The notes under the pieces: model-generated
What the model saw: only the letters and a program-made list of their open reading frames with translations
Databases searched by the model: none
Told to the model about the DNA's origin: nothing
Assembly: GCA_020725625.1 (NCBI GenBank)
Contig: DYET01000090.1
Coordinates: 1 to 50,259 of the forward strand
Direction of reading: 5' to 3'
From: Desulfovirgula sp.
GTDB lineage: Bacteria; Bacillota; Desulfotomaculia; Desulfotomaculales; Desulfocucumaceae
Length of the DNA: 50,259 bases
Translations under genes and position numbers: made by a program
Shown: positions 1 through 50,259 of the stretch, in pieces
Layout of the letters: every line of letters starts with the position of its first letter
How positions within the stretch are numbered: the first letter of the stretch is position 1

Positions 1-888
1 ACGGTGGAACAGGCCTGCCGCGACTTCCTGAACTCCAGGGATTTTGTCCTGGCCGACGCGCCCATCATCACCCCCAACGCCTGCGAGGGCACCTCCACCC
101 TGTTTGAGATTAATTACCACGACACCCGGGCGTTCCTGTCCCAGAGCGGGCAGCTTTACAACGAGGCCACCGCCATGGCCCTGGGCAGGGTGTACTGCTT
201 CGGGCCCACCTTCAGAGCAGAGAAGTCGAAAACCCGCAGGCACCTGATGGAATTCTGGATGCTGGAGGCCGAGGCCGCCTTCTTCGATTATGAGGACAAC
301 ATCAAGCTGCAGGAGGAACTGGTTTACTACCTGGTACGGACTGTCCTGGACAAACACGGGGACGACCTGAAGCTTCTGAAGAGGGATACCGGAAGGCTGG
401 AGGCGGTGAAGCTGCCCTTTCCCCGCCTTAGCTACACGGAGGCGGTGAAAATGCTCAACGGGAAGGGCCACCCCATCAAGTGGGGGGAAGACTTCGGGGC
501 CCCGGACGAGACCGCCGTCTCGGAAGACTTCTCGTCACCGGTTTTCGTCCACCGCTTCCCGGCCGGGATTAAGGCCTTCTACATGGAGCCCGACCCCGAA
601 AACCCGGATGTGGTGCTCGGGGCCGACCTGATCGCCCCGGAGGGATACGGCGAGATTATCGGGGGCTCTCAACGCATAAGCGACCTTTCACTGCTGGAGA
701 AAAAACTTGGAGAACAGAAACTGCCCGTGGATCAATTTCAGTGGTACCTGGACCTGCGCAGGTTCGGAAGTGTTCCCCATTCGGGTTTCGGGCTGGGCAT
801 CGAAAGGGTTGTGGCCTGGCTGTGCGGGATTGAACACGTCCGGGAAGCCATCCCGTTTCCCCGGACGCTGTACAGAATGCACCCGTAG
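1..888 (+). CDS. asnS: Asparaginyl-tRNA synthetase, C-terminal part (5' end outside window)
   Basis: This is the catalytic core of a class II aminoacyl-tRNA synthetase that charges tRNA-Asn in the cytosol. Visible landmarks are the [16 protein letters not shown] stretch, class II motif 2 ([15 protein letters not shown]) and motif 3 near the C-terminus ([13 protein letters not shown]). The family is about 430 residues and only about 295 are present. The reading frame is open to the first base of the window, so the N-terminal OB-fold anticodon-binding domain lies upstream and no start codon can be assigned. The stop TAG is at 886-888. A weak GGGGC/GCCCC hairpin overlaps the stop and is followed by AATATTTT, which may help terminate transcription. 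The AsnRS versus AspRS assignment rests on the [10 protein letters not shown] segment, which is typical of AsnRS. Confidence 0.95.
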
Positions 889-1020
889 GGGCTGGAAACG
901 CCCCCTGGAAATATTTTAAGTGAAATCCGACGCCAAAAGTGATATTATTTATTTAAATAAATTTATTGTATGCAGCGCTCCCTCAACCCGCATAAACATA
1001 TAGATAGGATGGTGGGAGAA

Positions 1021-1500
1021 TTGATTCGACTGCTGATAAAAGGAATCGCCTATGACATGAACAGCAACCCCATCGTTTTGCTGACCGACGAGGCGGAAGA
1101 CAAGGTGCTGCCCATCTGGATCGGCATCCTGGAAGCCCATTCAATAGCCTTGGCCATCGAGGGCGTGCCCATCCAGAGGCCCATGACCCACGATCTTATT
1201 TCCAATATCCTGAGCAGGCTCGATGTGTCGGTGGCCAGCGTGGTAATCAACGATTTGAAAGACAACACCTTCCACGCGGAGCTGCACCTCAACACCCCCC
1301 AGGGCGAAATAGTTCTCGACTCAAGGCCTTCCGATGCCATTGCCCTGGCCCTGCGGTCATCGGCCCCGGTGTTTCTTAATGAAAAGCTCTGCACCAACAT
1401 GTTTAAAATCAAGGACCTCTTCGACGACGAAATGCGGGAGGAACTTGAAAAGTTCTTCAATTCCGAGGCCTTCAAGCACCACAAGAAGTCGCTGCACTGA
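1021..1500 (+). CDS. Bifunctional nuclease family (DUF151) protein
   Basis: A DUF151/BFN family protein of about 160 residues. Characterised members have nuclease activity in vitro, and their cellular role in bacteria is unsettled. The core KGIAYDMNSNPIVLLTD and the PSDAIALALR motif are clear. I chose TTG at 1021 because it places the family-typical beginning (M-I-R-L-L-I-K-G-I) at the N-terminus and follows AGGATGG/GGGAG at 1007-1018. ATG at 1009 and ATG at 970 are in-frame alternatives, the latter without a ribosome site. The C-terminal end (EELEKFFNSEAFKHHKKSLH) is charged. It is followed at once by a clear intrinsic terminator, so it is probably a one-gene transcript. Confidence 0.88.
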   Translation: MIRLLIKGIAYDMNSNPIVLLTDEAEDKVLPIWIGILEAHSIALAIEGVPIQRPMTHDLISNILSRLDVSVASVVINDLKDNTFHAELHLNTPQGEIVLDSRPSDAIALALRSSAPVFLNEKLCTNMFKIKDLFDDEMREELEKFFNSEAFKHHKKSLH

Positions 1501-1512
1501 CCAAAAGACCTC

Positions 1513-1538
1513 AAGCCCCCGCAATCCAAGGGGCTTTT
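1513..1538 (+). terminator. Rho-independent terminator after the DUF151 gene
   Basis: AAGCCCC pairs with GGGGCTT across a 10-base loop. The 3' arm runs into TTTTATTATT. It lies 12 bases after the stop codon. Confidence 0.85.
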
Positions 1539-1634
1539 ATTATTGAAAAAGTTTTTTAATTTATTGGCCCGCCGGCCGATAATACTTTTATACTGTTGCT
1601 GGCAGCTTGACTATCATAAGCGGGGTGGTCCTTG

Positions 1635-1838
1635 ATGAAGGTCCTGATTATTCTCTACTTTGTGGCTTTAGCGGTGATGATCGCCATGATTCCGTATAAG
1701 CTGCTGACCTCTGTTGAATCCAGATGCCCCCGCTGCAGCCAAAAAGTTTTTTATTCCAAGCGCAAAAGGGAGTTCTGCTGCCCTCACTGCGGGGCCGAAA
1801 TAATCAAAGACGGCCTCCCGGTATCACCGCCCCGGTAA
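1635..1838 (+). CDS. Small membrane-anchored zinc-ribbon protein
   Basis: A 67-residue protein of unknown function. The first ~25 residues form one hydrophobic helix (VLIILYFVALAVMIAMI). A zinc ribbon follows, with two knuckles, CPRCSQK and CCPHCGAE, separated by a basic stretch (YSKRKR). ATG 1635 follows GGGGTGG with 6 bases of spacing; the overlapping TTG at 1632 is too close. Its architecture (membrane helix then a CxxC...CxxC ribbon) is mirrored by the 100-residue protein at 14483-14785. It is convergent with the gate-domain pair on the other strand. No partner or function can be assigned from sequence. Confidence 0.75.
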   Translation: MKVLIILYFVALAVMIAMIPYKLLTSVESRCPRCSQKVFYSKRKREFCCPHCGAEIIKDGLPVSPPR

Positions 1839-1882
1839 CGCCTTTCCCCTCGCAAACGGGCGGGCGGCGGGCCGTAACCTTT

Positions 1883-2380
1883 TTAATCCGCGTGCCTTGT
1901 ACCCCCGGACATTCTTTTTCGCCCGGGCAGGGCTGAAAATTTGCCGCGGCCTATCATGTACGTGATCGCAACCGCCAGGACCAGCCTGCCCGGCACAATG
2001 ACGACCGGATTGGCGCCCAGCGCCAGAAACAGCGCCGTGTCCTCAATCAGCGCGTGGCAGACCGACAGGAACGAGAACACCAGGACCATGTCCTTCAAGG
2101 CCAGCCTGCCGCTCCTGGCCGCCTCGATGATGACCCCGGCCCCGTACCCGATGCCGAAGAAAATCCCCACCAGGAGCGGGTAGGCGGCCTCGGAGGACAT
2201 GCCGAACACCTTCATCACCGGGGCCACCTTTTTCGAGTAACGGTCCAGAAGCTTCATGTCCCTGGCTGCTTCCAGCAAGATCATGATGGGAATGATTACG
2301 GCCGCCATAATCAGCAGGTTGGCCGCACTGCCCCGTGCGGCGTCATGGGCAAATGATGTCCAGTCCAATTTTCTATTCAC
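1883..2380 (-). CDS. Gate (nucleoside-recognition) domain membrane protein, second of pair
   Basis: A 165-residue integral membrane protein with several helices, e.g. LLIMAAVIIPIMILLEAA and PLLVGIFFGIGYGAGVI. It fits the Gate/nucleoside-recognition domain family (the fold found in spore maturation proteins SpmA/SpmB and some transport-related proteins). Substrate and role are unknown. The GTG start at 2380 lies 10 bases beyond the stop of the upstream partner, with GGGA directly before it, so translation is probably coupled. The two-gene arrangement of short gate proteins recalls SpmA-SpmB, but sequence identity with true SpmA/SpmB is not obvious to me, so I do not use those names. Confidence 0.75.
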   Translation of the reverse strand: MNRKLDWTSFAHDAARGSAANLLIMAAVIIPIMILLEAARDMKLLDRYSKKVAPVMKVFGMSSEAAYPLLVGIFFGIGYGAGVIIEAARSGRLALKDMVLVFSFLSVCHALIEDTALFLALGANPVVIVPGRLVLAVAITYMIGRGKFSALPGRKRMSGGTRHAD

Positions 2381-2390
2381 TCCCGGACAA

Positions 2391-2810
2391 TCAAAGGATG
2401 ATGTTCAGCAGGATACCGCTTGTGACCGAGAGAACGAATCTCAGCAAGGTCATTGCCAGGCCGTTGACCCCGGCCTTTTGGGTCACCGCGGTTTCCATGG
2501 GGATGCTGTGGGAAATCAGGAGCATCATAGCCATGATGGTAATCTCCCTGGACGAAAGATTAAGTGAAGCGATGGCTCCTATGGCGGCGTACAAATTGGC
2601 CAGGAGACCCAGCACCACCGCTATTGAGGCCTCCCCGGGAAGTCCCACCAGCCTCATGGCCGGCTCGCAAAAGTGGGCGATGTAATTCAGTACAGGGGTG
2701 TACTTCAGGAAAGTAACCAGGACGTATACGGGCACAACTACTTTGGTCAGTTCCCAGGTTACCGACAATCCCTTGCCCAGTCCGCGCTTAAAAGTATCCG
2801 CAGTCAGCAT
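2391..2810 (-). CDS. Gate (nucleoside-recognition) domain membrane protein, first of pair
   Basis: A 139-residue membrane protein partnered with the next gene on the minus strand (10-base gap). Hydrophobic segments include VVVPVYVLVTFLKY and IAVVLGLLANLYAAIGAIA. The motif SHSIPMETAVTQKAG, with polar residues inside membrane segments, is characteristic of the gate fold. ATG 2810 has AAAGAGG eight bases upstream. ATG 2816 and a longer reading frame to 2903 exist but fit the ribosome site less well. The pair probably forms a heteromeric membrane complex; the substrate is unknown. It is divergent from the alpha/beta hydrolase gene. Confidence 0.75.
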   Translation of the reverse strand: MLTADTFKRGLGKGLSVTWELTKVVVPVYVLVTFLKYTPVLNYIAHFCEPAMRLVGLPGEASIAVVLGLLANLYAAIGAIASLNLSSREITIMAMMLLISHSIPMETAVTQKAGVNGLAMTLLRFVLSVTSGILLNIIL

Positions 2811-3019
2811 AAGCATTACCTCTTTAGGAAACAGTGACTGCTTTTCTTCTTCGACTTCCTCCCGGAGAACACCTCCCCGGCCGGGGATTAATTTAAACCG
2901 CACGGATCTCCGCGGGCGGCGCCGGCGGCCCGGTCCCGCGGTCTCCCGGTTTAATCAGACAGCAGGATTAAGGCGGCTTTCCGAATAATTATAAATAATC
3001 ATATAAGGAGCGGTGAGAC

Positions 3020-3778
3020 ATGATCCATGCCCACTTTAAAAACAAAAGGGGACAAAGGCTGGCCGGGCTGCTGTTTCCCGGGACAAGGGAAAACCTCCCG
3101 GTGGTGATTGTTTGTCACGGATTCACCGGAAGCAAAGAAGGCCAGGGCAAGGCGGTGGAAATGGCCGGCCTCCTGGAACAGAACGGCTTTGCCTGCCTGC
3201 TCTTCGACTTCGCGGGGTGCGGTGAGAGCGAGGGGAGCTTTCAGGACCTGACCTTAAGCGGGCACATCGACGACCTGACCTGCGCGGTGGATTTCTGCCT
3301 GGAAAAAGGCCTCGGGCCGGTGGTCACCCTGGGCAGGAGCTTCGGCGGGACCACCGCCGTCTGCCAGGCCGCCATGGACAGCCGGGTCAGGGCGGTCTGC
3401 ACATGGGCGGCACCGGCCAGGCTGGAGGATCTCTTCCTGGGACTGACCGACCAGGACCTCCCCGAGGACGAGAACGCCCCCGTCACCCTGGCCGGAAACG
3501 AGGGAATCGTTGAACTTAAAAAACGGTTCTTCACCGACCTGCAGACATACGACGTCGCCCGCTGCGCGTCGTTTATCTCCCCGCGCCCCCTGCTGGTAGT
3601 GCAGGGAACCGGCGACCAGGTGGTCCCACCTTCCGACGCCGCCATTATTTTCGACGCGGCCGGGCACCCCAAGGAACTGGCCCTCGTCGACGGGGCCGAC
3701 CACAGCTTCTCGGCCCACCACGCCCAGGTCTGGGAGATACTGCTGAACTGGCTTAAAAAATCTGGAATCAGGAGCTAG
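3020..3778 (+). CDS. Alpha/beta hydrolase (serine hydrolase, S33/BAAT-like)
   Basis: A 252-residue cytosolic hydrolase with a complete catalytic triad: nucleophile Ser107 in GRSFGG, Asp199 in QGTGDQVVPP and His228 in GADHSF. The oxyanion region HGFTGSKEG lies near residues 33-41. No signal peptide. The start ATG has AAGGAG nine bases upstream. Only eight bases separate its stop from the hydantoinase A-type gene, so the three genes 3020-7643 probably form one operon. The acyl or peptide substrate cannot be read from sequence. It may process a product or precursor of the neighbouring A/B pair. Confidence 0.85.
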   Translation: MIHAHFKNKRGQRLAGLLFPGTRENLPVVIVCHGFTGSKEGQGKAVEMAGLLEQNGFACLLFDFAGCGESEGSFQDLTLSGHIDDLTCAVDFCLEKGLGPVVTLGRSFGGTTAVCQAAMDSRVRAVCTWAAPARLEDLFLGLTDQDLPEDENAPVTLAGNEGIVELKKRFFTDLQTYDVARCASFISPRPLLVVQGTGDQVVPPSDAAIIFDAAGHPKELALVDGADHSFSAHHAQVWEILLNWLKKSGIRS

Positions 3779-3786
3779 AAAGGAAA

Positions 3787-5877
3787 GTGCAGGAAATGGA
3801 TTTACCGTCCCGCACCCCGGCCTGGAGGCTTGCTGTGGATACGGGAGGCGCCTTTACCAGCGGCTGCGCATACTTAGAAAATACTGGGGAGACAGTTTGT
3901 TTAAGAGTCCCCTCCGATCCAGGAGGCCCGGCCCCGTCCGCCCTCAGGGTCCTGGCGGGACTGTGCGACGGCAAAGGCATGGGAGCGGACGGACTCGAAC
4001 TGATCATTCACGGGACCACCGCCGCGGACGGTATGGTCCCCGGTACGGCCATAGCCCTTCTGGTCACCCGGGGGTTCAGGGACATTCTTTACGTGGGCAG
4101 GAACCAGCAGCCACGTTTTTACGACCCTGAGGCTCCCCAGGCCGTTCCCCCGGTCAGCCGGCGTTTTACCTTCGAGGTCGACGAGAGGGTTTTGCCGGAT
4201 GGACAGGTCCTCACACCCCTCAGAGAACATGAAGTAGCCGGTCTGATTCCCCGGCTCAGGGAATCCGGCATCAGGTCTGTGGCGGTGTGCTTTCTTCACT
4301 CGTACGCCAACCCGGCCCACGAGCAAAGGACAAGGGAGATTTTGTCCCGGCAGATGCCCGAAATGCCAGTAATCCTGTCGTCCGACATCCTTCCCGTGGC
4401 GGGAGAGTACGAGAGGGCCTGCGCCGCCGTCATAAGCGCCGCCTGCAGGCCCCTGGTGGACGAATACCTGGGCAGTCTGGGCCGCCACCTTGAAGGGCTG
4501 AGGATAAACAACAGCCCCCGTTTCTTTTTCATGCAGTCGGACGGCACCCTGGCCACTTCCCGCCACGCCCGAGCGGAAAGCGCCCGGATTGTGCTGTCGG
4601 GGTCGGCGGGCGGGGTGCTGGCCTGCCTGCGGCTGGCCCAGACCACCGGCAGGCCCAATTTGATCACCTTCGACATGGGAGCCTCCGGCGCCAGGATAAG
4701 CCTCATCATCAGGGGCCGAATCCCACCGGTGTCCCAAGGCCGGTCCCAGGGGCGCCCCCTGGGGTTTCCATCGCTGGAAATCATAACCCGCCCGGTAGGC
4801 GGCGCCAGTACCGCCCGGCTGGATCCCGGAGGAAAGGTAAGGGTCGGGCCCGGCTGCGCGGGGTCCCGTCCCGGTCCGGCCTGCTACGGCCGGGGAGGAA
4901 CCCTGCCCACCTGTACCGACGCCAACCTTCTGCTGGGCCGAATCAGCCCCCGCAGGGACCTTCCCGGAGGAATCCGGCCGGACGCCGCCCTGGCCCGGGA
5001 AGCCCTGGAAAAGCATCTCGCCGCTCCACTGGGGATTACGGCCGATCTGGCCGCCCGGGAGGTCATAAAGGCGGCAAATGCCGTTATAGCCCGGGCCATC
5101 AGAACGATAACGCTGGACCGGGGGTACGACCCCAGGGAATTCACCCTCGTTTCCTTCGGGGGATCCGCGCCCCAGCACGCCGCGGAACTGGCCCTGGAAC
5201 TGGGTATACCCCGGGTTCTGGTGCCCCGCCGGCCCGGGACCCAGTCGGCCCTGGGAATGCTTTTCGCCGATGTGCACAGGGAATACTCGATAAACCTGAA
5301 TATCCCCGCCGATCAAGCAGATACGAATGAAATCAACGAGGCATACAGCAATCTCGAGGCCAGGGCCAGGGAAGAACTTGCCGCCGGGGGGGTTCCCCTC
5401 CCCCGGATAACGGTTTGCCGCAGCGCGGTCTTGAGACTCAGGGGACAGGGCGGCGAGACTGATATGCAGGTTCCAGCCGGAAAACTCAAGCAGGCCGATC
5501 TGAACCTGCTGAACCGGGCCTTCAAATTGGCCTGCCAGGCTGAATGTGGCTTCCTCCCCGGGGGTGCGGAGACCGAAATAGTACGCCTGAAGCTGGCTGC
5601 GGTGGGGAAAACGGCGCTGGAAGCGGAAGGCAGCCGCCGAAAGTCGCCCGCCGGACCGGGCGGGCCCCCGCCCAGTCCCGAAGGCAGCCGGGCTGTAGTA
5701 TTCCACGGCAACCCGCTGGAAACACCGGTCTACCACCGCAGCGCACTCGGCCCACCGGCAAAGTTGAAGGGCCCGGCAGTGGTGGAGGAGGATGACACCA
5801 CCATCCTCGTCTGGCCGGGGATGTCGGCCTCAGCGGACCTTTACGGAAACATGATCATCGAGGTGGAAAACAAGTGA
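3787..5877 (+). CDS. Hydantoinase/oxoprolinase A-type protein with altered nucleotide-site motifs
   Basis: A 696-residue protein matching HyuA-type subunits, which couple ATP hydrolysis to ring opening of hydantoins or 5-oxoproline, or to carboxylation in acetone/acetophenone carboxylases. Family landmarks are HGTTAADG, TRGFRDILYVGR, FLHSYANPAHEQR and PGPACYGRGG. The glycine/aspartate motifs of the nucleotide site deviate from the usual forms: DTGGAFTSG for D-x-GGTFTD, FDMGASGARISL for FDMGGTSTD, VGGASTARLD for VGAGGGS, and FGGSAPQHA for FGGAGPLHA. ATP use is therefore uncertain. The start may be GTG 3787 or ATG 3796; AAAGGA at 3779-3784 fits neither ideally. It overlaps the B gene by four bases (GTGA). 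Confidence 0.88.
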   Translation: MQEMDLPSRTPAWRLAVDTGGAFTSGCAYLENTGETVCLRVPSDPGGPAPSALRVLAGLCDGKGMGADGLELIIHGTTAADGMVPGTAIALLVTRGFRDILYVGRNQQPRFYDPEAPQAVPPVSRRFTFEVDERVLPDGQVLTPLREHEVAGLIPRLRESGIRSVAVCFLHSYANPAHEQRTREILSRQMPEMPVILSSDILPVAGEYERACAAVISAACRPLVDEYLGSLGRHLEGLRINNSPRFFFMQSDGTLATSRHARAESARIVLSGSAGGVLACLRLAQTTGRPNLITFDMGASGARISLIIRGRIPPVSQGRSQGRPLGFPSLEIITRPVGGASTARLDPGGKVRVGPGCAGSRPGPACYGRGGTLPTCTDANLLLGRISPRRDLPGGIRPDAALAREALEKHLAAPLGITADLAAREVIKAANAVIARAIRTITLDRGYDPREFTLVSFGGSAPQHAAELALELGIPRVLVPRRPGTQSALGMLFADVHREYSINLNIPADQADTNEINEAYSNLEARAREELAAGGVPLPRITVCRSAVLRLRGQGGETDMQVPAGKLKQADLNLLNRAFKLACQAECGFLPGGAETEIVRLKLAAVGKTALEAEGSRRKSPAGPGGPPPSPEGSRAVVFHGNPLETPVYHRSALGPPAKLKGPAVVEEDDTTILVWPGMSASADLYGNMIIEVENK

Positions 5878-7643
5878 CCGACCCTTTCCTCCTCCAGGTG
5901 CTGACCGGATCCCTCCGGTCCGCCGCCGGTAAAATGGCCTGTGTGCTGGCCGCGGCCGCGGCCTCCCCGGCGCTCAAATACTGCCTGGACTGTTCGGCCG
6001 CCATATACAGCCCCGAAGGCAGACTTCTGGCCGTGGCCGACGGCCTGCCCCTGCATCCAGGCATATTTCCGGCAGCCGTGGGCGGGGTTATAAAAAGTTA
6101 CCCGGTTCAGTCCCTGCAACAGGGCGACTGTATTATCACCAACGACCCTTACCTGACCGGGTCCCCTGCGTCCTACATCCTCGCCCTGTCGCCGGTCTTT
6201 TACGGGGGCAGGCCCCTGGCCCTGGCGGCCAGCCTGGCCCGCCACAGTGACCTCGGCGGTTCGGCCCCGGGCGGTATGTCGGCCCTGTCCGTAGATATAT
6301 TCCAGGAGGGCATTCGCATTCCCCCTGTCAAGATCGTCAGAAGGGGGGAACCAAGCGCCCGGCTGTTGTCCCTGCTGACCTCGAACGTCAGGATCAGGGA
6401 CGGCTTCCTGGGCGACCTCCGGGCACAGGTTGCGGCCAGCAGGTCGGCCGAAAAGGCGCTTGTCGAACTGGCGGCCAAATACGGGCCGGAAAAACTGAGG
6501 CGTTGCATGTCCGAAATAGTGAGCCATTCGAACCGGAAGATCAGAACAGCGCTAAAAGGCCTGCCCCCAGGAGACCACCGAATCGAGGAAAGCATCGGGT
6601 GGAACGGACCCCGGGGCGGTGTCCTGAAAATCAGCATTACCTTGAAAATAGCCGGTGAATCCCTGACCGCCGACTTCACCGGAACCCAGTCCCAGGTCGC
6701 CGGGCCGGTCAACATCACCGCGGAAGCAGCCCGGGCCTGCGTGTACACGGCCGTTTGGTCCGCCCTGGAACCCGGTCTGCCCCTGAACGACGGAGTGTTC
6801 GGTCCGATTGAAGTAACGGCCCCGGACGCCTCCCTAGTAGGCGCCAGGTTTCCGGCCGCCGTGGCCCTCGGCAATCTCGTCACGGGCCGGCGCATCATTG
6901 AGGCCATTTACGGCTGCCTGGCCGGCATAAGGACCGGCGTCAGGCCAACGGCAGGAACCGGAAGCGTGGCCGTTGTTACATTCGGCGGCGTCGACCCCCG
7001 GCATGGGTCTTATTATGCCTGGGTTGAAACCATAGAGGGAGGCCGAGGGGCCGGTCCTCACGGCGACGGGCCCGATGGCGGCCGCCCGGCCCTGGGTGCC
7101 GCGGCCGCACCGGTGGAAGTGATGGAGCAGTGCTGTCCCCTGGTGGTAAACAGCTGCGGCCTGGCCGGCGGGACGGGAGGGGCGGGGAAATACCGTGGCG
7201 GAGCGGGAGTCCGGAAAAGTATAACCTTTCTTGAAGACGTTTCCGTCATTTCGGCAGCCGCCTCTCCGGCGGAAAGCCCCCGGGAGCCCGGCGGCGACCT
7301 CCCGGCCGGCTGCCCCCGGGTGTCCATAAGGCGGCCGGGCGGCGCCGGCGAAGTTACCGGTCTTTCACCGGGACGCTTTGCCGGAACCCTGGAAAAAGGA
7401 GCTTGCGTCAGCCTGGAAACCCCGGGCGGAAGCGGCTTCGGCAACCCCCTGGAGAGGGACCCGGAGGCCGTCATGGCCGATGTGCTGGAGGGATTTGTGC
7501 CGGAGGAAGAGGCAGTCCGGGTATACGGCGTAATTCTCGACAACCGGGGCCTCCGGTTCGACCCGGAAGCCACCGCAGGGATAAGGTCGGAGATGCGAAA
7601 AAGCGATCCCGGGGTAAAGGAACGTCAGACTGATTTCAGGTAG
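5874..7643 (+). CDS. Hydantoinase/oxoprolinase B-type protein, divergent metal-site motifs
   Basis: A 589-residue HyuB-type subunit, normally the partner that carries the hydrolase/amide-bond chemistry with the A subunit. Conserved segments are GDCIITNDPY, DIFQEGIRIPPVKI, GDLRAQVAAS, ADFTGTQSQVAGPVN and the C-terminal GGTGGAGKYRGGAG. The usual GGTHLPD after NDPY reads TGSPASY, and HHADxGG reads RHSDLGG, so canonical ligand positions are lost. It starts at GTG 5874 with GAGGTGG upstream, overlapping the A gene stop. Its 3' end overlaps the convergent SDR gene by 19 bases. Likely a dedicated partner of the preceding protein; substrate unknown. Confidence 0.88.
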   Translation: MTDPFLLQVLTGSLRSAAGKMACVLAAAAASPALKYCLDCSAAIYSPEGRLLAVADGLPLHPGIFPAAVGGVIKSYPVQSLQQGDCIITNDPYLTGSPASYILALSPVFYGGRPLALAASLARHSDLGGSAPGGMSALSVDIFQEGIRIPPVKIVRRGEPSARLLSLLTSNVRIRDGFLGDLRAQVAASRSAEKALVELAAKYGPEKLRRCMSEIVSHSNRKIRTALKGLPPGDHRIEESIGWNGPRGGVLKISITLKIAGESLTADFTGTQSQVAGPVNITAEAARACVYTAVWSALEPGLPLNDGVFGPIEVTAPDASLVGARFPAAVALGNLVTGRRIIEAIYGCLAGIRTGVRPTAGTGSVAVVTFGGVDPRHGSYYAWVETIEGGRGAGPHGDGPDGGRPALGAAAAPVEVMEQCCPLVVNSCGLAGGTGGAGKYRGGAGVRKSITFLEDVSVISAAASPAESPREPGGDLPAGCPRVSIRRPGGAGEVTGLSPGRFAGTLEKGACVSLETPGGSGFGNPLERDPEAVMADVLEGFVPEEEAVRVYGVILDNRGLRFDPEATAGIRSEMRKSDPGVKERQTDFR

Positions 7644-8542
7644 TCCCTGATTTCCCTCAACCCTTCTTCCAGCCGCTTGGGGCTGAAGCCGAAATTCCGG
7701 TACACGGCATCGGGATCGGTTATGTTGTTCAGACCAACCTGCTTGAGCTCCACCTCGGTAACCGGCGGGTCCCTGAAGAGAAAGCCCAACAACGGAACCG
7801 CGGCCCTTATGGCGGCCATGGGAACCGGAACCTTTATCCTCTTGGTCCCCAGGACTTCCAGAAGGATGTCCACCATTTCGGAATAGGACACATGCCGGGG
7901 TCCCCCTATTTCATGGACCTTGAAGTCATAATCGCCGTCATCGATTACCCGGATCACGCACCTGACCACGTCCTCCACCGCCACCGGCTGGAACAGCGCC
8001 TTCCCCCGGCCCGGAACGGGGGCCAGGAACGGCGGGCTTAGGCGCAGGGACTGCACCAGCCTGCTGAAGAAGCCGAAGCCCCGGCCGTAGATGACGGAGG
8101 GCCTGATAATCGCCCACCGCATGCCCGAGGACTTCACCGCCTCCTCGGCCCGCCACTTGGAATAGGCATATTTATAGGCGGGGTCGTCTACCGCCCCCAG
8201 GGCGCTCATGTAGATGAACCTTTTGACCCCGGAATCCCCGGCTGACCTGATCAGGTTCACGGTTCCCCGGTAGTTGACCGACTCGAAACCGGCCCGGCCC
8301 TTCTCCCTGATCACGGCCACCAGGTGAACCACGGTTTCGACCCCGGAACAGGCCGCCATGAGGGAATATGGTTCGGTCACGTCGCCCCTGACCTTTTCCA
8401 CCGGCCCGGGGCCGCCGCCCTCCCTGACCATGGCCCTTACCCTATACCCCAGCCTGGCCAGTTCTGCGGTCAGGTGCGATCCCACGAAGCCGGTGGACCC
8501 GGTAACCAGGATCAGCCCGTCCTTCGAGGTATCAGACGTCAA
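7625..8542 (-). CDS. NAD(P)-dependent SDR / NDUFA9-like epimerase-family protein
   Basis: A 305-residue extended short-chain dehydrogenase. Near the N-terminus is the dinucleotide-binding GSTGFVGSHL, followed by the catalytic pair YAYSK and the RPSVIYG segment typical of atypical SDRs related to complex I subunit NDUFA9 and nucleoside-sugar epimerases. Start TTG 8542 is preceded by GGGAGGG with eight bases of spacing. It lies inside the end of the upstream EcsC-like gene (11-base overlap), which implies translational coupling. A longer frame to 8605 lacks a ribosome site. Substrate unknown; a membrane-lipid or quinone-related role is possible but not shown. Confidence 0.82.
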   Translation of the reverse strand: MTSDTSKDGLILVTGSTGFVGSHLTAELARLGYRVRAMVREGGGPGPVEKVRGDVTEPYSLMAACSGVETVVHLVAVIREKGRAGFESVNYRGTVNLIRSAGDSGVKRFIYMSALGAVDDPAYKYAYSKWRAEEAVKSSGMRWAIIRPSVIYGRGFGFFSRLVQSLRLSPPFLAPVPGRGKALFQPVAVEDVVRCVIRVIDDGDYDFKVHEIGGPRHVSYSEMVDILLEVLGTKRIKVPVPMAAIRAAVPLLGFLFRDPPVTEVELKQVGLNNITDPDAVYRNFGFSPKRLEEGLREIRDYLKSV

Positions 8543-9146
8543 TGGTCGTTCCCTCCCACTCCTCGGGATTGCTCCGATCATAGTAATCGGCCACCATACC
8601 GCCAATCTTCCGGCACAACATGTAGTTGACCAGCCCCGAAGCCAGCGCCCCCAGCAGGGGTATTATCTTCAGGATCGACCTCTGGCTTACCCGGATGCCC
8701 ATGGTAAGCAGCAGGTCCTGGGTGAATTTGACAAAGGCCTGCCTGCCCATCTGCCTGACGGCAATCTTGGAAACGTTCTTGCTGACGGCGTCGGTGCCCA
8801 CGGCCGAGAAAAACACCCAGACGGCCTCCTTCGCCTGGCCCTGCCGCCTGAAATCCCGGCCGTACAGGAGTCCCACTTCCATGATCATCTCGGCCATAAA
8901 ATACATCAGGGCCACCACGTCCAACACCGTACCCCCCAGTAGGGCCAGAACCGTACCCAGGCCGGGGAAGTTCCCCGGCAGGGACGTAATTACCCCGCTT
9001 CCGGCGCACCATCGCGCCTTCCGGACAATTATGATCTCGCACAACTGCCTTCTGGTCATCTCCGGGTGGGCCTTTTTCAACCGGCCCACCCTTCCCCTGG
9101 CCTCGGCCTCGTTGATGTAGTCAAAGGGGTTGAAACGCAAGAACAT
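8532..9146 (-). CDS. EcsC-family-like protein
   Basis: A 204-residue protein with a central hydrophobic region (NFPGLGTVLALLGGTVLDVVALMYFMAEMIMEVGLLYG) and a second near the C-terminus (IPLLGALASGLVNYMLCRKIGGMVADYY). This pattern matches the EcsC family, whose biochemical role is poorly defined. ATG 9146 has AAGGAG eight bases upstream; a longer frame to 9188 (GTG) has no ribosome site. It overlaps the downstream SDR gene, so the two proteins are probably made together. The family call is by pattern recognition and moderately certain. Confidence 0.6.
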   Translation of the reverse strand: MFLRFNPFDYINEAEARGRVGRLKKAHPEMTRRQLCEIIIVRKARWCAGSGVITSLPGNFPGLGTVLALLGGTVLDVVALMYFMAEMIMEVGLLYGRDFRRQGQAKEAVWVFFSAVGTDAVSKNVSKIAVRQMGRQAFVKFTQDLLLTMGIRVSQRSILKIIPLLGALASGLVNYMLCRKIGGMVADYYDRSNPEEWEGTTIDV

Positions 9147-9260
9147 TTCACCCACTCCTTCGGTCAGGGTTTTATATTTTTTATTCACTGGCCGGGGGCT
9201 GTTTTCCTTTATCCAGATTCTCCGGGCCGGATTCGGCTGGCCGGACGTTCACGGCCTTGA

Positions 9261-9289
9261 TTAGCAACCACACTTTATGTTATTATAAT
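9261..9289 (+). promoter_or_regulatory. Candidate sigma-A promoter for the tRNA-Ala transcript
   Basis: TTAGCA (9261-9266) and TATAAT (9284-9289) are separated by 17 bases. The predicted transcript would start near 9296, cover the tRNA-like relic at 9312-9361 and then tRNA-Ala. Read by eye only. Confidence 0.5.
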
Positions 9290-9311
9290 TTACGCCGGAA
9301 ATTTAGTCACC

Positions 9312-9361
9312 GGGGGATGTAGTTCAGCAGGGGGCCGGTGCGTTCCAACGTCCCTTTACCA
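9312..9361 (+). pseudogene. Possible tRNA relic upstream of tRNA-Ala
   Basis: GGGGGATGTAGTTCAG resembles the 5' acceptor/D-arm of the intact tRNA 89 bases downstream (GGGGGTGTAGCTCAG). Forty bases after the relic's start comes GTTCCAACGTCCC...ACCA, which recalls a T-arm and 3' CCA end. No anticodon arm can be fitted and total length is only about 50 bases. If real, it is a tRNA gene with the anticodon arm deleted. Alternatively it is a leader segment with chance similarity. Confidence 0.35.
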
Positions 9362-9400
9362 TTTAGAGGAGGCTATTACAATTTGAACGGTTAAAATTTT

Positions 9401-9475
9401 GGGGGTGTAGCTCAGTGGGAGAGCGTCTGACTCGCATTCAGAAGGCCGTGGGTTCGAATCCCATCATCTCCACCA
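9401..9475 (+). tRNA. tRNA-Ala (anticodon CGC)
   Basis: All cloverleaf stems form: acceptor GGGGGTG/CATCTCC, D-arm GCTC/GAGC, anticodon stem TCTGA/TCAGA with loop CTCGCAT, T-arm GTGGG/CCCAT with TTCGAAT. The CCA end is encoded. The anticodon CGC reads GCG, and the acceptor contains the alanine identity pair G3:U70. Length 75. It stands alone, between a promoter-like sequence and a strong terminator. Confidence 0.95.
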
Positions 9476-9481
9476 GGCACT

Positions 9482-9508
9482 GGCCTCGCCGTGGCGCGAG
9501 GCCTTTTT
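9482..9508 (+). terminator. Rho-independent terminator after tRNA-Ala
   Basis: GGCCTCGC pairs perfectly with GCGAGGCC across a six-base loop and is followed by TTTTT. It begins seven bases after the tRNA CCA. Confidence 0.9.
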
Positions 9509-9555
9509 AGTACATGATGTCATGCGGTAAAGCGGTAAAAAAAGGAGGTTTTCGA

Positions 9556-10101
9556 ATGTACTGGGACAAGAAGGGGCCCGACAACACCGACGCTACTGTA
9601 AAACTGGCACTGGCCAGGGCGTCCGACCTGTCCGTTGACCATATCGTGGTGGCTTCCTGCTCAGGTTATACCGCCTCGAAATTTATCGGCTGCCCGCAAA
9701 AGGTGATCTGCGTCACCCACCACGTCGGCTTTTTAGGCCCCGGCAGGGACGAAATGGATTCGGCCACCAGGGAAAAACTGCAGCAGTCCGGAATCAAAGT
9801 GCTTACCACCACCCACCTCCTGGCCGGTGTGGACAGGGCCATAAGGAACAAGTTCGGCGGCGTCTATCCTGCGGAGATAATGGCCCAGACACTGAGAATC
9901 TTCGGACAGGGCCTCAAGGTCTGTGTTGAAGTCGCAGTAATGGCCCTGGACGCCGGAATGATTCCCCACGGGAAAAACATCATCGCCGTCGGGGGAACCG
10001 GAATGGGGGCCGACACCGCAGCGGTAATCCTGCCGGCCCATTCCAGCAACTTTTTCGACACTAAGGTCAGGGAAATTATCTGCAAGCCGAGGGATTTTTG
10101 A
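9556..10101 (+). CDS. Stand-alone pyruvate kinase C-terminal-domain protein
   Basis: A 181-residue protein resembling only the alpha/beta C-terminal (regulatory) domain of pyruvate kinase, without the catalytic barrel. Typical segments are DLSVDHIVVASCSGYTASKF, ICVTHHVGF and the glycine-rich VGGTGMGADTAAVI near the end. Free-standing copies occur in anaerobic bacteria and archaea; their function is not established and could involve binding a small phosphorylated ligand. ATG 9556 follows a perfect AAGGAGG at 9542-9548. The gene is monocistronic, between the tRNA terminator and convergent cobT. Confidence 0.85.
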   Translation: MYWDKKGPDNTDATVKLALARASDLSVDHIVVASCSGYTASKFIGCPQKVICVTHHVGFLGPGRDEMDSATREKLQQSGIKVLTTTHLLAGVDRAIRNKFGGVYPAEIMAQTLRIFGQGLKVCVEVAVMALDAGMIPHGKNIIAVGGTGMGADTAAVILPAHSSNFFDTKVREIICKPRDF

Positions 10102-10178
10102 CGGACAGCGGGGAAACCGGGAGCGGGGCCGGAACAGGCGCCTTTTGAAGGTACCCACCGCCCCATCTCCCCTGCCGG

Positions 10179-11246
10179 CTATTTATGCAGCTTGTCCCCT
10201 TCCAGGTCCGACACCCCGGCCTGGTCGAAGCTGGCCATTTCCCTCATAATCCGGCAGGCCGCCTCCACTATGCCCATGGCCAGGACCGCCCCGGTGCCCT
10301 CCCCGAGCCTCATGTCCAGGTGGAGCAGCGGCCTGAGCCTAAGGTGGTCCAGCATATACCTGTGGCCCTTCTCACCCGAAAGGTGGGACGGAATAATATA
10401 CTCCCTGGCCCCGTCTTTTATGGCGCAGGCAATCATTGCGGCGGCGCCGGAGATGAACCCGTCTATAACCACCGGAACCCTCCTCGAGGCCGACCCCAGG
10501 ATTACCCCGGCCAGCCCGGCTATCTCCAGTCCGCCGACCTTGGCCACCACATCGATTCCGTCGCCCGGGTCGGGCCGGTTTATCCTGACGGCTTCCTTTA
10601 CGGCCCACACTTTTCTTTCAAGTACCCGGTCGTTGACCATGGTCCCCCTTCCCGTGGCCTCCTCAGCCGGTATGCCGGCCAGTGAAGCCAGAATGGCACT
10701 GCTGGGAGTGGTGTTGCCTATACCCATGTCTCCCGTGGCCAAAAGGCCGCAGCCGCCGTTGATGGTGTCCAGGGCCACCCTTATCCCGACTTCCAGGGCC
10801 CTTACTGCCTCTTCCCTGGTCATGGCCGGACCGACGGCTATATTGCCGGTTCCTTCCCTGACCTTTAAACTCAACACCCCGGGGATGTCCACCGGCCTGG
10901 CCACACCAATGTCCACAACCACCAGGTCGGCCCCGGCCATCCTTGCCAGGACGCTTATCCCGGCCACTCCCCCGGTGAAGGCCGACAGCATCTGGTAGGT
11001 TACTTCCCTTGGGGCCGCGCTGACACCCTCAGCTACCACTCCGTGGTCCCCGGCCATCAGGATTACGGCCCTCCTGCCGTATTCAGGCAGGGTCCTGCCC
11101 TGGATGCCCGCCAGTTGAACGGCCAATTCCTCCAGCCTGCCCAGGCTCCCCGGCGGCTTAATCAGGCTGTCCATCCTCCGGCGGGCGGTCTTCATCGCTT
11201 CTTCATCCAACGGTCCTATTTTTTCTACGGTTTCTTCCAAAAGCAT
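10179..11246 (-). CDS. cobT: Nicotinate-nucleotide-dimethylbenzimidazole phosphoribosyltransferase
   Basis: CobT transfers the phosphoribosyl group of nicotinate mononucleotide to a lower-ligand base, giving the alpha-riboside phosphate used for the nucleotide loop of cobalamin. The 355-residue length is normal for the family. Visible are PPGSLGRLEELAVQLAGIQ near the N-terminus, GDMGIGNTTPSSAI, and the catalytic glutamate at about residue 316 in MRLGEGTGA. Start ATG 11246 has GGGAGGT upstream. A cobalamin riboswitch and terminator lie in its 5' leader, so transcription should fall when B12 is plentiful. No other cobalamin gene is in the window. Confidence 0.96.
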   Translation of the reverse strand: MLLEETVEKIGPLDEEAMKTARRRMDSLIKPPGSLGRLEELAVQLAGIQGRTLPEYGRRAVILMAGDHGVVAEGVSAAPREVTYQMLSAFTGGVAGISVLARMAGADLVVVDIGVARPVDIPGVLSLKVREGTGNIAVGPAMTREEAVRALEVGIRVALDTINGGCGLLATGDMGIGNTTPSSAILASLAGIPAEEATGRGTMVNDRVLERKVWAVKEAVRINRPDPGDGIDVVAKVGGLEIAGLAGVILGSASRRVPVVIDGFISGAAAMIACAIKDGAREYIIPSHLSGEKGHRYMLDHLRLRPLLHLDMRLGEGTGAVLAMGIVEAACRIMREMASFDQAGVSDLEGDKLHK

Positions 11247-11324
11247 GGTACTACCTCCCTAAAAGAATTAAAGTGACTGAAGATAATTCCCGCTTCTTAC
11301 ACCGGCTTCACCCCCGCATCAAAC

Positions 11325-11357
11325 TAAAAAGCCCACAGCCTAAGGCCGTGGACTTTT
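11325..11357 (-). terminator. Riboswitch-controlled terminator upstream of cobT
   Basis: On the minus strand GTCCACGGCC pairs with GGCTGTGGGC (10 pairs including two G-U) across a three-base UUA loop, then UUUUU. The G-U pairs become mismatches on the plus strand, so it works only in the cobT direction. It sits between the riboswitch and the cobT start. Confidence 0.85.
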
Positions 11358-11378
11358 CCATCATCCAGCGGAAATACA

Positions 11379-11540
11379 GGTAGAGGCAGGTCTCCTGGCT
11401 TCCGGATCATCAACATCGGATTAAGCGCGGCCTTCCCTTGCGGTGGCTTGTTATGCGCCGTCTCCCCGGATACAGTGGCGGGACCGCCCGGGACTCTCAC
11501 CCGGTTCCCTATTATCCGCTCGACGCGGCACCATCTACCG
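11379..11540 (-). promoter_or_regulatory. Cobalamin (B12) riboswitch
   Basis: On the minus strand the conserved B12-box elements are present in order: a UAAUAGGGAA-like segment, CCGGGTGAGAGTCCCGGGCG, GGTCCCGCCACTGT, and the 3' core GAAGCCAGGAGACCTGCC. The closing P1 stem pairs GGTAGA (5') with TCTACC (3'). The element is followed by a terminator and then cobT, the layout of transcriptional repression by adenosylcobalamin. It lies just downstream of fni on the same strand, but the aptamer architecture points to cobT as its target. Confidence 0.95.
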
Positions 11541-11606
11541 GAACCATTTATAATTTCAGGATAAATATTTTATTCTGGGCCTGGATGCCAAATCCTTCCG
11601 AAGGCG

Positions 11607-12665
11607 TTATTTTTTTTGCCTCCTGGCGTAGGCGTTGACGTCCACTTCCCTTCGGATCAACCACTCGGCGGTAGTCCCGGTGATTATCAGGGGTACGGCA
11701 CCCAATTCCCCGATGCTGCGGGCACCGGTCATGATCATGTACCTGGCCAGTCCCTGCTTGAGCTTTTCAATGTACTCCACCAGCAATTCCGGGGAGCCCT
11801 CCAGCAGCACTTTCAAAAAGGGCCTGGCCATGGCCGCCAGCCTTGCACCGGCGGCCATGGCCTTGGCAATGTCAAGGGGCGTCCGCAATCCCCCGGAAGC
11901 GATCAGATCAATTGGAAGCCCCAGTTCCAAGCCCTCGAACAGGCAGACCGCGGTAGGAATCCCCCAGTCCTCGGACTCCCTGTTTTTTTCTCCTCTTCTG
12001 GCATTTTCAATGGAGATAAAATTGGTGCCTCCCCGCCCCCCTATATCCATTATTTTTATCCCTGCCCGGTACAGGCCGAGGATCGTCTCCCTGGACATGC
12101 CGAAGCCCACTTCCTTGGCAATGACCGGAAAATCCACGCTGTCAACCAGGTTCTTCAGGTTGGGCAGGACCATGTTGAAGTCAGGGTCGCCCTCGTCCAT
12201 GAAAAGTTCTTGGGGTACGTTGAAATGCACCTGGATTCCGTCCGCCCCAATCATCCCGACGGCCTGAACCGCTTCTTCGGGAGTGCAGGTGGCGCTGAGA
12301 TTGGCCAGGAGGACGCCGTCCGGGTTCTCCTCCCTGGCAACCGTGTATGTTTCCCTGACCCGGGAATCATCCAGGGCCGCCTTCTGGGAACCGACGGCCA
12401 TGGCCACGCCTGTCTTTCTGGCGGCAATGGCCAGTCCCCTGTTAATCTTCAGGGTGGAGGGATGCCCCCCGGTAATGGCGTTGATCATTATCGGGGCCTG
12501 CAGTTTTTTGCCCAGGAAATGAACCGACAAATCCACCTGGGAGGGCTTTATCCCCGAGACTGATTGGTGCACCAGCTTTATGTCGGCAAAACCGGACCCG
12601 GCCCGGTTGTCTTCCAATTCCAGGGAAAACTTTAAATGATCGATCTTTCTTTCCTGTCTTTTCAA
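11607..12665 (-). CDS. fni: Type 2 isopentenyl-diphosphate delta-isomerase (FMN-dependent)
   Basis: Interconverts isopentenyl and dimethylallyl diphosphate using reduced FMN and Mg2+, supplying isoprenoid synthesis. The 352-residue barrel shows family blocks: RKIDHLKFSLE at the start, APIMINAITGG, AVGSQKAAL, QVHFNVPQELFMDEGD, PVIAKEVGFGM, DIGGRGGTNFISIEN and SGGLRTPLDIAK. Start TTG 12665 follows GGAGG with seven bases of spacing. It is transcribed divergently from the protease gene. The type 2 enzyme is usual in Gram-positive bacteria and archaea. Confidence 0.95.
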   Translation of the reverse strand: MKRQERKIDHLKFSLELEDNRAGSGFADIKLVHQSVSGIKPSQVDLSVHFLGKKLQAPIMINAITGGHPSTLKINRGLAIAARKTGVAMAVGSQKAALDDSRVRETYTVAREENPDGVLLANLSATCTPEEAVQAVGMIGADGIQVHFNVPQELFMDEGDPDFNMVLPNLKNLVDSVDFPVIAKEVGFGMSRETILGLYRAGIKIMDIGGRGGTNFISIENARRGEKNRESEDWGIPTAVCLFEGLELGLPIDLIASGGLRTPLDIAKAMAAGARLAAMARPFLKVLLEGSPELLVEYIEKLKQGLARYMIMTGARSIGELGAVPLIITGTTAEWLIRREVDVNAYARRQKK

Positions 12666-12762
12666 CTCGCTGCCTCCGGAAACATGATAGGCTCATCCGG
12701 CCTGATGTCACTGATCGAACCCGGTTCACATATTATAAAAGTTATGAAGGGGGTGCACGCTG

Positions 12763-13725
12763 TTGCAATCTTTCCTGAACGCCGTTCAAAGGCACAGCTT
12801 TTCCTTTCTCTCGGTGCCCGGAGTGGTTTCCTTCGGGTTGGGCATTAAAATCAAAAAAGGCTATTATACAGGATTTTATTGTCTAATGCTGGGGGTCAAA
12901 AAAAAATTGCCGCCGCACCTGGTCCCGCGGGATGAACTTATTCCCCAGTTTATCGACCGCCTTCCCACCGACGTGGTTCAGGTGGGCACGATCAAGCTTC
13001 TGGGCTACGGCCTGCCCAGCCCGGCCGGTCCTCCGGCGGATCAGGCCGAAAACAGGAAGAAAAGAGTCAGACCTGCCCAACCCGGGGTCAGCATCGGCCA
13101 CTTCAAGGTCACCGCAGGAACCCTGGGCGCCCTGGTCAGGGGGGATTTTCCCGGCGGAATAGCCATTCTGAGCAACAACCATATCCTGGCCAACTCAACC
13201 GACGGTCAGGACGGCTTCTCCCGTCCCGGCGACCCGGTTCTGCAGCCGGGTCCGTACGACAACGGCGGCCCTGACGATATTATTGCCCGTCTGCACTCCT
13301 TCTCTCCATTGATAGCGGAAAAAAAGGGCGGCCAGGAACAAGTCAACACCATTGATGCTGCCCTTGCCGTTCCGATTAGCCCGGACCTGGTGGCCAGCCC
13401 CATACTGGGCCTTGGGCCCGTGAGGCGGACGGCTCACGCCTGGCCCGGTATGATGGTTTTCAAAAGCGGCCGGTCCACCGGAGTCACCCGGGGTCCTGTT
13501 TTAAGCACCGAGACCGCCATCCGGGTTGAAAATGAAAGAAAAACCTATATTTTCGAACGCCAGATCGGCCTTGAGCTGGAAACCAAATCGGGAGACAGCG
13601 GATCGCTGGTGGTTACCCAGTTTGGAAGGGCTGTGGGCCTCCTCTTCGCGGGGTCGGAAAACTATTCCTTTGCCAACCCTATCAGCCCGGTGCTCAATTA
13701 CTTCGGCGTAACCCTTTACGGTTAG
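12763..13725 (+). CDS. Trypsin-like serine protease without signal peptide
   Basis: A 320-residue protein with a chymotrypsin-fold triad: His140 in SNNHILANS, Asp198 in NTIDAALA and Ser279 in GDSGSLV. Unlike exported trypsin-like proteases it has no N-terminal signal or membrane segment, so it probably acts in the cytosol or is packaged, e.g. in spores. A ~110-residue N-terminal region (GLGIKIKKGYYTGFYCLMLGV...) precedes the protease domain. It resembles a class of uncharacterised Clostridia proteins rather than HtrA, and no PDZ domain is seen. TTG 12763 follows GGGGGTG with seven bases of spacing. Substrate unknown. Confidence 0.8.
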   Translation: MQSFLNAVQRHSFSFLSVPGVVSFGLGIKIKKGYYTGFYCLMLGVKKKLPPHLVPRDELIPQFIDRLPTDVVQVGTIKLLGYGLPSPAGPPADQAENRKKRVRPAQPGVSIGHFKVTAGTLGALVRGDFPGGIAILSNNHILANSTDGQDGFSRPGDPVLQPGPYDNGGPDDIIARLHSFSPLIAEKKGGQEQVNTIDAALAVPISPDLVASPILGLGPVRRTAHAWPGMMVFKSGRSTGVTRGPVLSTETAIRVENERKTYIFERQIGLELETKSGDSGSLVVTQFGRAVGLLFAGSENYSFANPISPVLNYFGVTLYG

Positions 13726-13864
13726 CCGGCGGCCTTGCCCCGGCCTTGCACCGTAACCCCGGCTAGTACAGCTCCAGTTGATCCATCCTACTTCCCCAAC
13801 TAAAAAAAGGAATACGCTCTCCGTCCAGCGAAAAAATACTGTCGGATTAAAATTCTATGCCGTG

Positions 13865-13892
13865 TTGAAATTTTCCTCCTGCTTTGAATAAT
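13865..13892 (+). promoter_or_regulatory. Vestigial promoter ahead of gene remnant
   Basis: TTGAAA (13865-13870) and AATAAT (13887-13892) are 16 bases apart, followed by AAAGGAG at 13916-13922 and a TTG. They would drive the remnant at 13930. By-eye match only. Confidence 0.3.
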
Positions 13893-13929
13893 ACGGCTAA
13901 TTTTGTAAATACCGGAAAGGAGAACAGCA

Positions 13930-14173
13930 TTGACCGATCTTCCCGATTACCTGCCCGGACGACCTGTCGGCCATCCGGGCGGCCGTCAGAAGCCTGGGCC
14001 GGGTAGAACCGGCCCGGGTACGGCTGGTCCGTATCAAAAACACCTTCAACCTGGACAGGATGATGGTTTCTGAAGCACTGCTGAAGGAGGCAGCAACCAA
14101 CAGCAGGGTTGAGATAACCGGGGAACCCCGGCCCATGGCCTTCGACGGCCGGAACAACCTTGTTCCATTTTAA
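13930..14173 (+). pseudogene. Frameshifted C-terminal remnant of a LarA-like (DUF2088) protein
   Basis: Translation from TTG 13930 gives TDLPDYLP. A one-base shift in the CCC at 13954-13957 then continues as DDLSAIRAAVRSLGRVEPAR, and further on RIKNTFNLDRMMVSEALL and ITGEPRPMAFDGRNN before TAA at 14171. This reads like the extreme C-terminus of lactate-racemase-domain (DUF2088/LarA-like) proteins, which are normally over 400 residues. Most of the gene is missing and the residue is frameshifted, so it is a decayed gene. A ribosome site (AAAGGAG) stands before the TTG, perhaps by chance. The family assignment is from memory of the C-terminal pattern and only moderately certain. Confidence 0.55.
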
Positions 14174-14457
14174 ACACCGACCGATTCGGCACCACCGCGC
14201 TTTTCCTCCGGCCGGACCAGGGCCTGTATCTGGAAATCGTTGAAAGCCCGGCCCGGCGGAATGGCATCTGCAATGCCGGCAGGGCAGATCCGGCTCCTGG
14301 CCCTGGAGCGGGAGCGCCGGCACAACGGCCGGTCCGGAAGAACTGCCGGAAGTTTGTGAAAAGCCCGGTCCGCCAAAGCTCAAATTTTTTTACCTCTCTT
14401 ATACGCTTTTGAAGGAATCCGGCCCTGTTTCCCGAATAGAGTAAAAAAGGAGAACAT
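14174..14457. other. Non-coding stretch, probably decayed sequence
   Basis: No convincing gene. GC-rich sequence with short open stretches in several frames directly follows the remnant and may be more of the same decay. The last 15 bases form a strong ribosome site for the leader peptide at 14458. Confidence 0.4.
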
Positions 14458-14478
14458 ATGATTTTCGGGGAGGGGTAA
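14458..14478 (+). CDS. Six-codon leader ORF (MIFGEG)
   Basis: ATG with AAGGAG five bases upstream opens a six-residue frame that stops at TAA 14476-14478, four bases before the GTG of the zinc-ribbon membrane protein gene. Its GGGGAGGGG doubles as the ribosome site for that gene. Translation of the leader could therefore open or occlude the downstream start. No protein-level evidence is possible. Confidence 0.35.
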   Translation: MIFGEG

Positions 14479-14482
14479 ACCG

Positions 14483-14785
14483 GTGTACCATTACCATTCC
14501 GGAGAGATTAAAAATCCCGGATTTGAGTTGATGCTCCTTGTGCTTAGGGCTCTAATTTTTGTATTCATCGTCGTGGTGGCGGCTGGAATAACCATCGCCG
14601 CCGGACTGCCGGCGTTCGTGGGCGGCAGCCTGGCCGGGGTTTTTGTCTTTGCCTTTTTCATCTTCAGGCCCTTTTTCGAGGTTATAAACTACAGCTGCCC
14701 TCATTGCGGAAATAAAATAAGGACGATTAAAAATTACGGATCGTACCGCTGCTCAGATTGCGGCGGGGAAAGCAGAATAGACTAG
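14483..14785 (+). CDS. Two-helix membrane protein with C-terminal zinc ribbon
   Basis: A 100-residue protein of unknown function. Two hydrophobic segments (ELMLLVLRALIFVFIVVVAA and FVGGSLAGVFVFAFFIFRPFF) are followed by CPHCGNKIR and CSDCGGES, a compact zinc ribbon at the cytosolic or extracellular end. GTG 14483 follows GGGGAGGGG with seven bases of spacing. It resembles in plan the 67-residue protein at 1635-1838. A strong terminator follows directly, so the gene is the last of its transcript. Confidence 0.75.
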   Translation: MYHYHSGEIKNPGFELMLLVLRALIFVFIVVVAAGITIAAGLPAFVGGSLAGVFVFAFFIFRPFFEVINYSCPHCGNKIRTIKNYGSYRCSDCGGESRID

Positions 14786-14792
14786 GACCCAC

Positions 14793-14828
14793 CCGGGCGG
14801 GGCTCCAAGGCCCCGCCCGGTGATTTTT
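14793..14828 (+). terminator. Strong Rho-independent terminator
   Basis: CCGGGCGGGGC and GCCCCGCCCGG form a perfect 11-pair stem with a six-base loop, followed by TGATTTTT. It lies just after the zinc-ribbon membrane protein stop. Confidence 0.9.
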
Positions 14829-14985
14829 CCGATCGCCCCCGGGCCGGCCCCGCAAAGGCGGTCCTTTTTGTTTTTTGCGGTCTCAAAAAAAAAACCGTCC
14901 GGGCATAAAACCGTGCCTAATAATTATCAAGCCGCCGATGAAAAATAATAACTATTAAAAAGAACTTAAAGGCGGAGGTAATCCG

Positions 14986-16818
14986 GTGACGACGGCCGCA
15001 AGCAAAACGGAGTTCCCCAGTGGACAGGAGGCTGATCACGCCGCCCCGGAAGAAACGGTGAAAATGTGGATAGACGGCCGCCAGGTCCGGGCCGAGAAGG
15101 GCACCAACCTCCTGGAGGCCGCCCGTTCCATAGGCGTGGAGATTCCCCACCTCTGCTACCTGCGGGGAATAAACGAGGCCGGGGTGTGCAGGGTCTGCCT
15201 GGTGGAGGTTGAATCAGGCGGCAGGCGGAGCCTGCAGGCCTCCTGCGTCTATCCGGTGGCTGAGGGATTAAAGGTATACACCAATTCTCCCCGGGCAAGG
15301 CGCGCCCGCAAGCGGGTGGTCGAACTGATGCTCTCCGACCACGACCTGAACTGCACGAACTGCGCCCGAAACCTGAACTGCGAACTGCAGCGGCTCGCAG
15401 ACGAAATGGGCATCAGGAGGTTGAGGGTGACCGGGGAAAGTCGCCGGCGCCCGCTGTCCCGAAAAAACCCGTTTATCGTCAGGGACTACAACAAGTGTAT
15501 CAAGTGCCGGCGCTGCGAGGCGGTATGCCGGGAAGTGCAGGGCATCGGCGTTTATTCGCCGAAAAACCGGGGCTTCGACACGGTAATCGCCCCGGCTTTC
15601 ATGAAGGACCTGGGAGAGGTGGACTGCATAAGCTGCGGACAATGCGTAATGGCCTGCCCCACCGGGTCCCTGGTGGAAAGGGAATACATAGACGAGGTCT
15701 GGCGCGCCATCGAGAACCCGGACAAGGTGGTCGTGGTGCAAACCGCCCCCGCCATCCAGGTATCCATCGGCGAGGCCTTCGGATTCGATCCCGGAACCCC
15801 GGTGACTGGAAGGCTGGCCGCGGCCCTCCGGAGGATCGGGTTTGACATGGTGTTTTCCACCGAAATCGCAGCCGACCTAACCATCGTTGAGGAAGCTCAT
15901 GAACTGCTGTCCCGCCTAGAGGGAAACGGAAAACTCCCTCTGATCTCCTCCTGCAGCCCGGGCTGGGTAAAGTTCTGCGAGCACTTTTATCCCGAATTTC
16001 TCGGCAACCTCAGCACCTGCAAGTCTCCCATGGAAATGTTCGGGGCGCTGGTAAAAACCTACCTGGCAGAAAAAATGAACATCGACCCCAAGAAGATGGT
16101 GGTGGTGGCGATAATGCCCTGCACGGCCAAAAAGTTTGAAGCTGCCCGCCAGGAACTGGTCACCAGGGGAAACCGCGACGTGGACTACGTCCTAACCACC
16201 AGGGAACTGGCCAGGATGATCAGGGCGGCCGGGATCCGCATGGACGAACTGCCTGAGGAAGAGTTCGACAGGCCCCTGGGTCTGGCCACCGGGGCCGGCG
16301 CGATTTTCGCCGCTACCGGCGGTGTAACCGAGGCCGCAGTCAGAACGGCCCTGGCCCTAACCGAGGGCAACCCGGACACCACCATTGAGTTCAGGGAAAT
16401 TAGGGGCCTGCGGGGGATCAGGGAGGCCGAGGTGACCCTGAAGGGAAGGAAGATAAGGATAGCGGTGGCCCACGGCACCAGAAACGCCCGCAGGCTTCTG
16501 GAAAGAATCAAGGCCGGGGAGCGTTTTGACTTTATCGAAATCATGGCCTGTCCGGGAGGATGCGTGGGCGGGGGCGGCCAGCCCATCCTGGGCAGGCTGA
16601 GCAAAAAGGAGGTTTTAAATGACAGCGCAAGGGCAAGGCGGGCCCAGGCCCTTTACCGCATCGATGCCGGCAGAAAATTCCGCCGGGCCCACGAAAACCC
16701 CGCCGTCAAGCAAATTTACGAGGAATTCCTGGGCAGCCCCATGAGCGAGAAGGCCAGGGAAATACTGCACACCACTTACACCCCCAGGGGAAGGTCCCTG
16801 AACAGGATGCTGCACTGA
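14986..16818 (+). CDS. hydA: [FeFe]-hydrogenase catalytic subunit, HydA type
   Basis: A 610-residue iron-only hydrogenase for H2 production or uptake. N-terminal [2Fe-2S] ligands are Cys57/68/71/87. A His119-Cys123/126/132 cluster follows, then two [4Fe-4S] sites (Cys171/174/177/181 and Cys214/217/220/224). The H-cluster motifs are L1 SSCSPGW (Cys323, Ser324), L2 MPCTAKKFE (Cys379) and L3 MACPGGCVGGGG (Cys522, Cys526). L1 usually reads TSCCPxW, so a serine replaces one cysteine. No signal peptide, so cytosolic. The cluster set matches catalytic subunits of bifurcating HydABC enzymes, but hydB and hydC are not adjacent, so partners must be elsewhere or absent. GTG 14986 follows GGAGGT. Confidence 0.93.
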   Translation: MTTAASKTEFPSGQEADHAAPEETVKMWIDGRQVRAEKGTNLLEAARSIGVEIPHLCYLRGINEAGVCRVCLVEVESGGRRSLQASCVYPVAEGLKVYTNSPRARRARKRVVELMLSDHDLNCTNCARNLNCELQRLADEMGIRRLRVTGESRRRPLSRKNPFIVRDYNKCIKCRRCEAVCREVQGIGVYSPKNRGFDTVIAPAFMKDLGEVDCISCGQCVMACPTGSLVEREYIDEVWRAIENPDKVVVVQTAPAIQVSIGEAFGFDPGTPVTGRLAAALRRIGFDMVFSTEIAADLTIVEEAHELLSRLEGNGKLPLISSCSPGWVKFCEHFYPEFLGNLSTCKSPMEMFGALVKTYLAEKMNIDPKKMVVVAIMPCTAKKFEAARQELVTRGNRDVDYVLTTRELARMIRAAGIRMDELPEEEFDRPLGLATGAGAIFAATGGVTEAAVRTALALTEGNPDTTIEFREIRGLRGIREAEVTLKGRKIRIAVAHGTRNARRLLERIKAGERFDFIEIMACPGGCVGGGGQPILGRLSKKEVLNDSARARRAQALYRIDAGRKFRRAHENPAVKQIYEEFLGSPMSEKAREILHTTYTPRGRSLNRMLH

Positions 16819-16842
16819 CAGTCATCCCTTTCCTTGACCGGT

Positions 16843-16870
16843 TTGCAAAACCCCATAATTCTAATATAAT
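16843..16870 (+). promoter_or_regulatory. Candidate promoter of the GH15 gene
   Basis: TTGCAA (16843-16848), 16-base spacer, TATAAT (16865-16870). The predicted leader is about 75 bases and contains two inverted repeats before the ribosome site. Confidence 0.5.
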
Positions 16871-16902
16871 CTAATTGGCCATCAGTAACGAACACAAGGA
16901 AA

Positions 16903-16937
16903 TGGGGCGGCCGCGCCCCGCCCCTTTGAGCTCAAAG
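16903..16937 (+). promoter_or_regulatory. Structured 5' leader of the GH15 gene
   Basis: GGGGCGG pairs with CCGCCCC across seven bases. It is followed at once by the perfect palindrome CTTTGAGCTCAAAG and then GGCGGAGGT, the ribosome site. The stacked hairpins could hide or expose the site, or protect the mRNA. No known riboswitch class is recognisable. Confidence 0.35.
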
Positions 16938-16952
16938 GCGGAGGTCAATTAG

Positions 16953-18962
16953 ATGCACGATTATATGGAACCGGTGCTGCCCGGGGGAATTGTGGGCAAC
17001 GGCAGGATGCTCTGCAGCATAAGGGAGAACGGCATGCTGCACAGGCTGTTCTGGCCGCACATAGACTGGGGACAGCATATGGGAATACTCAAACCGGGCT
17101 TTCAGGAAAGCGGCAGGCCGGTAATCTGGCTGGACGGCGAAGGCTTCTGGCACCGCCAGTTTTACCGCGGCGACACCAACATCTTTACCACCGATCTGGT
17201 CCATCACGGAGAAAGTATCGCCGTTTCCCAAACGGACTTCGTCCTCCCGGACAGCGACGTCCTGGTAAGGACATACGACCTTGCCAACAACGGGCCGTTT
17301 CCCCGGGACTTTAACTTCATCGTTTACTGCTCGTTCAGCATTGAGGAATCGGATATCCTTGACGGAATGCATTACCTGCCCTCCCTGCAGGCCCTGGTTC
17401 AATTCAGGCGGGACGTCTTCCTGGGCCTCAAATGCCCGGGAAAGGCCCCTTACGGCTTTCACTGCGGGCGCAGGAACTCCCCGTCCGATCCCTACGACGG
17501 GGCATGCCGGGGCGAATTCTGGGGCAGCCCCGAGAACATAAAATCCGGGGCCGGCGCCCTGGGATGGCACCTCGGAACGGTTGAACCCGGACAGGGAGTC
17601 ACTTTCTCCCTCGTCCTGGCCGCCGCGAACAGCCAGGATTCCCTGGAGGAACTCCTCAATCTCCCCTCCTTCTCCGACCCGGCGGCCCTTGCCGGCCAGA
17701 CGGCCCGGTTCTGGGAAGGCTGGGCCGCACCCCGGGCGGGCGGGAAACACCCTGACAGGCCTCTTTTCAAGCGGTCGCTCCTGGCCATAAAGCTGATGTC
17801 CGACCGCACCAGCGGGGCGTCGGTGGCCGCACCCGAATTTGATTCCCGTTACACTGCCAGCGGCGGCTACGGGTACTGCTGGCCCAGGGACGGAATGTTC
17901 GTGGCCCTTGCCCTGGACGAGGCCGGATACCACCATGAGGCCGAGAAGTTCTACAAATTTGCCGCCTCGGTGCAAAACGCCGACGGCAGCTGGCAGCAGC
18001 GCTATTTCATGAACGGCCTCTGGGCCCCCACCTGGGGCCAGCAAATAGACCAGGCGGGCGCCGTCTTGTGGGGTTATTACCACCACTTCAGCCTCACCGG
18101 AAGTAAAGATTTTTTATACCACGTCTGGCCCTCGGTACAAAGGGGGGCGGAATACCTGACCGATAGCCGGTCGGCACCCAACGGCCTGCAGATGCCTACC
18201 ATGGATATATGGGAAGACGAATTCGCCCAGAGCACCTATGCCTCCGCGGCGGTCTACGGAGGCCTCAAGGGGTCCGCGGTTCTGGCCTCCTTTATGGGGG
18301 ACAGCGAATCGGAAAGGCGGTGGGACGAAGCCGCAGAGTCACTTAAAGAGTCCATTTTGGCCCACCAGTGGAGCCCCGAGGCGGGGTCCTTCATTCGGTC
18401 GGTCAACCGCCGGGTGTGCGAGTGGGACTACTGCCGGGCCCTTGAAAAGGGCCAGAAAGCCTACATGTTCCAGGCCCCCGGCTCCCCGCACTGCTACCAC
18501 GCAGTCTCCGCCGACATGCGGCAGGACATAGCCCTGCTGGGACTCAGCTTCCCTTTTAACGTCCTCTCCCCCGCCGACCGGCGGATGCAGTCCACCGCCG
18601 GCGAGATTGAAAGAAAACTCTCTAACAGCCAGGTAGGCGGCATCCACCGCTACGAGGGCGACTGTTACGCCGGGGGCAACCCCTGGGTGCTGGCAACCTT
18701 GTGGATGTCAATCTTCCGGTCCCTTGAGGGAGACCGGGGAAAGGCCCTTGAATACCTGAACTGGGCCGAGGCCAACGCCTCCCCGGCCGGCCTCCTGCCG
18801 GAACAGGTTCACCGCCGCGCAGGGGGTCCGGCCTGGGTTCTGCCGCTGAACTGGTCCCACGCCATGTACATCCTGGCCTGCCTGGCGGCTCAGGGTGCAT
18901 TGACCTTAACCGGCTACAGCCCGGCCGGGAGCCTAAGCGCCGTTCCGGGCCAAGGGCCTTGA
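16953..18962 (+). CDS. GH15 glucoamylase / glucodextranase-type glycoside hydrolase
   Basis: A 669-residue intracellular (no signal peptide) GH15 enzyme that would release glucose from the non-reducing ends of alpha-glucans or oligosaccharides. The ~260-residue N-terminal beta-sandwich domain (GIVGNGRMLCSI...FWPHIDWG) precedes the (alpha/alpha)6 barrel. The barrel carries GYGYCWPRDGMF, the general acid Glu421 in DIWEDEF and the base Glu617 in LLPEQV. ATG 16953 follows GGAGGT with good spacing. It lies near glycogen and trehalose genes of the same window but is transcribed separately. It probably digests stored glycogen or maltodextrins left by MalQ. Confidence 0.9.
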   Translation: MHDYMEPVLPGGIVGNGRMLCSIRENGMLHRLFWPHIDWGQHMGILKPGFQESGRPVIWLDGEGFWHRQFYRGDTNIFTTDLVHHGESIAVSQTDFVLPDSDVLVRTYDLANNGPFPRDFNFIVYCSFSIEESDILDGMHYLPSLQALVQFRRDVFLGLKCPGKAPYGFHCGRRNSPSDPYDGACRGEFWGSPENIKSGAGALGWHLGTVEPGQGVTFSLVLAAANSQDSLEELLNLPSFSDPAALAGQTARFWEGWAAPRAGGKHPDRPLFKRSLLAIKLMSDRTSGASVAAPEFDSRYTASGGYGYCWPRDGMFVALALDEAGYHHEAEKFYKFAASVQNADGSWQQRYFMNGLWAPTWGQQIDQAGAVLWGYYHHFSLTGSKDFLYHVWPSVQRGAEYLTDSRSAPNGLQMPTMDIWEDEFAQSTYASAAVYGGLKGSAVLASFMGDSESERRWDEAAESLKESILAHQWSPEAGSFIRSVNRRVCEWDYCRALEKGQKAYMFQAPGSPHCYHAVSADMRQDIALLGLSFPFNVLSPADRRMQSTAGEIERKLSNSQVGGIHRYEGDCYAGGNPWVLATLWMSIFRSLEGDRGKALEYLNWAEANASPAGLLPEQVHRRAGGPAWVLPLNWSHAMYILACLAAQGALTLTGYSPAGSLSAVPGQGP

Positions 18963-19035
18963 ATTTCAAACGGCGCTCTAAGTGGCTTTTGCCTCTGATC
19001 TGATTTATAACGACCGATAAAAGCGGGGTATCGAA

Positions 19036-19134
19036 TTGGTCACCGCCAAAACCTATTACTTCATCGCTTTCTTGGCGTTCGTGGGAGTGTTCGCCTTTAT
19101 CCTGGGCTTTCTGAACGCCAGAAAAAAGAGATAA
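19036..19134 (+). CDS. 32-residue single-helix membrane peptide
   Basis: TTG 19036 opens a 32-codon frame ending at TAA 19132. The peptide begins MVTAKTYYF, continues as one hydrophobic helix (FIAFLAFVGVFAFILGFL) and ends with NARKKR, the positive-inside tail typical of real membrane peptides. GCGGGG lies seven bases upstream as a moderate ribosome site. Function unknown. It could be co-transcribed with the GH15 gene 73 bases upstream. Confidence 0.55.
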   Translation: MVTAKTYYFIAFLAFVGVFAFILGFLNARKKR

Positions 19135-19151
19135 GCCCAGTCAAAGCAGAG

Positions 19152-19187
19152 GCCTGAAAATGCCGTTGGACTGCGGCAGTTTCAGGC
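19152..19187. terminator. Bidirectional terminator-like hairpin between convergent genes
   Basis: GCCTGAAA pairs with TTTCAGGC, and inside it TGCCG pairs with CGGCA. It lies between the small membrane peptide and the convergent NUDIX gene. The A/T flanks are short, so efficiency is uncertain. Confidence 0.5.
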
Positions 19188-19204
19188 ACTCCCGAAATTT
19201 TGAT

Positions 19205-19603
19205 TTAAAGTTTCCGGCGCACCTCCTGCAGCTTGGCGGCAATCGGCAAGTCGGCGGCCGACAGGTCGTAATCCGCAAGCCTTTCCACCGGGACCCAGGA
19301 CAGGTCCCGGCAGCCCACAGGAGCCGGGTCACCTCCGGTGTGCCTGCACAGGTAGGCCAGGAGGAGTATGTTCCTGTCCCGGTAGCTGTGCATGACCACC
19401 TTGAATATGTCCCGGACCTCGACGTCTATATTCAGTTCCTCCTTTATTTCCCTCACTATGCAGCGCTCGGGGTCCTCCCCGCCCTCCACCTTCCCGCCCG
19501 GAAACTCCCACTTGAGTTCCTGGCTGGCGCCCTTATTCCTCTGGGTGATGAGCACCTTTTCACCGTCGGTGATTACCGCCGCCGCAACTATATACGTATT
19601 CAT
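19205..19603 (-). CDS. MutT-like NUDIX hydrolase
   Basis: A 132-residue pyrophosphohydrolase with a complete NUDIX box (GGKVEGGEDPE...REIKEEL), close in size and motif to MutT, which removes 8-oxo-dGTP from the nucleotide pool. The preceding KWEFPGGK is typical of this group. ATG 19603 has AAAAGG nine bases upstream; a longer in-frame start (19651) lies inside the upstream capA-like gene. It follows that gene by 13 bases and is probably co-transcribed. A different nucleotide substrate cannot be excluded. Confidence 0.85.
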   Translation of the reverse strand: MNTYIVAAAVITDGEKVLITQRNKGASQELKWEFPGGKVEGGEDPERCIVREIKEELNIDVEVRDIFKVVMHSYRDRNILLLAYLCRHTGGDPAPVGCRDLSWVPVERLADYDLSAADLPIAAKLQEVRRKL

Positions 19604-19616
19604 CAGACCCGACCTT

Positions 19617-20750
19617 TTAAGGTTTTTTATGTACAACGCCCTCTGCATCAACGGCCGTCATAAAGGGGTCGCTCAGCCGGTTGATCCTTTCCAGCACCCT
19701 GGCCCGGTCAACGCCCTTTAATACTGTAGTCGTCCCGCCGTCTATGTAGGTAGGGATTATTATGGCTGAATAGTCTCCGTTGCCCTCCGCGGTGACCTTC
19801 AATATCGCCCCTTCCCTGGCCCTGGGGGAGCGCGGGGTTGTGAAGATGAAATTGCCCAGGCTGTACGCAATCACCTTTCCCTTGTATATTTCAATACCCT
19901 GGATGACGTGGGGGTGATGCCCCGTCACTATGTCCGCCCCGGCGTCAACCAGCTCCCTGGCCAGCTTGACATCCCGCTCGTGCGGGAACTCCTCGTATTC
20001 ATCTCCCCAGTGCATGCTCACCACCGTGATGTCGGCCCAGTTCTCAGCTGCTTTTACCGCCTCCATCACGGACCGGTAGTCTTGCCCGCTGGCCACCCCG
20101 GCCCTGTCCTCCTCCGCAATCCAACTGCTGCGGAAAATAATCCTGGTAAAGGCCAACACCGCCACCCTTTTCCCCTGCACATCCAGGACCGCCGGCCTGG
20201 TTGCCTCTTCCCGGTTAATTCCCGCGCCGGCCCATTTTAACCCGTTTTCTTTGATATGACTGATGGTGTCCAGCATGGCTGACCGGCCGAAATCAAGGAC
20301 GTGATTGTTGGCCAGGGTGAATACGTCCACGCCTGCCCTGGCAGCCCCGGCCAGCGAACGGGGGGAGGCCCTGAAGGTGAACTCCTTGTCCGGTTCGGGA
20401 TCGCCCCTCTCGCTGACCGCACACTCCAGGTTGGCTATGGTTACGTCAGACTCCCTGATCACCTCGGCCGTACCCTGCCAGGGGTAATCGGGCCCGTGGG
20501 CGGCTATGGCGTCTCCAACTCCCGAGGCCAGCAGGACATCGCCCACCAGGGCAATCTCAACCCTCTGATTTCCCCTTTTTTCCCGGGCGGCCGGGTCCTC
20601 GGCTAAAGCCTCCGTCGAGGTCAGTTTGCCGCCGTGATATGAATTTATGTTCACGTCGACCAGGGCAAGCCCCACCACAAGGCTCCCGGCAACATAGCAG
20701 GTCAGAACCGCCAACAGCTTTATAAAAGCAAGCCTGCCCAAAATGCCCAC
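19617..20750 (-). CDS. CapA-family metallophosphatase-like protein, membrane anchored
   Basis: A 377-residue CapA (poly-gamma-glutamate synthesis) family protein. An N-terminal signal-anchor (FIKLLAVLTCYVAGSLVVGLA) is followed by a metallophosphatase-like fold with GDVLLASG, NLECAVSE, NNHVLDFG, MHWGDEYEEFP and GHHPHVIQG, which hold the expected metal-binding Asp, Asn and His residues. Orientation suggests it acts outside the membrane on cell-envelope polymer. No capB/capC neighbours, so it is probably not part of a capsule locus. GTG 20750 follows AAAAGG at ten bases; TTG 20741 is an alternative. Confidence 0.85.
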   Translation of the reverse strand: MGILGRLAFIKLLAVLTCYVAGSLVVGLALVDVNINSYHGGKLTSTEALAEDPAAREKRGNQRVEIALVGDVLLASGVGDAIAAHGPDYPWQGTAEVIRESDVTIANLECAVSERGDPEPDKEFTFRASPRSLAGAARAGVDVFTLANNHVLDFGRSAMLDTISHIKENGLKWAGAGINREEATRPAVLDVQGKRVAVLAFTRIIFRSSWIAEEDRAGVASGQDYRSVMEAVKAAENWADITVVSMHWGDEYEEFPHERDVKLARELVDAGADIVTGHHPHVIQGIEIYKGKVIAYSLGNFIFTTPRSPRAREGAILKVTAEGNGDYSAIIIPTYIDGGTTTVLKGVDRARVLERINRLSDPFMTAVDAEGVVHKKP

Positions 20751-20818
20751 CCCGCCTGTACCTTTTGAATATTTCGACCTGGGCCGTCCCGTACCTTTTT
20801 CCCGGGACCGTTTTTTGC

Positions 20819-20851
20819 CAAAAAAATCCCCCCATTCGTCCGGCGGGAGGA
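20819..20851 (-). terminator. Rho-independent terminator after the SdpI-like gene
   Basis: On the minus strand TCCTCCC pairs with GGGGGGA (one G-U) across an 11-base loop and is followed by a run of seven or more T. It separates the sdpI-like gene from capA. Confidence 0.75.
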
Positions 20852-20867
20852 CTTTTTGCCTTGTTTT

Positions 20868-21554
20868 TCAGGCCTGGTGGATCTTCTTGTATAAGATCCA
20901 AGAGTACACCACCGGGACAATGATCGACGCTCCCAGGGCGGCGGCGAACACCGGAAAACCTTTCTGGCCGCCCAGGATAAAGCCGGAAATTGCCATGGCC
21001 ATTCCTGAAACCACCCAAACCCGGGATCCCAGGCGGTGGGTTTTCTGCCAGACCTCCTGGCTGGCCAGAGTCCACGGAGTCTTTATGCCCACGAAATAAT
21101 TATGCCGGAACTGACCCATTACATTGCCGATCACCATGAACAAAAGCCCCACCGCGGGGATTACCGCCCGGTCCACAGGAAATTGCAAGCCCAGGGAGTT
21201 GAACAAAATCACCGCATACAGCCAGGCGAAAAAGGCCGCGAAAAGCAACTTCATAAGGCTGTATGCGCCCCTGAAGCGGGAGTAATTTTCCCTCCTGGGG
21301 TCAAGCTTCGGAAGTACGGTCATCAGCAGGTAAATCCCGGCCATTAACAGGGGAATGCCGAAGCCTCCCCAGAATTTTGACGAGTATCCGTCCACCTGGC
21401 CCTTTATGTTCCAGTGGCTGGGAACCATGTCCGGCAAATGCGGGTACACCATCGCGCCGGCCGCAAACGAGGCGGCAATCAGCGCCACTGCCATCCAGTC
21501 TTTCCGCAATTGATGCATGAAACCGTTTTTTTCTTGTTCACTGTTTGCCGTCAT
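20868..21554 (-). CDS. SdpI-family membrane protein
   Basis: A 228-residue polytopic membrane protein with about six helices. An N-terminal DUF1648-type segment (YPHLPDMVPSHWNIKGQVDGY) precedes an SdpI domain (NVMGQFRHNYFVGIKTPWTL). In Bacillus subtilis SdpI confers immunity to the SdpC toxin and sequesters its repressor SdpR. Here it is coupled to an ArsR gene by a four-base overlap, the same layout, but no sdpABC toxin genes are in the window. ATG 21554 has GGGGAG eight bases upstream. The immunity role is inferred only. Confidence 0.88.
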   Translation of the reverse strand: MTANSEQEKNGFMHQLRKDWMAVALIAASFAAGAMVYPHLPDMVPSHWNIKGQVDGYSSKFWGGFGIPLLMAGIYLLMTVLPKLDPRRENYSRFRGAYSLMKLLFAAFFAWLYAVILFNSLGLQFPVDRAVIPAVGLLFMVIGNVMGQFRHNYFVGIKTPWTLASQEVWQKTHRLGSRVWVVSGMAMAISGFILGGQKGFPVFAAALGASIIVPVVYSWILYKKIHQA

Positions 21555-21832
21555 CTTTTTTTCTCCCCTCTTTCGCTGATCTCCAGATGGTCGTGCAGCC
21601 ACCTGACCAGGTCCTGGAAAACTGTGGTATTCAGGGAATAAAGTATAAACTGTCCCTTCCTTTCATCTTGTACAAGGTCGGCCTGCTTTAAAATGTTCAG
21701 GTGGTGCGATATGCTCGGCTTGGAGATGGAAAAGTGGTCGGCTATCTCCCCCGCCGTCATGTCCCCCTGCCTGAGCAGCTTTAAAATTTTCCTGCGGGTT
21801 GGATCCGAAATGGCTTTAAAAACAAGGTTCAT
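21551..21832 (-). CDS. ArsR-family (SdpR-like) transcriptional repressor
   Basis: A 93-residue winged-helix regulator. The segment AISDPTRRKILKLLRQGDMTAGEIADHFSISKPSISHHLNILKQADLV contains the recognition helix. There are no metal-binding CxC or paired histidines, as in autorepressors like SdpR that act on their own operon. It overlaps the downstream sdpI-like gene (ATGA), so both are made together and membrane SdpI could titrate it. ATG 21832 follows AAGGCGG. An AT-rich TATAAATATATAAT region upstream is the likely promoter/operator. Confidence 0.9.
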   Translation of the reverse strand: MNLVFKAISDPTRRKILKLLRQGDMTAGEIADHFSISKPSISHHLNILKQADLVQDERKGQFILYSLNTTVFQDLVRWLHDHLEISERGEKKR

Positions 21833-21862
21833 ATTGCCGCCTTATTATATATTTATACACCG

Positions 21863-21876
21863 GAATTCAGAATTCA
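21863..21876. repeat. Two heptamer units (GAATTCA x2)
   Basis: Two exact tandem GAATTCA units, followed by a degenerate third (GACCC). The same period-7 GAANYCA type of repeat occurs at 50105-50139, and a related one at 25569-25597. Confidence 0.5.
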
Positions 21877-21932
21877 GACCCTCATGCCGCAAAAATGCGC
21901 CACCAAGAACAATGAAAATCCGGGGCCGTACA

Positions 21933-21956
21933 CTCCGGTCTGTCTCCTGACCGGAG
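21933..21956. other. Perfect 8-bp hairpin in intergenic region
   Basis: CTCCGGTC pairs with GACCGGAG over an eight-base loop (TGTCTCCT). It lies 92 bases beyond the crotonase stop and 101 bases before the ArsR start. The plus side is followed by ATTTT. It may be a terminator for readthrough in either direction or part of a repeat. Confidence 0.35.
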
Positions 21957-22047
21957 ATTTTCTGGATAGAATGCAATCCAACATTTGGATGCTGCCCACA
22001 GTAAGAATAAGGGCGTCCCCTGCGGGCCGCCCCTGCAGATAAAATCC

Positions 22048-22830
22048 TTATTTGTTGGTAAAGGCCGGCTTTCTTTTCTCCAGGAAGGCCGAAATGCCTT
22101 CCTTCCTGTCTGCGGTCGTGAAAACCAGCCCGAACAGGTCGGCCTCCAGGGCAATGGCCTTGTCCAGGTCCATGTCCAGTCCCTGGTTGACGGCCTCCTT
22201 GGACAGCCTTACCGCCACCGGCCCCCTGGCGGCAATCCTCCTGGCCATCCCCTTGCAGAAATTAATCAGTTCCTCAGCCGGTACTACGTGATTGACCAGG
22301 CCTATTTTCTGGGCGGTCTCGGCGTCGTACTGGTCGGCGGTGAACAGTATTTCCTTGGCCAGGCCGGGATTAACTATCCTGGAGAGCCTCTGGGTCCCCC
22401 CGAACCCGGCGATCAGCCCCAGCTGAACCTCGGGCTGGCCAAACCTGGCCTTTTCCGAGGCAATCCTGATGTCGCAGGCCATGGCCAACTCGTTTCCCCC
22501 TCCCAGGGCAAAGCCGTTGACCGCAGCAATTACGGGCTTGGACATGTTTTCAATCTTGCTGAACACCCTCTGCCCCAACTGGGAAAAGCTCTTGGCCTCC
22601 AACGGGTTGAGCCCGCTCATGAAGGCTATGTCCGCACCGGCGACGAATGCTTTGTCACCAGCGCCGGTGATGATTACCACCCTTACCTCGCCGTCCTGCT
22701 CAAGTTCATCCACCACCGCCTCCAGCTCTTTCAAAAGATCCGCATTGAGGGCATTGAGCACCTTGGGGCGGTTGATGGTAACCAGGGCAATGCCGTCTTC
22801 CTTTTCCAATATAAGATTCTGAAGCTCCAT
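22048..22830 (-). CDS. Enoyl-CoA hydratase (crotonase family)
   Basis: A 260-residue crotonase that hydrates trans-2-enoyl-CoA to 3-hydroxyacyl-CoA, probably short-chain. The oxyanion-hole segments are AGADIAFM and ALGGGNELAMACD. Both catalytic glutamates of the family are present, in FGQPEVQLG and LAKEILFT. It is the last gene of the fatty-acyl-CoA cluster, 37 bases after thiolase. No 3-hydroxyacyl-CoA dehydrogenase is nearby, although its reaction links this enzyme with the thiolase. Works in either beta-oxidation or butyrate-type synthesis. Confidence 0.92.
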   Translation of the reverse strand: MELQNLILEKEDGIALVTINRPKVLNALNADLLKELEAVVDELEQDGEVRVVIITGAGDKAFVAGADIAFMSGLNPLEAKSFSQLGQRVFSKIENMSKPVIAAVNGFALGGGNELAMACDIRIASEKARFGQPEVQLGLIAGFGGTQRLSRIVNPGLAKEILFTADQYDAETAQKIGLVNHVVPAEELINFCKGMARRIAARGPVAVRLSKEAVNQGLDMDLDKAIALEADLFGLVFTTADRKEGISAFLEKRKPAFTNK

Positions 22831-22867
22831 CCTCTCTATTCACCCCTGAAATTAAAGTTTGAAACGA

Positions 22868-24049
22868 TTAAACGCTTTCAACCACCATGGCGGTACCCTG
22901 CCCCCCGCCGATGCACAGTGTGGCCAGCCCGTACCTGCTGTCCCGCTTTTTCATCTCGTGCAGCAGGGTAACCAGGATCCTGGCCCCGCTGGCCCCGATG
23001 GGATGCCCGAGGGCCACTGCGCCCCCGTTCACGTTCAACTTTTCCGCCGGGAACTCGAGCTCCTTGGCCACGGCGCAGGCCTGGGCCGCAAAGGCCTCGT
23101 TCGCCTCCACCAGGTCCATGTCGGCCACGCTGAGTCCGGCCTTCTTGAGGGCTTTCCTGCTGGAAGGGATGGGCCCCAGTCCCATGTAGGCCGGGTCTAC
23201 ACCGGCGGTGGCGGTGGACCTGATTACGAACAGGGGTTTAATTCCCAGTTCCCTGGCCTTGTCCGACGACATGACCACCACGGCGGCGGCGCCGTCGTTA
23301 ATTCCCGAGGCGTTGCCCGCCGTTACCGTGCCGCCTTTCTTAAAGGCCGGGGGCAGCTTTGACAGCACCTCCATGGTTGTCCCGCGGCGCGGAAACTCAT
23401 CGGTGTCGAACAATACCGGGTCGCCCTTTTTCTGGGGTATCGCCACCGGGACAATCTCATCCTTAAACCGGCCGGAATCAATGGCGGCGATGGCTTTTTC
23501 CTGGCTGGCCACTGAAAATCGGTCCTGATCCTCCCTGGTTATGCCGTATTTTTCAGCGATGTTTTCCGCCGTGATGCCCATGTGGACATCGTTGAAGGCA
23601 CACCACAGCCCGTCCTTAATCATGGCGTCGACCAGCTTTCCGTCTCCCATGCGGTAGCCCCACCTGGCCCGGTCGATCAGGTACGGCGCCAGGGACATGT
23701 TCTCCATGCCGCCCGCCACCACTATTTCGGCCTCACCGCACCAGACCTGCTGGGCCGCGGTGCCGACCGCCTTCAGGCCCGAACCGCAAACAAGGTTCAG
23801 GGTCCAGGCGGGCACCTCCCGGGGCAGGCCGGCCTTCAGGGCGGCCTGCCGGGCGGGGTTCTGCCCCAGGCCCGCCTGCAGAACGTTGCCCATGATCACC
23901 TCATCCACCAGTTCTCCGCCGATCCCGGCCCTGTTCAGAGCCTCCTTGATTACCAGGGCACCCAGATCCACCGCCGGGGTTCCTTTCAAGGATCCGTCGA
24001 ACCTCCCTACCGCCACCCTGACCGAACTGACAATCACCGCTTCCTTCAT
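22868..24049 (-). CDS. Acetyl-CoA acetyltransferase (thiolase)
   Basis: A 393-residue thiolase joining or cleaving acetoacetyl-CoA and related 3-ketoacyl-CoA. The nucleophile Cys88 ([10 protein letters not shown]), His349 ([10 protein letters not shown]) and Cys379 (CIGGGQG) are all present. The lysine usual before VCGSG is a leucine. ATG 24049 has GAGG eight bases upstream; TTG 24052 is a weaker alternative. It lies between the HdrD-like gene and crotonase in the acyl-CoA cluster. A second, only moderately similar thiolase is encoded at 48918-50093. Confidence 0.93.
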
Positions 24050-24149
24050 CAACCAAACCTCTTCCTTTCAAAAAATTTTCAGTCTTCTTTCGAGCAAAAA
24101 ATATGCCAGGAAAAAAACCCGCCTGCAGCTCGAGAAAAAATACAAACAC

Positions 24150-24204
24150 GCCCAGGGTTGTATTCAAAAATATACATTCATGAATACATTGCTTTACCCT
24201 GGGC
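24150..24204. other. Long imperfect inverted repeat between thiolase and HdrD-like genes
   Basis: GCCCAGGGT pairs with ACCCTGGGC at the ends, and GTATTCA with TGAATAC inside. The inner stem is offset by an internal loop on one side. On the minus strand the repeat is followed by GTGTTTGTATTTTTT, so it could terminate or process the transcript from the HdrD-like gene before thiolase. Confidence 0.6.
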
Positions 24205-24240
24205 TTAAAAATCCTGCTTCGCCTTGGGTCCGGCGGTGTG

Positions 24241-25398
24241 TTACAGGCTTTCCCTGAGTATCTCGCTGATGTCCTTGACGGACATTTCCTCATCCTTGTT
24301 CAGGTTTTTAAGGCTGTCCTCCAGCATGACTATGCAGTAAGGGCAGGCGGTGGCGATCACCTGTGACCCGCTTTCCGAAGCCTCTTTCACCTTAACGTCG
24401 GAAAAGCGCTGGCCGGCCTTGGTTTCCATCCAGATCCGGGCCCCGCCGCCGCTGCAGCACATGCTGTAGTCCTTGTTTCCTTTAAACTCGGCCAGGCTGA
24501 TCCCGGGCACCGACCCAATCAAATCCCTGGGGGCCTCGAAAATCCGGCTGTGCCTGCCCAGGTAGCAGGGCTCGTGGTAAATGACCTTCTGGTCCAGGGC
24601 TTTTGAAAGCTTCAGCCTTCCCCCGGACAGAAGCTGCTGCAGCAGTTCGGTATAGTGAACAACCTCAAACTCCGCCCCGAACTCCGGGTACTCGTTCTTG
24701 AAGGTATAAAGGCAGTGGGGGGAGGTTGTGATTATCTTTTTCACGCCCTTTTCGCCGAACAGGCCGATGTTGTGCCGGGCCAGGCTGCCGAATTCCTCCT
24801 CGGCCCCGATTTTGCGGACCGACTCCCCGCAGCACTTCTCCTCGTTGCCGATGATGCCGAAGCTGACCCCCGCTGCCTTCAGCAGGTCGACGATGGACCT
24901 GGCCACCTTCTGGCCGCGGCCGTCGTAAGCCGAAGTGCAGCAGACGTACAGGAGGTATTCCTTGTCCGGGGTGAATTCCGGGACGTCGTGACCCTTGGTC
25001 CAGGCCACGCGATCATTTTTTTCCTGTGACCAGGGGTTGCCCTGGCTGTTGATGCTTCCCAGCACCGCCTTGAGGTTCTTGGGGATGCCGCCGGTCTCAC
25101 AGATAACACTGCGCATGGACCTGACCACGTTGGGTATTTTTATCCCCCGGGGACACTTGACGCCGCACTGGTTGCAGGTTGTGCAGGCAAAAAGGTAATC
25201 GTCGGACTCGTACCCGTCGTATCCCAGCCTGCCCATGTGGAACATGGCCCGGACGTTGAATTCGGATTTTTCCTCCATCCTGCCCCAGGGGCAGGAACCG
25301 GTGCAGAGCCCGCACTGCATGCAAAGCTGTATTTCTTCGCCGCCGCTGGCCACGATGGCGTCTCTTACCTCGTCAAAAAGCATCAAAGGTTCGGACAT
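24241..25398 (-). CDS. HdrD-like (Fe-S)-binding oxidoreductase
   Basis: A 385-residue cytosolic protein of the heterodisulfide-reductase D / glycolate-oxidase Fe-S family. The N-terminus carries two [4Fe-4S] motifs (CMQCGLCTGSCP and CTTCNQCGVKCPRG). The C-terminal half has the two cysteine-rich CCG modules (EKCCGESVRK with CYLGRHSR, and MCCSGGGARIW with ATACPYC). No membrane segment is present, unlike ETF:menaquinone oxidoreductases with a fused anchor. Placed next to EtfBA and acyl-CoA dehydrogenase, it probably accepts or donates electrons for EtfAB. ATG 25398 follows AAGGAGG. Confidence 0.88.
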   Translation of the reverse strand: MSEPLMLFDEVRDAIVASGGEEIQLCMQCGLCTGSCPWGRMEEKSEFNVRAMFHMGRLGYDGYESDDYLFACTTCNQCGVKCPRGIKIPNVVRSMRSVICETGGIPKNLKAVLGSINSQGNPWSQEKNDRVAWTKGHDVPEFTPDKEYLLYVCCTSAYDGRGQKVARSIVDLLKAAGVSFGIIGNEEKCCGESVRKIGAEEEFGSLARHNIGLFGEKGVKKIITTSPHCLYTFKNEYPEFGAEFEVVHYTELLQQLLSGGRLKLSKALDQKVIYHEPCYLGRHSRIFEAPRDLIGSVPGISLAEFKGNKDYSMCCSGGGARIWMETKAGQRFSDVKVKEASESGSQVIATACPYCIVMLEDSLKNLNKDEEMSVKDISEILRESL

Positions 25399-25568
25399 TG
25401 ATTTTCCTCCTTGCTCCCGGATTAAAAAATAAAGCCGCAAACTTGGCCGGAAACCCAAAACCGGAATCCGGACCCCAAAGACGCAAAAAATGCGGCACCC
25501 GTTATCTTCCGGCCTAAACCGCGCCCTGATTTAAACACGCGCAAACCCGGTGCATGCCACCCAACCAT

Positions 25569-25597
25569 TCTGTCTGTCTTCCTGACTCCTGTTTCCC
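25569..25597. repeat. Degenerate period-7 repeat
   Basis: CTTCCTG, ACTCCTG and TTTCCCG succeed one another, preceded by TTCTGTCTGT. This is similar in type to the heptamer tracts at 21863 and 50105 when read on the other strand. Confidence 0.35.
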
Positions 25598-25666
25598 GGA
25601 ACTTGATATTTTTAGGCAGAGTAAGAAATTTTTTGCCTCCTCATTTCCGGGAAAATATGGCAGGTA

Positions 25667-25695
25667 GCGGCCCTTCCCGGTCCGGAAAGGGCCGC
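25667..25695 (-). terminator. Hairpin after etfA
   Basis: On the minus strand GCGGCCCTTTCC pairs with GGAAGGGCCGC (one bulged T). The following sequence has only TATTTT, so it may be an RNA-stability or weak termination element rather than a full terminator. Confidence 0.5.
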
Positions 25696-25703
25696 GTCGG
25701 CGC

Positions 25704-26687
25704 CTAACCTGCAAGCAGCTTTTTGAATTCCTCGGTCATAATGGGGACGACTTCGAACAGGTCGCCCACTATTCCGTAATCCGCCACCTTGAAGATGTTT
25801 GCCTCGGGGTCCTTGTTGACGGCCACGATGCACTTGGAGGAGCTCATTCCGGCCAGGTGCTGGATGGCTCCCGATATTCCGCAGGCGATATATACAACCG
25901 GGGATACAGTCTTGCCGGTCTGGCCTACCTGGAAGCTGTGGGGTTTCCAGCCGGCGTCCACCGCCGCCCTGGAGGCTCCCACCGCTGCTCCCAGCACGTC
26001 GGCCAGGTCCTCCAGGATTTTGAAGTTTTCCGGGCCCTTCATGCCGCGGCCGCCCGAGACGATGATGTCGGCCTCGGTGAGTTCCGGCCTGGTGCTGATT
26101 TGAAGGACTATGTCCTTGATCGCCTGGCGGATGTCCCCCGTAGCGGTGTCCACGGCAACAACCTCGGCCGGCCGGCCGGCCTGGGTTCCCTCAATGGACA
26201 GTACGTTGGGGCGGATGGTAGCCATTACCGGGCGGGCCTCTGGGCATGAAGCCTTGACAAAGGCCTTACCGGCGTATATCGGTCGGGTAAAGACCAGTTG
26301 GCCGTCTTCCAGGGCCATGTCGGTACAGTCGGTCATCAGGCCGGTTCCCAGTTTCTGGGCCACCTGGGCGGCCAGGTCGCGGCCGGTCACGGTGCAGCCC
26401 ATGAGTATGGCGCTGGGCTCTTTCTCCTTGGCCAGGCCGGCCAGGGCGTTGGCGTACCCGTCGGTGGTGTATTTCTCCAGGGCGTCGCTTTCCAGCACAA
26501 ACACCTTGTCGGCGCCGTATTCCCCGAGGCCCGGGGCCAGGCCGGCCACTCCCTTGCCCGGCAGCACGGCGCAGAGTTCCTCGCCCAGGCTGTCGGCGAT
26601 CTTTCGCCCGGCACTCAAAAGCTCGTAGGTTACCTTCTTAATTTTGCCGTCACGCTGTTCCACAAATACCCATATTCCTTTTGCCAT
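25704..26687 (-). CDS. etfA: Electron transfer flavoprotein alpha subunit
   Basis: A 327-residue EtfA subunit. The C-terminal FAD-binding part shows GASRAAVDAG, QVGQTGKTVSP, YIACGISGAIQH and VNKDPEANIF. It forms a heterodimer with EtfB and carries electrons between acyl-CoA dehydrogenase and an acceptor, which may be the HdrD-like protein downstream. ATG 26687 follows AAGGAAT. It lies 32 bases after etfB, the usual etfBA order. Bifurcating versus simple ETF cannot be decided safely from the sequence by eye. Confidence 0.96.
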   Translation of the reverse strand: MAKGIWVFVEQRDGKIKKVTYELLSAGRKIADSLGEELCAVLPGKGVAGLAPGLGEYGADKVFVLESDALEKYTTDGYANALAGLAKEKEPSAILMGCTVTGRDLAAQVAQKLGTGLMTDCTDMALEDGQLVFTRPIYAGKAFVKASCPEARPVMATIRPNVLSIEGTQAGRPAEVVAVDTATGDIRQAIKDIVLQISTRPELTEADIIVSGGRGMKGPENFKILEDLADVLGAAVGASRAAVDAGWKPHSFQVGQTGKTVSPVVYIACGISGAIQHLAGMSSSKCIVAVNKDPEANIFKVADYGIVGDLFEVVPIMTEEFKKLLAG

Positions 26688-26719
26688 ATTCCTTGACCCT
26701 CCCTTTTAAGTTCCTGTCC

Positions 26720-27490
26720 TTATATAACCTTTGCTTCTTCCCGCAGGGCCTTAACCAGGTCGCGGGCGGCATCCGCAGGCTCGCCGGGAATGATTTTTCC
26801 GGCTGCCCGGGCCGAGGGCAGGAAATAACTCAGTGCCTTGACCTTGGGGGCAACCTGTCCGGCATCCAGGCCCAGGTCGGCCAGGGTCTTTTTCTCCATG
26901 GGCTTCTTCTTGGCCTGCATGATTCCCTTCATGGACGGATAGCGGGGCTCGTTGAGGCCCTTCTGGGCGGTGAAGACGGCCGGCAGGGCCACTTCCAACA
27001 CCTGGCTGCCGCCCTCGATTTCCTTTGTGGCGGTGGCCTTGCCGTCGGCGATCTCCAGCTTGGTCACCACGTTTACCACGGGCAGGCCCAGTATTTCGGC
27101 CACCCGGCCGGCGACCTGGGCGGATCCGTCGTCGATTGCCCTGAAGCCGCCCAGTACAATGTCATACTGCAGCCCCGAAATGGCCTTGGCAAGAATGGTG
27201 GCGGTGGTAAACTCGTCCACTTCCTCCATGCCCGGGTCGACCAGCACAGCCTTGTCCGCACCCATGGCCAGGGCCTGGCGCAGGGCGTCCTGGGCTTCCG
27301 GTCCGCCCACGCTGACCACGGTGACTTCCCCGCCATGCTTTTCTTTGATCCTCAGGGCTTCCTCCACTGCAAACTCGCAGTAGGGATTCATGATCAGGCT
27401 CACACCCTGCTTGTTGATTTTGCCGTTGGCATCGAGGGCGATTTTAGCCTCGGTGTCAAAGGTCTGCTTCATGCACACTACGATATTCAT
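26720..27490 (-). CDS. etfB: Electron transfer flavoprotein beta subunit
   Basis: A 256-residue EtfB subunit, with the N-terminal MNIVVCMKQTFDTEAKI, MNPYCEFAVEEALRIKEK, GGFRAIDDGSAQVAGRVAEILGLP and the signature region around LPAVFTAQKGLNEPRYPSMKGIM. ATG 27490 follows AAAGGAGG and matches the family start; the open frame further upstream has no ribosome site. Gene order acyl-CoA dehydrogenase, etfB, etfA matches butyryl-CoA dehydrogenase-Etf operons of Clostridia, where these proteins form a complex. Confidence 0.96.
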   Translation of the reverse strand: MNIVVCMKQTFDTEAKIALDANGKINKQGVSLIMNPYCEFAVEEALRIKEKHGGEVTVVSVGGPEAQDALRQALAMGADKAVLVDPGMEEVDEFTTATILAKAISGLQYDIVLGGFRAIDDGSAQVAGRVAEILGLPVVNVVTKLEIADGKATATKEIEGGSQVLEVALPAVFTAQKGLNEPRYPSMKGIMQAKKKPMEKKTLADLGLDAGQVAPKVKALSYFLPSARAAGKIIPGEPADAARDLVKALREEAKVI

Positions 27491-27612
27491 ACGCTTCCTC
27501 CTTTGCTGTAATAACTTTTGACCGCAGCCGCCCGGCCAACAACCCCTCAGCCGCAAGCTTCACCGGCATTCTCGGGCTCCGGGCAGACAGCCCGCAGCTG
27601 CAGCCGAATTGC

Positions 27613-28752
27613 TTATTTTAAGATGTTCGACGCGATGACGATGCGCTGGACCTCGCTGGTTCCCTCGTAAATCTCGGTGATCTTGGCGTCCCGCATCATC
27701 CGCTCCACCGGATATTCCCGGGTATAACCGTAGCCGCCGAATATCTGAACAGCCTTGGTCGTCACCGCCATCGCCGTTTCCGACGCGAACAGCTTGGCCA
27801 TGGCCGATTGTTTCGAATATGGCTGCTTTGTATCTTTAAGGTACGCCGCCTGGTATACCAGCAGGCGGGCCGCTTCTATCTGTGTCGCCATGTCGGCCAG
27901 CATCCACTGCAGGCCCTGGTTTGCCGAAATTGGCTTCCCGAACTGCTCCCTGACCTTGCTGTAATTAAGGGCCTGATCGAAAGCTCCCTGTGCGATGCCC
28001 AGGGCCTGGGCGGCAATGCCTATCCGGCCGCCGTCAAGGGTCATCATGACTATCTTAAACCCCTGTCCTTCTTCACCCAGCAGGTTTTCGGCCGGAATCC
28101 GGCAATTTTCGAAAACCAGCTCGTAGGTTGCCGAGGCCCGGATGCCCATCTTGTGCTCCTTCTTTCCAAAGGTGAAGCCCGGGGTGCCCTTTTCCACGAT
28201 AAAGGCGGAGATTCCCCTGTGTCCCTTGCTTCTGTCGGTGGACGCGAAAATCACGTATGTTTCGGCCAGGAAGGCGTTGGTGATAAAAATCTTGGTACCG
28301 TTCAGAACGAACTCGTTCCCTTCTTTTACGGCCGTTGTTTTCAGGGCGGCGGCGTCCGATCCTGCTGAAGGCTCAGTTAAGCCCATGGCCCCTATCTTTT
28401 CCCCGCTGCAGAGGGGCACCAGGTATTTCTTTTTCTGATCCTCGGTGCCAAAGGCGTATATCGGCCAGGCACAGAGGGAGGTGTGGGCCGACACCAGCAC
28501 CCCGCTGGAGGCGCATATGCGGCTCAGCTCCTCCACCGCGATGGCGTAGCTGAGGTTGTCCATGCCCGCCCCCCCGTACTCCTCGGGATATGGTATGCCC
28601 GTCAGGCCCATTTCCGCCATCTTGTTCCACAGGCTTAAATCATATTCCTCTTTTTCATCCATTTCGGCCGCCTTGGGCGCGATCTCCGACTCGGCAAAAT
28701 CACGCACCGTTTTGTTAAGCAGTTCCTGCTCTTCGGTTAACTTGAAAATCAC
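27613..28752 (-). CDS. Acyl-CoA dehydrogenase (short-chain/butyryl-type)
   Basis: A 379-residue flavoenzyme interconverting acyl-CoA and trans-2-enoyl-CoA, coupled to EtfAB. Landmarks are [11 protein letters not shown] (FAD/substrate loop), [24 protein letters not shown] and the catalytic base Glu363 in [17 protein letters not shown] 28752 follows GGAGGAG. As first gene of the minus-strand cluster it lies behind a ~540-base control region with a FadR-like palindrome. The length and YEGTSEV position resemble butyryl-CoA dehydrogenases; chain-length preference is inferred. Confidence 0.94.
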
Positions 28753-28978
28753 AGCAACTCCTCCTTATCAGTGCTGGGATCGGTTGCTATCCAAAAAAAG
28801 GCCCTCCAATCCCTCCCCCGTTGTTAATGCAAATCATATGCCAGCTTTCCCTAATCCTCTCCTTTTGACTTGCATTTTTAATCCGCTGCGCTTGCAGTTT
28901 GACCTTTACCGAAACCTGGATACCCTAAAACCACCTCCTCAGAGCGCGGCCAAGGCCTGGTACAATCCTTCCACCGCT

Positions 28979-28996
28979 TGACTGAACAATCACTCA
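28979..28996 (-). promoter_or_regulatory. FadR(TetR)-like operator upstream of the acyl-CoA cluster
   Basis: TGACTGAACAATCACTCA matches 15 of 18 positions of the Bacillus FadR consensus as I recall it (TGAATGAMTANTCATTCA). It sits 227 bases before the acyl-CoA dehydrogenase start, beside an AT-rich stretch that could hold the promoter. A TetR-type repressor released by acyl-CoA is the expected regulator; none is encoded in the window. Confidence 0.4.
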
Positions 28997-29197
28997 TATA
29001 CTTTAATATAAAAATATTTTAAAACATTATTAAAATCAATACCGTGGAGAAGTTTTTTGCCATAACCCAGGCCCCGGACATAATGATACTTCGACAGGAA
29101 CAAGAGAAAGTCCTGTTTTTTATTGCAAAGATGAAGGGTTATCGGTGTATAGTTTTATTAACATGTTTCACGAAGCGACAGGGTGTAATAATTTTAA

Positions 29198-29218
29198 GGG
29201 GCTCCCCAGGAGAGCCCC
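29198..29218 (-). terminator. Probable terminator after glgA
   Basis: GGGGCTC pairs with GAGCCCC over a seven-base loop, with TTAAAATTATT on the 3' side of the minus strand. A second stem next to it (29221-29248 region, GCTGCTGAC with GTCGGCAGC) strengthens the structure. The T-run is interrupted, so efficiency is uncertain. Confidence 0.5.
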
Positions 29219-29290
29219 CAGGCTGCCGACAAAGTCAACGTCAGCAGCTTTTAGTTTAAGCTCTAAAAAAGATTCACTTACAGCCGGATT

Positions 29291-30784
29291 TCAGGCTGTC
29301 CTGGCCCTTTCCAGGTGCCTGCCGATCGCTTCCTGGTATAGCTGCAGGTATTCCACAGCCGACTTGGCCCAGGAAAAATCATGGTCCATGGCGTTCCTGG
29401 CCAGCTTTGTCCACTGGGCCGGGTCGTCACGGTAAAGCTTCAGCGCCCTGGCGATGGCATGATAAAGCGCCCTCCCGTTGTATTCAGAAAAAACGAAGCC
29501 GTTTCCAGATCCCGTCACCGGGTTGTAGTCGTGGACGGTGTCCGCCAGTCCGCCGGTGGCTCTGACGATGGGAACGGTGCCATACCTCATGGCGATTAAC
29601 TGCCCAAGCCCGCAGGGCTCAAACCTGGAGGGCATCAGAAACATGTCCGCCCCGGCGTAAATCCTCTGGGCCAGTATGGAATTGTAACCGATATACACCC
29701 CGGCCTTCTGCGGGTACCTTTCCTTAAGTTTCTTGAACATTTCCTCGTAATACCGGTCCCCGCTGCCCAGCACTGCAAGCTGGATATCCAGGTGCATCAG
29801 TTCCTCGGAAATTTCGGAAATCAGGTCCAGACCCTTCTGGTCCACCAGCCTCGAAATCAGCCCCATCACCGGAATGTCCCGGACCGGAAGACCCATTTCC
29901 TTCTGCAGGGCGTACTTGTTCTCCTTCTTGTTCTCTATGCTGTCCCGGTCGTAGTTGCGGTGAATGCGGTGGTCCGTCCTGGGGTTAAACTCATGGTAGT
30001 TTATCCCGTTGACAATACCGTACAGGTCGCGCGATCGCTTGCGCAGCAGCCCGTCCATGCGCTCGCCCAGTTCGGGCCTCTGAATTTCCGAGGCGTACGT
30101 CCGGCTGACCGTGTTTATTATGTCGGCATACTTTATCCCCATCTTCATGTAGCTTACCGTGCCGTAAAACTCCAGCCTGTCCGGAACAAAGTACTCGTCC
30201 CCGACTCCCAGAATTTTCAGGGCGGCACCGGGGAAGTTGCCCTGGTACTGCAGGTTGTGGATGGTAAACACCGTGGATATCCTGGAGTAAAACGGGTCAT
30301 GCCGGTACCTGGTCTTGAGGAAAAAGGGTATCGGGCCGGTCTGCCAGTCATTGCAGTGAACGATGTCGGGCTGCCAGTTCAGTCGGGGAAGCATCTCCAG
30401 CAACCCCCGGCAGAAGAAGGCAAACCTCTCGGCATCGTCGGGGAACATGTACATGCCGTCCCGGTAAAAATAGTGGTGATTGTCCACCAGGTAGACAGGG
30501 ACGGTTTTGTGATCTCCGTTGTACTGGGCCTCGACGGCCGCTTCCCTGACAATGGCGGTTTCCATCCGGCCGGCAAAATTAACCGGATAGTCCGTGCGGT
30601 ACCTTCCGCCCTCGACGCCCTTATAGTGGGGCATGGCCACCCTGACGTCGTTTCCCGCGTGGTCGTTGGCAACGGTAGCCAGGGCCTTGGGAAGGGACCC
30701 GGCCACATCGGCCAACCCCCCGGTCTTGGCGAAGGGTACCACTTCCGACGACACCATCAATATCTTAAGGGGCCGGTCAAACAT
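29291..30784 (-). CDS. glgA: Glycogen synthase (GT5)
   Basis: A 497-residue glycogen synthase that extends alpha-1,4-glucan from ADP-glucose. Near the N-terminus is SSEVVPFAKTGGLADVAG with the sugar-nucleotide-binding KTGG. Further on come CNDWQTGPIP, VFTIHNLQYQG, GLISRLVDQKG and the C-terminal MPSRFEPCGLGQLIAMRYGTVPIV with its catalytic glutamate. ATG 30784 follows GAGGTGGGG. It overlaps galT by eight bases. Glycogen made here could feed MalQ, GH15, TreY and TreZ encoded elsewhere in the window. No glgB or glgC is present. Confidence 0.95.
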   Translation of the reverse strand: MFDRPLKILMVSSEVVPFAKTGGLADVAGSLPKALATVANDHAGNDVRVAMPHYKGVEGGRYRTDYPVNFAGRMETAIVREAAVEAQYNGDHKTVPVYLVDNHHYFYRDGMYMFPDDAERFAFFCRGLLEMLPRLNWQPDIVHCNDWQTGPIPFFLKTRYRHDPFYSRISTVFTIHNLQYQGNFPGAALKILGVGDEYFVPDRLEFYGTVSYMKMGIKYADIINTVSRTYASEIQRPELGERMDGLLRKRSRDLYGIVNGINYHEFNPRTDHRIHRNYDRDSIENKKENKYALQKEMGLPVRDIPVMGLISRLVDQKGLDLISEISEELMHLDIQLAVLGSGDRYYEEMFKKLKERYPQKAGVYIGYNSILAQRIYAGADMFLMPSRFEPCGLGQLIAMRYGTVPIVRATGGLADTVHDYNPVTGSGNGFVFSEYNGRALYHAIARALKLYRDDPAQWTKLARNAMDHDFSWAKSAVEYLQLYQEAIGRHLERARTA

Positions 30785-31832
30785 ATTTCCCCACCTCTCG
30801 GTATTTTTTCGCGTATTCTCCGTCATACATCACAACGGTCTCCCGGAGGTCCGAGGCGGCCATCTCGGGCGGAGTTGGGTTGATGTAGTAGCCCGTGCCC
30901 AGTTCGAACCCCGCCGCGATGGTCAGCCTGGGAAGGATCTCCAGGTGCCAGTGAAAGTGGATGAGGTCCTCCCTGCCGGTGTTCACCGGCGCCGTGCTGA
31001 TTACCAGGTTGTACGGTGGCCTGTTGAGGGCCGCCGTAAGTTTTTTCAGGGTGGTGCGGAGGACCGCGGACAGGTCGGCGACCTGGTCCTCCCTTATGAA
31101 CCCAAAGTCCTGCTGGTGATCCCTGGGAATAATCCAGGTTTCAAAGGGGAACCTGGAGGCGAAGGGCGCGATGGATATGAATTTGCCGGTTTCAACCACG
31201 ACCCGGTTTTGCTCCTGGATCTCCTGGACGATCATCTCGCACAAAATACAGCGCCCGGTTCTCCTGGCGTACCGGGTCAACCCTTCCAGTTTTCTTTCGA
31301 TTTCAACGGGCACCAGCGGGGTGGCGATGATCTGGGAATGAGGGTGTTCCAGGGACGCCCCGGCTGTGTTGCCGTGGTTCTTAAAAACCTGTATGTATTT
31401 CAGCCTGGCGTCGCGCCTCAAATCCATGGACCTGTCCCGCCAGGCCCGGATCACCTCCTGGACCTGGTAGCCGTTCATGTCCTCCAGGGCCCTTCCGTGG
31501 TCCGGGGACTCCACCACCACCTCGTGGGCCCCGACCCCGTTCATCACGCAATACAGCCCCAACTGCCTGATTTCATCTCGTCCCTCTATTCTCACGGCGG
31601 GAAATTTGTTCGGCACGACCCTGACCCACCAGCCTGGCCTGTCCCTGGCGCTCTCCCTGTCCCGGTACGCCAGCACTTCCGGCGGTGTCTGCCACTCGTG
31701 ATGCTCGCAGAGAGGGCAATCCCCCCCTTTTTTTTCATCCCGGGGAACCTTGAAATCATTGGGTCTCTTTCCCCTTTCGGTGGCAATCACAACCCATCTG
31801 TCCAAAACAGGGTCCTTTCTCCATTCCGGCAC
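30777..31832 (-). CDS. galT: Galactose-1-phosphate uridylyltransferase family protein
   Basis: A 351-residue GalT/HIT-superfamily nucleotidyltransferase. The N-terminus reads PEWRKDPVLDRWVVIATERGKRP, with a CPLC zinc half-site, then the active-site EHPHSQIIATP, a CILCEM second site and HFHWHLEILPR. GTG 31832 follows GGGGG with seven bases of spacing and matches the family start; a longer frame begins at 31913. It overlaps glgA, a pairing seen in other anaerobes. Its true role here may be UDP- or ADP-glucose metabolism for glycogen rather than galactose use, since no galK or galE lies in the window. Confidence 0.88.
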   Translation of the reverse strand: MPEWRKDPVLDRWVVIATERGKRPNDFKVPRDEKKGGDCPLCEHHEWQTPPEVLAYRDRESARDRPGWWVRVVPNKFPAVRIEGRDEIRQLGLYCVMNGVGAHEVVVESPDHGRALEDMNGYQVQEVIRAWRDRSMDLRRDARLKYIQVFKNHGNTAGASLEHPHSQIIATPLVPVEIERKLEGLTRYARRTGRCILCEMIVQEIQEQNRVVVETGKFISIAPFASRFPFETWIIPRDHQQDFGFIREDQVADLSAVLRTTLKKLTAALNRPPYNLVISTAPVNTGREDLIHFHWHLEILPRLTIAAGFELGTGYYINPTPPEMAASDLRETVVMYDGEYAKKYREVGKYV

Positions 31833-32028
31833 ACAGATGCCCCCATTCCAGTCAGCCGCTGGCCTGCGCCTGCCCGGCCCGGTATTATTTAAAAATATAT
31901 CGAGATTTAACACTTAATATTTTGAGCTTTCCGCAAAGCCGACGATTTTATGCAGTTGTCGGGGTTATTTGAGGTGAAAACGCCCCGGAAGGAATTCTAC
32001 CCCGATTAATAGAATAATAGGTTAAAAT

Positions 32029-32709
32029 TTGCGGAAACGTGTGGTGACCGCGGTGGGCGAAGAAGCCGTCAGCATCAAAGGAACCAGGAACGGCCTGGTG
32101 ATTATCTTCAACCCCGACCGGGACATAGAAGAAATCAAAAGCAACTTGAAGTTAAAAATGGAAAGCTCCAGAGGATTCTTCAGGGGCGCCAAGTTCACCC
32201 TTTACACCTCCTCCAGCGGCGGGGACCACCGCTACGTCAGCGAACTGGAGGGAATCTGCCGGGAGTACGGGCTGATTCCCTCCCGGGAAGTGTCCTGGCT
32301 CCCTCCGGCCTGGGACCCGGATGAAGCCTCCGGTGCCAGAAGAAAAAGAACGACCGTTGTTCCCATCAGGCAGCAGGCCGCCCCGGACGGGGAGCAGGCC
32401 CTGCTGGTGGCCCGCACCCTAAGGTCCGGCCACAGAATATTCTCCCGGCTCAGCATCGTCGTCATGGGTGATGTCAACCCCGGCGCAGAGGTGATTTCTG
32501 AGGGCAGCATATACGTTTTGGGAAACTGCAAGGGAAGTGTTCACGCGGGCGCAGCCGGAAACCTGATGGCGGAGGTGGGAGCCCTTAAACTTCAGCCCGT
32601 GGTCTTGCGCATAGGTTCGGTCACCGCCGACACCCCCACCCCCGCAAACACCGCCGCGCCCACGGCGGCCAGGGTCCACCGGGGAAAAATAGTATTCTCC
32701 AGGCTGTAA
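32029..32709 (+). CDS. minC: Septum-site-determining protein MinC, orphan copy
   Basis: A 226-residue MinC. The N-terminal domain (VSIKGTRNGLVIIFN) is linked by a proline-poor segment to the right-handed beta-helix C-terminal domain with TLRSGHRIFSRLSIVVMGD, VNPGAEVISEGSIYVLG, GSVHAGAAGN and LKLQPVVLRIG. MinC blocks FtsZ assembly at wrong sites and needs MinD for membrane targeting. In Clostridia minC is usually in an mreBCD-minCD cluster; here it stands alone with no minD. Start TTG 32029 is uncertain, with GTG 32041 or 32044 as alternatives. A promoter has not been identified. Confidence 0.88.
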   Translation: MRKRVVTAVGEEAVSIKGTRNGLVIIFNPDRDIEEIKSNLKLKMESSRGFFRGAKFTLYTSSSGGDHRYVSELEGICREYGLIPSREVSWLPPAWDPDEASGARRKRTTVVPIRQQAAPDGEQALLVARTLRSGHRIFSRLSIVVMGDVNPGAEVISEGSIYVLGNCKGSVHAGAAGNLMAEVGALKLQPVVLRIGSVTADTPTPANTAAPTAARVHRGKIVFSRL

Positions 32710-32801
32710 GTGCTCCCGGGCAAGACTGCCAGAGGGTGAAAATTTCTTTCCAGCCAGGCTTTATTATAATATGACGCACATGGTCTTCTGTACAACAGGG
32801 A

Positions 32802-32835
32802 GCAGCCCCGGGGATTTACCCGGGGCTGCCTCTTT
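32802..32835. terminator. Bidirectional terminator between minC and NUDIX genes
   Basis: GCAGCCCCGGG and CCCGGGGCTGC form a perfect 11-pair stem over a six-base loop, followed by CTCTTTT on the plus side. It serves minC and the convergent NUDIX gene. A TATAAT lies 32 bases upstream (32765-32770), so a short ~60-base RNA ending here is also conceivable. Confidence 0.8.
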
Positions 32836-32840
32836 TCCGG

Positions 32841-33380
32841 CTACTTCGGTTCCATCTCTCTTTTGGCGGCCAGTATACCGATAATCGACTTGGCATCGCA
32901 TATCTCGCCCCGGTCCGCCATTTCCAGGGCCACCTCCAGGGGAAGGAACTGAAGGCGGATAAATTCGTCCTCATCCGGGTGGTCTCCCCGGTAAGTCAGT
33001 TCCCTGGCCAGGTAAAGGTGCATTTTTTCGGTGGTAAAGCCCGGGGTGGTGTAAAAGCTGAACAGCAGTTTCATCTCCCCGGCTGTAAAGCCCGTCTCCT
33101 CCCTCAGCTCCCGCCCGGCGCAGAGGGCCGGGTCTTCGCCCCTTTCAATCTTTCCGGCCGGAACCTCCAACAGTTCCCGGCCGGCCGGGTGCCTGTACTG
33201 CCTGACCATGATGATTTCATTCCGGTCGGTCACCGGCACCACCGCCACCGCCCCGTCGTGCTCCACCACCTCCCTGGCGGTCCGCCGTCCGTTAGGCAGT
33301 TCCACCTGGTCCAGCCTAAGGTTTACAATTTTGCCTTGATAAATAGTTTCCGAGGACAATGTCTTTTCAAACAGCGGCAT
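32841..33380 (-). CDS. ADP-ribose pyrophosphatase-like NUDIX hydrolase
   Basis: A 179-residue NUDIX protein resembling NudF/ADPRase, which cleaves ADP-ribose to AMP and ribose-5-phosphate. The NUDIX box is AGKIERGEDPALCAGRELREETGF, and the downstream FYTTPGFTTEKMHLYLA with conserved Pro and Glu is typical of this subgroup. ATG 33380 follows GGGAGG. It is 59 bases downstream of the DUF3786 gene and probably shares its transcript. Substrate preference is inferred. Confidence 0.88.
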   Translation of the reverse strand: MPLFEKTLSSETIYQGKIVNLRLDQVELPNGRRTAREVVEHDGAVAVVPVTDRNEIIMVRQYRHPAGRELLEVPAGKIERGEDPALCAGRELREETGFTAGEMKLLFSFYTTPGFTTEKMHLYLARELTYRGDHPDEDEFIRLQFLPLEVALEMADRGEICDAKSIIGILAAKREMEPK

Positions 33381-33439
33381 GCCATCCTCCCTTCCCGGCC
33401 GGACCCGTGCGTCCAGATTTCGCCTCCGGCAATCAGCCT

Positions 33440-34054
33440 CTACAGTCCGGCCAGCCTCTTCATTTCGTACACCGCCAGCCCCGGAAGAAGGGCATAGTCT
33501 TCCGTTTCCAGGTGAAAGGGTGCCGAGGCGTCATAAAGTACATTGCCCGATGGAGGGAACTCCTCGTCCCCCTCCCAGATAACGAAGGTTATGGGCACCT
33601 TCGGGAACACCTGGACGGTCACCGCCCAGTCCCCCACGTCCGCCCTGGTTCCGCCCAGCAGTTCTCCGGCTTTGACCAGCATCTCTGGCCTGGACCCGAA
33701 AATGGAAACCAGAGGCCTGATTGCCCGGTTGTTGAAGGGGCCGACGTATATCGATCCGTTCGGTAGTTCCTTGAAGGTAAGGTACCTTCCCGTCAGGCCG
33801 ATGTGGCTGGCATGGGTAAGGTAATGCAGTATGCACACCCTGTACGTCAGCGAGACGCTTTCATTTCCCCGGGCCGGGGTGATTTCACCGTCCGGGTGGC
33901 TGACCAAGTATTCCCTGCCCAGAAAAGAAACCCGGAAAAGCCTGGTTTCCGGGTCGTACCCGACACCCGCCCTCCCGGCGGTATCCTCGGGGACGATTCC
34001 GGCAAATTCCGCCCTGGCCTTATCGTGGGCTGGGTTTAAATCTATCAGCGCCAT
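33440..34054 (-). CDS. DUF3786 domain protein
   Basis: A 204-residue protein of the DUF3786 family, common in strict anaerobes and of unknown biochemical role. Family-type segments are VSLTYRVCILHYLTHAS, GRYLTFKELPNGSIYVGPF, PLVSIFGSRPEMLVKAGELLGG and PITFVIWEGDEEFP. ATG 34054 follows GGGAGGT, five bases from the second copy of a tandem 14-bp repeat that contains the likely -10 element. A longer frame to 34246 lacks a ribosome site. No metal-binding motif is evident. Confidence 0.8.
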   Translation of the reverse strand: MALIDLNPAHDKARAEFAGIVPEDTAGRAGVGYDPETRLFRVSFLGREYLVSHPDGEITPARGNESVSLTYRVCILHYLTHASHIGLTGRYLTFKELPNGSIYVGPFNNRAIRPLVSIFGSRPEMLVKAGELLGGTRADVGDWAVTVQVFPKVPITFVIWEGDEEFPPSGNVLYDASAPFHLETEDYALLPGLAVYEMKRLAGL

Positions 34055-34064
34055 TTTAACCTCC

Positions 34065-34092
34065 CGAGTATAATTTAACGAGTATAATTTAA
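34065..34092 (-). promoter_or_regulatory. Tandem 14-bp repeat carrying duplicated -10 boxes
   Basis: CGAGTATAATTTAA occurs twice back-to-back (34065-34078, 34079-34092). On the minus strand each copy reads TTAAATTATACTCG with TATACT, a good -10 element. The nearer copy lies immediately before the DUF3786 ribosome site, so the farther copy is more likely the functional one, or it is a repressor site. Confidence 0.5.
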
Positions 34093-34232
34093 TTAGGAAA
34101 TATTTACGACGCGCGGCCGCGGTTTTCCTTCCCCTTCCGGCCGGCGGGAACATCCCATCTGTGTTTTTCTGATTGTTTTGTTGTTCCTGTATTAATTTGG
34201 AGGAATTTTTCCGGGGGCCATAGAATAATAAA

Positions 34233-34245
34233 TGCTGCCGCAGCA
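34233..34245. promoter_or_regulatory. Palindrome upstream of activase cassette
   Basis: TGCTGC-C-GCAGCA is a perfect 6+6 inverted repeat about 56 bases upstream of the first activase-cassette gene, in a promoter-like AT-rich context. Operator role is a guess. Confidence 0.3.
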
Positions 34246-34300
34246 ACTGTTATATTATTTTTCTGACAAAATATTTTTTTAGCAGGGAGGTTTTTGCGGT

Positions 34301-35299
34301 TTGATAGCCCGTGTCGGCATACCCAGTTCACTTTTTTATTATGTTCACTTTCCCATGTGGCAAACCTTTTTTTCCGAACTGGGCATCGAAGTGGTCACAT
34401 CAGGTCAGACCACCAAGGGCCTGCTGGACGAAGGCGTCAAGGAGGCCCTGGCCGACGCCTGCGTTCCCATAAAGCTCTTTTTCGGCCACGTCATAGCCCT
34501 CAAGGACAAGGTCGATTATCTTTTCATACCCCGGGTTGTCTGCCTTAACCGCAAAACCATATACTGCCCCAAGTTTTTGGGGCTGCCCGACATGATCAGG
34601 CACGGACTCTCGGGCATACCGCCCATCATCGACGTGCAGATGGATAACCGGGAGGGGTGGGCCTCCCTTTGGAGGTCCTACCTGAAAATAGGCAGGATTT
34701 TCGGCAAAGGCAAAATGAAAATCCTTATGGCTTACCTTAAGGCCTGGGCGGTGGCCAAGCGCTTTCAATCCCTCCTGCTGGCCGGCATGCACCCGCCCGA
34801 GGCCATGGCCGTTTTGAAGGAGGGCGGCAGGGTTCAACCCCGGCACGATCACAAGGGGGGACTGGTGTTCGCCGTTCTGGGCTACCCCTACGAGGTGCAC
34901 GACCAGTTTATCAGCGTGGGACTAGTTAAAAAGCTGAAAAAAATGGGCGTGTCCGTGATCACCATGGAAAACCTGTCGCCGAAAAAAATCGCCCGGGCCA
35001 ACATCCTGGAGAAGAAAATGTTCTGGACCTTCAGCGATCTGGCCCTAAACGCGGCCTACTACCTTTTCAGGGAAGGGAAGGTGGACGGGATCATTCACCT
35101 CACTGCCTTCGGCTGCGGCCCCGACTCAATGGTTGACAAGCTGATGGAGCTTGCCTCCAAGGAATACCCGGAAATCCCGTACATGAGCGTAACCATCGAC
35201 GAGCACACCGGTGACGCCGGCGTATCCACAAGGCTTGAAGCCTTCCTGGACATGGTCAAGAGAAAAAAGGAGGCGCAACAAGGTACATGCCCAAGGTAA
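34301..35299 (+). CDS. Acyl-CoA dehydratase activase-related protein (DUF2229-like), part 1
   Basis: A 332-residue protein resembling the DUF2229 region of large 2-hydroxyacyl-CoA dehydratase activase fusions. Segments: RVGIPSSLFYYVHFPMWQTFFSELG, DACVPIKLFFGHV, LFIPRVVCLN, and FGCGPDSMVDKL with conserved cysteines that may bind a [4Fe-4S] cluster. TTG 34301 follows GGGAGG at ten bases. It is the first gene of a three-gene cassette and overlaps the next by 13 bases. Function not established; possibly maturation or reduction of an Fe-S dehydratase partner. Confidence 0.78.
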   Translation: MIARVGIPSSLFYYVHFPMWQTFFSELGIEVVTSGQTTKGLLDEGVKEALADACVPIKLFFGHVIALKDKVDYLFIPRVVCLNRKTIYCPKFLGLPDMIRHGLSGIPPIIDVQMDNREGWASLWRSYLKIGRIFGKGKMKILMAYLKAWAVAKRFQSLLLAGMHPPEAMAVLKEGGRVQPRHDHKGGLVFAVLGYPYEVHDQFISVGLVKKLKKMGVSVITMENLSPKKIARANILEKKMFWTFSDLALNAAYYLFREGKVDGIIHLTAFGCGPDSMVDKLMELASKEYPEIPYMSVTIDEHTGDAGVSTRLEAFLDMVKRKKEAQQGTCPR

Positions 35300-36396
35300 C
35301 CTTCCCGCGCATGGGAGAATCATGGCGGACCTTTAAAATGCTCATGAACGATCTGGGCAACGAAGTGGTGGTTCCGCCCAGGCCCAATAAAAGAACCCTG
35401 GACTACGGCGTCCGGTACGCTCCTGAATTCGCCTGCCTGCCCCTTAAAATACTGATGGGAACATATGTCGAAACCTGCCTGGAAGGGGCGGAGCTAATCG
35501 TTACCAGCGGCGGATCGGGCCCCTGCCGGGCCGGGCTCTATGGGCAGTTGCACAAGAAGATCCTAAACAGCATCGGCTTTCCCGTCGACATTATCGTCTT
35601 CGAGGCGCCCAAGAACCACCCCATCGACTTCCTGCGCAAGGTCAACCGTCTTAATGCCAGCCGGCTGTCCTACCGCGCCATCTGGGAGTGCATCAAGAGA
35701 GGATGGGAAAAACTCAAATACCTTGACGACGTGGAAAAGCTGACCCACGTGGTCCGCCCCAGGGAACTGGAAAAGGGAGCAACCACCAGGGTATACCGCA
35801 GGGTCCTGGAATGGATCGACATCGCCTATACCATGAGTGAAATCAAGGAGGCCGGCGAGGCGGCCCTCCAGGCCATCAGGTCGGTTCCCCAGGACGCGGA
35901 AAGAAAAGTCCTGAAAGTGGGTATAGTCGGTGAAATATACGTCCTGCTGGAGCCCGCCAGCAACCTGGAAATCGAAGAAACCCTGGGCATCCTGGGCGTG
36001 GAGGTTCACCGGTCGATGTTTCTCACGGGCTGGACCCAGGACAACACCGTCAAGGAAACCAGCGAAACCCTCTCGGTCAAGGACGCCGCCGCGCCGTACA
36101 TTCCCTTATGCATCGGCGGCCACGGGCAGGAGTCGGTGGGCCACACGGTACTGTACGCCAAGGAGGGATATGACGGAGTCATCCAGCTGGCGCCCTTTAC
36201 CTGCATCCCGGAAATTGTGGCCAGAACCATCCTCAATCGCGTGAGCAGGGTGCACAACATTCCGGTCCTGACCTTCTTCCTTGACGAGCAGACCGGCAAG
36301 GCCGGGATGACCACCCGCCTGGAGGCCTTCGTCGACCTCATGCGCAGGAAGAAAAGCCAGGCCGGCGCCCTGCACGCCCGGCCGGAAGTCGTTTAA
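35287..36396 (+). CDS. Acyl-CoA dehydratase activase-related protein ('CoA protein activase'), part 2
   Basis: A 369-residue relative of the preceding protein. It has the same kind of N-terminus (TFPRMGESWRTFKMLMNDLGNEV), conserved cysteines in ACLPLKILMG and SGGSGPCRAGLYGQL, and a C-terminal half with PYIPLCIGGHGQESVGHT, PFTCIPEIVAR and LTFFLDEQTGKAGMTTRLEAFVD. Such proteins are found fused or adjacent to BadF-type ATPases. ATG 35287 follows AAGGAGG and overlaps the upstream gene. Probably forms a complex with both cassette neighbours. Enzymatic role unknown. Confidence 0.8.
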   Translation: MPKVTFPRMGESWRTFKMLMNDLGNEVVVPPRPNKRTLDYGVRYAPEFACLPLKILMGTYVETCLEGAELIVTSGGSGPCRAGLYGQLHKKILNSIGFPVDIIVFEAPKNHPIDFLRKVNRLNASRLSYRAIWECIKRGWEKLKYLDDVEKLTHVVRPRELEKGATTRVYRRVLEWIDIAYTMSEIKEAGEAALQAIRSVPQDAERKVLKVGIVGEIYVLLEPASNLEIEETLGILGVEVHRSMFLTGWTQDNTVKETSETLSVKDAAAPYIPLCIGGHGQESVGHTVLYAKEGYDGVIQLAPFTCIPEIVARTILNRVSRVHNIPVLTFFLDEQTGKAGMTTRLEAFVDLMRRKKSQAGALHARPEVV

Positions 36397-36465
36397 CCGG
36401 GCAGGCCGGGGAACACGGCATGGGTCCCTGCAACTTAGCCGAAAAAAATTGACAAAGAAGGTTAT

Positions 36466-37425
36466 TTGACAATGACAGCCTACCTGGGAATCGACGTCGG
36501 ATCGGTCAGCACCAATATCGTCGTGATCAACCAGGCCAGGGAAATACTGGCCGCCCTTTACATAAGAACCCGGGGCAGGCCCATCGAAGCCATCCTTTCA
36601 GGCCTGTCCGAAACCGCCGGCCTCCTCCCGCCCGGGGTGGAAATCGCCGGGGCGGGGTCCACCGGCAGCGGCCGATACCTGGCCGGAGTGATGGTCGGCG
36701 CGGACGTGATCAAAAATGAGATTACCGCCCACGCCGTGGCGGCCTCCATGTACGTGCCCGATGTCCAGACGGTGATAGAAATCGGCGGCCAGGACTCCAA
36801 GATCATCATCATGCGCAACGGGATAGTGACGGATTTCGCCATGAACACCGTTTGCGCGGCGGGAACCGGGTCCTTCCTGGACCAGCAGGCCTCCAGGCTG
36901 AACATACCTATCGCCGACTTCGGCGAGATGGCCCTAAGCTCCTCGGCCCCCGTCCGCATCGCTGGCCGCTGCACCGTCTTTGCCGAGTCCGACATGATCC
37001 ACAAGCAACAGATGGGCCACAAGCTCAGCGACATCATCAACGGACTTTGTGAGGCCTTGGTCAGGAATTACCTCAACAACGTGGGCAAGGGCAAGGAAAT
37101 ACTGGCCCCGGTCGTCTTCCAAGGCGGCGTGGCGGCAAACGCGGGGATCAAAGCGGCCTTTGAAAGGGCCCTCAAGCTGCCCATCATCATCCCTAAACAA
37201 TTCAGCGTTATGGGCGCCATCGGGGCCGCCCAGCTTGCCCGGGAAGAGGTGGAAAAAACCGGGCGGACAAACTTCAAGGGCTTCAAAATCGCCGGGCTCC
37301 CTTACCGGACCAGCAGCTTCGAGTGCGGGGGCTGCCCCAATAACTGCGAAATCGCCGAAATTTACGAGGAGGACAGGGTAATCGGCAGGTGGGGCGCCCG
37401 CTGCCAGCGGTGGGATGTGATGTAA
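36466..37425 (+). CDS. BadF/BadG/BcrA/BcrD-type acyl-CoA dehydratase activase
   Basis: A 319-residue ATPase of the ASKHA fold that activates radical 2-hydroxyacyl-CoA dehydratases or benzoyl-CoA reductases by ATP-driven electron injection. Key segments are LGIDVGSVSTN, GSTGSGRYL, EIGGQDSKII, VCAAGTGSFLDQQA (one [4Fe-4S] ligand Cys) and IAGRCTVFAESD (second Cys), then FQGGVAANAG. The C-terminal tail adds four cysteines (ECGGCPNNCEIA, ARCQRW), which is more than the basic activase. It may start at TTG 36466 or ATG 36472, with AAGAAGG upstream. No dehydratase subunits are encoded nearby. Confidence 0.9.
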   Translation: MTMTAYLGIDVGSVSTNIVVINQAREILAALYIRTRGRPIEAILSGLSETAGLLPPGVEIAGAGSTGSGRYLAGVMVGADVIKNEITAHAVAASMYVPDVQTVIEIGGQDSKIIIMRNGIVTDFAMNTVCAAGTGSFLDQQASRLNIPIADFGEMALSSSAPVRIAGRCTVFAESDMIHKQQMGHKLSDIINGLCEALVRNYLNNVGKGKEILAPVVFQGGVAANAGIKAAFERALKLPIIIPKQFSVMGAIGAAQLAREEVEKTGRTNFKGFKIAGLPYRTSSFECGGCPNNCEIAEIYEEDRVIGRWGARCQRWDVM

Positions 37426-37727
37426 GGCACAGGGCCCGTAACACCATTTGGAAGGGGCAACCCCCGGTTCGATTGGTTGTAAGGACCGCCCGTTAGGGCG
37501 GCTTTTTTACGCCTTTTTCGCGGCCGGCCGGGGCCGCACCGGGCAAAGAAAAAACAGTATCTAAAGGTGTCCTTTTAATCATACATAAAAATAATACGGA
37601 TTTGTCGGGCGGGAGATAATATTCTGAGGGCCGGAATGCGGCCCCAAAAACCAAACCCGGGTTTTCACTATTCAGGCTAGCATTGTTTAGGGTAGCATTC
37701 CGCGCTGCTTAAGGAAGAGATCGGTAC
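37426..37727. other. Intergenic region between activase cassette and glucan operon
   Basis: No gene seen in 302 bases. It holds the cassette terminator (37484-37508), then AT-rich sequence (37550-37700) that likely contains the promoter of the malQ operon. No match was clear enough to place -35/-10 boxes. GGTTCGATT at 37466 resembles a tRNA T-loop but no cloverleaf forms. Confidence 0.5.
37484..37508 (+). terminator. Rho-independent terminator after the activase cassette
   Basis: CCGCCC-GTTA-GGGCGG forms a perfect six-pair hairpin followed by CTTTTTT. It isolates the activase cassette from the alpha-glucan operon. Confidence 0.9.
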
Positions 37728-39854
37728 ATGGCAGGAAAGCAGGTCAATTTGCTGCACCGGCTGTCCAGGCTCCACGGGGTGGAAACCGCCTACCGGGATG
37801 CGGCCGGCCAGCGCCGGCAGGCTTCGCCGGATTCCCTGCTGGCGGCGCTCCGGGCGCTGGGCGCGCCTCTGGAGGGGATGGACGACGTCCCGGAGGCAAT
37901 CCGGGAACGCGTCAAGGAGATGTGGGAGAGATTCTGTGAACCGGTGGCCGTGTCCTGGGACGGCAGCCCAACCGGGATCCGCCTCCGCCTGCCCCCGGGA
38001 AGGCGGGGTCCCGTCGGTTGCAGAATGGATTTTGAAAGCGGGGAGGTTCTGCGCTGGACCATCCACCCGGACCGCCTGCCGCTGTTAAAGACCGTGCAAG
38101 TGGAAGGCGTGAATTATGAGCTCAGGCTGCTTTCCCTGCCCGGTAATCTACCCCCGGGATATCACCGGATCACCCTCGATATGCCGGGCCAAAAGCATGA
38201 GGTCACCGTCATCTCGGCCCCCCGGCGGGCATATGCCCCGCCGGCCCGGGGGCCCGGCGGCCAGGCCTGGGGAGTATTTCTTCCACTCTACGCCCTTCAC
38301 TCGGCCCGGAGCTGGGGCGCCGGCGATTTCGGCGACCTGGAGTCGCTGCTGGACTGGGTCCGCAGGCTGGGAGGAAATTTTGCCGGCACCCTGCCGCTGC
38401 TGGCCTCCTTTCTAGACGAACCCTTTGAACCAAGCCCCTACTCCCCGGTCAGCCGCCTGTTCTGGAACGAATTTTACCTGGACATCGACCGGGTGGAGGA
38501 ATTCAGGGTTTCCCCGGAAGTGCGGGAACTTACCGGTTCCGGGGCTTTTCTCGAGGAGATTGACGCCCTCAGGAAAGCCCCCCTGGTGGACTATCGCCGC
38601 GGAATGGCCGTCAAGCGAAGAATCCTGGAACTTTGCGCGATCAGGTGTTTCAATGAAAGCCCCGGCCGCCTCGAGGCCCTTCGGCGCTGGGCGGCGGGCA
38701 ACCCGGCGGCGGTGGACTACGCCCGCTTCCGGGCAGCGGTGGAAAAGCGACGCGCCGCCTGGACCGAATGGCCCCATCGGATGCGGAAGGGCATCCTCCG
38801 GGTGGGTGACTTCGACCCCGGGGCCGAACGCTACCACCTCTACGTGCAGTGGCTGGCCCGCATGCAGCTGCGGGACCTCTCGGACCGGGCCCGTCAAAGG
38901 GGGCAGGCTCTCTACCTGGATCTTCCCCTGGGGGTGAGCAAATCCGGGTATGATGTCTGGCGCGAGCGGACGGCCTTTGTCCTGGGTGCCAGCAGCGGTG
39001 CGCCCCCGGACGCCTTCTTCAGCGGAGGCCAGGACTGGGGAATTCCCCCACTACACCCGGAACGGATCCGGGATCAGGGTTACCGCTACTACATCGCCTG
39101 CCTGCGCAACCACCTCAGCTATGCGGGATCTCTGCGCCTCGACCACGTGATGGGCCTGCACCGCCTTTATCTGGTGCCCGGGGGCCTGACCGCCAGCGAA
39201 GGGGTCTATGTCCGCTATCACGCCGAGGAGTTTTATGCCATCCTCGCCCTCGAGTCCCACCGGCACCGCGCGCTGCTGGTGGGAGAAGACCTGGGAACTG
39301 TGCCCGGCCGCGTCCGGACGGCCATGGCCAGCCACAATATACAACGGATGTACGTGCTGCCGTTCGAATACACCGCGGACCCGCGGAGGGCCCTGCGGCC
39401 GGTCCCCGCCGGCGCCCTGGCGGCCCTGAACACCCACGACATGCCGCCCTTCGCGGCCTTTTGGCTTCAAACGGGGAAAAAGCCCGGCCGCCGCCGGCTA
39501 GCCCTGCCCCTCTACCTGTATCGACGGGGGCGGCTGGCAGTCCCAACCTCCGGGGCAAAGGCCGTCATGCGCGCCTGCCTTGAATACCTGGCCGCCGGAA
39601 GAGCCCGCATTCTGCTGGTAAACCTCGAGGATCTATGGCTGGAAACCGCTCCCCAAAATCTTCCGGGCAGCACCGGCGAATACCCCAACTGGAGCCGAAA
39701 AGCACGATATTCCCTGGAGGAATTTTCCCGGGATCCCAGCGTGCTGGAGACACTTCGGGAAATCAATCGCCTGAGGACCGCCCGCCGCATAACGGGGCGG
39801 CGCAAGACCGGTTCCTCTGCCCGGGGGCTTTTTAGTCCGAAAGGAAGGTGTTGA
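37728..39854 (+). CDS. malQ: 4-alpha-glucanotransferase (amylomaltase, GH77)
   Basis: A 708-residue MalQ of the long type with a ~180-residue N-terminal extension, like the Escherichia coli enzyme. It disproportionates maltodextrins and releases glucose. Catalytic residues are the nucleophile Asp472 in RLDHVMG, acid/base Glu520 in GEDLGTVP and the stabilising Asp571 in NTHDMPPF. Start ATG 37728 has AAGGAAGAG upstream. It is the first gene of the operon malQ-treZ-GH57-treY-treT and ends two bases before the treZ start. It can lengthen glucans for TreY and provide glucose for TreT. Confidence 0.95.
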   Translation: MAGKQVNLLHRLSRLHGVETAYRDAAGQRRQASPDSLLAALRALGAPLEGMDDVPEAIRERVKEMWERFCEPVAVSWDGSPTGIRLRLPPGRRGPVGCRMDFESGEVLRWTIHPDRLPLLKTVQVEGVNYELRLLSLPGNLPPGYHRITLDMPGQKHEVTVISAPRRAYAPPARGPGGQAWGVFLPLYALHSARSWGAGDFGDLESLLDWVRRLGGNFAGTLPLLASFLDEPFEPSPYSPVSRLFWNEFYLDIDRVEEFRVSPEVRELTGSGAFLEEIDALRKAPLVDYRRGMAVKRRILELCAIRCFNESPGRLEALRRWAAGNPAAVDYARFRAAVEKRRAAWTEWPHRMRKGILRVGDFDPGAERYHLYVQWLARMQLRDLSDRARQRGQALYLDLPLGVSKSGYDVWRERTAFVLGASSGAPPDAFFSGGQDWGIPPLHPERIRDQGYRYYIACLRNHLSYAGSLRLDHVMGLHRLYLVPGGLTASEGVYVRYHAEEFYAILALESHRHRALLVGEDLGTVPGRVRTAMASHNIQRMYVLPFEYTADPRRALRPVPAGALAALNTHDMPPFAAFWLQTGKKPGRRRLALPLYLYRRGRLAVPTSGAKAVMRACLEYLAAGRARILLVNLEDLWLETAPQNLPGSTGEYPNWSRKARYSLEEFSRDPSVLETLREINRLRTARRITGRRKTGSSARGLFSPKGRC

Positions 39855-39856
39855 CC

Positions 39857-41707
39857 ATGTCCGCCGGTTTAGGTCTGGGTGCGGTCTACCTGGGAGACGG
39901 CCGCTGCCGGTTCACCGTCTGGGCCCCGCTGGCCCGGAAAGTGGACCTGCACATTGTAGCGCCCCGGGGCCGCCTGATCCCCATGACCCGGGTGGAACGG
40001 GGCTATCACCGCACAGAGGTAACGGACGTGGAACCCGGAAGTCTTTATTTTTATATCCTGGACGGCCGAAAGGAAAGGCCGGACCCCGCTTCCCGGCACC
40101 AGCCCCGGGGTGTGCACGGCCCTTCCCGGGTGGTGGATCTACGCTCCTTCGCCTGGACTGACCGCTGCTGGTTCGGCCCGTCCCGGCAGGATCTGGTTTT
40201 CTACGAAATCCACGTCGGCATATACACACCTGAGGGAACATTTGAGGCCATTATTCCCCTTTTGGACGATCTGGCGGAACTGGGCGTCACCGTCCTGGAG
40301 CTGATGCCGGTGGCCCAGTTCCCGGGAAACCGCAACTGGGGTTACGACGGCGCATACCCCTTTGCGGTGCAAGATTCATACGGCGGCCCCGAGGGCTTAA
40401 GGCACCTTGTGGACGCCTGCCACAGCCGCGGGCTGGCGGTATTTCTCGACGTGGTTTACAATCACCTGGGTCCCGAGGGCAACTACCTGGGAGATTTCGG
40501 GCCTTACTTCACCGACCGTTACCTTACGCCCTGGGGAGCCGCCCTTAACTTTGACGGGCCTGGCAGCGACGAGGTGCGGCGGTTCTTCATCGAGAACGCC
40601 TTATACTGGCTGACGGAGTTCCACATCGACGGTTTAAGGCTGGACGCCGTCCATGCCATCACCGACAAATCCGCCCTGCCCTTCCTGGAGGAATTGGCCT
40701 CCACCGCCCAAGCACAGGGAAACCGGCTGGGACGAAGGGTCCACCTGGTGGCCGAGAGCGACCTGAACGATCCCCGGATAATCCGGCCCCGGGCCACCGG
40801 GGGCTTTGGTTTCGACGCCCAATGGAACGACGACTTTCACCACGCCCTGCACTCTCTGCTGACGGGCGAGCGGGACGGCTATTACCGGGACTTCGGGACC
40901 CTTGATCACCTGGCCCGGGCCCTCCGCGGGGGCTATGTATACACCGGCCAGTACTCAGCCTACCGCAGCAGACGGCACGGCCGCCGGCCGGACCCCGGCG
41001 ACGCCTTGCGGTTTGTGGTTTTTTCACAAAACCACGACCAGGTGGGCAACCGCGCCCGCGGGGAGAGACTAGGGCGCCTGGTCGGCCTCGATGAATTGAA
41101 ACTGGCAGCCTCGCTTGTGATCCTGTCTCCCTTCACGCCCCTGCTGTTCATGGGCGAGGAATACGGTGAAACCGCCCCCTTTCAATACTTTACCAGTTAT
41201 ACCGACCCGGACCTGGCGGAAGCGGTGCGCAAAGGCCGGCGGGAGGAGTTTGCCTGCTCCGGGTGGGAAGGCCGGGCTCCCGACCCCCAGGACGAGGCAA
41301 CATTCCTGAACTCCAGGCTGAAACACGACCTCCGCCGGATGGAACCTCACTCCGCACTTTTCCGGTTTTACCGGGAACTTCTGCGGCTGCGCCGGGAAAA
41401 TCCCGCCCTGGCGAGCACCAGCCTGGAGGACATGGAGGTTACCGCCCTTTACGGGGACCGGGTGATCTTCGTCCGGCGGTGGTCCGGTGAGGACGAGGTG
41501 TGGGCGGCCTTCTCCTTCAGCGGGAACCGGTCCCCGGTCTCACTTCCCGTGCCGGCAGGCCGGTGGCGTAAATTGCTGGACTCCGCCGAGGACGTCTGGC
41601 TGGGCGGCGGGAGCGAGACGCCCGAAGCCCTTGTATCCCGGGGAGAGGTCCGCATCTCCATAAGTCCAAAAGCGTGCCTCCTGTTCGGGCGCGTTAAGGA
41701 GGAATAA
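39857..41707 (+). CDS. treZ: Malto-oligosyltrehalose trehalohydrolase (GH13)
   Basis: A 616-residue GH13 enzyme that splits trehalose from maltooligosyl-trehalose. An N-terminal CBM48-type domain (FTVWAPLARKVDLH) precedes the barrel, which has MPVAQFPGNRNWGYDGAY, the nucleophile Asp263 (GLRLDAVHAI), acid/base Glu300 (VAESDLNDP) and Asp394 (NHDQVGNR). GYDGAYPFAVQDSYGGPEG is the TreZ-typical region. ATG 39857 has AAGG eight bases upstream; GTG 39848 is an in-frame alternative that would overlap malQ. It works with TreY three genes on. Confidence 0.94.
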   Translation: MSAGLGLGAVYLGDGRCRFTVWAPLARKVDLHIVAPRGRLIPMTRVERGYHRTEVTDVEPGSLYFYILDGRKERPDPASRHQPRGVHGPSRVVDLRSFAWTDRCWFGPSRQDLVFYEIHVGIYTPEGTFEAIIPLLDDLAELGVTVLELMPVAQFPGNRNWGYDGAYPFAVQDSYGGPEGLRHLVDACHSRGLAVFLDVVYNHLGPEGNYLGDFGPYFTDRYLTPWGAALNFDGPGSDEVRRFFIENALYWLTEFHIDGLRLDAVHAITDKSALPFLEELASTAQAQGNRLGRRVHLVAESDLNDPRIIRPRATGGFGFDAQWNDDFHHALHSLLTGERDGYYRDFGTLDHLARALRGGYVYTGQYSAYRSRRHGRRPDPGDALRFVVFSQNHDQVGNRARGERLGRLVGLDELKLAASLVILSPFTPLLFMGEEYGETAPFQYFTSYTDPDLAEAVRKGRREEFACSGWEGRAPDPQDEATFLNSRLKHDLRRMEPHSALFRFYRELLRLRRENPALASTSLEDMEVTALYGDRVIFVRRWSGEDEVWAAFSFSGNRSPVSLPVPAGRWRKLLDSAEDVWLGGGSETPEALVSRGEVRISISPKACLLFGRVKEE

Positions 41708-41712
41708 GTCTG

Positions 41713-44145
41713 ATGGAAAAATATATCTGTATTCACGGCCATTTTTACCAGCCCCCGAGGGAAAACCCCTGGCTGGAGAACATTGAGCTCCAGGACTCGG
41801 CCTATCCCTACCACGACTGGAACGAGAGGATTACCGCAGAATGCTACGAACCGAACGCTGCCTCCCGAATATTGAACGGAGATGGCTGGATCAGAAAAAT
41901 AGTAAACAATTATTCAAAAATCAGCTTTAATTTCGGCCCCACCCTGCTCTCCTGGATGGAAGCCAACGAGCCGGAGGTATACCAGGCCATAATCGAGGCC
42001 GACAGAAAAAGCCGGGAGAACTTTTCGGGGCACGGATCGGCCATCGCCCAGGCGTACAACCACATAATCATGCCCCTGGCCAACAGCCGCGACAAGTACA
42101 CCCAGGTATTCTGGGGAATAAAGGACTTCGAACACCGCTTCGGGCGGAAACCGGAAGGAATGTGGCTGCCGGAGACGGCAGTGGATCTGGAAACCCTGGA
42201 TATTATGGCGGATCTTGGCATCCGCTTCACCATCCTGGCTCCGTATCAGGCCCGGCGGGTGCGCAGGATCGGCGACAAGGGCTGGATTGACCCGGGGCCC
42301 GGGGGAATTGACACCACCATGCCCTACCGCGTCAACCTGCCCGGAGCAGACCGGGCGATCAGTGTGTTTTTTTACAACGGCGAAATTTCCCGGGCTGTCG
42401 CCTTCGAAAAACTGCTCTCCAACGGCGAGCGCTTCGCCAGGCGCCTTCTGGCCGCTTTCAGCGAAGAACCCGGGCCCCCGCGGCTGGTCAACATAGCCAC
42501 CGACGGCGAGACCTACGGTCACCATCACCGGCACGGGGACATGGCGCTGGCCTACGCCGTCCATTACCTCGAGTCCAACAGGCTGGCCCGGATTACGAAC
42601 TATGCGGAGTACCTGGAAAAGCACCCGCCCACCCACGAAGTGGAAATCAATGAAAACACCGCCTGGAGCTGCGCTCACGGGGTCGAACGCTGGCGGAACA
42701 ACTGCGGCTGCAACTCCGGCATGCATCCCGGGTGGGGGCAGGCCTGGCGGGCCCCCCTGCGCAGCGCCCTGAACTGGCTGAGGAACAGCATGGCACCCCG
42801 TTACGAGGGGAAGGCGAAACAGTTCTTTAAGGACCCCTGGGCGGCGCGAAACGATTACATCTCGGTCATTCTCCGCCGCTCCCCCGAGGTTGCGGACAGT
42901 TTCCTGGAAAAACACTCCGGCCGCCGGCTAAACCCCGGGGAACGGACCGCAGCCCTGAAGCTTCTGGAAATGCAGCGTCACGCCATGCTCATGTACACCA
43001 GCTGCGGCTGGTTCTTTGACGATATTTCAGGGATCGAAACGGTGCAGGTAATCAAATACGCCGCCCGTGTTATCCAGCTTGCCCGGGACCTGTTCGACGC
43101 CGACCCGGAGCCCCATTTCCTCGGGATGCTGGCGCAGGCCAAAAGCAACATCCCCGAATACCGTGACGGCGCCCACATATACCAGAGGTTTGTCAGGCCG
43201 GCCATGGTCGACCTGCTCAAGGTAGGCGCCCATTACGCCATCTGCTCCCTTTTCGAGTCGTACGACAACTATTCCGGCATCTTCTGCTACGACGTCTACC
43301 GGGAAGATTTCAACAGCCGCCTGGCCGGAACGGCCAGGTTGTCCGCCGGGCGGGCCAGGGTGACTTCCAGAATCACCGGGGACTCGATGACCATCATCTA
43401 CGGGGTGGTCAATCTGGGCAACCACAACGTGAACTGCGGCGTCAGGGAACACCGGGACGAAGAAACTTACCGGCAAATGGTGCAGGACCTGACGGCCGCC
43501 TTCGACCGGGGGGACTTTCCCGAAGTAATCCGCCTCCTGGACCAGCACTTCGAAGGGTCGACCTTCTCCTTGAAGGAGCTTTTCCGCGACAAGCAGCGGG
43601 TGGTCCTGGAAACTATCCTCGAAAACACCCTGGCCGAGGTGACGGCCGGATACCAGCGCGTATACGGCCACCATGCGCCCCTGATGCGCTTTTTAAAGGA
43701 CATTGACATTCCCCAGCCCCGCGGGCTGTCCGCCGCCGCCGAAATCGTGCTGAACACCAGCCTTCGCCGGGCCTTCGACGGCGATCCCCTGGACATCGAT
43801 CGCATCAGGGCCCTTCTGGACGAGGCGGAAATGTCAGGCATTCCGCTGGACGGCGCCGGGCTCGGGTACGTCCTGGAGCAGACCCTGGGGCGAATGGGGG
43901 ACCGCCTCCGCCATCAGCCCGCCGATCCTGCCCTGATGGCCCACCTGGACGAAGTGGTGGGCCTGGTCCGGTCCCTTCCCTTCGAGGTCGATCTCTGGAA
44001 GTTGCAAAACATCTATTACGGGTTGCTGCAGGCGGTCTGTCCGGAGTTCAGGAAAAAGGCCGCGGAGGGCGACCGGGACGCCGGGGCGTGGCTTGAGCGG
44101 TTCAACGCCCTGGGAGACAAACTCCTCATCCGGAGAGGCAAATAA
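41713..44145 (+). CDS. GH57-like glycoside hydrolase with DUF3536 region
   Basis: An 810-residue cytosolic protein. The N-terminal half is a GH57 fold: HGHFYQPPREN at the start, the likely nucleophile Glu154 in GMWLPETAVD and the acid/base Asp264 in ATDGETYGHHH. The remaining ~400 residues match the DUF3536 type of C-terminal extension. Substrate unknown; the position between treZ and treY suggests an alpha-glucan-acting enzyme, e.g. a glucanotransferase, debranching or branching activity that provides suitable chains. ATG 41713 follows AAGGAGG. Spacing to its neighbours is very short, so all are co-transcribed. Confidence 0.88.
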   Translation: MEKYICIHGHFYQPPRENPWLENIELQDSAYPYHDWNERITAECYEPNAASRILNGDGWIRKIVNNYSKISFNFGPTLLSWMEANEPEVYQAIIEADRKSRENFSGHGSAIAQAYNHIIMPLANSRDKYTQVFWGIKDFEHRFGRKPEGMWLPETAVDLETLDIMADLGIRFTILAPYQARRVRRIGDKGWIDPGPGGIDTTMPYRVNLPGADRAISVFFYNGEISRAVAFEKLLSNGERFARRLLAAFSEEPGPPRLVNIATDGETYGHHHRHGDMALAYAVHYLESNRLARITNYAEYLEKHPPTHEVEINENTAWSCAHGVERWRNNCGCNSGMHPGWGQAWRAPLRSALNWLRNSMAPRYEGKAKQFFKDPWAARNDYISVILRRSPEVADSFLEKHSGRRLNPGERTAALKLLEMQRHAMLMYTSCGWFFDDISGIETVQVIKYAARVIQLARDLFDADPEPHFLGMLAQAKSNIPEYRDGAHIYQRFVRPAMVDLLKVGAHYAICSLFESYDNYSGIFCYDVYREDFNSRLAGTARLSAGRARVTSRITGDSMTIIYGVVNLGNHNVNCGVREHRDEETYRQMVQDLTAAFDRGDFPEVIRLLDQHFEGSTFSLKELFRDKQRVVLETILENTLAEVTAGYQRVYGHHAPLMRFLKDIDIPQPRGLSAAAEIVLNTSLRRAFDGDPLDIDRIRALLDEAEMSGIPLDGAGLGYVLEQTLGRMGDRLRHQPADPALMAHLDEVVGLVRSLPFEVDLWKLQNIYYGLLQAVCPEFRKKAAEGDRDAGAWLERFNALGDKLLIRRGK

Positions 44146-44146
44146 A

Positions 44147-47020
44147 ATGACCAGCCAGCGGATCCCCTCCGCCACGTACAGAGTGCAGTTCAACCGGAAC
44201 TTCGGTTTTCTTCAGGCTGCCGGCCTGTTGCCGTACCTGCACGCCCTGGGGGTGTCCGACCTTTACGCCTCTCCCCTGCTCAAGGCCAGGCCGGGAAGCC
44301 CCCACGGATACGACGTAACCGACCCCGCCCGGCTGAACCCGGAACTCGGGGGCGACGGAGATTTCTCCAAGCTTGTGGAGGGCCTGGGGCGGCACGGGAT
44401 GGGGCTGCTGCTGGACATAGTGCCCAACCACATGGCCGCCAGCAGTGAAAACCCCTGGTTCCGGGATGTTCTTCAAAACGGTGAAAACTCGCCTTTCGCA
44501 GCCTACTTCGACATCGACTGGCGGCCCCTCAGGCCGGGGCTGGCGGGAAAAGTGCTGCTTCCCATCCTGGGGGAGCCTTACGGCAGGGTTCTTGAAAACC
44601 GGGAGCTGTCCCTTGAGCTGGCGGAGGACGGCTTTTGGGTGACATATCACGACAGGAGGCTGCCGCTGAGCCCCGGATCAACAAAGCGGATCCTGAACGT
44701 CTGGGCCGGTCTGCTTGCCGCCTCCCTGGGGCCCGACCACCCCGCAACTCCCCAGATCGATCAACTGCGGCAGGCCTTGAAAACTAATAACCCATCCGCC
44801 GCGGAAAACAATCCCCCCGCGGCTGCCATAACAGGCGCGGTTAAGATCTTTTGGCGCCTGCGTAGTAGCTTTCCGGAAATCAGGGCGTTCCTGGACGGGA
44901 ACCTGGAAGCCTTAAACGGCACCAGGGGAGACCCCCGAAGCTTCGACCTGCTGGACGGGATTCTGGCGGAACAGTTCTACCGGCTTGCCTTCTGGCGTAC
45001 TGCCGGCGAGGATATAAACTACCGCCGCTTTTTTGACGTTAGCGACCTGGTCTCGATCCGGACGGAGGTTGAAGAAGTGTTTGAAGCCTGCCACTCACTG
45101 GTACTCGACCTGGCCGGGTCGGGGCGGGTCACCGGGCTGCGGATCGACCATATCGACGGGCTGTACGACCCGGGGGCCTACCTGGCCAGGCTCAGGGAGC
45201 GGCTGCCTCCCGGTGTTTACGTGGTCGTCGAAAAAATCCTGGGGGACGGCGAGGAAATTCCCGCCCGCTGGCAGGCCTGCGGGACAACGGGCTATGATTT
45301 CCTCAACAAACTCAACGGCATCTTCGTGGACCGGCAGGGAATCCCGATCCTGGCCGATCTCTATGTCCGGGCAAGCGGGCTTGCGGAGGATTTTGAAACG
45401 GTGGCTTATTCCCAAAAAAAACGCGTAATGGAGGATCTTTTCCCCGCTGGGGTGCGCGCCCTGGTGCGGCGGCTGGGCCTCCTGGCCGAGGAGGACCGGT
45501 TCGGCCGCGATCTCACCCTGGCCGAACTTGAACAGGCCCTTGTGGAAATCACCGCCTGTCTCAAAGTATACCGGACCTACACCCGCGATTTCACGGTGGC
45601 CGCCCCGGACCGGGACTCCATCAACCGGGCCGCCGCGGAAGCCGTCCTGAGGCGTCCGCCCGCCGCCCGGGCCTGCCGTTTCCTGCGCAGCGTACTGCTC
45701 CTGGAATTCCCGGACAACGCCCCGGCCGGCCGGAAGGCGGCCTGGCTGGAGTTCGTCATGCGCTGGCAGCAACTCACCGGCCCGGTTATGGCCAAAGGTT
45801 ACGAAGACACCGCTCTCTATCTCTTCAACCGGCTGGTATCCCTCAATGAAGTGGGCGGCGATCCCGGATCCACCGGGACAACGGTGCAGGATTTTCACCT
45901 CTTCAACAAGTCCAGGCGGGACCGCTGGCCTCACACCATGAACGCCACATCCACCCACGACACCAAGCGGAGTGAAGATGTGAGGGCAAGGATTAACGTC
46001 CTGTCGGAGATCCCGGCCGCCTGGGCGGTCCGGGTGGAACGCTGGCGCCGCTGGAACCAGGCCAAAAAGCCGGCCTTAAACGGCCGGCCCGTGCCCGACG
46101 GAAACACCGAGCTGTTCATCTATCAAACGCTGGTGGGCGCCTGGCCTTTGCGGGAGGAAGAACTGCCCGGGTTTAAGGAACGCTTCCTGGACTACCTGGT
46201 GAAGGCGTCCCGGGAGGCGAAAAGCCGCACCAGCTGGGTCCGCCCGGACCCGGATTACGAAGAAGGTCTCAGGGAATTCGCCGCGTCCATTCTCGACCTG
46301 GTGGACGAAAACCTTTTTCTGCGCGACTTCAGGGAGTTCCAGCGGGTGGTGGCCTTCTACGGCGCCCTGGGATCGCTGGGGCAGGTGCTTCTTAAAATCG
46401 CCTCCCCCGGCGTACCCGACTTCTACCAGGGAACGGAACTTTGGAATTTCAGCCTGGTCGACCCGGACAACCGCCGCCCTGTTGACTTCCGTCATTTGTC
46501 CGGGATCTTGGCGGGGCTGAAGTCCGAGGAGTCCCGGGGGCTGCTTCCCCTGGCCAGAAAACTTTTATCCGGCTGGGAGGACGGCCGGGTAAAACTATAC
46601 CTGACTTACAGGGCGCTGAATTTCCGCAAGGTTCACAGGGAACTGTTCACCCGGGGCGAATATACACCCCTGGAGGTGAAGGGCCACGGGCAGGATCACG
46701 CCTGTGCCTTCGCCAGGCACCTGGGAGGCCGGTGGGTTCTGGCCGCCGCCCCCCGCCTGCTGGCCCGGCTTGCAACGGCCCTTAAGGCGCCGCAGGAAAG
46801 GGGTGACCTGCCGGCCGCCGGCAGGATGCCGGAAGATCCGGCCTGGGGAGAAAGCTGCCTCGTCTTGCCCGAACAGGCGCCGGCCGTCTGGCGCAACATC
46901 TTTACGGGCGAGGCGGTGGCCGCCGCCCCGGCCGGCCATGACCCGCAGTCCTCCCGGAGAATTATCCGTCTGGCCGACGTGTTCCGGGATTTTCCCGCCG
47001 CGCTGCTGGCGGGGGAGTGA
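44147..47020 (+). CDS. treY: Malto-oligosyltrehalose synthase (GH13)
   Basis: A 957-residue TreY, which rearranges the reducing-end alpha-1,4 bond of maltodextrin to the alpha,alpha-1,1 bond of trehalose. Family marks are the N-terminal TYRVQFNRNFGFLQAAGLLPYL, VSDLYASPLLKARPGSPHGYDV, VPNHMA, nucleophile Asp334 in LRIDHIDGL and acid/base Glu362 in VVEKILGDGE; also NATSTHDTKRSED and SPGVPDFYQGTELW. The length is rather longer than the usual ~720-900. ATG 44147 follows GAGAGG and starts one base after the GH57 stop. Product is passed to TreZ. Confidence 0.95.
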   Translation: MTSQRIPSATYRVQFNRNFGFLQAAGLLPYLHALGVSDLYASPLLKARPGSPHGYDVTDPARLNPELGGDGDFSKLVEGLGRHGMGLLLDIVPNHMAASSENPWFRDVLQNGENSPFAAYFDIDWRPLRPGLAGKVLLPILGEPYGRVLENRELSLELAEDGFWVTYHDRRLPLSPGSTKRILNVWAGLLAASLGPDHPATPQIDQLRQALKTNNPSAAENNPPAAAITGAVKIFWRLRSSFPEIRAFLDGNLEALNGTRGDPRSFDLLDGILAEQFYRLAFWRTAGEDINYRRFFDVSDLVSIRTEVEEVFEACHSLVLDLAGSGRVTGLRIDHIDGLYDPGAYLARLRERLPPGVYVVVEKILGDGEEIPARWQACGTTGYDFLNKLNGIFVDRQGIPILADLYVRASGLAEDFETVAYSQKKRVMEDLFPAGVRALVRRLGLLAEEDRFGRDLTLAELEQALVEITACLKVYRTYTRDFTVAAPDRDSINRAAAEAVLRRPPAARACRFLRSVLLLEFPDNAPAGRKAAWLEFVMRWQQLTGPVMAKGYEDTALYLFNRLVSLNEVGGDPGSTGTTVQDFHLFNKSRRDRWPHTMNATSTHDTKRSEDVRARINVLSEIPAAWAVRVERWRRWNQAKKPALNGRPVPDGNTELFIYQTLVGAWPLREEELPGFKERFLDYLVKASREAKSRTSWVRPDPDYEEGLREFAASILDLVDENLFLRDFREFQRVVAFYGALGSLGQVLLKIASPGVPDFYQGTELWNFSLVDPDNRRPVDFRHLSGILAGLKSEESRGLLPLARKLLSGWEDGRVKLYLTYRALNFRKVHRELFTRGEYTPLEVKGHGQDHACAFARHLGGRWVLAAAPRLLARLATALKAPQERGDLPAAGRMPEDPAWGESCLVLPEQAPAVWRNIFTGEAVAAAPAGHDPQSSRRIIRLADVFRDFPAALLAGE

Positions 47021-47070
47021 AAAAATAAAAAAATAATTAATGCTGCTGTCAAACACATGAAGCCAAGCCG

Positions 47071-48306
47071 ATGAAAGGAGTTCGAGAGACGGTGGGATTT
47101 GGACTCAAGGATTACGAGAGTGTGGCTGTCAGCGTGGTTATCGACAAAATCAAACGGCTGGGAGAAAACCTGCAGGGATATTCCGTATTACACATCAACT
47201 CCACCAGGTACGGCGGCGGCGTGGCCGAAATCCTCCACTCACTGGTGCCCCTGATGCAGGAGGTGGGGCTGGACGCAAGGTGGTCGGTTCTGGAAGGAGA
47301 CCAGGATTTTTTCAACGCCACCAAGCAGTTCCACAACGGGCTTCACGGGCAGCCCGTGAACGTGACCGGAAGGATGATGGAAAGCTTTCTCGCCACGGCT
47401 AAAAGGAACCGGCAGCTGGTGGCGGGAGAAAATGACCTGGTGGTAATCCACGACCAGCAACCCCTGGGCCTGACGGCCTTTCGGGGCGACTCCGGCAGCC
47501 GCTGGCTCTGGTACTGCCACATCGACCCCAGCCATGCCGTGCCGCCGGTTTGGTACTTTCTGGCGCCCATGGCGGCCGCCTGCGATGCGGCGGTGTTCCA
47601 CCTCCCGGAATATGCCCGGGACCTCCCGGTGCTCCAGTATTTCATGCCCCCGGCCATCGACCCCCTGTCCGACAAAAACAGAGACGTCTCCCAGGAGGAG
47701 TACGACACCGTCCTGAACAACCTGGGAGTTGACCCGGAAGGGCCGCCGGTTATCCTCCAGGTCTCCCGCTTCGACCGGCTGAAGGACCCGGTGGGCCTGA
47801 TCCAGGCCTTTAAACTGGTGAAAAAAACAAGGGAATGCAGGCTCATACTGGCCGGGGGCAGCGCCGAGGACGACCCCGAGGGCGCGGCTGTTCTCGACGA
47901 GGTCCGGGCAGCCGCGGACGGAGACCCCGAAATCAGTATTCTCGCCCTGTCCCCGGACGCCAACCTGGAAATCAACGTGCTTCAGCGGCGCGCCGACATA
48001 GTGGTCCAGAAGTCCCTGCGCGAGGGTTTCGGCCTGACCGCCACCGAGGCCCTGTGGAAGGGCAAGCCCCTGGTGGCAACACCCACTGGAGGCCTGGCCC
48101 ACCAGGTGCTGGACGAAAAGACAGGACTGTCCGCCCGGACTGTGGAGGAGACCGCCGCCCAGATCGACCGCCTGATCGGGGACCCCGAGCTGGGGAGGCG
48201 CCTGGGCGCCGACGGGCGCGAGCACGTGCGCCAGAACTATATCCTTCCGGTCTACCTGCGCAACTGGCTGAGGCTCCTGACCCTGATTAGCGGGCGGGGC
48301 CGCTGA
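47071..48306 (+). CDS. treT: Trehalose glycosyltransferring synthase (GT4)
   Basis: A 411-residue GT4 glycosyltransferase that makes trehalose reversibly from NDP-glucose and glucose. Strong family signature HINSTRYGGGVAEILHSLVPLM near residue 42, DQQPLGL, WYCHIDPSHAV, ILQVSRFDRLKDP and KSLREGFGLTATEALWKGKPLVATPTGG. As last gene of the operon it adds a second trehalose route to TreYZ. ATG 47071 has only a weak ribosome site; GTG 47092, 11 bases after AAAGGAG, is an equally good start. Substrate (UDP-, ADP- or GDP-glucose) cannot be read from sequence. Confidence 0.92.
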   Translation: MKGVRETVGFGLKDYESVAVSVVIDKIKRLGENLQGYSVLHINSTRYGGGVAEILHSLVPLMQEVGLDARWSVLEGDQDFFNATKQFHNGLHGQPVNVTGRMMESFLATAKRNRQLVAGENDLVVIHDQQPLGLTAFRGDSGSRWLWYCHIDPSHAVPPVWYFLAPMAAACDAAVFHLPEYARDLPVLQYFMPPAIDPLSDKNRDVSQEEYDTVLNNLGVDPEGPPVILQVSRFDRLKDPVGLIQAFKLVKKTRECRLILAGGSAEDDPEGAAVLDEVRAAADGDPEISILALSPDANLEINVLQRRADIVVQKSLREGFGLTATEALWKGKPLVATPTGGLAHQVLDEKTGLSARTVEETAAQIDRLIGDPELGRRLGADGREHVRQNYILPVYLRNWLRLLTLISGRGR

Positions 48307-48375
48307 CTGCCCCGGCGGGAGTGCGGTGCATGCCCCTGGCGTGTTTGTCCCGCCCCGACCCGCCGACGGATCCGG

Positions 48376-48404
48376 TTTTCACCAGAACGGTTTTCTGGTA
48401 AAAT
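48376..48404 (+). promoter_or_regulatory. Promoter with an operator-like dyad in the spacer
   Basis: TTTTCA (48376-48381), a 17-base spacer and TAAAAT (48399-48404). The spacer is itself an inverted repeat, CCAGAA-CGGTT-TTCTGG, suggesting a repressor site between the hexamers. The perfect palindrome CCGGTGCACCGG follows at 48419-48430 in the leader. The target is the small membrane protein gene at 48489. Confidence 0.5.
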
Positions 48405-48488
48405 AAATCAGGCGCTTCCCGGTGCACCGGAGCGGTTGAACCTGATCGCCCGGCCGGGAATCCGGCCCGGTGAAAAGAGGTGAAATTT

Positions 48489-48695
48489 TTGACCCGGTCT
48501 GTGCTGGCCAATTTTGTGTACGTCAGCATGCTGATTTTTATGATTTTTTCGGCCGTCTGGGTTATGGCTGACTCCCGCAGGAGGGGCAGGCCCTGGGGTG
48601 AGACACTGGCCTGGGGTCTGTTTGCCGGGTGGTTTATCGGGCTGGGCCTGATTGTGTACATTTACTGGAACCGGAAATTTTCAGACCGACTTTAG
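48489..48695 (+). CDS. Small two-helix membrane protein
   Basis: A 68-residue protein of unknown function with two membrane helices: LANFVYVSMLIFMIFSAVWVM and the pair LAWGLFAGWFIGLGLIVYIYW, separated by a basic loop (SRRRGRPWGE). TTG 48489 has GAGGTG six bases upstream; GTG 48480 is an in-frame alternative without spacing. The family resembles small uncharacterised membrane proteins of Clostridia (PLDc_N-like outline), without a known partner. It is preceded by the regulated-looking promoter and followed by a short hairpin at 48694-48712. Confidence 0.6.
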   Translation: MTRSVLANFVYVSMLIFMIFSAVWVMADSRRRGRPWGETLAWGLFAGWFIGLGLIVYIYWNRKFSDRL

Positions 48696-48712
48696 GCCGC
48701 CGGTGGCGGCCT
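48694..48712 (+). terminator. Short hairpin at the end of the small membrane protein gene
   Basis: AGGCCGCC pairs with GGCGGCCT over a three-base loop and overlaps the stop codon. It is followed by GAAGTATTTG, with no clean T-run, so terminator strength is doubtful. Confidence 0.4.
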
Positions 48713-48917
48713 GAAGTATTTGTAAATGATTGTTGACAGTTTTTTTCAATGTATATTCTTGTTCACAGGCGCGAGTTTTAATCGTCCCCAAAACCCCGCC
48801 CCCCAAAGCAAAACAAGCGTTGGTACGGATATTGCATGCCATAAGTTAGTTGGATAAAGGGTTCGAGAAATTACTGAAAACGGCTGCCGACAGCCGTGAT
48901 GATAGGAGTTGGTGCAG

Positions 48918-50093
48918 TTGTCACGGTCAGTAATTTTAAGCGCCGTACGCACGCCTTTCGGAAGGCTGGGCGGCGGCCTGTCTTCCCTCAAGGCCGCCGA
49001 TCTGGGAGGGCTGGTGATCAGGGAAGCTATAAAAAGGGCGGGCATAGAAGACACCTCCATCGACAACGTGATTATGGGGATGGTCCTGCAGGGCGGCGCC
49101 GGGCAGATTCCCTCCCGCCAGGCCACCGTCAACGCCGGCCTGCCGTGGGAAACACCGTCCGACACCGTTAACAAGGTCTGCGCATCGGGACTGCGCAGCG
49201 TGATCATGGCCGACCAGGCGATCAGGGCCGGAGACGCCCACATACTGGTGGCCGGCGGCATGGAGAGCATGAGCAACGCCCCGTATTTCGTCCGGGCCAG
49301 GTGGGGGCTGCGCATGGGAGACGCCAATTTTACCGACCTGATGATTCACGACGGCCTCTGGTGCGCCTTTCACAACCGGCACATGGCCGTCCACGGCGGC
49401 AAGGTGGCCAGGGAATACGGCATTTCCCGGGAGGAACAGGACCAGTGGGCCTTAAGAAGCCACCTGCGGGCAGTTGCGGCACAGGACGGCGGAAACCTGG
49501 ACGCCGAGGTGATGCCGGTTTCAGTTCCCCAGAAAAAGGGCGACCCAGTACAGGTGTCCAGGGACGAAGGCCCCCGCCGGGACACCTCCATCGAGGCTCT
49601 GAGAAAGCTGCCGCCCATCTTTGATCCGGAAAACACGGTCACTGCAGGCAACGCCCCGGGCGTAAACGACGGCGCCGGGGCGCTGGTGGTAGCCTCGGAA
49701 GAAAAGGCGGCCGAACTGGGCATCCGCCCCCTGGCCGCCATCCTGGGCCACGCCGCCGTCTCCCGGGAGGCCTCCTACATTGCCACCGTACCCGGCCTTT
49801 CCATTAACAAGCTTCTCTCCAAAATGAACATGAATGTGGGCCAGGTCGATCTTTTCGAGATCAACGAGGCCTTTGCCGCGGTAACCCTGGTGAGCTCCAG
49901 GATAGCTGAAATAGACCACGAAAAAATCAACGTCAACGGCGGGGCGGTGGCCTTCGGGCACCCCATTGGGGCCAGCGGGGCAAGAATCCTGATGACCCTG
50001 ATCTATGAGCTGCGCCGCCGCGGCGGCGGGATCGGCGTGGCTGCCATATGCAGCGGGGCGGCCCAGGGGGATGCGGTAATGGTCCGGGTGTAA
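48918..50093 (+). CDS. Acetyl-CoA acetyltransferase (thiolase), second copy
   Basis: A 391-residue thiolase II. Cys88 in [10 protein letters not shown] is the nucleophile and His348 in [10 protein letters not shown] the base. Cys378 sits in [10 protein letters not shown], where the family usually has CxGGGxG. TTG 48918 follows AGGAG with nine bases of spacing and matches the family start; TTG 48909 and GTG 48912 are too close. It is clearly divergent from the thiolase at 22868-24049. Preceded by 222 bases without a gene, which include a TTGACA at 48733. Substrate chain length not predictable. Confidence 0.92.
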
Positions 50094-50104
50094 CTCGCCG
50101 GTCG

Positions 50105-50139
50105 GAATCCAGAATCCAGAAGCCAGAAGCCGGAATGGG
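50105..50139. repeat. Degenerate heptamer tandem repeat
   Basis: Five period-7 units follow one another: GAATCCA, GAATCCA, GAAGCCA, GAAGCCG, GAATGGG. It lies directly after the thiolase stop. Similar two-unit and degenerate tracts are found at 21863-21876 and 25569-25597. The rest of the sequence to the window end (50140-50259) shows no gene. Confidence 0.6.
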
Positions 50140-50259
50140 AAAAGCCGGAATGAGGGTATTTTCATGATTCGTGGTACCGCTTTAGCGGCATTAGGGTCCG
50201 GATTCTACTCTGAAAAACAATATGCCGGAGTATACGTAGGGGGTGGATTCCAAAGCCGA

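Follow-up and report, generated by a model that had tools for sequence, protein, structure and literature searches.

What does an ATP-driven activase act on when no dehydratase is encoded beside it? The question is raised by a three-gene cassette of Desulfovirgula sp. (3.15-Mb draft genome, assembly GCA_020725625.1). It was found in a window of 50,259 nucleotides of contig DYET01000090.1, the window being the whole stretch of DNA that was analysed. In about 90% of the sampled Bacillota genomes, proteins are annotated as activases for which the dehydratase is missing. The literature searched contained no study on the function of DUF2229 proteins, to which two of the three gene products belong. 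The features of the locus are as follows.

34286..34291, forward strand: ribosome-binding-like GGGAGG 5' of the TTG start of P1, read directly from the sequence
34301..35299, forward strand: P1, DUF2229 protein of 332 aa; open frame, predicted HgdA/B (BzdN/O, DCCP) fold
35287..36396, forward strand: P2, divergent DUF2229 protein of 369 aa; open frame, predicted fold as in P1
36466..37425, forward strand: P3, BadF-type ATPase (activase) of 319 aa; open frame, Pfam and NCBIfam matches
37324..37404, forward strand: C-terminal extension of P3 with Cys 287, 290, 294 and 313, outside all solved activases matched
37486..37508, forward strand: intrinsic-terminator-like hairpin CCGCCC GTTA GGGCGG, followed by C and six T

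The frames, the gene order and the family matches agree with the preliminary description of the cassette as two DUF2229 proteins and a BadF-type ATPase. P1 and P2 overlap by 13 nt. The GC-rich hairpin lies 60 nt 3' of P3. In a terminator scan the real sequence was only slightly above shuffled sequences in terminator-like sites, and thus the terminator ascribed earlier to the cassette is retained for the shape and position of this single site. The sole HGD-D signals on the contig of the window come from the tail regions of P1 and P2. No other HGD-D genes were found there, in agreement with the statement that no dehydratase genes flank the cassette. A DUF3786 protein is encoded upstream of P1 and divergently from it (33440-34246, reverse strand); its true start is probably the ATG near 34055. 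Many loci of Desulfotomaculales keep this gene beside the cassette.

P3 is a genuine activase. It scores 156.6 bits with BcrAD_BadFG of Pfam and 175.8 bits with the acyl-CoA dehydratase activase family TIGR00241 of NCBIfam (cut-off 125.4), and its residues 5-265 match HgdC, HadI, MbdQ and DCCP-R. The cysteine pair of the bridging [4Fe-4S] cluster of BadF/HgdC-type activases is present: Cys130 and Cys169 are invariant in 27 of 27 sequences and align with cysteines of the same four proteins. The tail of about 50 residues lies past the end of each alignment with a solved activase. Its four cysteines, already noted as an extra C-terminal feature, are likewise invariant (C287, C290, C294 and C313 in 27 of 27 aligned sequences), and judging from sequence they are a probable extra Fe-S site. 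P3 could in principle activate other cellular acceptors too. The best-scoring activase of the genome is a solitary one on contig C194 (L024:10251-11054, forward strand), which has no HGD-D neighbour.

P1 and P2 are, according to their structural models, acceptor-type subunits of the dehydratase/benzoyl-CoA-reductase fold and not a part of the ATPase. In Pfam, P1 matches DUF2229 with 173 bits and the C-terminal part of HGD-D with 31.4 bits (cut-off 28.4); P2 matches DUF2229 with 39.6 bits in its N-terminal part, and its HGD-D tail is below the threshold. Neither protein matches HGD-D (PF06050) at full length, only the last 65-70 residues or so being aligned. Neither matches the models of HadB/HadC or of the benzoyl-CoA reductase (BCR) acceptor subunits, and with the DCCP model NF040772 P1 is far under the cut-off and P2 gives no match. 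AlphaFold models were built from alignments of 53 (P1) and 47 (P2) sequences and have pLDDT of 91.7 and 89.0, respectively. Their only full-length PDB matches are subunits of DCCP, HadBC (2-hydroxyisocaproyl-CoA dehydratase), BzdNO and MbdON, with Foldseek E-values of 1e-9 to 1e-5 and VIA-align Z of 13-17 for P1 and 11.5-16 for P2 across 277-306 residues. The best unrelated PDB chains reach Z of about 10 over only about 120 residues. Both models have the three-domain HgdA/B fold along the whole chain, and P1 is homologous to P2 along its length (hhalign probability 99.8). It is this whole-length match, together with the mutual homology, that points to acceptor-type subunits outside the ATPase, and it places a predicted acceptor inside the cassette. 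Two earlier statements have to be revised. The cassette was said to have no dehydratase, whereas P1 and P2 are themselves modelled as dehydratase/benzoyl-CoA-reductase-fold subunits by AlphaFold, Foldseek and VIA-align. The DUF2229 proteins were taken for accessory parts of an activase; instead, their models match the whole subunit fold of the HAD/BCR/DCCP proteins.

Only three cysteines are invariant in each acceptor protein, 54, 89 and 272 in P1 (53 of 53 rows) and 50, 80 and 306 in P2 (47 of 47 rows). No further cysteine position is present in more than half of the rows of either alignment. The last cysteine of P1 and that of P2 align with a conserved cysteine of DCCP and HadC. Profile-profile alignment with the HGD-D subunits of the same genome reached mainly the C-terminal part, too little for a residue-level map of the N-terminal cysteines. 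The positions of the N-terminal and middle cysteines are therefore putative assignments from spacing and fold match; the alignment of Cys50 of P2 with PAFAC of HadC is weak. In BzdO the ligands of the [4Fe-4S]-OH2 cluster are Cys95, Cys128 and Cys380, and in BzdN the [8Fe-9S] cluster is held by six cysteines (PMC11971306). The cysteine spacing of P1 and P2 resembles the BzdO site. As each has three invariant, BzdO-like cysteines, the pair is read as a 3+3 pattern: both proteins look like BzdO/HadB sites, and this likeness would also suggest the cluster type.

The same parts occur in single chains. In each of five fused DUF2229 proteins analysed, a P1-like domain comes after two P3-like ATPase domains, and in four the C-terminal cysteine extension was matched on the second ATPase. 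A long P2-like match was found in three of the four fused proteins of 1348-1444 aa, and none in the 991-aa form. In chains of about 1440 aa the P1, P2 and P3 profiles match consecutive stretches in the order ATPase-ATPase-P1-P2, and a 1439-aa example keeps the cysteines of all three parts. Since the fused chains keep the same cysteines, the cassette can be identified as a large activase in split form that has its own acceptor, and its earlier interpretation as the split form is upheld by the profile matches. Like the fused large activases (about 1440 or about 985 aa, with a P2-like domain only in the 1440-aa form), it has an ATPase with the cysteine extension, a P1-like and a P2-like domain. 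It differs from them in consisting of three genes in the order P1-P2-P3 with one ATPase, presumed to be a homodimer, whereas the fused form is one chain in which two ATPase domains stand in tandem. This tandem would correspond to the P3 dimer. Large activases had also been presented in the preliminary description as fused chains that work on a partner dehydratase; the fused chain is confirmed, but not the separate partner, as the architecture holds the same acceptor pair.

We consider it rather probable that the cassette is a complete two-component ATP-driven reductase of very low potential, with P3 as the activator and P1-P2 as the built-in acceptor, and that its target is not a partner dehydratase. 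Alternatively, it could be an ordinary activase, with P3, assisted by P1 and P2 as accessory proteins, serving 2-hydroxyacyl-CoA dehydratases or benzoyl-CoA-reductase-like enzymes encoded elsewhere. Indeed, the genome-wide search for HgdA/HgdB-like genes that had been proposed did find HGD-D pairs on C175, C161 and C12, a partial gene at the contig end of C104 and a single gene on C92, and only the C175 locus is accompanied by two ATPases of its own. However, these genes do not track the cassette across genomes, and the solitary C194 activase could serve the enzymes in question. In the phylum, DUF2229 is present in 359 of 398 sampled Bacillota genomes (about 90%) and full-length HGD-D in 206 of the 398 (E 1e-10 or better), so that at least 153 genomes have the former without the latter; as the genomes are partly drafts, single absences are weak, and these phylum-level counts are far less sensitive to this. 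Thus perfect co-occurrence with dehydratases, which had been named as the mark of an ordinary activase, is absent. In the class, relatives of P2 occur in 110 of 113 genomes and P3 in 107 of 113 (E 1e-80 or better), and some genomes of at least 97% completeness have the cassette but no paired dehydratase genes. In G035, G042, G045, G047, G093 and G111, all of this completeness and all with the cassette, the best full-length HGD-D match is as weak as the C92 type. The C92 gene itself (L023:3287-4270, reverse strand) is solitary, encodes 327 aa, is unlike the paired dehydratase subunits and occurs in most class genomes. It was rejected as a universal partner, as complete cassette genomes lack this type (G010, G012, G019, G020, G022-G025), and a dedicated dehydratase partner in general was rejected, as cross-genome co-occurrence fails. 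With an acceptor already supplied by P1-P2, service to distant dehydratases is unlikely, and the earlier notion of a stand-alone module stands.

The gene neighbourhood suggests other targets. In Desulfotomaculales the window-type cassette is preceded by minC, a NUDIX gene and often the DUF3786 gene. Downstream of it, at least 14 named loci have cobO, meaB and/or genes of the large and small mutase subunits. In several relatives of Pelotomaculum the distance from P2 or P3 to the start of cobO is 51-79 nt, which is operon-like. These data would fit a corrinoid reductase, either one reducing cob(II)alamin so that CobO can adenosylate it, or one reactivating an acyl-CoA mutase that depends on cobalamin. 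On the other hand, in mutase loci with cobO directly after the cassette the gap between P3 and cobO is about 470-760 bp, and cobO is thus probably on a separate transcript. MM_CoA_mutase is absent from 17 genomes with the window-type cassette, several of them at least 97% complete, and CobO is absent from G039 (92% complete) and G040 (85%); hence both were rejected as obligatory partners. Relatives outside Desulfotomaculales have differing neighbours, and the linkage to corrinoid genes may be inherited gene order. The window itself has glycogen genes downstream instead, and the mutase genes of this genome are on other contigs. The window-type cassette and the mutase family occur together in 52 genomes, one without the other in 17 and 9, and neither in 35 (Fisher p about 1e-8); this association is confounded by family-level relatedness and was left out of the evidence. 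As the cassette persists without corrinoid genes, a role dedicated to corrinoids, though possible, is not supported, and we regard a corrinoid reductase as improbable; of the corrinoid target proposed earlier, partial support from the neighbourhood is left and strict dependence on mutase or CobO is not. A role in sporulation or germination is far less credible still. Class genomes often have two paralogous cassettes, one of the window type and another whose P2 is about 43% identical. In this genome the second P1-P2-P3 cassette (C1:32831-35907; L018:6832-9907) lies behind sporulation genes of the spoVA type, and its orthologues have kept their place after dacF-spoIIA-sigF-spoVA in most of the class loci inspected, where dacF, spoIIA and sigF were identified by eye. 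However, the cassette in the window has no sporulation neighbours, and DUF2229 is also present in three species used as controls, Thermotoga maritima, Lactococcus lactis and Thermus composti, none of which forms spores.

Some further observations concern these neighbourhoods. In loci L113, L116, L118 and L121 of Pelotomaculum relatives P3 is gone from the cassette and cobO lies 53-79 nt past P2. P3 is retained elsewhere in the corresponding class genomes, which agrees with the two-component reading; loss was therefore rejected in favour of relocation. The Desulfovirgula genome (G000) has nine MM_CoA_mutase matches (E 1e-40 or better), which is unusually many, some of them cut by contig ends. 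Genes that are presumably Hsp20-like and spore-cortex-hydrolase-like, named by eye from sequence, recur near some cassettes; they look incidental and were set aside.

The two-component reductase that we favour builds on computed results, namely the predicted acceptor fold, the cysteine pattern, the match of architecture and the independence from dehydratases. We infer the P1-P2 and P3-P3 assembly, the cluster types and the direction of electron flow as follows. The P3 homodimer would hold one inter-subunit [4Fe-4S] cluster at Cys130 and Cys169. It would be reduced by a ferredoxin-like donor, perhaps via the four-cysteine C-terminal site. ATP binding and hydrolysis would then push the electron from P3 into P1-P2, a putative heterodimer in which each subunit may bind a [4Fe-4S] cluster through three cysteines, leaving one coordination site open. 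Finally, P1-P2 would hand the electron to a target other than a partner dehydratase. Large activases of 1440 aa would be the same machine in a single chain, with tandem ATPases replacing the P3 dimer and the P1- and P2-like domains behind them. If DUF2229 is indeed the acceptor, the proteins annotated as activases are complete enzymes, and the question shifts from which dehydratase is served to what is reduced. The split cassette, being three small proteins, is directly testable and is expected to be more tractable than a fusion of 1440 aa.

On a broader scale we propose, tentatively and with slightly less than even confidence, that the HAD/BCR/DCCP series has a fourth, undescribed branch, made up of P1-P2-P3 together with the fused large activases. 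Its members would be ATP-driven reductases that are nearly universal in Bacillota, each with two open-site [4Fe-4S] clusters (3+3 cysteines) and an additional Fe-S site for electron entry, and their housekeeping target would be something other than CoA-ester dehydration. In comparison with known machines, P1 and P2 share the fold of HadBC/HgdAB, and the three-cysteine [4Fe-4S] site per subunit resembles that of HadB. However, the sequence match is limited to the last 65 residues or so, and no dehydration substrate is linked to the cassette. P3 is similar to HadI/HgdC over residues 5-265, but has the four-cysteine tail in addition. DCCP/DCCP-R (7yzm, 6eno) shares the fold with P1 (Z 16.9) and P2 (Z 16.1) and likewise has an activase partner. 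It differs in that the acceptor of the cassette is two different proteins, and in requiring six cysteines per subunit for [8Fe-9S], for which the three of P1 and of P2 are too few. The physiological role of DCCP is likewise unclear (PMC11971306). Class I benzoyl-CoA reductases (BzdNOPQ, MbdONPQ) have, like the cassette, two different dehydratase-fold subunits and an ATP-binding dimer whose subunits are bridged by a cluster. However, BzdN has six cysteines for the double cubane and neither P1 nor P2 does, both being three-cysteine subunits and not a pair of BzdN-like (six-cysteine) and BzdO-like (three-cysteine) type. Thus the 3+3 pattern of P1-P2, as compared to 6+3 in BzdNO and a double cubane in each DCCP subunit, would give this series another cluster layout.
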